Made by a program: the position numbers and the translations under genes | Shown here: in pieces, positions 1 through 34,632 of the stretch | How the letters are laid out: the number at the start of each line of letters is the position of its first letter | Numbering within the stretch: position 1 is the stretch's first letter | NCBI GenBank assembly: GCA_019163335.1 | Contig: JAFLKM010000010.1 | Coordinates: 1-34,632, forward strand | From: Desulfobulbaceae bacterium | GTDB lineage: Bacteria; Desulfobacterota; Desulfobulbia; Desulfobulbales; Desulfocapsaceae | DNA length: 34,632 bases | Reading direction: 5' to 3' | Notes under the pieces: model-generated | Told to the model about the DNA's origin: nothing | The model's database searches: none | Seen by the model: the letters and a program-made list of their open reading frames with translations, nothing else

Positions 1-96
1 TAGTCGCTTGGCCTTGGATAATAAATTCACTTTAGATTTAGAAATGGAATTACAACAGAGAAATGGTTTGTTTGTCTTTTCACTGGAAGTCTTGGA

Positions 97-205
97 CTGT
101 TCAAAATCGGGCACCAGCACCTGACCAATTACTCTAATTCATAAAAAATGTATTATAAAATCAAAATGATAGTCAGACTCGACAGGGCTGTTCAAAATCG
201 AACAG
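97..205. repeat. Two copies of a CTGTTCAAAATCG motif in a gene-free left edge
   Basis: The 13-mer CTGTTCAAAATCG occurs at 97-109 and again at 188-200. The second copy extends into an inverted repeat, CTGTTC-AAAATC-GAACAG, at 188-205. The surrounding 1-275 stretch is AT-rich and has no credible gene on either strand. It lies downstream of the minus-strand TIM homologue. The dyad could be an operator or activator site for a gene beyond the left edge, or a minor repeat. No -24/-12 or clear -35/-10 promoter was recognised beside it. Confidence 0.4.
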
Positions 206-275
206 GGACAAGGCTAAAAAACAAAAGGAATGGGCATTGCGAAGGGTATATGTAAATCTGTCGTGCTCAAATGGA

Positions 276-983
276 TCAGCGCTCACCCTTCAGGGTCTCG
301 GCCATCGCCTCACAAATGGCAAGAAACGAATGCACGTCGAGACTGGCCTCTCCGACAAAGACTCCGGCAAGCTCCGGTATCTTCAGGTAATCACTGACAT
401 TATGCGGTTCCAAAGAGCCGCCGTACACTACCGGCAGGCCAGGCTGGATGCGAGCGATGGAGCGCGCCGTCTCTGCGACCTTGAGCGGCGACTCAGGACT
501 TCTCGCCATAGTCGCATCCACCGGGCCGTAGGCAATGATCATCTCCTTGCTGTCAATATCACTCACCGCCTGGATTTGGGCCATGGCATAGGGCTGATCC
601 ACACAGATGATGGGAGTCAGTCCCGCGTCCACCGCCTCGCGCGCCTTGTTTGCTACATCCTGCGAGGTCTCGTGAAAATAGCGTCGTCGTTCAGAATGGC
701 CAACAATCACATATCCGGCCACATCCTTAACCATGTCCGCCGCCACTGCACCGGTATAAGAACCCTTGGGAAACGGGGAGATATCCTGGGCTGCCAGAGA
801 AAAGCCGGCAAGGCCCAGTTCCTTCACATGGCGAGAGAGCCCCGGAAGACAGAGAAAGGTCGGGGCAATAATGATCTCCAGGCCTCCCACCGGATGATAG
901 CGCCCGGCAAATTCAGTCAGCCAGCTCTTTGCTTCCTCTTCTCCCTTATTACACTTCCAGTTACCGATCACATATTTTTTCAT
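276..983 (-). CDS. Triosephosphate isomerase homologue lacking the catalytic glutamate
   Basis: This 235-residue TIM-barrel protein belongs to the triosephosphate isomerase family, which interconverts dihydroxyacetone phosphate and glyceraldehyde 3-phosphate. Seen: the N-terminal GNWKCN with the substrate lysine (Lys10), the SYTG segment, GHSERR with the electrophilic His96, and the phosphate-loop GGS near 188-190. However, the segment that should read YEPVWAIGTG is YGPVDATMARSP, so the catalytic base is Gly153, loop 6 is altered, and the usual CVGE is CVDQ. At 235 residues it is shorter than the usual ~250. The start at 983 is chosen because AAAGGAT lies 8 bases upstream and homology begins there; an upstream in-frame ATG at 1040 adds 19 unrelated residues. 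It is the last gene of a minus-strand run, 70 bases after the DUF167 gene. It may be a non-catalytic or re-purposed paralogue. Family membership is sure; activity is doubtful. Confidence 0.85.
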   Translation of the reverse strand: MKKYVIGNWKCNKGEEEAKSWLTEFAGRYHPVGGLEIIIAPTFLCLPGLSRHVKELGLAGFSLAAQDISPFPKGSYTGAVAADMVKDVAGYVIVGHSERRRYFHETSQDVANKAREAVDAGLTPIICVDQPYAMAQIQAVSDIDSKEMIIAYGPVDATMARSPESPLKVAETARSIARIQPGLPVVYGGSLEPHNVSDYLKIPELAGVFVGEASLDVHSFLAICEAMAETLKGER

Positions 984-1053
984 CCGCAGATCCTTTTTCA
1001 GACTCTTGTGTTCCCTTTGTAATCCCTTCGCCCCTGCCATTCATACAATGCCG

Positions 1054-1377
1054 CTATGTTTTTTGCCCTGCCTCCCGGCTGGCAATCTCTTCCAGGATCT
1101 TCGCCCTGATCATCTCTTCCGACAGTCCTGCAATAATGACCTGTTTACGCCGGGACTGGTGGCCTCGATGGAGAGTTACCTGCTGACGGGGAATTTTGAA
1201 AAAGGAAGAAAAAAAGATGATGAGCGCCTTGTTGGCAGCGTCATCAACGGGCGGGGAGGTCAGGGCTACCTTGACGGCCTGATCATGAATACAGATTAAA
1301 CCATTACGGGAGGCCCGGGGTTGGACATAGACGACAAGCAGTGATCTTCCATCCGGCAAACACGAGAGAAAGGCCAT
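1054..1377 (-). CDS. yggU: DUF167 / YggU family protein
   Basis: This small 107-residue protein of the DUF167 (YggU) family has no firmly established biochemical role. The family hallmarks are clear: VQPRASRNG near residue 18, then VALTSPPVDDAANKAL in the middle, and a basic SRRK segment near residue 75 preceding the last strand. Length is normal for the family (about 95-110). It lies 57 bases downstream of the divIVA-domain gene and 70 bases upstream of the TIM homologue. DUF167 genes often neighbour yggT, as here, with divIVA between them. The ATG at 1377 has no strong Shine-Dalgarno sequence, so translation may depend partly on the upstream gene. Confidence 0.85.
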   Translation of the reverse strand: MAFLSCLPDGRSLLVVYVQPRASRNGLICIHDQAVKVALTSPPVDDAANKALIIFFSSFFKIPRQQVTLHRGHQSRRKQVIIAGLSEEMIRAKILEEIASREAGQKT

Positions 1378-1434
1378 GGCTATCAGAGAGGGTAGAAATC
1401 AAGGGGCGGCACTCAGATGCCAGCCCCTGTGCAA

Positions 1435-2391
1435 TCAGAGGTTTTTTGCTTCCTCGTCGTCATTATCAGAGTCCTCGCCGTCAAAGACAGACAGCAGGTC
1501 GGATTCTCCTTCCGGAGAAGATGCAACATCGGCAGCGGGCTCCCCGCCATCGAGGGCGGTCAGATCTTCAGGGGCAAGCGTTCCATCTTCGAGGATCTGG
1601 ATCTTCTGGAACAAATCGTCAGAGTCCTGCCAGGGGCTGCTTTCCTCGTGGTCTTCCGGAAAGATGTCCAGGTTTCGCAGATATGATTCGAGGGTAGTCC
1701 GCAGGACCTTCCGCACCTCTTCTCGTTTCTGTTGCAGCGCCTTGATCTCTTCCGGTAGACGAGCAAGTTCAGCATGCGCTGCACCCCGAATCGCCTCAAT
1801 CTCAGCCCTGGTCGCAACAAGAAGCTCCTCCGCTTCTTGTTGACTCTTCTGTTTCATCGAATCACAAAACTGCTGGGCCACTGCCAGGGTTGACCTGAAA
1901 TCCACCTCATCTTTTTTGGCCTCGCGCTGCTGTTCTTCCATCAGCGCTATCTTGTGTCCCAGGGCCTCTTTCTCCGTCTTTTCCTGCAGGATCACTTCTG
2001 CTGCCTTCTGGACTCTGGCCTCCATGGCAGTCAGGGCATCCGCCTGCTCTTCTTTTTGCCGCTCCAGGCTTGCGATCTTATTGCGTAAGCCCTCGGCCTC
2101 ATTGGCCAGCACGGCAAACTTCTGCTCGGTGAGCAAGCCCGTCTGCCGCAATTCCTCAGCCATTTTACGGGCCTCGGCACCACCGGCCTCAAGGGAATAC
2201 TTCTGCTGCTCCAAATCCGCCCGTTCCTCATGCAAGACCTGAAGGTCCTCCACCTGGAGCCGGCATCGCTCCTGCAGCTCAAAAAATTCTTCGGCCAGCT
2301 CATCCAGATAGGCCTTGACCTCCAGGGGATCATACCCTCTGAATTTAACCTGAAACTCCTGATCCTTAATAATCTGTGGCGTAGTCGTCAT
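1435..2391 (-). CDS. DivIVA-domain coiled-coil protein
   Basis: This 318-residue protein has an N-terminal DivIVA-type membrane/pole-targeting module. Residues about 8-40 (FQVKFRGYDPLEVKAYLDEL) match the pattern in which a short helix-loop precedes a coiled coil. Residues about 30-240 are almost continuous heptad-rich coiled coil with Glu, Gln, Lys and Leu. The last 60 residues are acidic and low-complexity, ending in a run rich in Glu and Asp. In the family such proteins self-assemble at curved membranes and organise division or polar growth. In Desulfobacterota the role is not well defined, so septum or pole function is inferred. The start at 2391 has AGAGGA 6 bases upstream. It lies between yggT (87-base gap) and the DUF167 gene, a recurring gene neighbourhood. 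Confidence 0.85.
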   Translation of the reverse strand: MTTTPQIIKDQEFQVKFRGYDPLEVKAYLDELAEEFFELQERCRLQVEDLQVLHEERADLEQQKYSLEAGGAEARKMAEELRQTGLLTEQKFAVLANEAEGLRNKIASLERQKEEQADALTAMEARVQKAAEVILQEKTEKEALGHKIALMEEQQREAKKDEVDFRSTLAVAQQFCDSMKQKSQQEAEELLVATRAEIEAIRGAAHAELARLPEEIKALQQKREEVRKVLRTTLESYLRNLDIFPEDHEESSPWQDSDDLFQKIQILEDGTLAPEDLTALDGGEPAADVASSPEGESDLLSVFDGEDSDNDDEEAKNL

Positions 2392-2478
2392 AATATTCCT
2401 CTGTAGCGTGATAAACGATTAACGGCTCAATCAAACACCCTCTCTAGATCAAGTCCAGACCGTACTTCTTTAAGTCCA

Positions 2479-2778
2479 TCAGCCCAACGTCATGGCCATC
2501 TGCTTGAGCGTCGGCACCAGAAAACTCTGCAGAAACATGATCACCATTATGAGAATCATGGGCGAGAAATCAATTCCACCCATACTGAAAGGCAGCAATT
2601 TCCGGATTCGGCTCAACAGCGGCTCAGTGACTTCATACAAAAAGCGGACAACGGGATTATACGGATCGGCGTTCACCCAGGAAATCACAGCCCTGCCAAT
2701 GATAATCCACATATAGGCGGAAAGCAGGAAATCAATCAACTGGGCAATGGCCATCATAAAATTATTCACCACAAACAT
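2479..2778 (-). CDS. yggT: YggT family integral membrane protein
   Basis: This 99-residue inner-membrane protein has two hydrophobic segments, about residues 5-30 and 70-95. They flank a loop containing ISWVNADPYNPVVRFLYEVTEP, the YggT signature of a Trp-Val/Asn-Pro turn followed by a PLLSRIRKLLP amphipathic stretch. YggT relatives have been linked to osmotic protection, and in chloroplasts and Gram-positives to membrane-complex assembly or division; the exact role here is unknown. The ATG at 2778 has an excellent AAGGAG 7 bases upstream. It lies 130 bases after metG and 87 bases before the divIVA-domain gene, probably in the same transcript. Confidence 0.9.
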   Translation of the reverse strand: MFVVNNFMMAIAQLIDFLLSAYMWIIIGRAVISWVNADPYNPVVRFLYEVTEPLLSRIRKLLPFSMGGIDFSPMILIMVIMFLQSFLVPTLKQMAMTLG

Positions 2779-2908
2779 ATTGTTTCTCCTTGTAAAGGGC
2801 CGTTTAGAAATACTCAGTCCGTTTGCATCTCTTTCTTCCTAGCGCTGGCCAGAACGAAATAAAGAGAGCCAGCCCCCTTCATCCCGCAAAATTTGAATAT
2901 CGTTTCCT

Positions 2909-4876
2909 CTACGCCACCTTGCTGCCCGCTGGCACCTGACCACTGACCGTGGTCAGCACCAAGCGTTTTTTCCCATCTACCACAGTGCTGGCGGCAAGGA
3001 CCATTCCCTGTGACTGAACCCCCATCAACTCCACTGGTTTAAGATTGGCGACAATAAGCACCAAGCGCCCGAGCACCTCTTCAGGGGTATAATACTGGGC
3101 AATACCGGCGACAATGGTTCGTTCCTCGGGTGCCTTGACCGTCAACTTGAGCAAACGGTCTGATTTGACAATCCGCTCCGCGGCCACCACCTCGGCCACC
3201 CGCAGATCCACTTGCTGAAAATGGGCAAAGTCAATGACTCCAACCTCGGCGCCTTCCGCCTTCGCCTTTTTTTTCTCTTTTTCAGGAGCGGATTTTTTCG
3301 CAGAAACAGCCGTGCTTTTCCCGACAGCGTTCTGCTCTTTTTCAGGATTATCCACCCGTGGAAAGAGGGCCTCGGTCTTCTGCAATCTGGTACCTGCCGT
3401 GCTCAATCCCCAGTGCGCGCCGTGGGGGAAGTCGCTGATCCTGGGATCATCACTGGCAAGCCCAAGTCCCGCAGCCATCTTCGCGCTCGTCTGCGGCATC
3501 ACCGGACGCAACACCAACGCCAGCAGGCGCAGGCATTCCACCAGGTTATAGAGCACCGCAAACAGGCGTGGATGCTGGGCAGGGTCCTTCGCCAGGGTCC
3601 AAGGCTCAGAGACGACAATGTACTTATTGGCATGGCTGATCAGTTCCCAGACGCTCTGCAAGGCCCGATGAAAGCGGAAGCGCTCCATATTCTCGTGATA
3701 CTGGGACAGCATCAGCAAAGCTGACCGGGTAAGCGTCACGTCAATGTCCAGATCGATCCCCGGGGCTGGGACCTGACCCTCTGTATATTTCTCAAGCATG
3801 GCCAGAGAACGACTAAACAGGTTCCCCAGATCATTGGCCAGATCAGAATTCTTGCGCGTCACAATGCCGGAACTGGTAAACGAGGCATCAAGGCCGAAGG
3901 ACATCTCCCGCAGCAGGAAATAGCGCACCGTATCAACACCGTATTCTGCGGCCAGTTCCGCCGGCCGCACGACGTTGCCGATGCTTTTGGACATCTTCAC
4001 GTCCCCAACATTCCAGTATCCATGCACGTGCAACCGCTGATACAAAGGAAGACCCATGGCCAGAAGCATGGTTGGCCAGTAGATGGCATGGGGTTTCAGA
4101 ATATCCTTGGCGATCAAATGTTCCGCCGCTCCCCAGTATTTCTCAAACGACTCACCATCAGGATAATCAATACCGGTGAGATAATTGATCAGGGCATCAA
4201 ACCACACATAGGTGACAAAGCCGGCGTCAAAAGGCAGCGGAATCCCCCAGGTCAGCCTTGCGGTGGGACGCGAAATACAGAGATCCTCCAGAGGTTCACT
4301 CAAGAAAGAGAGGACTTCATTGCGGTAGCGTTCGGGGGTGATAAAATCGGGATGGGCATGGATATGATCGATGAGGACCTGCTGATAACGGGACATCCGG
4401 AAGAAATAGTTCTGTTCGGTGATCTGCTCCGGCGGGCGCTGGTGATCGGGACAGTTTCCACCCACCAACTCCTTTTCGGTGAGAAAACGCTCGCACCCCT
4501 TACAGTACAATCCTGAATATTCACCGAAATAGATATCGCCCTGATCGTACACCTGCTGCAAGACCCGCTGCACGGTCTGGATATGAGCGGCATCCGTGGT
4601 GCGGATAAAATTATCCGGAGCGATATCAAGCAGCGGCCAGCTCTTCCGATACAGGGCGCTGATCCGATCAACGTACTCCCTTGGGCGTACCTGCTCACGG
4701 TCTGCCGCCTCGGCAATCTTGTCGCCATGCTCATCCGTGCCCGTCTGAAAACGCACGTCCTCACCGCACAATCTGCGAAACCGGCTGTAGGTATCAGCGA
4801 CAACGGTGGTATAGGCATGGCCCAGATGGGGTTCGGCATTCACATAATAGATCGGGGTGGTAATATAGGTCGTCAT
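2909..4876 (-). CDS. metG: Methionyl-tRNA synthetase with C-terminal tRNA-binding domain
   Basis: This class I synthetase charges tRNA-Met with methionine in the cytoplasm. Seen: the HIGH-type motif HLGH at residues 17-20, a zinc knuckle with CKGC and a following CPDH pair (two-knuckle-cysteine, Thermus-like subtype), and KMSKSIGNVV near residue 300. An anticodon-binding helical domain follows. After a Lys/Ala-rich linker, the last ~110 residues form an EMAP/Trbp111-like OB fold (VDLRVAEV, SQGMVLAAS). Length is 655 residues, normal for MetRS with this appended dimerisation domain. The ATG at 4876 overlaps the ricT stop by one base (TGATG). A GTG three bases earlier is an alternative start. 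AGGA precedes both. It lies between ricT and yggT on the same strand. Confidence 0.97.
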   Translation of the reverse strand: MTTYITTPIYYVNAEPHLGHAYTTVVADTYSRFRRLCGEDVRFQTGTDEHGDKIAEAADREQVRPREYVDRISALYRKSWPLLDIAPDNFIRTTDAAHIQTVQRVLQQVYDQGDIYFGEYSGLYCKGCERFLTEKELVGGNCPDHQRPPEQITEQNYFFRMSRYQQVLIDHIHAHPDFITPERYRNEVLSFLSEPLEDLCISRPTARLTWGIPLPFDAGFVTYVWFDALINYLTGIDYPDGESFEKYWGAAEHLIAKDILKPHAIYWPTMLLAMGLPLYQRLHVHGYWNVGDVKMSKSIGNVVRPAELAAEYGVDTVRYFLLREMSFGLDASFTSSGIVTRKNSDLANDLGNLFSRSLAMLEKYTEGQVPAPGIDLDIDVTLTRSALLMLSQYHENMERFRFHRALQSVWELISHANKYIVVSEPWTLAKDPAQHPRLFAVLYNLVECLRLLALVLRPVMPQTSAKMAAGLGLASDDPRISDFPHGAHWGLSTAGTRLQKTEALFPRVDNPEKEQNAVGKSTAVSAKKSAPEKEKKKAKAEGAEVGVIDFAHFQQVDLRVAEVVAAERIVKSDRLLKLTVKAPEERTIVAGIAQYYTPEEVLGRLVLIVANLKPVELMGVQSQGMVLAASTVVDGKKRLVLTTVSGQVPAGSKVA

Positions 4877-5772
4877 CACTTCTTTTCCTTCTTGCCGATC
4901 TCTTCCACTTTGACCGGTTCACAATTTTGCCACTGCTCTTTGGTCAACACCCGGCCTTCCCCTTTTTGATCACTGACCTGAAGGGTCTGTTGCAAAGGAT
5001 TCTGCCGTTTCACCAGGAAGATCTCCTCACCAATCTTGATCCGTTTGCCGGGCTTGGGCATTCCTTTACGTTCGCGCCGATAGGTGGAGTATTCATAGGT
5101 AAGACAACAAAGTAGACGATTGCAGACCCCTGATATCTTGGTGGGATTCAGCGGGAGATCCTGCTCCTTGGCCATTTTGATGGACACCGAATCAAACTCC
5201 TCCATAAAGACGGAACAGCACAATTCCCGGCCACAGGCGCCAAGTCCACCGAGCATTCTGGTCTCATGGCGGACTCCCACCTGTCGCATCTCCACCCTGG
5301 TATGAAACTCCAGAACCAGATCCTTGACCAGATCCCGAAAATCAATGCGATTATTGGCGGTGAAATAAAGAACTATCTTGCTGCCGTTAAAATATCGTTC
5401 AGCCCGGGTCAGACGCATGGGCAATCGATGCTGCTCAATCAAAACCTTGCAGGCCTTGAAGGCGGTATCCTCCCAGGAATCTATATTCGCATACCGGCCC
5501 GCCTCTTCCTGGTTTGCCCGTCTTGTCAGGGCGTGCGGCGCTCGGCGGACCTTTTCACATCCAGGACAGGAAGGTGCCCGGCTGACCACCTTTGCCGGTT
5601 CCGGACCATGATCGGTCTTGACCATCACCACATCACGCGCCTTCAGATCAGGGATATCCGAAGATGCCGTGACCTCCTGGCCTTTATTGCGAAAACAGAT
5701 GCGATAAAAGAAGATCTGCGCTCCTTCGCTCTGTTCCTGTTCGTCCAGCATGTCGTCCTGTGGTTCTGCCAT
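4876..5772 (-). CDS. ricT: RicT/YaaT-type PSP1 C-terminal domain protein
   Basis: This 298-residue PSP1-domain protein is related to Bacillus RicT (YaaT). In Bacillus, RicT acts with RicA and RicF in a complex that carries Fe-S clusters and promotes RNase Y maturation of transcripts. Seen: CPGC near residue 70, GACGRELCC near 180, the segment with SIKMAKEQDLPLNPTKISG, then VCNRLLCCLTYEY. These cysteines match the conserved cluster-binding set. A basic C-terminal tail follows. No ricA or ricF partner is visible here, and the role outside Firmicutes is inferred. The gene sits between holB and metG, a pairing also common in Firmicutes. The ATG at 5772 lacks a clear ribosome-binding site; an in-frame ATG at 5751 has AGGA 4 bases upstream and may be the true start. 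Confidence 0.92.
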   Translation of the reverse strand: MAEPQDDMLDEQEQSEGAQIFFYRICFRNKGQEVTASSDIPDLKARDVVMVKTDHGPEPAKVVSRAPSCPGCEKVRRAPHALTRRANQEEAGRYANIDSWEDTAFKACKVLIEQHRLPMRLTRAERYFNGSKIVLYFTANNRIDFRDLVKDLVLEFHTRVEMRQVGVRHETRMLGGLGACGRELCCSVFMEEFDSVSIKMAKEQDLPLNPTKISGVCNRLLCCLTYEYSTYRRERKGMPKPGKRIKIGEEIFLVKRQNPLQQTLQVSDQKGEGRVLTKEQWQNCEPVKVEEIGKKEKK

Positions 5773-5794
5773 AAATATACTGTGGGGAAAAGTG

Positions 5795-5878
5795 TTTAGT
5801 GCCTTACAGATTGATTTTTTTGTTTTTTACATGGAAACAATCTGCGAAAGGCACTTATCCGGTTCATCGGGGTTAGAC
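5795..5878 (+). repeat. Stem-loop repeat family 1, copy A
   Basis: This ~82-base element begins TTTAGTGCCTTACAGATT and ends near TTCATCGGGGTTAGAC. The two arms pair: AGTGCCTT with AAGGCACT, and CAGATTG with CAATCTG. They are separated by a small internal loop and a T-rich terminal loop. It fills much of the 187-base gap between ricT and the holB stop, genes that are usually tightly packed. Related copies lie at 20206-20287 (inverted) and 30216-30297. No transposase or target-site duplication is visible. It may be a REP/MITE-like mobile repeat or a structured RNA. Confidence 0.7.
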
Positions 5879-5959
5879 GGGAAGGCTGAAGGACAAACAA
5901 TATATCAACTGAGAGCCCGACAATATTCTATCTTTTATCTTCTTATTTCTATTTTTTGT

Positions 5960-7009
5960 TTATTGCTGCAATTGAAAAAGGAGCACCTCGCACACGAGAT
6001 TCCGGTTGCAGTTTCGACCAAGTTCTTTTTCAGCCTGGTCAATGGCTTGCAGTTTATCAAAAAGCTGCCGGGAATTCCAGCGCTTCTGTTGAATTTCCGG
6101 CAAGCCCCCGTCTATTGCGTCCCGCTGCTCCCCCGTCTGTCCGGAAAACCCGGCTACCAGCAGGTCACGCAGCCAGATCCGCAAGAGACCAAAAAGGGGA
6201 AGCAGGTCTTCCTTGAGAGCCGCCATGGTTTCCGCAGCCTGCAGGAGCAAGCCCACATCACGATTGCTGTCTTTTTGAGGATCGGAAACAAGGGCCACCA
6301 CCTGTCGCCAGATGGCAATCATCTCACTGCGATACAAGACCAGCGCCTGGCCTGGACAGCCTTCGGACAGCCGGGCCAGGAGCCGGGCCGTCTCCGCTTC
6401 CAGCTCTGGATTCACCCGCATCAATACCTGCGTTGTGTCTTCTTCCCGCAGGCTGAAAAAAGGGACCATCTGGCACCTGGAACTGATCGTGGTCAGGATC
6501 TCACGGGAGGCGGAGGCGGTCAAGATGAGCAGATTCTTGTCCGGCGGCTCTTCCAAGGTTTTGAGCAGACAATTTGCCGCCTCCGGCCGCATGGTATGGA
6601 TATCCTCAATCAGCACCACCCGCGATGCCGACTCATAGGGCGGATAGGACAAGGCTTGGATCATCTCGCGGATTCGGTCAATCTTGATCGTCCCCTTTTC
6701 CGGACTGATCACCATGAAATCCGGATGATTCCCCGAGCTGTACTTCACGCAGGAGGAACAACGACCGCAAGGCAAGGAGGCCCAATCACTCGCTCCTGGA
6801 TCTGAAGAAAACGCCTGCCGCTGCCGGCAGTTCACCGCTGCGGCCAGGCTGCGCGCGAAAAGCTGCTTGCCCACCCCGTCTGGCCCCCTGAACAGATAGG
6901 CATGTGCCAACTGCCCCGACTCCAGGGCCCGTCCGAGGAATAATTTGGCCTTTTCCTGACCGACAAGATGGGAAAAAGGAGCAATCATTTGTCTCTGAAG
7001 TGTGCTCAT
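5960..7009 (-). CDS. holB: DNA polymerase III delta-prime subunit (clamp loader)
   Basis: This 349-residue AAA+ protein of the clamp loader helps load the beta clamp on DNA. Seen: FSHLVGQEKAK at the start of the ATPase fold, a Walker A-like GPDGVGK near residue 43, and a zinc module formed by an early Cys and CGRCSSC. Also present are the Walker-B region VVLIEDIHTM, LLKTLEEPP, and the SRC motif (ISSRC). The C-terminal third is a divergent helical collar domain. The longer reading frame reaches a TTG at 7090 overlapping the YhaM-like stop. The ATG at 7009 is preferred because family homology begins soon after it. It follows the YhaM-like gene and precedes ricT with repeat copy A between them. 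HolB rather than DnaX is supported by length and gene context. Confidence 0.92.
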   Translation of the reverse strand: MSTLQRQMIAPFSHLVGQEKAKLFLGRALESGQLAHAYLFRGPDGVGKQLFARSLAAAVNCRQRQAFSSDPGASDWASLPCGRCSSCVKYSSGNHPDFMVISPEKGTIKIDRIREMIQALSYPPYESASRVVLIEDIHTMRPEAANCLLKTLEEPPDKNLLILTASASREILTTISSRCQMVPFFSLREEDTTQVLMRVNPELEAETARLLARLSEGCPGQALVLYRSEMIAIWRQVVALVSDPQKDSNRDVGLLLQAAETMAALKEDLLPLFGLLRIWLRDLLVAGFSGQTGEQRDAIDGGLPEIQQKRWNSRQLFDKLQAIDQAEKELGRNCNRNLVCEVLLFQLQQ

Positions 7010-7086
7010 CCCTCTGCCTGTTCCTTGATTACCCCTATCCTGCTCATCAAAATAAAAGACCCGGCAAAAAACGCCACCCCGGCATT

Positions 7087-8130
7087 TCAAAAAAGCGTTG
7101 GCTGACGCACCGGCGCCGGTTGTTCGTGATCATCATCGAGAATCTCTGGAGCAAAGCGACCACTGCGCTCCTCCTCAAAAGGGCCAAGGTAGAGGTATCG
7201 CTCCAGGGAGCGCTGATACTCGGTCCATTGCAGGCCCGGGGTCTTCATCTTCTTGCGTAATTGCTCCATCAGATTCATCTTGGCGTCAAGATCATCGACA
7301 AAACTGAGAAGAAATGCCTCCACGGTCATGGGCACGGCGGGTGAGCCAAACTCCTGCCGGCCATGATGACTGAGGATCAGATGCTGTAGCTGGGTCAGAA
7401 GTTCGGCAGGAAAGTCCTTGATCTGGGCGGCGGCCGCAGCCACCATCTCACTGCCCATGACCAGATGCCCCTTCAGCCGTCCCTGGGCAGTGTAGTCAAT
7501 GACGGCAAGCTCCAACACCAGCTCATCCACCTTGCCGATATCATGGAGCAGGGCTCCGGTCACAAGCAAGGCACGATCAACACCAACATAATGGGCAGCC
7601 ATAAGGTCGGCTATCCGGGCCACGGAAAGGGAGTGCTCAAGCAGACCGCCGGCGTAGGCGTGATGAATCCCCTTAGCCGCCGGGGCATCCTGAAAACGCT
7701 GCCACATCGGCTCTTTCTTGAAAAAATGGGCCAGCAGTTTTCTCAAATGCGGATTTTTTACGGAGGCGGCAAGGAGTTGAAGCTCCTCGGCCATCCCGCC
7801 TCTATCCTGATCACTGACCAGGGTGAAGTCAGCGGGATCAACCTCGCTGCGTTCCACGGCACGAACCGCATCAATCTTAAGCTGGAGTTTATCGCGATAG
7901 GACTGGATCTGACCGCTCAGATGGACGAAATGGCCCACTTGACACAGCCCTTGCAGCTCCTCGGCACGATCCCAGATCGGCCCACTGATTTCACCGGTGC
8001 GATCAACGACTTCGAGGGTCAGATAGGGTTTCCCGGCCCGGGTCTCTGCCATACGCGCCGACTTGACCAGAAAGAAATCATCGAGCCGGTCGCCTGCTTT
8101 CAACTGTTCGATAAACTGACTCTTACGCAT
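7087..8130 (-). CDS. YhaM-like 3'-5' exoribonuclease (OB fold plus HD domain)
   Basis: This 347-residue protein has two parts. Residues about 10-95 form an OB-fold nucleic-acid-binding domain (PYLTLEVVDRTGEISGPIWD). Residues about 150-310 form an HD phosphohydrolase domain with HHAYAGGLLEHSLSVA, ALLHDIGK, LILSHHG and a late FVDDLDAKMN. This architecture matches YhaM, a metal-dependent 3'-5' exonuclease acting on RNA and single-stranded DNA. The equivalent role here is inferred from the family. Its stop lies close to holB (77 bases from the preferred holB start, overlapping with the longer frame). No convincing ribosome-binding site precedes the ATG at 8130. A terminator-like hairpin upstream (8233-8262) suggests it begins a new transcript separate from ychF. 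Confidence 0.9.
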   Translation of the reverse strand: MRKSQFIEQLKAGDRLDDFFLVKSARMAETRAGKPYLTLEVVDRTGEISGPIWDRAEELQGLCQVGHFVHLSGQIQSYRDKLQLKIDAVRAVERSEVDPADFTLVSDQDRGGMAEELQLLAASVKNPHLRKLLAHFFKKEPMWQRFQDAPAAKGIHHAYAGGLLEHSLSVARIADLMAAHYVGVDRALLVTGALLHDIGKVDELVLELAVIDYTAQGRLKGHLVMGSEMVAAAAAQIKDFPAELLTQLQHLILSHHGRQEFGSPAVPMTVEAFLLSFVDDLDAKMNLMEQLRKKMKTPGLQWTEYQRSLERYLYLGPFEEERSGRFAPEILDDDHEQPAPVRQPTLF

Positions 8131-8232
8131 GATTGGGTATCGTCACTGCATGAGGGGAATCTTCTTTGTGTGAGAAAACAGCAAAAATCTGGTGAAAACT
8201 TTGTAGTAAACGTCGCGCCGGAAAACACCTGA

Positions 8233-8262
8233 AAAAGCCCCCTCCTTTTTTCAAGGAGGGGG
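8233..8262 (-). terminator. Probable intrinsic terminator after ychF
   Basis: On the minus strand, CCCCCTCCTT and AAGGAGGGGG form a 10-bp perfect stem with a 5-base loop, followed directly by CTTTTT. It lies about 230 bases beyond the ychF stop and just before the YhaM-like gene. The C-rich hairpin followed by GGGGGTGG on the plus strand also resembles dispersed palindromes seen in many bacterial genomes, so it may be a repeat that happens to work as a terminator. Confidence 0.5.
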
Positions 8263-8288
8263 TTGGGGGTGGTGCTGTTCCCTAGGTG

Positions 8289-8360
8289 CGGCATAAGGTG
8301 CTGTAAGCAAAAAAAGCAAAAAGAGCCGTTGCTCAAACCACTGGATTGTTCGGCTCCGCG
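8289..8360 (+). repeat. Stem-loop repeat family 2, degenerate copy
   Basis: The segment beginning CGGCATAAGGTGCTGTAAGC and continuing to GCCGTTGCTC resembles the start and middle of the intact copy at 8428-8496 (CGGCATAAGAGGCCGTAAGC ... GCCGTTGCTC). The two are spaced about 139 bases apart, suggesting a local duplication followed by decay. A short stem GAGCCG/CGGCTC remains at about 8332-8357. The expected CTAAAC end is not present. Confidence 0.4.
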
Positions 8361-8383
8361 CTATTTTATTCTTTTGGGCACAC

Positions 8384-8431
8384 GCCGCTTCGGAGAAACA
8401 GCCAAACGAACGGCTGTTTCTCCGAAGCGGC
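8384..8431. repeat. Perfect 20-bp inverted repeat
   Basis: GCCGCTTCGGAGAAACAGCC at 8384-8403 and its exact reverse complement at 8412-8431 enclose an 8-base loop. There is no T-tract on either side, so it is not a classic intrinsic terminator. It abuts and overlaps the first bases of the repeat-family-2 copy at 8428. A perfect stem of this length in a bacterial intergenic region suggests a mobile palindrome or a recent hairpin-forming event. Confidence 0.8.
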
Positions 8432-8496
8432 ATAAGAGGCCGTAAGCTCTCCGAGCAACAAAGGGCCGTTGCTCGGAGAGCAACGGCCTCTAAACA
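8428..8496 (+). repeat. Stem-loop repeat family 2, copy A
   Basis: The element starts CGGCATAAGAGGCCGTAAGC and ends ACGGCCTCTAAACATT. The outer arms AGAGGCCGT (8435-8443) and ACGGCCTCT (8483-8491) pair perfectly. The inner arms GCTCTCCGAGCAAC (8446-8459) and GTTGCTCGGAGAGC (8468-8481) add 14 bp. The loop is 8 bases. The 3' arm overlaps the ychF stop codon. Its relative at 15840-15905 keeps the outer sequence but has different inner arms that still pair. Confidence 0.65.
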
Positions 8497-9587
8497 TTAA
8501 ACCTAAACAGCAAGCAATCTCCATCGGCCACCACATACTCCTTGCCTTCAGAGCGCATCAAGCCCTTCTCTTTGGCCACGGCCTCGGTTTTACAGGCAAT
8601 AAAATCCTCGTAGGCGATGGTCTCGGCACGGATAAACCCTCGTTCAAAGTCGGAGTGGATCTTGCCGGCGGCCCCCGGTGCTTTGGTTCCCCTGGAAATT
8701 GTCCAGGCCCGGGTCTCTTTCTCGCCCACCGTATAATAGGTGATCAGCCCTAAGAGTTCATAGCCCGCCTTGATCAGCCGATTTAATCCTGGCTCGCTCA
8801 TCCCCATGTCGGCCAGGAATTCCTGCTGTTCTTCCGGCGACAGGAGGCTCAACTCCTGCTCGATATTCCCGGAAATCACCACCACCCCGGCCCCCTCGCG
8901 CTGGGCGGCCTCTTCCAGGGCACGGACATAGGCGTTCCCTGCCAAAGCATCTTCTTCGGCCACATTGGCCACATAGAGCACCGGCTTGGTCGTCAAAAGA
9001 CAGAGATCACGCACCAGCTCCCGCTCCAGATCGCCATCCGGTGTCACACTGCGCGCCGGTTGGCCGGCATCAAGGGCCGCGTGCAGCTTCTCGAGAAACT
9101 GCCCTTGTGCTTTATAGACCTTGTCCCCGGACTTGGCCTGACTCAGCGTTTTCTTCAGCCGCTTATCAACGGTATCAAGATCAGCCAGGATCAACTCCAT
9201 ATTGATGATCTCGCGGTCCCGTTCAGCATCAATGGAACCGTCCACATGCACCACATTTTCATCTTCAAAACAGCGCACCACATGCACAATGGCATCCACC
9301 TGACGGATATGGCCAAGGAACTGGTTGCCCAGCCCCTCCCCCTGACTGGCGCCCTTGACCAGTCCGGCGATATCGACAAACTCCATCTGGGTGCCGACCT
9401 TGCTCTTGGTCCTGGCAAGCTCCGCGAGAAGGTCCAGCCTGGCATCAGGCATGGCGACAATCCCCACATTCGGCTCAATGGTACAAAAAGGATAATTGGC
9501 CGCCTCAATCCCGGCCGCAGTCAACGCGTTAAAAATGGTTGATTTTCCAACATTCGGCAACCCGACAATACCACAACGAAAACCCAT
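8490..9587 (-). CDS. ychF: Redox-regulated/ribosome-associated ATPase YchF (Obg family)
   Basis: This 365-residue P-loop NTPase of the universally conserved YchF/OLA1 group prefers ATP over GTP and associates with ribosomes. Its cellular role is stress- and translation-related. Seen: G1 GLPNVGKST near residue 9, the G3 region [10 protein letters not shown] with the typical hydrophobic residue replacing the catalytic Gln, and a coiled-coil insertion about 130-200. A divergent G4 is followed by a C-terminal TGS domain, with [19 protein letters not shown] and a terminal [11 protein letters not shown]. Length is standard. The ATG at 9587 has GGAG 5 bases upstream. It is divergent from the MTA deaminase across a 121-base gap, so promoters for both probably lie there. 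The last bases are part of a hairpin repeat. Confidence 0.97.
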
Positions 9588-9661
9588 AACAACTCCTGCA
9601 GAAAAAATTGAAGGGGATGATGAACAACTGCCTCTTCAATCTTGAACGTTCATATCATCCA

Positions 9662-9690
9662 TTACAAAAAAATTTAAAAATAGGTATTAT
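9662..9690 (+). promoter_or_regulatory. Possible sigma-70-type promoter for the MTA/SAH deaminase gene
   Basis: TATTAT at 9685-9690 is a good -10 box. TTACAA at 9662-9667, 17 bases upstream, is a weak -35. The spacer is very A-rich, which may act as an UP-like or curved element. Transcription would begin near 9697, leaving only about 12 bases before the ATG at 9709. If the ATG at 9757 is used instead, the leader is about 60 bases. Confidence 0.35.
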
Positions 9691-9708
9691 ACTCTGCACC
9701 CAAGGAAA

Positions 9709-11085
9709 ATGCCCTTCTTTTTAACCCGCAACCTCTTTGTCCACTTGCCTGCCACCATGACTGAATCAATCCTTATTCACAACTGCACCCTGCTCACCGC
9801 ATCCGGCGCCAAGCTTCTCCCGGATGCATGGCTCCAGACTCAAGGCGGCACCATCGCAGCCATCGGCAAATCCCATGAGCTTCCGCAGACAGCCGCCAAC
9901 TCGGCCACGACCATCATTGACGCTCAGGGCATGCTGCTGATGCCAGGCCTGATCAACGCCCACAATCATTGCGCCATGACCCTATTTCGCGGTCTGGCCG
10001 ACGACCTGGAACTTGCCGAATGGCTGAACTGTCATATCTTTCCGGCAGAGGCCCGGCATGTGAATGAGGCAATGGTCTATCACTGCAGCAAACTGGCTGC
10101 CGCCGAGATGATCCTTTCCGGCACCACTACCGTGGCAGACGGCTACTTTCTGGAGCACCAGGCTGCACAGGCCTTTGTTGACACAGGAATGCGGGCAGTC
10201 GCCGCCCAGGGAGTCATTGATTATCCCGCCCCCGGCGTACCCGACCCATCCATGAATCTGAAGACAGCCGCTGCATTTCTGGGTGCATGGCAGGGCAGAC
10301 ACCCCCGCATCACCCCGGCGATCTTTGCCCATTCGCCCTATACCTGCTCCAACCAGACCCTGCAAAATGCAAAGAAAATTGCCACCGAAAACGACGCGCC
10401 CTTCTTCATCCATGTGGCAGAAAGCCGGGCCGAACAGGCCATGATCCAGATTCCTCGAGGCACCAGCCCGATCAGGCATCTGGCCGCCCTGAATCTGCTT
10501 GATCAGCAAACAATCTGCATCCACTGCGTGTGGCCCGACGACGAGGATTTGGAGTTTCTGGTAAGGAGTGGTGCCGGGGTGGTAATCTGCCCGCAAAGCC
10601 ACCAGAAGCTCGCCTCAGGCACGGCGCCTGCAACCGAGATGCTCAGGCGCGGCATCCAGGTAGGCCTGGGAACCGACGGCTGCGCCAGCAACAACAGTCT
10701 GGATATGTTCCGGGAGATGGACCTTTTCAGCAAGACCCAGAAGCTCGATACCATGGAGGCCACATCGCTGCCGGCTGGGCAGGTGTTGCAATGCGCCACC
10801 ATAAACAACGCCGCCCTGCTGGGATTGAAAAACACCGGCCGGCTGCTCCCGGGATACAAGGCCGACCTGATCCTGCTCGACAGGCACCAGCCCCACCTGA
10901 CTCCCTGCTATAACCAGGATCTTCTGGTCTATGCCGCTTGCGGCGCCGATGTCCGCAGCGTCATCATAGATGGCCAGCTGGTCATGCGGGATAAAAAGAT
11001 CTTGAGCTTTGATGTCCAGGATACCATGCGGGAGGTTCGCAGGCTGGCCGAGACAGTGGTGAGGACTCCTCCTGATTGCAAATAA
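9709..11085 (+). CDS. mtaD: 5-methylthioadenosine/S-adenosylhomocysteine deaminase (amidohydrolase)
   Basis: This 458-residue metal-dependent amidohydrolase of the MtaD/Ssn-type deaminase group converts MTA, SAH or related adenosines to the inosine forms plus ammonia. Seen: the N-terminal composite domain ending LLMPGLINAHNH (HxH metal pair), then MTLFRGLADDLEL, typical of MtaD. Also seen are HVAES with the metal/catalytic residues, the HCVW histidine, and GTDGCASNNSLDMFREM with the last metal aspartate. A C-terminal strand returns to the sandwich domain (GYKADLILLD). The ATG at 9709 has AAGG only 3 bases upstream. Family homology begins at the ATG at 9757 (MTESILIHN), so the first 16 residues may not be translated. 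It is a lone plus-strand gene divergent from ychF. Exact substrate preference cannot be read from sequence. Confidence 0.9.
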   Translation: MPFFLTRNLFVHLPATMTESILIHNCTLLTASGAKLLPDAWLQTQGGTIAAIGKSHELPQTAANSATTIIDAQGMLLMPGLINAHNHCAMTLFRGLADDLELAEWLNCHIFPAEARHVNEAMVYHCSKLAAAEMILSGTTTVADGYFLEHQAAQAFVDTGMRAVAAQGVIDYPAPGVPDPSMNLKTAAAFLGAWQGRHPRITPAIFAHSPYTCSNQTLQNAKKIATENDAPFFIHVAESRAEQAMIQIPRGTSPIRHLAALNLLDQQTICIHCVWPDDEDLEFLVRSGAGVVICPQSHQKLASGTAPATEMLRRGIQVGLGTDGCASNNSLDMFREMDLFSKTQKLDTMEATSLPAGQVLQCATINNAALLGLKNTGRLLPGYKADLILLDRHQPHLTPCYNQDLLVYAACGADVRSVIIDGQLVMRDKKILSFDVQDTMREVRRLAETVVRTPPDCK

Positions 11086-11146
11086 CTTTCCGTTACCCTT
11101 GACTTTTCTTTGGGAGAAAAGCTCATCTTGACCGGCACCATTCTGG

Positions 11147-11737
11147 ATTTTTGAACCCTATTTTACCACCAAAGGGAAGAACAAGGGAACCGGCCTGGGA
11201 CTCTCCATGGTGCATGGCATTGTCCAAAGCTATCAGGGGAGGATCTCGGTCTACAGTGAACCGGGAAAGGGGACGAGCGTTCATGTCTGTCTGCCGAGAC
11301 TGAACGGACAATCACTACCAGACGAAACAGTGCTGACAGCACCCTTGCCCACCGGCAAGGAACACATCCTGGTCATCGATGATGAAGAGATTATCACCGG
11401 CATGCTGGAATCAATCCTGAAGGGATTGGGCTACCAGGTCACCATCTCCAACAGCGGCCCTGAAGCCCTGGCCCTGCTGGAACAAAAAACCGACCTCTTT
11501 GACGTGCTTATCACCGACATGACCATGCCGCACCTGACCGGTTTGGAGTTGGCGAGGAAGGCCTTGGCGATCCGCCCCGATCTCCCCATCATCCTCTGCA
11601 CCGGCTTCAGCGAACTGATCAACAAAGAACAGGCCCGGAGTATCGGCATCCGGGCCTATCTGATGAAACCCGTATCCGTACGGGAAATGGCCTTAACCGT
11701 CCGGCAGGTCCTGACTAAAGATGAGAAAACGTCCTGA
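11147..11737 (+). pseudogene. 3' remnant of a hybrid sensor histidine kinase (end of ATPase domain plus receiver)
   Basis: The open frame begins after a stop at 11129-11131. It immediately encodes IFEPYFTTKGKNKGTGLGLS, the F- and G2-box region of a HATPase_c domain, then the last strands of that domain. A linker is followed by a receiver domain with the acidic pair IDDEE, the phosphoacceptor Asp in LITDMTMP, the Thr of LCTGFS and the Lys of LMKP. There is no sensor region, phosphoacceptor histidine, N box or G1 box upstream. The mtaD stop is only about 60 bases away, so the 5' part is deleted. An ATG at 11207 could still make a 176-residue protein containing an intact receiver, but no good ribosome-binding site is seen. 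Most likely a decaying fragment; a reused receiver is possible. Confidence 0.8.
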
Positions 11738-11780
11738 CAAGGCAAGGGGAATGACTTCGATTCAGTAGATCCCCTGATGA

Positions 11781-12116
11781 TTACCGAGGATCTTCAAAAA
11801 AGACATACGAGGTTGAATAATCGCTGAACTCAAAATAGACCTTTGTTTCATTGGCGTCAGCCAGCCCGTTCAGATTTTCATCCAGAACCCCATATCCATA
11901 GCGATAGGGACGATCCGTCCCACCGTTGGTCGAAAGGGCTGTGGAGAGTTTATCGATCTTTAAAAATCGCTTCACCAGTTTTTCACCGGCATAAATCTCC
12001 AGTATCCCATCGGTTCCCGTCCAGTTCTGGACCGCACGTCCAAGCTTATTCTGGGTCTCCTGGGTACATCCGGCAAGCAGGAAAAGGGCTACTGCAAGCA
12101 AACCTGTCTTTCTCAT
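11781..12116 (-). CDS. Small predicted lipoprotein with an EF-hand-like loop
   Basis: This 111-residue protein is not recognised as a named family. Residues 1-16 form a lipoprotein signal peptide with the lipobox LLAGC, so Cys17 should be lipidated and the protein anchored in the cell envelope. The mature part contains DENLNGLADANE (residues 79-90). This matches the 12-residue EF-hand calcium loop pattern with Asp, Asn, Asn, Gly, Asp and a final Glu, followed by an aromatic-rich strand segment (VYFEFSDYSTSYVFFEDP). The ATG at 12116 is chosen because AGAGGA lies 6 bases upstream and the signal peptide starts there; a longer frame to 12239 adds unrelated residues. It is convergent with the kinase remnant and 147 bases downstream of the agmatinase-like gene. 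Calcium binding is inferred from the motif only. Confidence 0.8.
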   Translation of the reverse strand: MRKTGLLAVALFLLAGCTQETQNKLGRAVQNWTGTDGILEIYAGEKLVKRFLKIDKLSTALSTNGGTDRPYRYGYGVLDENLNGLADANETKVYFEFSDYSTSYVFFEDPR

Positions 12117-12263
12117 GAAAAATCCTCTCATTATCAATAAATTCCAACCATCAATCCTGCAATACATCCATCGCTGACACAGGTTTCCAGCCACCGTACA
12201 GGGTAAAACTGCTCCAACATGAACAACCCGAAAGAGCAAAAAGAGGCAAAGACAAGCCCATTG

Positions 12264-13106
12264 TCACCGGGAAAAGATCATACTTAAGATCCGGTAGATG
12301 AGCTTGGCTGCCAGAAAATCTGCGGCCGGATGAGATGCCTGGGGCACCAGGCCAATCACATCCAGGCCGACAATCCGTTTTTCATTGACCACCTGCCTGA
12401 TCAACTCAAGCAGCATATACCAGTTAATCCCGCCGGGTTCGGGCTTTTCCACCGAGGGCATGCAGGAGGGATCAAGGACATCAAGATCAATGGTGACATA
12501 CACCGTATCGCTGAGCATATCCAGGGCGTCTACCGCCGCACTCACCCCGTGCCGATGAAGATCACGGGCGTAGACCATCCGGTCAAGATCCACCTTCCCC
12601 CGCTCATCATTGTCCATGCTGCGAACGCCGATCTGCACCGCTTCACACATCTCCCTGACCCTGGTCATCACACAGGAGTTCCCATACTCCTCCGCAACGA
12701 TGGGATGAAGATCGGCATGGGCGTCAAAATGCAGCACACTGAGATCACTGTGACGCTCAAGGGCCGCCTGGATCAGACCAATACTCACCAGATGCTTGCC
12801 ACCCAAGCCCACCACCAGCTTGCCGTCACGGAACAGAGGCGCCGCCTGCTGGCGCACCTCATCAATCATATCGATGGTATTTTCTCTTGCTGATACTGGC
12901 GGTAAGGTGCAGATTCCCTGCCTGTAAACCTCAGAGTTTGTATCGATATCAAACAGCGATAGACGGGAAGACGCGGCAAGAATGGCCTGGGGGCCCAAAT
13001 CAGAACCTTTGAGCAACGTTGCCGTTCCATCATAGGGAATGGGCAAGACAGCAATCTTGGCCGTTTTATATGCGCTGTATTTTTCAGGAAGAACAGTAAA
13101 ATTCAT
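12264..13106 (-). CDS. Arginase/agmatinase-family ureohydrolase, divergent active site
   Basis: This 280-residue ureohydrolase-fold protein is closest in length and motifs to agmatinase (agmatine to putrescine plus urea). Metal-binding motifs are mostly present: His105 in GGKH, DAHADL (Asp128, His130, Asp132), and IDLDVLDP (Asp207, Asp209). MPSVEKPEPGG is also typical. Two positions are unusual. The GGxH motif has Lys104 where Asp or Glu is normal, and the SHA/HGT catalytic histidine is replaced by Asn143 in YGNSCVM. The gene could be a true agmatinase variant, a different guanidino-compound hydrolase or an inactive homologue. The ATG at 13106 is preferred; a GTG three codons earlier is possible. 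The potABCD polyamine transporter lies beyond mscS on the same strand, which gives weak support for polyamine metabolism. Confidence 0.85.
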   Translation of the reverse strand: MNFTVLPEKYSAYKTAKIAVLPIPYDGTATLLKGSDLGPQAILAASSRLSLFDIDTNSEVYRQGICTLPPVSARENTIDMIDEVRQQAAPLFRDGKLVVGLGGKHLVSIGLIQAALERHSDLSVLHFDAHADLHPIVAEEYGNSCVMTRVREMCEAVQIGVRSMDNDERGKVDLDRMVYARDLHRHGVSAAVDALDMLSDTVYVTIDLDVLDPSCMPSVEKPEPGGINWYMLLELIRQVVNEKRIVGLDVIGLVPQASHPAADFLAAKLIYRILSMIFSR

Positions 13107-13431
13107 TGATGTCACTCGCGTTGGCGCTAAAACGACAGAATCCCCTGCCGCAGGTTTGGTGCCTCTGGTACCCTTCCGTGGAAATCCAGACGAGGGCGCC
13201 CTGGAAATTATTCCGACTCTTTCCGACCAGAGACATCAATTACAAAAACATTTTTTAATTCTATAACAGAACCAGCGTCATCGCAAGAAACCTTCTCATC
13301 CGCACTCAAATAAACCAGCAGGCAAAAAAACAGCCCGCTGCAACAAGCCATGCACATTCCCCGAGGCAGCAGACATGCCCTGCAAAGCGGGGGATTCGGC
13401 TGCAAGAGCACCAGAAGCGCTAGCCTACGGC
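13107..13431. other. Gene-free stretch between mscS and the agmatinase-like gene
   Basis: About 325 bases separate the mscS stop from the agmatinase-like start. A 67-codon minus-strand frame (13208-13411) has an erratic, Cys-rich composition and no recognisable domain or clear ribosome-binding site, so I do not call it a gene. The stretch should contain the promoter of the agmatinase-like gene, but no convincing boxes or strong hairpin were identified. Confidence 0.5.
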
Positions 13432-15753
13432 CTAATCGCCCCTTTCGCCTCCCACAGCAACCCCGTCATCCTGTCCTTGTGGTGCAAGCTTGTTTTGCAG
13501 CAAGGCCAAGACTTCAGGAGAAATGGACTTCAGATGCAGATCCGTCTGGGGAAAAGGGATCTCAATACCTGCTGCCTTGAATTTTCTGAACAACACAAAA
13601 TAATACTCACTGAGCATCCCAGCATAGCCCTTATTCATCCAGCACCAGGGCCTGATCGAGAAATCAAGGCTGTTATTACCAAACCCCTCGAACAAAACAC
13701 GCACCGGATGATCGGCATCCTCCCTGGTTATGCTGACCTCGCGCGCCGCCTCTTCCGCAAGACGCACCACCTCGTCCGGATCGGTATCATAGGAGACTCC
13801 AAAGGGAACCTTTAACCGGCGCCAATTATCACTATAACTCCAGGTGTTTACCCGGCTGGAAACAAACTCGGAATTGGGGACAATAACATCCTCCCCTTCA
13901 AAGGTCCTGACAACGGTGGCCCGAATCGAGATCTTCTTGACTTTGCCATCAACGCCGGTCTGCAACTGCACATAATCCCCAACCTGGATCGATTGCTCAG
14001 TAAGCAGGATTATGCCGCTGACAAAATTGTTAAAGATGGTCTGCAGGCCAAACCCGATACCCACCCCCAGTGCCCCGAAAACAACTCCCAGCTGACTGAC
14101 GTTAAAGCCAATGGTGGAAAGGATTACCAGGCACCCCAAAACCAACGCCGCGTAATAAACCAGGGTGGTAATCGAATTGACCGCCCCCGGGCTCATGGCG
14201 GTTTTAATTGTCAGGATCGCTGCGGTTTTCTGGCGAATGAGCTTGAGAAGCCGGATCCCGATCAGTATCAGAAAAATTACCTTTATAAAACTGATCAAGG
14301 TGACGGAGGTAACACCCAAGGTAACCAGGGGGTAATACAAGACTATCTGTGCCTGTTCCCATTTCTCCTTCAAAAATGTCAGGCTGATCGAGAAAAATCG
14401 TTCAGCCGCGTCCATCCGATTCAGCAAAAGCCTGAGTATCATTTCGACATCTTGCCGTAACGTTCTAATATCATTAACGTTGTCAGCTATATCAAGAATA
14501 AGGACATCCAGATTCTGGATTGTCTTTTCTGCCTGCCGGGCAAAAGAAACTTTAGAATCCCCTTGATAGACCGTTTCAGCCTGTTTCATCAGGGATACCA
14601 CTCGCTGAGCCTGATCAGAGCGCTGCTGGGTGACCTGCGACAGCTCCCCTACCAGGACTTCCTTTTGAGCCAGCAACTCGTCAATGCTTTTTTGCCAGGT
14701 TTCAACAAAATCAGCAGGTTTTCCACCTTTGGCCATCTCCACATAGGCCGTAAGCCAGGCCTGCCGGAACTGCAGGCTTTTCATCGTCAGACCAAGATTC
14801 ATCTTTTCATTGATGATGGCCCTTTGCCGGATCCTGATGGCTTCAAGCACCAACTCAAAGCGGCTCTTCTCACTCTCCAGGAGGGCCGTAACCGTCCCTT
14901 CTTTGGCCTCCCGGGCAATGGCGGTCACTGCCTTGTCCAGCTTGGACTCAGTCACCACTCCCTGCTTGCTCAGCTCCAATGACTCAGCATTGAGTCTGGC
15001 CAGGCTCGTTGCCAGCTCTCCTCCCAACAGGTCCATCTTTTTTTTCAGAGCAGCAAGATCATCCTGGCTGATTTGTAATTGACCAAAGATTTTTGCCACC
15101 CGAGTGCCTGATTCCTTGACAAGACTCCGCGAACTGGTCAGCTCCTTCTCTAACTTTGGCTTTTTGAGCTGAAAAAGAGCATATTCATGCTGCAAACTAA
15201 AAATACGCGCCAACCGTTCATAGGATTGAAGCTTCCCATTTTCATCTGATTTTTCCTTCACATACTGCGACAGTAAGGCCGTCAATTCATCTTTCAGCGC
15301 CCCGAGTCGGACTTCTCCAAAGGCACGCATCTCCTCATAGGCCGCAAGCTGCTGAGCAACCTTCTGCTGAAAAGAAACCATTTCATCAAAGGCAGCGAGG
15401 GGATAAGGGGGAGAGGCAAGGGGGGGAAGCGGCAGGGGCGGAACTTCCGCCCTGCCCAGCTCTGCCTGCAGATTTTTCAACTGAAAGGAGAGCCCCTGAT
15501 AGAGATCAAGAACAGCGGCAAGGGCAACCTTGTCACTCTCCCCTGTCGTTTTCTGAACATCTGCGGAGATCAGCAGCTCCAGACCATCGACCTGGGCCTG
15601 CCGGTGAGTAGCAAAGGCGGTAATTTCTTCTGCTGTCCCTTGATACAGTCTCGTCTCCAGCGCAGCAGGAATGTCGGGCAGTTCAGCAAAAGCCTGAAAA
15701 GGAGAAAAAAAAGAAAGCAGAAAACAGTAAAGAAAAAAATGAATCCATCGCAT
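13432..15753 (-). CDS. Large MscS-family mechanosensitive channel with periplasmic coiled-coil region
   Basis: This 773-residue inner-membrane protein has a cleavable signal peptide at residues 1-22. About 440 residues of largely helical, coiled-coil periplasmic sequence follow, then several membrane helices between about 470 and 600. The pore-lining helix contains GALGVGIGFGLQTIFNNFVSG, the MscS TM3 pattern. It is followed by the beta domain (SIQVGDYVQL, VIVPNSEFVSSRVNTWS) and the alpha-beta cytoplasmic cage domain. This layout resembles MscK/YbdG-like large MscS proteins that open under hypo-osmotic stress. The ATG at 15753 is preferred because the signal peptide begins there, although only AGGGAA 9 bases upstream supports translation. 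An ATG at 15813 adds 20 residues. It lies between the agmatinase-like gene and the pot operon, separated from potD by a terminator. Confidence 0.93.
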   Translation of the reverse strand: MRWIHFFLYCFLLSFFSPFQAFAELPDIPAALETRLYQGTAEEITAFATHRQAQVDGLELLISADVQKTTGESDKVALAAVLDLYQGLSFQLKNLQAELGRAEVPPLPLPPLASPPYPLAAFDEMVSFQQKVAQQLAAYEEMRAFGEVRLGALKDELTALLSQYVKEKSDENGKLQSYERLARIFSLQHEYALFQLKKPKLEKELTSSRSLVKESGTRVAKIFGQLQISQDDLAALKKKMDLLGGELATSLARLNAESLELSKQGVVTESKLDKAVTAIAREAKEGTVTALLESEKSRFELVLEAIRIRQRAIINEKMNLGLTMKSLQFRQAWLTAYVEMAKGGKPADFVETWQKSIDELLAQKEVLVGELSQVTQQRSDQAQRVVSLMKQAETVYQGDSKVSFARQAEKTIQNLDVLILDIADNVNDIRTLRQDVEMILRLLLNRMDAAERFFSISLTFLKEKWEQAQIVLYYPLVTLGVTSVTLISFIKVIFLILIGIRLLKLIRQKTAAILTIKTAMSPGAVNSITTLVYYAALVLGCLVILSTIGFNVSQLGVVFGALGVGIGFGLQTIFNNFVSGIILLTEQSIQVGDYVQLQTGVDGKVKKISIRATVVRTFEGEDVIVPNSEFVSSRVNTWSYSDNWRRLKVPFGVSYDTDPDEVVRLAEEAAREVSITREDADHPVRVLFEGFGNNSLDFSIRPWCWMNKGYAGMLSEYYFVLFRKFKAAGIEIPFPQTDLHLKSISPEVLALLQNKLAPQGQDDGVAVGGERGD

Positions 15754-15839
15754 AACAACCGGTTCCCTGAAAAGTGAACGGAGAAATTCCTGCACTAAGC
15801 CGTAGTAGAACAATAACTATCACATTCATAATTCGTGAA

Positions 15840-15905
15840 CGGCACAAGGGGCCGTAAAGAATTAGATGAAAATGTAATGGTTATTTCTTTATGGCCCCTA
15901 AACAC
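15840..15905 (+). repeat. Stem-loop repeat family 2, copy B
   Basis: The element begins CGGCACAAGGGGCCGTAAAG and ends TGGCCCCTAAACACT. The arms AGGGGCC-G-TAAAGAA (15847-15861) and TTCTTTA-T-GGCCCCT (15885-15899) pair over 15 positions, including one G-T wobble. The loop is 23 bases. Compared with the copy at 8428-8496, the outer arm changes from AGAGGCC to AGGGGCC and the other arm changes to match. The inner arms are entirely different yet still complementary. It sits between the mscS start and the pot operon terminator. Confidence 0.65.
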
Positions 15906-15913
15906 TGCAGGAT

Positions 15914-15955
15914 GAAAAAAAATATCCTTCCCACCCTGAGGCGTGGGAAGGATAT
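15914..15955 (-). terminator. Intrinsic terminator of the potABCD operon
   Basis: On the minus strand GTGGGAAGGATAT pairs with ATATCCTTCCCAC over 13 perfect base pairs around an 8-base loop. The stem is followed directly by a run of T residues (the A-run at 15915-15922 on the plus strand). It lies about 60 bases beyond the potD stop, the expected place for the end of the pot transcript. Confidence 0.85.
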
Positions 15956-16013
15956 GTAAAAAGCCTTCAGCCCGTCAACAATCAACAACCGTCTCTTGTC
16001 GACACCAAAAAAA

Positions 16014-17075
16014 TTATTTCAGCTTGATCTCGGTCCACAGCTTATTTTTCAGCCGGCGAACCTTGGTATTAGTGGAATCCAGGGTTTCCAGGGTAGAAAG
16101 CACCTTCTGATCGGGAAAGATAGCTGTGAGCTCTTTGAGTTCCGGATTGATAAAAGGCAGGGCGGCGGCATTGGGATTCCCGGCCCCGACATCGTTGCTG
16201 AGCCCGGCGGCATTCTTGCCATCCATCAGAAAATTAATCAACTGGAGGGCCAGCTTCTTATTTTTTGCCTTTTTAGGGATAACCATGTTGTCAAGGGCCA
16301 GCACCGCGCCCTCCTTCGGCAGGAAGAAGTTCACCATAAAATCACGTTTGGCATCCTTGGCATCGTTTCTCGCCTGCACCATATCACTGGAATACCCATG
16401 CGCAACCCAGATATTGCCAACGGTCAACTCCTTGATATAACTTGACGAATTAAATGCTGCCCAATAGGGCTTGGCCTTCATGATCACCCCTTGAGCCTCG
16501 CGCAGATGCTTCTCATCGGTGTCATTAACCGAGTAGCCGAGATACTTGAGCGCGGCCCCGAACAGTTCATCGGCATCATCCATCACCGTCACCTTGCCTT
16601 TGATTTTGGCCAGCACCTGCGGATCAAAAATTACGGCCCAGCTGTTTGGCTCAACCCCCAGCTCTTTCAGTCGCTCCACGTTATACCCAATGAGAGTGGT
16701 GGTGTAGGCGTAGGGCAGGGAATAGATATTGCCGGGATCATAGGAGCGATTCAAAAAACCGGGATCTTCATTCTTGATATTGGGCAGGGCGGCCTTGTCC
16801 AGTTTTTCGAGAAAATCCTGTTGAATCAGGGCCTGGACCGCGTTCTGGGTGGGAATCACCAGATCATAGCCGCTGGCACCGGCCTGGAGCTTGGCCATCA
16901 TCTCTTCGGTGCCTGAATAATAGTCCTGGATAACCTTGCAGCCGCACTCCTTTTCAAAACCGGCCACCACCTCTTCGGAGATGTAGTCATTCCAGTTGAA
17001 CATGTGCAACTCTTCCGCAGCCAGGACAGGGGAAGCCAAAAATAACAGCATCAATACACTCAAGACCCTCTTCAT
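16014..17075 (-). CDS. potD: Spermidine/putrescine ABC transporter, periplasmic binding protein
   Basis: This 353-residue periplasmic solute-binding protein of the PotD/PotF group captures polyamines for the PotABC importer. Seen: a signal peptide ending VLAAEE near residue 20, then LHMFNWNDYISEEVV, the classic PotD start. It continues with CGCKVIQDYYSGTEEMMAKLQAGASG, YDLVIPT, SLPYAYTTTLIGYN, and a C-terminal lobe with NNP-like NAAALPFINPEL. These motifs match polyamine-binding homologues; putrescine versus spermidine preference is not decidable. The ATG at 17075 has AGAGGA 7 bases upstream. It is the last gene of potABCD, 76 bases after potC, and is followed by a strong terminator. Confidence 0.95.
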   Translation of the reverse strand: MKRVLSVLMLLFLASPVLAAEELHMFNWNDYISEEVVAGFEKECGCKVIQDYYSGTEEMMAKLQAGASGYDLVIPTQNAVQALIQQDFLEKLDKAALPNIKNEDPGFLNRSYDPGNIYSLPYAYTTTLIGYNVERLKELGVEPNSWAVIFDPQVLAKIKGKVTVMDDADELFGAALKYLGYSVNDTDEKHLREAQGVIMKAKPYWAAFNSSSYIKELTVGNIWVAHGYSSDMVQARNDAKDAKRDFMVNFFLPKEGAVLALDNMVIPKKAKNKKLALQLINFLMDGKNAAGLSNDVGAGNPNAAALPFINPELKELTAIFPDQKVLSTLETLDSTNTKVRRLKNKLWTEIKLK

Positions 17076-17151
17076 GTCAGTTTCCTCTTTTTTAAATTAA
17101 TCTGAGAAGGGCCATGGCAGAAAAAGAAATCTCCTCTTCTTGCCAACACCC

Positions 17152-17928
17152 TTATTCGCCACGAAAAATGGCAGGAGACAACCGGGACGCCACGGTGATC
17201 ACCACCAAAGTCACCAGCATCAACAGAGTTGACACCGCATTGACCTCAGGGGTCACCGCAATCTTGACCATGGAATAAATCTGCAACGGCAACGTTGAGC
17301 TGCCGACACCAGCGGTGAAAAAAGTAATCACAAAATCATCAATGGAAAGGGTAAAGGCCATCAGCGCCCCGGCAAGGATCCCGGGCATGAGCAGGGGCAG
17401 GGTAATCTCACGGAAACACTGCCATGGCGTGGCCCCCAGGTCGCGTGCCGCCTCGATAAGAGCCGGATCAAGGCTCGATATCCTGGCCTGCACCGCCAGG
17501 GCGACAAAGCCGATGCAGAAGGTAATATGGGCAAGCATGATGGAGATAAGGCCCAGGGTCATATTAACCATGATAAAAAGCACCAGCAGGCTGACACCCA
17601 TCAGAATCTCGGGCATGGCAATGGGTGCCAGCACCAGCATCTGGAGAAGGCGCAGACGATACTGGTGCATCGCAATCCCGGCCAGGGTGCCGAGAATCGT
17701 GGCGATGCCGGCGCTGACTGAGGCTATGATCAACGAGTTCATGGCCGCCGTCAGCATCTCCTGGTTATACAGGAGTTTTCCATACCATTTCCAGGTAAAG
17801 CCGACCCACTCCGCGTTTAACTTGGAGTCATTAAAGGAAAAGACCACCACAATCACCAGTGGCAGGTAAAGAAAAAGATAGACCAGGGCGGCACTGACCG
17901 CAAGGAGCAGGTTTTTCCTTGCCATCAT
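17152..17928 (-). CDS. potC: Spermidine/putrescine ABC transporter permease PotC
   Basis: This 258-residue inner-membrane permease has about six predicted helices. The first hydrophobic segment (residues ~8-30) is followed by VVFSFNDSKLNAEWVGFTWKWY, typical of PotC. The cytoplasmic coupling loop holds the EAA motif (EAARDLGATPWQCFREITLPLLMPG). IDDFVITFF and VGSSTLPLQIYSM near the C-terminus are also PotC-like. It forms the translocation pore with PotB. The ATG at 17928 overlaps the potB stop by four bases (ATGA). A longer frame reaching 18207 is an artefact of the overlapping potB sequence. Confidence 0.95.
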   Translation of the reverse strand: MMARKNLLLAVSAALVYLFLYLPLVIVVVFSFNDSKLNAEWVGFTWKWYGKLLYNQEMLTAAMNSLIIASVSAGIATILGTLAGIAMHQYRLRLLQMLVLAPIAMPEILMGVSLLVLFIMVNMTLGLISIMLAHITFCIGFVALAVQARISSLDPALIEAARDLGATPWQCFREITLPLLMPGILAGALMAFTLSIDDFVITFFTAGVGSSTLPLQIYSMVKIAVTPEVNAVSTLLMLVTLVVITVASRLSPAIFRGE

Positions 17929-18833
17929 GAGCCCCCCATTCCGGCACGCTGCCTGCTCAATCGGGAACCAAGCAGCACCACCACCACCGCCGCAACCGTC
18001 AAGACCATGGACAGGACACTGCCGAAAGGCCAGTCCCGCGATTCCATGAACTGCTGCTTGATGACGTTGCCGATCATAATGCCATCGGTGCCGCCAAGAA
18101 GATCGGGAATGGCAAACATCCCCAGCACCGGAATAAAAACCAGGATCGACCCGGCAGTGATGCCGGGCAGGGAAAGGGGCCAGGTGATGAGCCAGAACCG
18201 CCGCCACTTGCCGGCGCCCAGATCCTGGGCCGCATCCAGCAGATACGGATCATGCTTTTCCAGATTGGCGTACAGGGGCAGAACCATGAAAGGAAGATGC
18301 ACGTACACCAGACAAACAATCATCGCCGTCGGGCTGTACATCAGGGTGACCGGGCCCGCCCCGAAGAGATCAAGGACCCCGTTCAGTATACGGGTCAGGG
18401 CTCCGACCGGACTGAAGATAATCATCCAGGCATAGATACGGACCAGAAAATTACTCCAGAACGGCAGAATCACCAGCAGCAGAAGCAGATCACGAGACTT
18501 GCGGCCGCTGCGGGCAATCATCAGGGCCAGGGGATAGGCCATGAACATGCAGATCAGGGTGGTGCTGACGGCATAGCCGATGGATTTGACAAAAAGACGC
18601 AGATAAATATCGGTACCAAACAGTCGCTGCCAGTTTTCCAGGGTCAGATCCAAGGTCCACTGACCGCCATCCTGGACAAGCCAGGGCGCCAGCCCCCCAT
18701 ATTCGCCGGGGTAGCGGAACGAGGCAAAGAGCATGATCATGGTCGGCGCTGCAAAAAATATCAGCAGATATGCCATGGGCGGCAAGGAGAGCAGATACTT
18801 GGACCACACCTTGCCCTGCACGGTTTTCAGCAT
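17925..18833 (-). CDS. potB: Spermidine/putrescine ABC transporter permease PotB
   Basis: This ~302-residue permease is paired with PotC. It begins with a basic N-terminus and a helix (PPMAYLLIFFAAPTMIMLFASF). It then shows the PotB-like periplasmic segment with LTLENWQRLFG, further helices, and the EAA-type loop LLDAAQDLGAGKWRRFWLIT followed by PLSLPGITAG. IPVLGMFAIPDLLGG and VIKQQFMESRDWPFGSVLS are highly characteristic of polyamine permease B. The ATG at 18833 starts 5 bases after the potA stop and has only a weak ribosome-binding site, suggesting translational coupling. An ATG at 18869 inside potA is a possible longer start. Confidence 0.94.
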   Translation of the reverse strand: MLKTVQGKVWSKYLLSLPPMAYLLIFFAAPTMIMLFASFRYPGEYGGLAPWLVQDGGQWTLDLTLENWQRLFGTDIYLRLFVKSIGYAVSTTLICMFMAYPLALMIARSGRKSRDLLLLLVILPFWSNFLVRIYAWMIIFSPVGALTRILNGVLDLFGAGPVTLMYSPTAMIVCLVYVHLPFMVLPLYANLEKHDPYLLDAAQDLGAGKWRRFWLITWPLSLPGITAGSILVFIPVLGMFAIPDLLGGTDGIMIGNVIKQQFMESRDWPFGSVLSMVLTVAAVVVVLLGSRLSRQRAGMGGS

Positions 18834-18838
18834 GGCAA

Positions 18839-19990
18839 TCAGTCCAGCACCAGATGACCGGCATCGCATGACCAGGCAACATCAACCTGATCACCAATCT
18901 CAAAGAAATTGGCCCTTCCGGAGGCCGAATTAGCGAGCAGGGTTTCCAGCAGCACGCCATTGGCCAGGGTCACATTATAGACGGTCACATCCCCCAGGTA
19001 GAGCATATCATGCACATACCCGGGAAAATGAGATTCCCCATCAAAGGAACTCAGGGGAGAAGGGTCGGACGGAGCGGAGAGGTTGTCGCTCGCACCAGGG
19101 ATGGCTGAAGAGCGGCTGATCCTGATCTTTTCCGGACGCAAGGTCAGGGCGCACCGGCTGCCGACCGCAAACTGCGATTCCATCCCGCACACATAGACCG
19201 AGCCCAGCCCATCAAGTTCAACGGTGACCCGGCCGCCCTGCTGCTCACTGACTTTTCCGTCCAGCAGATTACATTTGCCGATAAAATCAGCCACAAAACG
19301 GCTGCCGGGATACCCATAGAGCCGGGTCGGCTCATCCACCTGGACAATCCTGCCATGATCCATCACCGCAATACGATGCGACAGGGCCAGGGCCTCCCCT
19401 TGATCATGGGTCACATAGATAAAGGTAATGCCAATATCCTTCTGCAGGTCGATCAGCTCAATCTGCATCTGTTCGCGCAATTTGGCATCCAGCGCCGACA
19501 GAGGCTCATCCAGGAGCAGCAGCCGGGGCCGGTTGACCAGGGCCCGGGCAATGGCAATCCGCTGTTTCTGGCCACCGGACAAGGCATCCGGATACTGACT
19601 GCCCTTATCCGGCAGCCGCACATCCTCAAGGGCCTCTGCCACCCGGGTGCGGATATCTTGTTTGGAAACTCGCGCCATGCGCAGGGGAAAGGCGATATTC
19701 TCCGCCACGGTCATGTGGGGAAAGAGGGCATAATTCTGAAAGATGGTGTGCAGGGGACGGTCTTCAGGGGGAACAGCGATGATACTTTTGCCATTGAGGA
19801 GAATATCGCCGCCATCGGGTTGGTCAAATCCCGCGATCAGACGTAGAAGGGTGGTTTTTCCACAACCGGATGGCCCAAGCAGGGTAAAAAATTCACCCGC
19901 TTTAATATGTAGAGACACCTTGTCCAAGGCGACAAAGGCATCAAAGTGTCGCGAGACATCGACTATTTCCAGCAACGCACCATTCTCCAT
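18839..19990 (-). CDS. potA: Spermidine/putrescine ABC transporter ATP-binding protein
   Basis: This ~383-residue ATPase energises polyamine import. Seen: Walker A GPSGCGKTT near residue 40, the Q loop FQNYALFPHMTV, signature LSGGQKQRIAIARALV, Walker B LLLLDEPLSALD and the switch VTHDQGEAL. A C-terminal TOBE-type regulatory domain follows, with GKCNLLDGKV and LRPEKIRIS. An insertion rich in Ser and Pro at about residues 305-325 interrupts the TOBE region. The ATG at 19990 matches family N-termini (MENGALLEIVDVS) but AGGA is too close for a normal ribosome-binding site. The ATG at 20011 is an alternative. It is the first gene of potABCD, with dnaA upstream on the same strand across a 388-base gap holding repeat copy B. 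Confidence 0.95.
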   Translation of the reverse strand: MENGALLEIVDVSRHFDAFVALDKVSLHIKAGEFFTLLGPSGCGKTTLLRLIAGFDQPDGGDILLNGKSIIAVPPEDRPLHTIFQNYALFPHMTVAENIAFPLRMARVSKQDIRTRVAEALEDVRLPDKGSQYPDALSGGQKQRIAIARALVNRPRLLLLDEPLSALDAKLREQMQIELIDLQKDIGITFIYVTHDQGEALALSHRIAVMDHGRIVQVDEPTRLYGYPGSRFVADFIGKCNLLDGKVSEQQGGRVTVELDGLGSVYVCGMESQFAVGSRCALTLRPEKIRISRSSAIPGASDNLSAPSDPSPLSSFDGESHFPGYVHDMLYLGDVTVYNVTLANGVLLETLLANSASGRANFFEIGDQVDVAWSCDAGHLVLD

Positions 19991-20378
19991 TCCTGTGAAG
20001 ACCCATACCATCTTCCCGGCCCGAAGAACAAAGAGCAGGCCGGAAACAACAAACACCTTTGGACCAGAGAGAGAAAAGCAAAAATGCTGCAGAGAAGCAC
20101 CAACTGTGCAACCGCTGCCATCCCCGTGGACACATACGTGTCTTCATAGCAGAAAAAAAGTGAGAAATCAAGCAGGCCGTAGTCTTCCTGGAGTTTGAAA
20201 AATGACCAAATCCGATGAACGGGAGAAGTGCTTTTCGCAGATTATTTTTCTGCAAAAAAACATGAAAATAATCTGTACGGCACTAAAATGACAAGCTGGC
20301 CCCATGAGAAAATGCGCCTTACGTTCCCGCCCCTTCGAAGTCATCGGAGGCGGACCCGCCAATGTGATCATTGGATGA
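19991..20378. other. Gene-free gap between dnaA and potA
   Basis: This 388-base stretch has no credible gene. It contains copy B of repeat family 1 at 20206-20287. Closer to the dnaA stop it contains a short inverted repeat (CCAATG-TGAT-CATTGG near 20361-20376) without a T-tract. A promoter for potABCD should lie in about 20000-20200, but I could not assign boxes with confidence. Confidence 0.5.
20206..20287 (-). repeat. Stem-loop repeat family 1, copy B
   Basis: Read on the minus strand it begins TTTAGTGCCGTACAGATTAT and ends near GTTCATCGGATTTGG. The inner arms CAGATTATTTT and AAAATAATCTG pair over 11 perfect bases and the outer arms AGTGC and GCACT over five, with a T-rich loop. The inner helix is longer than in copy A but the flanking sequence is shared. 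Orientation is the same as dnaA and potA. Confidence 0.7.
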
Positions 20379-21707
20379 TCAGCTCTCTATCCGTTTGACC
20401 TTTTTATTTAAAAGCTCAACCTGAGAGGAGACGGAAACGTCCCGAAGAATACGATCACTGACCACCTTAATGGCATGCAGGACTGTGGCATGATCGCGAC
20501 CAAAGACTTTACCGATGTCGGCTAGGGAATCCTTGGTGTGCAGTCGGCTCAAATACATGGCCACCTGGCGAGGAAAGACTATCCCTTTTTTGCGGGTCCG
20601 CGACTGCATATCAAGGACGCTCACCTGGAACTGGGCACTGACAAACTCACTGATGGTCAACGCCGAAAGATCATCCGGACGTCCGACAATCCCTTCCACC
20701 ACCTCACGAACCAGAGCCATCTCCACCCTGCCCCCCAAAAGCGCAGATTTTGCCCGAATGGCATGGATGGCCGACTCAATGCGTCGGACATCCCCTTTGA
20801 TATGTTGCGCAAGATACGTAACAAATTCTTCATGCAGGGTAACGCCCTGCAATTGGGCTTTTTTCAGCACGATCCGCTCGCGGGTCTGGAGATCTGGTGC
20901 CTGGATGGAGGTGACCAGTCCGGCCGTCATACGGGATCGAAACTCATTATCAATCCCGTTTAAGTCTCTGGGACTGCTGTTGGCGGTGAAAATTATTCTT
21001 TTTCCCCCTTTAATCAGGGTATCAAGGATTTCGTTCAGCTCTTCCTGAGTCTTTTTTTTGCCGGTCAGCGAGTGGACATCTTCCACCAGGAGAATATCAC
21101 AATTATCATGGTATTTCCGTTTGAAGCGATCCATACTGTTGGCTTGGATCTCCCGCACCATCTCGGATGAGAACTGCTGGGCAGTGAGATAAAAAAGGCG
21201 GGTCGCAGGGGAGGTGGCAAGGATCTGATGGGCTACGGCATGGGTCAGATGACTCTTCCCAAGGCCGGTGGAACTGTTGATGTACAGACAGGGACCAACG
21301 ATATCCTTCCCTTCAGCCAGGGATTTACAGGCAGACAGGGCGAGAAGATTACTCTCCCCTTCCATGAACTCATCAAAGGTATACCGGGGGTGCAGGGCCC
21401 GGACCTGCGAGCCGCAGGCAGGGACATGGGGCAAACGCAACTGAACAGTTGGTGACGGGAGAGGCAGCGATTTCTGATTCGCCTCACACAGAATAACCTG
21501 CCGCTTATTCCCATCGATGGCATTAACACATTCCTGAATCAGCCCGAGATGATGCTGGCTCAGGTGGGCCCGATAGAAGCGATCAGGGCAGGTAAGCCGG
21601 AGCGTCTCTTCGTCGCACTGCACACATGCCAGGGGTTCAATCCAAAGGGTGTAAACATTTTCAACCAGCGTCGCACGCAAGCTCTCTTTTACCTTTTGCC
21701 ACACCAT
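20379..21707 (-). CDS. dnaA: Chromosomal replication initiator DnaA (divergent)
   Basis: This 442-residue initiator ATPase has a domain I start MVWQKVKESL, a short linker about 80-105, and the AAA+ core from YTFDEFMEGESN. Walker A is SSTGLGKS (145-152) and Walker B is DILLVED (204-210), where the usual pair is Asp-Asp. An arginine-finger-like FRSRM follows. Domain IV has the DNA-binding signature GRDHATVLHAI near residue 400. These support a DnaA that binds ATP and DnaA boxes. The TNSS/VED changes and shortened linker make it more divergent than standard DnaA, so it could be a second DnaA paralogue. The ATG at 21707 has GGAAGG 6 bases upstream and fits family N-termini, better than the GTG at 21725. 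No dnaN or recF follows. Confidence 0.95.
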   Translation of the reverse strand: MVWQKVKESLRATLVENVYTLWIEPLACVQCDEETLRLTCPDRFYRAHLSQHHLGLIQECVNAIDGNKRQVILCEANQKSLPLPSPTVQLRLPHVPACGSQVRALHPRYTFDEFMEGESNLLALSACKSLAEGKDIVGPCLYINSSTGLGKSHLTHAVAHQILATSPATRLFYLTAQQFSSEMVREIQANSMDRFKRKYHDNCDILLVEDVHSLTGKKKTQEELNEILDTLIKGGKRIIFTANSSPRDLNGIDNEFRSRMTAGLVTSIQAPDLQTRERIVLKKAQLQGVTLHEEFVTYLAQHIKGDVRRIESAIHAIRAKSALLGGRVEMALVREVVEGIVGRPDDLSALTISEFVSAQFQVSVLDMQSRTRKKGIVFPRQVAMYLSRLHTKDSLADIGKVFGRDHATVLHAIKVVSDRILRDVSVSSQVELLNKKVKRIES

Positions 21708-22625
21708 AGCCATCCTTCCAGTCACTTTTTTTTACAGTTAACATCGACATGAGCAACAGCTGTTTTGGTCAATTAATGCCCATAATCAGCCAACCTGCCC
21801 ATTTTAAAATATCTGAATAAGAGGAGAAGAACCTTCCACAATCAACAACAAAGTCATTCCAGAAAAACCCTTGCGATCTTTTTATGGCACTAATATTACC
21901 TTTTTGTCCTCCTATGGAATCAACCCCTCATCAAGACACGCCCCGATAAAAACCGAAATTTGGCTTTCCGTCAAAGGCGATTGATCCCAGTTTTTTCGAG
22001 ACTCTTCATCCTTCACCCCTCTTTTTGCACAGGCCTGTCCAACTTGATTTTCAGCCCCTTCCCAACGCTAACTCCTTGCATTTCGGGCATCATCAAAAGT
22101 ACTCTTTTTTATCGTGTTATCTTCGCAGGTTAATCATCCATTCCACAAGTTATCAACAATTGTTCAGAAATTACGATCTCTCCATAAATCGATAAAGCAA
22201 AAAATATCTCTTATTAACGCCATATCCCTCATATTAGTTTTTGATTATGCCGCTATATCAACCACTCCCGTACAATTGATTTTTCTCTCTTTTATTTTTT
22301 TTCACGACACCCCATGCACAACTCCGCCCACATTGCACATCACGAAATCTGAGGCCCATCGATACTCCTCCTCAAGCCTCGGGAGCAGGGCATCAACACC
22401 ATGGAACCAATGGGTTGCAAGGGGAATTTCTCTGCCATCTTATGGAGATACCCAAAAAAGACAGCAATAGTCCCATGAAACTGCTGTCAGATCAATCGCA
22501 CCCAGGGGCGGGGAAAGAGGGCGCATGGCCTCTGGAAGTCTCAAGGGAAAGGGGATATTGCAAAAATGCAGGATGGCTTTAAAAAAGGAGCCGGAGAAAT
22601 GGTTAATGAAACGGCAGACCAGGAT
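21708..22625. other. Long AT-rich gene-free region upstream of dnaA; oriC candidate
   Basis: About 0.9 kb lacks credible genes on both strands. Reading frames here have low-complexity, unrelated sequences. It is AT-rich, especially 22085-22310, with T-runs and several ATC/TAT-rich segments suitable for unwinding. One near-consensus DnaA box lies at 22150-22158. The motif TTCCACAA followed by TCAACAA occurs twice, near 21834 and 22141. It is located next to dnaA, and gene orientation switches just to the right (minus up to comF, plus from icd onward). Together these make it a candidate replication origin, but there is no cluster of clear DnaA boxes. It should also contain the dnaA promoter. 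Confidence 0.4.
22150..22158 (+). promoter_or_regulatory. DnaA-box-like 9-mer
   Basis: TTATCAACA differs from the consensus TTATCCACA at one position. It is embedded in CCACAAGTTATCAACAATTG, about 440 bases upstream of the dnaA start. No second box of equal quality was found by eye in the same gap. Confidence 0.35.
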
Positions 22626-23339
22626 TTACTCCCTGCTGTCTGCCACCCGGGCCACCGTCACAACCCAGATCTCGCGGGCACCGGCGGCAAGCAAGGCCCT
22701 GGCGCACTCAGTCACAGTCGTGCCGGTGGTCAAGACATCATCAACAAGGAAAATCCGTCGTCCTCGAATTGCCGAAGGATTGCTGACGGCGAAGGCGGCT
22801 CTGAGATTTTTTCTCCTGGCAACCCCGTCCAGGGTTGTTTGCGGTGGGGTATTGCGTGTCCGAATCAAGACGTCCGCAAGCAGGGTGTCCCCTGCTTGCG
22901 GGAAAAAAATCTTGGCAAGCAGCAAGGATTGGTTGAGCCCCCGTTTTTTCAGCCGGGTAGAAAAGAGCGGCACGGGGACGATACGATCGCTTTCCCCCTG
23001 GAATTCTTGTCTCAGCACTTCACTAAAGGGGGCAATAACCTGCACAAGAGCCGGCAGTGCCCGGGTATCTGAAGCGTATTTCAACCGATGGAGAAGGTGA
23101 CTGACGGGGGAGGCATACGAGACAACGGCCCGCGCCCAGGCATACACCGGCGGTTTTCGCAGACAGGAACCGCAGAGATGATCGCCGCCACTGCTGTCGG
23201 GAAGCTCCCGACCACAGCAGGAACAGAGGGGAGAGTGCAGATAATGGATCAGTGCAAGACATTCAGGGCAGACCACCTCGCCTCGATGAATCAGGCTGAT
23301 CCGACAGAAACAGCAACGGGCGGGGAAGATCAATTCCAT
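22626..23339 (-). CDS. comF: ComF family phosphoribosyltransferase-like protein
   Basis: This 237-residue protein begins with an N-terminal zinc-ribbon-like region containing CCFC, CPEC, CSCCG and CGSC pairs. A phosphoribosyltransferase fold follows, with the PRPP-binding motif IFLVDDVLTTGTTVTECARAL near residues 190-210 and PVPLFSTRLKKRGLNQS. ComF proteins are needed for DNA uptake in naturally competent bacteria and interact with recombination proteins in some; they are widespread in non-competent species too. No other competence gene is nearby. The ATG at 23339 is chosen because homology starts there; an ATG at 23372 adds 11 residues. It is divergent from icd across about 440 bases. Confidence 0.92.
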   Translation of the reverse strand: MELIFPARCCFCRISLIHRGEVVCPECLALIHYLHSPLCSCCGRELPDSSGGDHLCGSCLRKPPVYAWARAVVSYASPVSHLLHRLKYASDTRALPALVQVIAPFSEVLRQEFQGESDRIVPVPLFSTRLKKRGLNQSLLLAKIFFPQAGDTLLADVLIRTRNTPPQTTLDGVARRKNLRAAFAVSNPSAIRGRRIFLVDDVLTTGTTVTECARALLAAGAREIWVVTVARVADSRE

Positions 23340-23781
23340 ACACCCCCTGCCCCATGCTTTCCAGGGAAGCATGGGGCTAAAAAGAAAACTTATGGCGAGT
23401 TAAAAAGTGCAATGAAGCCCTCATTCCATGGGTTTATGGTGGAGTCTCTTGAATTTTCTTGGCAACGGATTCCAAACGATCCATCCACTCCTTGTATCGA
23501 GCCCCGCTCCCTGTTGTCAAGACAAGAAAACAGCCCTCTGCCGTGATTCTCTCCCTTCATCTGATCCGTCATCACAAAAAAAGCGGCCTAGCCCCCCTGC
23601 CATAGAAAAAAGCTGGCAGATCGATTATCTCCTATGCTAAGATATTTTTTTCGATTTTGAGCAGGGTGTCTTCCTGTATCTCTTCGCAGCACTTGCAGAC
23701 AATAAGGTGCCATGGCAGGCAGCCATTCCCCTGCTATGACATTTTTTTTGAAGGAATAAACGTTTACCGGAGGAATTTTCA
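23340..23781. other. Gene-free divergent region between comF and icd
   Basis: This 442-base stretch separates two divergently transcribed genes and is the point where gene orientation switches from minus to plus. No credible gene is present. TGCTATGAC at 23732-23740 resembles an extended -10 box for icd but has no good -35. A short palindrome TGCCATGGCA lies at about 23708-23717. No strong hairpin or repeat copy was recognised. Confidence 0.4.
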
Positions 23782-24996
23782 ATGACTACAATCAGGATGA
23801 CGACCCCGCTTGTCGAAATGGACGGCGACGAGATGACCCGCATCATCTGGGCCGATATCAAAACCGAGCTGCTCCTGCCTTATATTGATCTGAAGACGGA
23901 GTATTACGACCTGGGCCTGCCCCACCGCGACGAAACCAGCGACAGTGTCACCACTGCAGCGGCTGAGGCGATCAAGAAGTACGGCGTCGGCGTCAAATGC
24001 GCCACGATTACCCCCAACGCCCAACGGGTCGAAGAGTATCAGCTCAAAAGCATGTGGAAAAGTCCCAACGGCACCATCCGTGCCATTCTCGACGGTACCG
24101 TCTTTCGCGCCCCCTTGGTGGTCAACTGTATCAAGCCCTCGGTTCGAACCTGGGAAGCACCGATCACCATTGCCCGTCACGCCTATGGTGACATCTATCG
24201 CAATACCGAGTATCGCGTCCCCTGTCCTGGGAAGGCGGAGCTGGTGTTCACCGCTGAAAACGGAAAACAGTGGCGCGAAACCATCTACGACTTTGAAGGG
24301 CCCGGCATTATTCAGGGGATACATAATAAAGACCGCTCCATCGCGAGCTTCGCCCATGCCTGTTTTAATTATGCCCTCGACACCAAGCAGGATCTCTGGT
24401 TTTCAACCAAAGACACCATCTCCAAGATTTACGACCACACCTTCAAAGACATCATGCAGGAGATTTATGATGTGGAGTACGCCCAGCAATTCAATGCCGC
24501 CGGCATCGAATACTTCTACACCCTTATTGATGATGCGGTGGCCCGGGTCATTCGCTCACGGGGAGGATTTATCTGGGCCTGCAAGAATTACGACGGCGAC
24601 GTGATGAGCGACATGGTGGCCACGGCCTTTGGCTCCCTGGCAATGATGACAAGCGTCCTGGTGTCGCCGGAGGGTTGCTTTGAATATGAGGCCGCCCATG
24701 GAACCGTCACCCGCCATTACTATCGCCATCTCAAGGGTGAAGAGACCTCAACCAACTGCATGGCCACCCTCTTTGCTTGGACCGGGGCGCTGAAAAAACG
24801 CGGCCAGCTGGATGCCATACCTGAGCTTGTCACCTTTGCCGATACTCTTGAGAAGGCCTCCATGGATACCATAGAAGATGGCTGTATGACCAAGGATCTG
24901 GCTCTCATCACCGAGATCAAAGACCCCAAAGTGGTCAGCACCCGCGAGTTCATCCTTGAAATTCGCGAGCGGCTGGACCGCATGCTTGCACGCTAA
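23782..24996 (+). CDS. icd: NADP-dependent isocitrate dehydrogenase, eukaryote-like homodimeric type
   Basis: This 404-residue enzyme oxidises isocitrate to 2-oxoglutarate in the TCA cycle. It is of the subfamily typical of eukaryotes and some bacteria rather than the E. coli Icd type. Seen: the start VEMDGDEMTRIIW, the substrate region KSPNGTIRAILDGTVFRAP with catalytic Arg nearby, KPSVRTWEAPITIARHAYGD, and the metal-binding DDAVARVIRS and YDGDVMSDMVA. The nucleotide-binding stretch is YEAAHGTVTRHYYRHLKGEETSTN. Lengths and motifs are complete. The start is well supported by GGAGGA 8 bases upstream. In sulfate reducers it can run oxidatively or support glutamate synthesis. It stands alone, with about 200 bases before the next gene. 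Confidence 0.96.
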   Translation: MTTIRMTTPLVEMDGDEMTRIIWADIKTELLLPYIDLKTEYYDLGLPHRDETSDSVTTAAAEAIKKYGVGVKCATITPNAQRVEEYQLKSMWKSPNGTIRAILDGTVFRAPLVVNCIKPSVRTWEAPITIARHAYGDIYRNTEYRVPCPGKAELVFTAENGKQWRETIYDFEGPGIIQGIHNKDRSIASFAHACFNYALDTKQDLWFSTKDTISKIYDHTFKDIMQEIYDVEYAQQFNAAGIEYFYTLIDDAVARVIRSRGGFIWACKNYDGDVMSDMVATAFGSLAMMTSVLVSPEGCFEYEAAHGTVTRHYYRHLKGEETSTNCMATLFAWTGALKKRGQLDAIPELVTFADTLEKASMDTIEDGCMTKDLALITEIKDPKVVSTREFILEIRERLDRMLAR

Positions 24997-25194
24997 CCCA
25001 CATGTACGCCGGCACCAGGTTCTCAAAAGTCCGCCGACGCCATAAACCTGTTCGACCAAAATGGTGTTTCCCGTGAGAGGGCAGGCCCGCCGGCCGACTC
25101 TCGCGCGGGAACCCCTAGCGTTCTCAATATTATTCACAGTTCAGTCGCTTTTCCCGGAATGAATAATCCATTCTTCGTAGTATAAGGACTGCAT

Positions 25195-26349
25195 ATGCTC
25201 ACAAATTCCCCTAAAAAAAAGCTGCATGGCGTTCTCATTGGCGGCTCCGGCCTCATCGGCGGCACCATTGACAACTATTTCAAGAATACAACCCCGGACT
25301 CCATAACGCTCCGAGCCCCCAGCAGCAAGAAACTCTCTATCAGAAGCTGCAGCGATATCCGTGATTACCTTAAACGGCATCGTCCTGACTTTATTATCAA
25401 CACCGCCATAGCCAATATTGGCTCCGAGTGCCTGCTGGCCTTTGAGGTCAACTATCTTGGCGCCCTCAACATTGCCCGTGCCGCCGCCGCCCTTAAGATT
25501 CCCTACATCCATTTCAGCTCCGCCGCCTGCCTGCCCTATGGCGAAGACCTGACGGAAGAGGATCATTTGCCCCTCACCTCCACTCTGAGCAACTATGCAA
25601 AGTCAAAGTTGATGGCCGAGATGACCCTCCGTCACATGCACGAGACGGTGGGCCTTGATTACACCAGCATTCGCCTGTCCGTGGTATACGGGGAGCACGA
25701 CCATAAAATCCAGGGGTTTCACCGCCTGTTTTTTTCCATTGCCGATGAAACGATGCCGGCCCTTTTCACCAAAAGAAACGTCCTCCACTCTTATACCAAT
25801 GCCAATAAGCTCCCCTATTTTATCCACCATCTCCTCCTGAACCGAGAGGAGTTCTCCGGCCAGACGTATCACTTTGTGGACAAAGAGCCTGTGGAACTGG
25901 CAAACCTGATTCTCACCATCAAGTCCTACCTCGAAGTCAAGACCCCACGGGAGGTCTACATCCCTTATCCGGCGGCCACCATGGGGACGAAATCCATGAA
26001 CTCTCTTTTCAAGCTCCTCGCAAAGTGTGGCGTCCGGGCGACTCTTCCCCCCGAGCTTATGTTTCTCGAGAGTTTTTACAAGACCCAGACCCTGTCATCC
26101 CACAAACTGGCTCAATCCAGCTTCAAGGATCCCATGCCCAATGAGACCGTCTATGCCAGACTGCCGGCTCTGGTTATCTATTATTTAACCCGTTGGAGCC
26201 AGCAAAACCTCATCTCCACCTTCAACGATGCGATGTTCAAAGACAGCCCCGCCGACGTCGGCTTCAAATTTGAACCTCGGACCTTGCTGGAGAGTATTCA
26301 TAATGACTCCATCAACCCTTTCGTTGATCTTTGCGACCTCCCGCAATGA
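25195..26349 (+). CDS. NAD-dependent epimerase/dehydratase (extended SDR) protein
   Basis: This 384-residue extended short-chain dehydrogenase/reductase has the Rossmann motif GGSGLIGG near residue 16, a conserved NTA segment and the catalytic Ser region HFSSAACLPYG. The YAKSK motif supplies the active-site Tyr and Lys, followed by SIRLSVVYGEHD. These resemble RmlD-like sugar-nucleotide reductases or epimerases, but the ~90-residue C-terminal extension is not one I recognise. Substrate is therefore unknown. It starts with an ATG having AAGGA 8 bases upstream. It overlaps plsC by four bases (ATGA), so the two are translationally coupled. A role in modifying a lipid or envelope glycan is a guess from this coupling. 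Confidence 0.85.
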   Translation: MLTNSPKKKLHGVLIGGSGLIGGTIDNYFKNTTPDSITLRAPSSKKLSIRSCSDIRDYLKRHRPDFIINTAIANIGSECLLAFEVNYLGALNIARAAAALKIPYIHFSSAACLPYGEDLTEEDHLPLTSTLSNYAKSKLMAEMTLRHMHETVGLDYTSIRLSVVYGEHDHKIQGFHRLFFSIADETMPALFTKRNVLHSYTNANKLPYFIHHLLLNREEFSGQTYHFVDKEPVELANLILTIKSYLEVKTPREVYIPYPAATMGTKSMNSLFKLLAKCGVRATLPPELMFLESFYKTQTLSSHKLAQSSFKDPMPNETVYARLPALVIYYLTRWSQQNLISTFNDAMFKDSPADVGFKFEPRTLLESIHNDSINPFVDLCDLPQ

Positions 26350-27092
26350 CCATTGCATCTTTTTTTCGGGGGGGAGTCGTTCTCCTTCTGGCTCCCTTTG
26401 TGACCATTTATTACAGCCTGGCAATTCTCATAGCCATCTTTCTCTTTCGGGTGGACGAAGACAAACTGCAAAGTATTCCGCGACAATGGGCCAGAGTTTT
26501 TTGCCGCATAGCCGGAGTGCGAGTCACCATCGAGGGGGCCGAGAAACTCCAGCCTGATACTGGATATATATACTGCGCCAATCATCTCAGCCAATTTGAC
26601 ATCTTCAGCTTTCAAGGCTACTTTCCCCACAACTTTCGCTGGCTGGCCAAAGAGGAACTGTTCAAAGTCCCATTTCTTGGCCGTGCCATGGCCAACGCCG
26701 GGGCCATCTCCATTAATCGCAGCCATGGCAGAGAGGCCCTGAAAAGCCTGCAAAGAGCAGCAGAGCGCATTAAAGCCGGCACCTCGGTTCTAATCTTTCC
26801 GGAAGGAACTAGATCGGCAGACGGGACACTTCACCCTTTCAAGGGAGGCGCCATGCTCATCGCCATCAAGGCCGGAGTCCCCATCGTTCCCGTCGCATTC
26901 TCAGGATCATATGCCATCCTGCCTAAAGGAACCTTCCTGACTCGCCCCGGATTAATCACCATCAAGGTCGGTGAGCCAATCCCCACGCCAGATCTTGCCG
27001 GCAGCAGAAACAAGCAAGAGCTCGCCCAGCTCGTTCATGCCAAAGTTGCTGAGCTCCTCAACCAGGGGCTCCAGGAGACATCCACGAACTAA
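26346..27092 (+). CDS. plsC: 1-acyl-sn-glycerol-3-phosphate acyltransferase
   Basis: This 248-residue membrane acyltransferase of the PlsC/AGPAT family transfers an acyl chain to lysophosphatidic acid, making phosphatidic acid. A hydrophobic N-terminus (residues ~5-35) is followed by the catalytic block NHLSQFD. Then come FRWLAKEELFKVPFLG, GAISINRS, the acceptor-binding FPEGTRS and a GGAMLIAIKAGVPIVPVAF segment. All four family blocks are present. The ATG at 26346 overlaps the epimerase stop by four bases; an earlier TTG at 26331 is less likely. A weak terminator-like hairpin follows downstream. Confidence 0.94.
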   Translation: MTIASFFRGGVVLLLAPFVTIYYSLAILIAIFLFRVDEDKLQSIPRQWARVFCRIAGVRVTIEGAEKLQPDTGYIYCANHLSQFDIFSFQGYFPHNFRWLAKEELFKVPFLGRAMANAGAISINRSHGREALKSLQRAAERIKAGTSVLIFPEGTRSADGTLHPFKGGAMLIAIKAGVPIVPVAFSGSYAILPKGTFLTRPGLITIKVGEPIPTPDLAGSRNKQELAQLVHAKVAELLNQGLQETSTN

Positions 27093-27437
27093 TTTTTTTA
27101 GCAGAACAGGTTAACAGGGCTCCTTGACGCGGCGGAGATGGCGCTCAACCTTGAGCAACTCTTTCTTTTTTCTCATTTTATCCATTTTTTTTTATAAACC
27201 AGCGTCTTTTTCCACCCATATTAACCTTCCCCCTCTTTTCAAAACTCTCTCAACATGGCATACTCGTTTTGCTCTTTTTTGAAAGCCTAAGTACATTTTT
27301 CCCTTGATTCCGCTACCATTCAAGTGTAAGCGTAGTGCAGAAAATAAAATAGCCTCAATAGTAATCAGTACGGAATATCTCCTTTCATTCTCTGCTATTA
27401 TTAAGCTTCTCGTTTCTTAAGAAAAAGGATCAATCCT
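27093..27437. other. Gene-free region between plsC and bamA
   Basis: This 345-base stretch is AT-rich with several T-runs. A short inverted repeat GCTCAA-CC-TTGAGC at 27143-27156 is followed by AACTCTTTCTTTTTT. It could act as a weak terminator for the epimerase-plsC transcript. The bamA promoter should lie between about 27230 and 27420. TTGATT at 27304 is a possible -35 but no matching -10 was convincing. Confidence 0.45.
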
Positions 27438-30134
27438 ATGAAATTTCCACAAAGCCTTGACCTGCCGGCCCGTCCATCCTTTTCTGTCTTTGCCGGAATC
27501 TCCCTGCTTTTTCTCCATCTCGTGCTCTCCGCCATACTGGTCACCCCAGCCATGGCCCTTGACCAAAACACCACCTTTCTGCCCGCCAAGGTTACTGGCC
27601 CTGGCAATACCGATGCCCTGACACTTCAGGCCGACAAAGATCTTACCGCTGCGTTGGCCACGCAAGGCTTTATCATGCTGGAACGTGCCCAGGCCAAACA
27701 GATGCTGAACTACACCGGCACCTGGCCCCCAGCTACCAAAGAGCTGCAAAACGTTGCCCGTACCACCGGCCAGGACTATGTCGCCGCAGGCAGTGTGACT
27801 GTCGTTGGAGATCAGGTGAACGTTGATTTCAAGGTGTACGATTTGCTTGAATCAGCCATTTCTCAGTCCTACTCCAGGCATAACGAACCGGTCACCAACC
27901 TGCCCTCCATCATGGAGGAAATCAGTAAAAATATTATTCGTTTCACGAATCGCGACCAGGTCATTGCCACCATCGGCCCGGAAGGAAATAAACGCATCGA
28001 TACCGGGGCCATCTCCCGTAAGATCCAGACCAAAGCAGGGGATATTTACACCCCTTCAAAAATTCGTAATGACCTCAAGGCCATCTATGCCATGGGATAT
28101 TTCGAAGAGGTGAATGTTCGGATAGAAGAGACCGGCAGCGGCAAAAAAATTGTTTTTCACGTCGAAGAAAAACCACTGATCACCAAAGTAGAGTATTCAG
28201 GACTGAAAGAGCTTGAAGAAACTGACGTGAAAGGAGCTGCCAATGTCAGCACCAACACCATCGTCAATCCTGCTGCCATCAACAAGAGCGGCGAAGCAAT
28301 CAAGGCCCTGTACAAATCCAAGGGCTTTTACGACACCCAGGTGACAAGTCAGATAAGTTATCCCGAACAAGACCAGGCTGTCGTTCGTTTTGTCATTGAA
28401 GAAGGGCCAAAAATCTACATCAAGGAAATTGCGTTTGTCGGCAACCAGACCTTCACCGGCAAGGAACTGGCAGATGTCATCAAGACCTCGGAGAAGGGCC
28501 TGCTGTCCTGGCTGACCGATTCCGGACTCCTGAAGACTGATCAATTAAGTCAGGATGCCGCCAGCATCGGCGCCTTCTATAACAATCACGGATTCCTCGA
28601 AGCCAAGGTAGGCGAGCCCCTGATCAGGCAGGAAGGTGAATGGCTTTATCTTACCTTTCCTGTGGAAGAAGGTCAGCGTTATATGGTTGGGACCATTGAT
28701 ATTAAAGGTGACCTGATCGTTGACAAGCAGGAGTTACGCAACCTTCTCACCGTTCAAAACGAAAAATTCATCAACCGCAAGGCATTACGCGACGATGTCC
28801 TCAAGATTACCGACTATTATGCTGAGCGAGGCTTTGCCTTCGCTGACGTGCGGCCTGACCTGGACAAATCCAAGACCGGGAACCGGGTTGATGTTGTCCT
28901 CAACATTAAAAAAGGAGATCTGGTGTACATTGACCGGATCACCATCACCGGCAACACCCGGACCCGCGACAATGTCATCCGTCGGGAAATAGAGGTACAG
29001 GAAGGCGGCCTCTTTGACTCCAAGGCCCTGCGAACCAGCAGTGAGCGACTCCAGCGGCTTGAGTTCTTTGAAGAGGTCAACATCCACCCCGAACCTTCCC
29101 TTGATCCTACCAAGATGAATGTGCTCGTGGATGTCAAGGAGAAGAACACCGGACAGTTCTCCGTGGGCATGGGCTACAGCTCCGTTGACAGCCTTATGTT
29201 CATGGCCGAGATCTCCGAGAACAACTTCCTTGGCCGTGGCGACCGGGTAGCCTTGGCGGGAAATGTGGGCGGCTCAAGTACCCAGTTCAACCTGAGCTAC
29301 ACCGACCCTCGCCTTCGTGACTCCAAACTCTCTTGGGGTGCGGATCTCTTTAATTTGTCCCGTGAATATGATGATTATGACAAGGATTCCACTGGCGGGG
29401 TTCTGCGTGTAGGCTATCCAGTCTGGGAGAAATGGAAGGTCTTCGGCGCTTACAGCTATGAAGACACCGAACTCTCTGAGGTCTCCCCCTATGCCTCTTC
29501 CATCATCCTGCGCTCCATGGACATTAATGTAACCAGCGCGACAAAAATTACCTTGCAGCGTGACACCAGGGACCGGATCACCTCACCAAGCAAAGGATCA
29601 CAGAATCAGGTCAGTGTCAAATATGCCGGTGGTCCCTTTGGCGGAGATTCCGAATTTACCAAAGTAGAAGCCTCGTCCGGCTGGTTTTTCCCCCTGCCAT
29701 GGACCACAGTCTTTCATGTCAAAGGTGCCGTTGGCCAGGCCTGGGAAAACGAAACCGACAAACTTCCCGTCTATGAGCGTTTTTATCTGGGCGGCATGAA
29801 CACCGTGCGCGGCTTTGAATTTGCCAAGCTCAGCCCAATTGATCCACTCACAGGAGACCGGATTGGCGGTGATAAAATGTGGTACAGCAATATTGAGTAT
29901 ATCTTTCCACTCCTCAAGGAAGCCGGACTTAACGGTGTTGTCTTCTTCGACTTGGGTAAAAACATGGACGACGATGAGGACTGGACCGTGTCAGATGTCA
30001 ACAAGGCCACGGGCCTGGAAGTACGCTGGGTTTCACCCATGGGCCCATTGCGCTTGGTCTGGGGCTATAATCTGGATCCGGAAGACGACGAAGACAGTGC
30101 CGTCTGGGACTTCTCCATCGGGAGTGGCTTCTAG
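27438..30134 (+). CDS. bamA: Outer membrane protein assembly factor BamA with N-terminal extra domain
   Basis: This 898-residue Omp85 protein inserts beta-barrel proteins into the outer membrane. A signal peptide ends at AMA near residue 40. Residues about 45-165 form an additional alpha/beta domain (LQADKDLTAALATQGFIMLERAQAKQML, DYVAAGSVTVVGDQVNVDFKVYD) that resembles the TolB N-terminal fold. Five POTRA repeats follow from about 175 to 560, each with a GYF or GF turn. The 16-strand barrel occupies the rest, with the conserved VRGFEF motif and a C-terminal aromatic end (IGSGF). The added domain makes it longer than the ~800 residues of E. coli BamA. The ATG at 27438 is preceded by AAAGGA. 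Instead of the usual skp/lpxD neighbours, mfd follows, with a strong terminator between. Confidence 0.95.
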   Translation: MKFPQSLDLPARPSFSVFAGISLLFLHLVLSAILVTPAMALDQNTTFLPAKVTGPGNTDALTLQADKDLTAALATQGFIMLERAQAKQMLNYTGTWPPATKELQNVARTTGQDYVAAGSVTVVGDQVNVDFKVYDLLESAISQSYSRHNEPVTNLPSIMEEISKNIIRFTNRDQVIATIGPEGNKRIDTGAISRKIQTKAGDIYTPSKIRNDLKAIYAMGYFEEVNVRIEETGSGKKIVFHVEEKPLITKVEYSGLKELEETDVKGAANVSTNTIVNPAAINKSGEAIKALYKSKGFYDTQVTSQISYPEQDQAVVRFVIEEGPKIYIKEIAFVGNQTFTGKELADVIKTSEKGLLSWLTDSGLLKTDQLSQDAASIGAFYNNHGFLEAKVGEPLIRQEGEWLYLTFPVEEGQRYMVGTIDIKGDLIVDKQELRNLLTVQNEKFINRKALRDDVLKITDYYAERGFAFADVRPDLDKSKTGNRVDVVLNIKKGDLVYIDRITITGNTRTRDNVIRREIEVQEGGLFDSKALRTSSERLQRLEFFEEVNIHPEPSLDPTKMNVLVDVKEKNTGQFSVGMGYSSVDSLMFMAEISENNFLGRGDRVALAGNVGGSSTQFNLSYTDPRLRDSKLSWGADLFNLSREYDDYDKDSTGGVLRVGYPVWEKWKVFGAYSYEDTELSEVSPYASSIILRSMDINVTSATKITLQRDTRDRITSPSKGSQNQVSVKYAGGPFGGDSEFTKVEASSGWFFPLPWTTVFHVKGAVGQAWENETDKLPVYERFYLGGMNTVRGFEFAKLSPIDPLTGDRIGGDKMWYSNIEYIFPLLKEAGLNGVVFFDLGKNMDDDEDWTVSDVNKATGLEVRWVSPMGPLRLVWGYNLDPEDDEDSAVWDFSIGSGF

Positions 30135-30184
30135 GCGCGGCCCTTCCTGCTTCCCTTTCAGAAGAATAACCTGATTTTTATTTT

Positions 30185-30218
30185 GCCGGCTGCACATGTG
30201 CAGCCGGCTCTTTTTTTT
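30185..30218 (+). terminator. Intrinsic terminator of bamA
   Basis: GCCGGCTGCACA at 30185-30196 and TGTGCAGCCGGC at 30197-30208 form a perfect 24-base palindrome, followed by TCTTTTTTTT at 30209-30218. This is a textbook intrinsic terminator 50 bases after the bamA stop. The T-tract runs directly into repeat family 1 copy C. Confidence 0.93.
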
Positions 30219-30297
30219 AGTGCCTTACAGATTATCGTCTTGTTTCTTTTAAGAAAGTAATCTGAAAAACACGTATCCCTTTCATCGGGGTCAGATC
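30216..30297 (+). repeat. Stem-loop repeat family 1, copy C
   Basis: It starts TTTAGTGCCTTACAGATTAT and ends TTCATCGGGGTCAGATC, closely matching copy A at both ends. The inner arms CAGATTA and TAATCTG pair, but the outer arms are degraded (AGTG with CACG). It lies between the bamA terminator and the mfd start, 8 bases before the mfd ATG, so it forms most of the mfd leader. Confidence 0.7.
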
Positions 30298-30305
30298 ACT
30301 TCAGC

Positions 30306-33300
30306 ATGTCAACCCAGCTTACAGAACTCCTTTCTCGTACCGCTCAACCCGGCACCAAACTCACGGTTTCTGAATTACGGGGGAGCAGTCCCGCCTTGCT
30401 TACCGGAATACTCGCCGGCACAAAAAACTGCTGCTGTATTGTCCCGGATGAATATCAAGTGGGCATCCTGGAAGAAGACCTGCGCCTCTTTACCAGCGGC
30501 CGCATTCTCACCTGTCCCGGCTACGAAATTCCGCCCTACACGCCCCTTTCCCCGGATCAACGAAGCACTTCCGCGCGCATATCCACCCTTTACCAGTTAC
30601 TGGAAACAGGCAGCCATTTTATCCTGATCGTCTCAGCAGAGACCTTGATGCGACGGATTATACCAAAAGAAATCCTCGCAAAATCCGCCGAACTGATCAT
30701 GGCCGGAGAGGACTATGCCCAGGACGAACTGATCTCCCGGCTGATTCACCTTGGCTATGAGTCGGTTTCCCTGGTCCAGTCGGTGGGAGATTTTTCGGTG
30801 CGAGGCGGGATCATTGATATCTACCCACCCCCCTTTATCCATACCCGGACAGCCCTGCAAGATGGCCCCATCCGCCTGGATTTTTTCGGCGATACGGTGG
30901 AATCTCTCCGCGCCTTTGACCCTGTCACCCAACGCTCACAACAGGATCTTCAGGAGGCCGTTCTGCTTCCGGTCACTGATATCCTTTTTCCTTCATCTGG
31001 CTCCGTCCTTCAAGGCACAATTGTCGACAAGATTTCTGAAAGCGCCGCTGCCCTGCACTGGGACAGCGACCAGACCGAACAACTCAAAGAGCAGCTGGAA
31101 CGCCAGCATCGTTTTCCCGGCATTGAGTCTTTTCTCCCACTTTTTTATCAGGATCTTCACCTGGAGCCCGCGACCTTACTGGACTATCTTCCTGCTGATA
31201 CCCAGCTTATTGTTATCGATCCCGAAACCGGACGCAAGGCAACCGAACTTGTCTACGAACGGGTACTAGCGAACTTCTCCATCGCCCGGGAGAAACTGAC
31301 CCCGGCTCTGTTGCCGGCCCAGCTGTTTCTCACCCCTGCCCTCATCGAGCAAAGGATGGCTGATTTTAGCCAACTTTTCTGCTCCGACTTCGGCAACAAG
31401 GGCAAGTCCACCATCTCCCTGACCACCACCAATCATCATCTGCTCAAGCAGGATATCGGGATGCAGCGGAAGAAGCGGGGGCTCCTTGGGCCCTTGAATG
31501 ATCAGATTCGTGCCTGGCAGGAACAGGACGGGCAGATCATTCTCTGCTGTAGATCCCATCGTCACGCCCGAAATCTGCAGGAGCTTCTGCAAAATCATCA
31601 CCATTCCGTCGAACTCCTGCCGGCTCCACTCAATCCTCTCCACCTAGCCCCTGAGAATCCGGCACATTCAATCTTCCTTTGTGCCCACTCCTTAAATGAA
31701 GGCTTCAGTCTCGTTGAAGAAAATGTTCATCTTCTCTCGGAGAGTGAACTGTTCGGGGAGATGCGTCTGGGCAATAAAAGTAGCAAGAAGGGCAAGAACA
31801 AACAACCTGGCGAACCGGTGCTGTTTGCCGAACTCAAAGACCAGGACGTCGTCGTGCACCGTGATCATGGCTTGGGTATCTACCACGGCCTTCTCACTCT
31901 CGAGATCAAAGGCGTCAAAAACGACTTCATGCTTATCGAGTATAAAGGCGGCGACAAGCTCTATCTGCCGGTGGACCGGCTCAACCTGATCAGCCGCTAC
32001 GAAGGCCTCTCCGATCGTGAGCCGAAGATTGATAAACTGGGTACCCAGTCCTGGCAAAGTGCCAAGGCCAAGGTTAAGGAAGAGGTGTGGAAGATCGCCC
32101 AGGAACTTCTCAACATCTATGCCCGACGGGAGATACGACAGGGGAGACGGTTTTCACCGCCCGGCGAGCTGTTTCATGAACTGGAAGAATCCTTTCCCTT
32201 TGATGAGACCGCAGGGCAAGATAAGGCCATCACCGAGACCATTGATGATCTCACTTCGGATCAGCCCATGGACCGACTTATCTGCGGCGATGTCGGCTAC
32301 GGCAAGACCGAGGTGGCGATCCGTGCCGCCTTCAAGGTGGTGGAAGATGGATGTCAGGTGGCCGTTCTAGTACCGACCACAGTGCTTTCCGAGCAGCATG
32401 TCAAAACCTTCAAGGAGCGGATGTCGGGTTTTCCAGTGACCATTGACTGTATCAACCGTTTTCGCAGCAGTGCCGACCAACGGCGGATCATCAAGGAGCT
32501 GGCCGAAGGCAGGATTGATATTATCATCGGCACCCATCGCCTGCTTTCAAAAGATGTGGTCTATCAGAACCTCGGCCTGCTGATTGTGGACGAAGAGCAT
32601 CGTTTCGGGGTCAGCCACAAGGAAAAGATCAAAAAGATCAAGGCCGAGGTGGACATTCTCACCCTCACCGCCACCCCCATTCCGCGAACGCTGGAGATGT
32701 CACTGCTGGGCATCCGCGATCTTTCCGTTATCTCAAGTCCGCCGGAGCACCGCCGTCCGGTCAAGACCTTTGTCGCCCGCTATGATGAACTGGTGATCAA
32801 GGAGGCGGTGAGTAAAGAAATGCGCCGCCAGGGACAGGTTTTCTTTGTCCATAACCGGGTGAAATCCATCCACCGCATGGCCGCAACCATTCAGGAACTG
32901 GTACCCGAGGCCCGTATTGGCGTGGCCCATGGCCAGATGGACGGCAAGGATCTCGAGTCCGTCATGGTGGCCTTTACCACCGGCAAGATTGATGTCCTGA
33001 TCTGCACCACCATCATCGAATCGGGGCTGGACATCCCATCCGCCAATACCATTATCATCAACCGGGCCGACACCCTGGGCCTGGCCGAGATCTACCAGCT
33101 GCGCGGTCGGGTGGGGAGATCCAGCACCCAATCCTATGCCTATCTGCTGGTCCCTTCCCTGGACAACCTCAGTCGTGATTCCAAAGACCGGCTCCAGGCC
33201 TTGATGGACTGTAATGAACTGGGCGGGGGATTCAAGCTTGCCATGAGTGACCTGCAGATCCGCGGCGGCGGCAATCTGCTCGGCGTCTCACAGAGTGGGC

Positions 33301-33962
33301 ATATTGCCGCCATCGGTTATGAACTCTACCTGGATCTGCTGCAAACAACCGTGGCCGAGCTGAAGACCAGGGCGGCCTGCGGCGACAGTCCGGATTGGGG
33401 AGTCACGGACGACCTTGATCCTGAAATCAACCTTCAAATCTCGGCCTATATTCCAGAATCCTACATCCCGGATATCAGCCAGCGCTATGTCGCCTACCGA
33501 CGGATTTCGGCCTTGTCCACAGCGGAGATGGCAGAGCACATCGACCTGAGCGATGAACTCATTGACCGCTATGGCCCACTTCCCGTGGAAACCACCAGTC
33601 TTTTACAGGTGGTCAGCCTGAAAAAAGAGATGGCTGCCTTAAAAATCAGTAAACTTGAGAAGGGCAAAGACTCCCTTGTTTTCTCCTTCCTCAAGAGCAC
33701 CCCCATTGAGCCGGTCATGCTGCTTGACTACCTCCAGAGCAAAACCGTTGCCCACAAGTTCAGCACCAACCGGCAGACGGCCAAAAAGAAGCAAGCCGCC
33801 TCAATCTGGGCTGCCGCAGAGATTCCCGTAGCCCGCCTTACCCCCGACGGCAGGCTGCTGATTCCGGTGCAAGTCACCTCGCCGGACGACCTCTTTATCG
33901 CAATCCGTAAGATTCTTGCGGACCTGACACAACTTATCCCAACACCTGTGGAGCAATCCTGA
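30306..33962 (+). CDS. mfd: Transcription-repair coupling factor Mfd
   Basis: This 1218-residue DNA translocase removes stalled RNA polymerase and recruits UvrA. The N-terminal UvrB-like region (about 1-350) includes PGYEIPPYTPLSPD and SVGDFSVRGGIIDIYPP. The RNA-polymerase-interacting domain (about 500-565) contains DVVVHRDHGLGIYHGL and KLYLPVDRLNLISRYEG. The motor has Walker A GDVGYGKTEVAIRAAF, DEEH in VDEEHRFGV, and TATPIPRTL. Helicase motif VI is in QLRGRVGRSSTQSYAYLL. The C-terminal TRCF domain follows, including ISAYIPESYIPDISQRYVAYR. All expected domains are intact. The ATG at 30306 has only a weak ribosome-binding site and lies 8 bases after repeat copy C. It overlaps the YrfG-like gene by one base (TGATG). 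Confidence 0.97.
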   Translation: MSTQLTELLSRTAQPGTKLTVSELRGSSPALLTGILAGTKNCCCIVPDEYQVGILEEDLRLFTSGRILTCPGYEIPPYTPLSPDQRSTSARISTLYQLLETGSHFILIVSAETLMRRIIPKEILAKSAELIMAGEDYAQDELISRLIHLGYESVSLVQSVGDFSVRGGIIDIYPPPFIHTRTALQDGPIRLDFFGDTVESLRAFDPVTQRSQQDLQEAVLLPVTDILFPSSGSVLQGTIVDKISESAAALHWDSDQTEQLKEQLERQHRFPGIESFLPLFYQDLHLEPATLLDYLPADTQLIVIDPETGRKATELVYERVLANFSIAREKLTPALLPAQLFLTPALIEQRMADFSQLFCSDFGNKGKSTISLTTTNHHLLKQDIGMQRKKRGLLGPLNDQIRAWQEQDGQIILCCRSHRHARNLQELLQNHHHSVELLPAPLNPLHLAPENPAHSIFLCAHSLNEGFSLVEENVHLLSESELFGEMRLGNKSSKKGKNKQPGEPVLFAELKDQDVVVHRDHGLGIYHGLLTLEIKGVKNDFMLIEYKGGDKLYLPVDRLNLISRYEGLSDREPKIDKLGTQSWQSAKAKVKEEVWKIAQELLNIYARREIRQGRRFSPPGELFHELEESFPFDETAGQDKAITETIDDLTSDQPMDRLICGDVGYGKTEVAIRAAFKVVEDGCQVAVLVPTTVLSEQHVKTFKERMSGFPVTIDCINRFRSSADQRRIIKELAEGRIDIIIGTHRLLSKDVVYQNLGLLIVDEEHRFGVSHKEKIKKIKAEVDILTLTATPIPRTLEMSLLGIRDLSVISSPPEHRRPVKTFVARYDELVIKEAVSKEMRRQGQVFFVHNRVKSIHRMAATIQELVPEARIGVAHGQMDGKDLESVMVAFTTGKIDVLICTTIIESGLDIPSANTIIINRADTLGLAEIYQLRGRVGRSSTQSYAYLLVPSLDNLSRDSKDRLQALMDCNELGGGFKLAMSDLQIRGGGNLLGVSQSGHIAAIGYELYLDLLQTTVAELKTRAACGDSPDWGVTDDLDPEINLQISAYIPESYIPDISQRYVAYRRISALSTAEMAEHIDLSDELIDRYGPLPVETTSLLQVVSLKKEMAALKISKLEKGKDSLVFSFLKSTPIEPVMLLDYLQSKTVAHKFSTNRQTAKKKQAASIWAAAEIPVARLTPDGRLLIPVQVTSPDDLFIAIRKILADLTQLIPTPVEQS

Positions 33963-34632
33963 TGACCCTCTCACAACACCACAAACAGATCCATCCGGAT
34001 TTTTCCTGGGCGGATATCGACACCGTTCTCCTTGACATGGACGGCACCCTTCTGGACAAGTACTTTGATGATTTTTTCTGGGAGGAATATGTCCCCAAAA
34101 TTTTCGCTGAGGAAAACAAGCTGACCAGCGAGCAGGCCCGAAAGGAGCTGTTGAAACGCTATCAACTGGTGGAGAGCACCCTGCAATGGACGGATCTCGA
34201 CTACTGGTCGGAGCAGTTGGGGCTGGATATTCCGGAGCTGAAATGCAAGGTGGATCACCTCATCCAGGTGCATCCCTTTGTCATCGACTTTCTCCGATTC
34301 TTACGCACAATGGACAAGCAGGTGCATCTCATCACCAACGCCCATTCCAAGACCCTGGAAATCAAGCTGCGCAAGACCGAACTCGGCAGCTGGTTTGACC
34401 GGATTATCTGTGCGGAAGAAGTCGGGGAGGCAAAGGAACACCCCATTTTCTGGAATAAACTCGAAGAGATGCTGCACTATGACCGCAAGCGCACCCTGCT
34501 GGCCGATGATACCGCCAAGGTTCTACGCTCCGCCAAGGCCTACGATATGGGATATCTTATCTTTGTCGCCCGGCCCAGCTCACGCCAACCCGTGCGCTTC
34601 TCCCATGAATACCCCTCCATTGTTACCTTTGA
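33962..34632 (+). CDS. HAD-family YrfG-like GMP/IMP nucleotidase (partial, cut by window edge)
   Basis: The gene begins with ATG overlapping the mfd stop by one base and has GGAG about 9 bases upstream. It remains open to the window edge after 223 codons. HAD motif I is DMDGTLLD near residue 27, motif II is ITNAH, motif III is likely the Lys in EAKEHPIFW, and motif IV is LLADDTAKV. The block WTDLDYWSEQLGLDI is strikingly like E. coli YrfG, which dephosphorylates GMP and IMP. Normal length for the family is about 220-230, so only a few residues are probably missing. Specific substrate is inferred from the family. Confidence 0.88.
   Translation, partial: MTLSQHHKQIHPDFSWADIDTVLLDMDGTLLDKYFDDFFWEEYVPKIFAEENKLTSEQARKELLKRYQLVESTLQWTDLDYWSEQLGLDIPELKCKVDHLIQVHPFVIDFLRFLRTMDKQVHLITNAHSKTLEIKLRKTELGSWFDRIICAEEVGEAKEHPIFWNKLEEMLHYDRKRTLLADDTAKVLRSAKAYDMGYLIFVARPSSRQPVRFSHEYPSIVTF

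Follow-up and report, generated by a model that had tools for sequence, protein, structure and literature searches.

The gene at positions 276..983 (minus strand) of the window, by which we mean the whole 34,632-nucleotide stretch of Desulfobulbaceae DNA analysed here, encodes a 235-aa protein (P0001) of the triosephosphate isomerase (TIM) family in which the catalytic glutamate is missing. TIM is used as a model in the study of both enzyme catalysis and the TIM barrel, and the question raised by this locus is what a family member without its catalytic base might do. The original prediction, made from the letters of the window, had described a homologue that keeps the fold and the phosphate site, and considered a different reaction, a ligand sensor or a dead paralogue. 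The gene was delimited by translation of the open reading frame, Pfam matching and alignment with relatives. Although a longer in-frame ATG exists at 1040, close relatives start to align at the Met of 983, and AGGA is found 7 bases ahead of that ATG. A scan for promoters and terminators returned nothing informative. P0001 matches the Pfam TIM model (PF00121) over residues 4-226 with an E-value of 1.4e-50 and 172.5 bits, against a gathering cut-off of 20.1, and at this E-value its likeness to TIM is not due to chance. By homology and predicted fold, P0001 is a member of the TIM family. Its two nearest named records, 89 and 83% identical, come from Desulfobulbaceae and Desulfocapsa metagenome assemblies.

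The active-site changes proposed for this protein are all borne out by the bases, the translation and the alignment. Positions 525..527 read gcc on the plus strand, hence GGC (Gly) on the coding strand, and the encoded Gly153 occupies the place of the catalytic glutamate, Glu165 in classical TIM numbering; going from GGC to GAA or GAG takes two base changes, as had been stated. The translation carries NWKCNK (Lys10), GHSERR (His96 and Glu98), ICVDQ, IIAYGPVDATMARSP and VYGGS, and thus keeps the catalytic lysine (codon at 954..956, minus strand) and the catalytic histidine (codon at 696..698, minus strand). In the alignment, CVDQ (Cys127-Gln130; 594..605, minus strand) replaces the canonical CVGE, and a remodelled loop 6, YGPVDATMAR (Tyr152-Arg161; 501..530, minus strand), replaces YEPVWAIGTG and lacks IGTG. 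The fold is conserved, as a predicted barrel. The phosphate site is conserved incompletely: P0001 retains YGGS in loop 7 and the first Gly of loop 8, and lacks the Gly of loop 6 and the second Gly of loop 8.

The same pattern extends to a whole family. Residues were counted in 114 distinct family rows (four of them without the Lys10 column) and 33 canonical rows. Position 153 is G in 68 family rows, T in 29, C in 10, S in 3, and E, N, D and I once each, compared with E in 33/33 canonical rows; the codon is a single base away from Glu in 24 of the 114 (GGA 10, GGG 14). Lys10 is kept in 109/110 family rows having that column and His96 in 112/113, and 108 of the 110 full rows combine Lys10, His96 and Glu/Asp98 with the absence of Glu153. 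The sole family row with Glu at 153 (L033) has lost His96 and the sole row with Asp (L113) has lost Lys10, so that neither resembles a reverted TIM. The loop-6 signature (PROSITE PS00171) is found in 33/33 canonical rows and 0/114 family rows. The median matched length is 227 residues in the family and 243 in the canonical set, 16 residues shorter, in line with the shortening by about 15 residues noted initially. Both groups conserve a shared set of residues in loops 1, 3 and 4 (Asn8, Trp9, Lys10, Gln66, Gly74, Thr77, Gly78, Gly95, His96, Glu98, Arg99, Arg100, Phe103, Glu105), with the addition of Cys127, loop 7 and a few others, while positions fixed in canonical TIMs only are mostly in loops 5, 6 and 8. 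By this pattern, change has fallen on the base and the phosphate lid, and the Lys/His half of the active site has been spared together with the side that makes the dimer contact.

Two accounts, a decaying pseudogene and a sequencing error, have next to no chance of being correct. An error or frameshift in the window gene was rejected, as absence of Glu153 recurs in 113 of 114 rows drawn from many assemblies. Decay does occur among relatives: one genome (G004) has an operon copy split into two frames (L069/L176) and another copy (L017) that reads through, and L033 and L113 have each lost a further catalytic residue. Against decay as the state of the window gene, synteny is conserved in two sub-clades, and the median dN/dS is 0.167 for the Glu-less paralogue versus 0.095 for TpiA (45 pairs, covering 10 of 17 genomes in the genus, in a set that includes the piece of the broken G004 copy). 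The protein is therefore constrained, less so than TpiA, and is no relic; together with the retention of Lys10, His96 and Glu/Asp98, this disposes of the dead paralogue offered by the original prediction. Loss of the base, fixed in the clade (113/114 rows without Glu), combined with purifying selection gives the family two marks of a candidate pseudoenzyme.

Could the protein nevertheless act as the triosephosphate isomerase of its host? The genome of the window (3.2 Mb, 103 contigs, 99.4% complete) contains three PF00121 matches of 305.5, 171.7 and 148.6 bits. The original prediction had proposed a search for a canonical TpiA and counted the lack of a second TpiA, together with measurable TIM activity, as refuting it; the 305.5-bit match is a canonical TpiA (C25:14479-15213) that adjoins pgk and lies on a different contig from the P0001 gene. 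A second Glu-less copy is located at C6:88046-88738 (L003/L177). At the scale of the order, 151 of the 159 genomes at least 90% complete have a best match of canonical strength (E <= 6e-84, read by eye), three (G016, G193 and G237) have a match of paralogue strength only, and five have none. All 21 of the order's canonical sequences that were read carry the Glu. In G016, G193 and G237, pgk was not found either, whereas it adjoins tpiA in the genome of the window and in G003; the pgk-tpiA locus is thus most likely missing from those drafts. Replacement of TpiA by the Glu-less protein was rejected on these grounds.

It is very doubtful that P0001 is still a weak triosephosphate isomerase alongside TpiA. 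Lys10 and His96 are kept, and an excerpt of the Desulfocapsa sulfexigens genome report (PMC3739170) gives two triosephosphate isomerases for that species, UWK_00786 and UWK_01623. The excerpt numbers UWK_00786 next to the 3-phosphoglycerate kinase, and we infer that UWK_01623 would be the Glu-less form. On the other side stand the absence of Glu153 from 113/114 rows, the loss of the loop-6 IGTG and the canonical-strength match in 151/159 genomes. P0001 also falls below the cut-off of all nine listed NCBIfam TIM models, reaching 95.9 bits against 130.6 for TIGR00419 and 42.9 bits against 132 for PRK04302 (triose-phosphate isomerase, short form), a model linked to archaea. Judging from these residues, isomerase activity is very probably absent.

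The Glu-less proteins are an old, conserved Desulfobulbales family that forms one clade. At E<=1e-45, a family profile built from 25 members (alignment A1) has matches in 143 of 257 Desulfobulbales genomes. Of the 148 order genomes that are at least 90% complete and at most 5% contaminated, 92 are matched; the remaining 56 of these 148 have no match at this threshold, from which it follows that some lineages manage without the family. Among 395 genomes across the phylum (some within the order), the family was not seen outside the order, where matches reach 160.4 bits, and the 12 outside matches that were fetched (L183-L194) are all canonical, with Glu and Trp. A pattern scan of contigs gave 251 confirmed loci; in the 80 considered, the titles name Desulfobulbales groups or broader groups, apart from one Desulfoarculaceae (L045) and one Desulfobacterales (L088) title. 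Cultured carriers of the family include Desulfoprunum benzoelyticum DSM 28570 and Desulfofustis glycolicus DSM 9705 (L075 and L090). The family gene occurs twice at one locus (L144, in G119); about 5 kb separate the copies, which share a strand, and the second is a 150-aa partial reading.

The family tree proposed at the outset likewise returns a single conserved clade. In a tree of 130 rows, 97 family rows lie on one side of a branch with an SH-aLRT of 100; these are the 97 of 114 left once rows at least 85% alike to a kept row or shorter than 200 aa were dropped, the window row being restored. In a 54-row tree that includes five solved TIMs (30 family rows and 19 of the 33 canonical rows, hand-picked), the family is one clade (100/99) apart from canonical TIMs. 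Recent duplication of the resident tpiA is not supported, as a branch of 100/97 separates a group of Desulfobacterota and other bacterial TIMs from the family. The tree is unrooted and has long branches, and the family may go back to old divergence, to transfer or to fast evolution after a duplication. Three sub-clades are seen, and they track taxon codes; in the third (f3/f4/f5/f6/f8/f10/f14/f15), loop 6 is nearer to the old lid, with GPVEAIG in 12/24 rows.

The predicted structure agrees with this picture of a retained barrel. An AlphaFold2 model was computed from 79 family rows (alignment A2: P0001 and 78 of the 80 scan loci, leaving out the broken L069 and the odd L113). It shows eight strands and a full TIM barrel, with a mean pLDDT of 89.8 and a pTM of 0.90; the weakest ten-residue blocks are 71-80 (loop 3, pLDDT 59) and 151-160 (loop 6, pLDDT 70). 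The model aligns with 1aw1_A over 230 residues (Z 31.0, rmsd 2.3), and its TM-score against solved TIMs reaches 0.86. The TIM dimer contact is formed by loop-1, loop-3 and loop-4 residues, of which Asn8, Lys10, Gln66, Gly74, Thr77, Gly78, Glu98, Arg99 and Glu105 are kept in the alignment; loop 3 itself is predicted with low confidence in this monomer model.

A contact kept to this extent would suit the role of a prozyme: a copy without catalysis of its own that pairs with TpiA in mixed dimers and adjusts the activity of TpiA. The three of 159 genomes with a paralogue-strength match only might be added in favour, for they also lack pgk and the absence of TpiA there is an apparent assembly gap. 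Yet a homodimer would conserve identical residues, the loop-3 Glu, which is E in 28/33 canonical rows, has become Ala in 100/114 family rows, and in the genome of the window the gene and tpiA lie on separate contigs. Mixed dimers with TpiA are accordingly judged improbable.

The changes on the catalytic face are as regular as the conservation on the contact face. An Asp or Glu is found at position 129 in 110/114 family rows and an acid at 155 or 156 in 109/114, the two occurring together in 105/114; 0/33 canonical rows have either. Position 130, E in 33/33 canonical rows, is Q in 55, R in 15 and K in 5 family rows (Q/R/K 75/114, the remainder being others). In canonical TIM, Trp168 packs on Glu129 upon lid closure; the canonical Gly128-Glu129 and Trp168 are present in 33/33 canonical rows and replaced in the family. 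The acid at 156 together with Gln, Arg or Lys at 130 may represent a rebuilt hinge; alternatively, the acids may have become part of a new active site.

The latter reading leads to an enzyme with a new reaction, in which Lys10 and His96 would polarise a carbonyl while Asp/Glu129 and Asp/Glu155-156 would replace Glu as the base or bind a metal. The near fixation of these acids in the family and their absence from the 33 canonical rows argue for it, as do purifying selection and Cys127, present in 114/114 family rows, though this cysteine is fixed in canonical TIMs too. Because the acid at 156 sits at the place of the canonical Trp168 and residue 130 differs along with it, the change may amount to no more than a rebuilt loop hinge. 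Loop 6 is also the less surely predicted part of the model, and no clear pathway emerges from 20 annotated neighbour proteins. A new reaction is possible, and we hold it to be a minority reading; that the Lys/His pair and the relocated acids specifically work together in catalysis on a small carbonyl substrate, perhaps one without phosphate, is a still more tentative proposal. If the moved-acid reading is true, nature has shifted the acid within an active site that ranks among the best studied of any enzyme.

The gene neighbourhood was established by Pfam and synteny. Upstream of the P0001 gene, all on the minus strand, lie genes for DUF167/YggU (1054..1377, directly upstream), DivIVA (1435..2391), YggT (2479..2778), methionyl-tRNA synthetase (MetG; 2909..4879), a RicT-like PSP1 protein (4876..5772), a HolB-like DNA polymerase III delta-prime subunit (5960..7090) and, upstream of HolB in the same string, an HD-domain protein with an OB-fold match (7087..8130). 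In two of the three sub-clades, the Glu-less gene closes a housekeeping string (MetG, YggT, DUF167) for most members. In the sub-clade of the window (72 rows), 58/67 rows having at least 700 bases upstream show a same-strand DUF167 gene no more than 2.1 kb upstream, and DUF167, DivIVA or YggT is near in 61/67; MetG is in place in 48/52 rows with at least 4500 bases upstream, and HolB in 47/50 with at least 6500. The f12 sub-clade has DUF167 in 12/18 rows, and DivIVA was not found near its genes (0/18), while DUF167, DivIVA and YggT are near in 0/24 rows of the third sub-clade. The DUF167/divIVA association of the original prediction consequently describes the sub-clade of the window and fails for the third sub-clade and, as regards DivIVA, for f12.

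Other settings are seen as well. The remaining six rows of the window sub-clade (L003, L014, L017, L043, L046, L058) have an alpha-amylase/BON or similar, stress-like neighbourhood. The second copy in the genome of the window (L177, G000:C6:80055-94710) is found amid genes for BON-domain, holin-X-like, CBM48 alpha-amylase and PAS hybrid kinase proteins; the alpha-amylase could, as a guess, be TreZ-like. In neighbourhoods of this type (L177, L173-L175, L041, L047), gene order varies among genomes as in a stress island, and L173 includes an ice-binding-like protein. In three f12 loci (L139, L145, L151), the gene is preceded by an NAD-dependent epimerase-like gene and has a ThiF-like gene downstream, with no DUF167 string; in L139, from which this annotation comes, other genes stand between the Glu-less gene and the ThiF-like gene. 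YggS is the PLP barrel protein of the E. coli yggS-proC-yggT-yggU cluster, and a role of P0001 as its stand-in was rejected: two Ala_racemase_N proteins are encoded elsewhere in the genome of the window.

No pathway clue was found among the 20 neighbour proteins annotated outside the window. The position at the end of the HD, HolB, RicT, MetG, YggT, DivIVA and DUF167 string suggests steady expression rather than a pathway. The neighbours give no hint of sensing: the string is general housekeeping, DivIVA was not found in f12, and DUF167, DivIVA and YggT are not near in the third sub-clade (0/24).

Altogether, these findings make it somewhat more probable than otherwise that P0001 is a TIM-derived non-isomerase, probably a dimer, that binds a small anionic ligand at the kept Lys/His site. 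In this proposal, drawn from residue patterns, the gene would belong to an old Desulfobulbales family derived from TIM whose members have given up triosephosphate isomerisation. Retained are the predicted (beta/alpha)8 barrel, most of the loop-1/3/4 dimer-contact residues and, in the active site, the half made up of Lys10, His96 and Glu98; the catalytic base (Glu to Gly here) and the phosphate-gripping loop-6 lid have been lost, and near-fixed acids gained after strands 5 and 6. Less surely, the protein might serve as a dimeric ligand-binding sensor or regulator, a small anionic and perhaps phosphorylated metabolite being held at Lys10/His96 and loop 7 without deprotonation. The case for ligand binding lies mainly with His96 (112/113 rows), because Lys10, Glu98 and Thr77 could serve dimer packing alone. 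The near-fixed acids could point to catalysis rather than sensing.

As an old family in which nature has removed the glutamate and the lid but left the lysine, the histidine and, probably, the dimer contact in place, these proteins would offer a ready experiment on how an active site changes function. There is a consequence for annotation as well: genes of this kind will probably be labelled triosephosphate isomerase and credited to glycolysis. This misnaming may have affected one of the two Desulfocapsa sulfexigens genes given in the excerpt of the genome report (PMC3739170), assuming that it belongs to the family. No description of a Glu-less TIM clade was found in the literature searched, judged by titles and abstract openings.

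Comparison with known proteins sets P0001 closest to TIM itself. P0001 and the TpiA of its own genome share the predicted fold and 69 of 218 aligned residues, and the family shares with canonical TpiA the Lys, the His, Glu98, Cys127, YGGS and most dimer-loop residues; unlike canonical TpiA, it lacks the catalytic Glu, the Trp168/Glu129 pair, the loop-6 IGTG and the second loop-8 Gly. The second Glu-less copy is identical to P0001 at 148/228 residues and has Phe-Gly-Pro at its base position, but it lies beside the alpha-amylase, BON-domain, holin-X-like and PAS-kinase genes, outside the DivIVA string. L-erythrulose-1-phosphate isomerase (11ef) shares the TIM fold (structural match Z 29.3, rmsd 2.3 over 223) and acts on another substrate than TIM; unlike P0001, it probably employs the TIM catalytic residues. 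Among solved sequences, the best match to the family profile is 7r9b (223 aa), with 168 bits against 158.5 for the next; P0001 alone matches 6w4u best and 7r9b second. Like the family, 7r9b is a short form with no Glu at the base position and a Glu at the Trp168 position (loop YDPKEAIGTG); unlike it, 7r9b has an Asp at the base position and an intact IGTG lid. In the 54-row tree it is a long row branching between the family and the other TIMs, and 7r9b, itself named triosephosphate isomerase, may be a natural intermediate.
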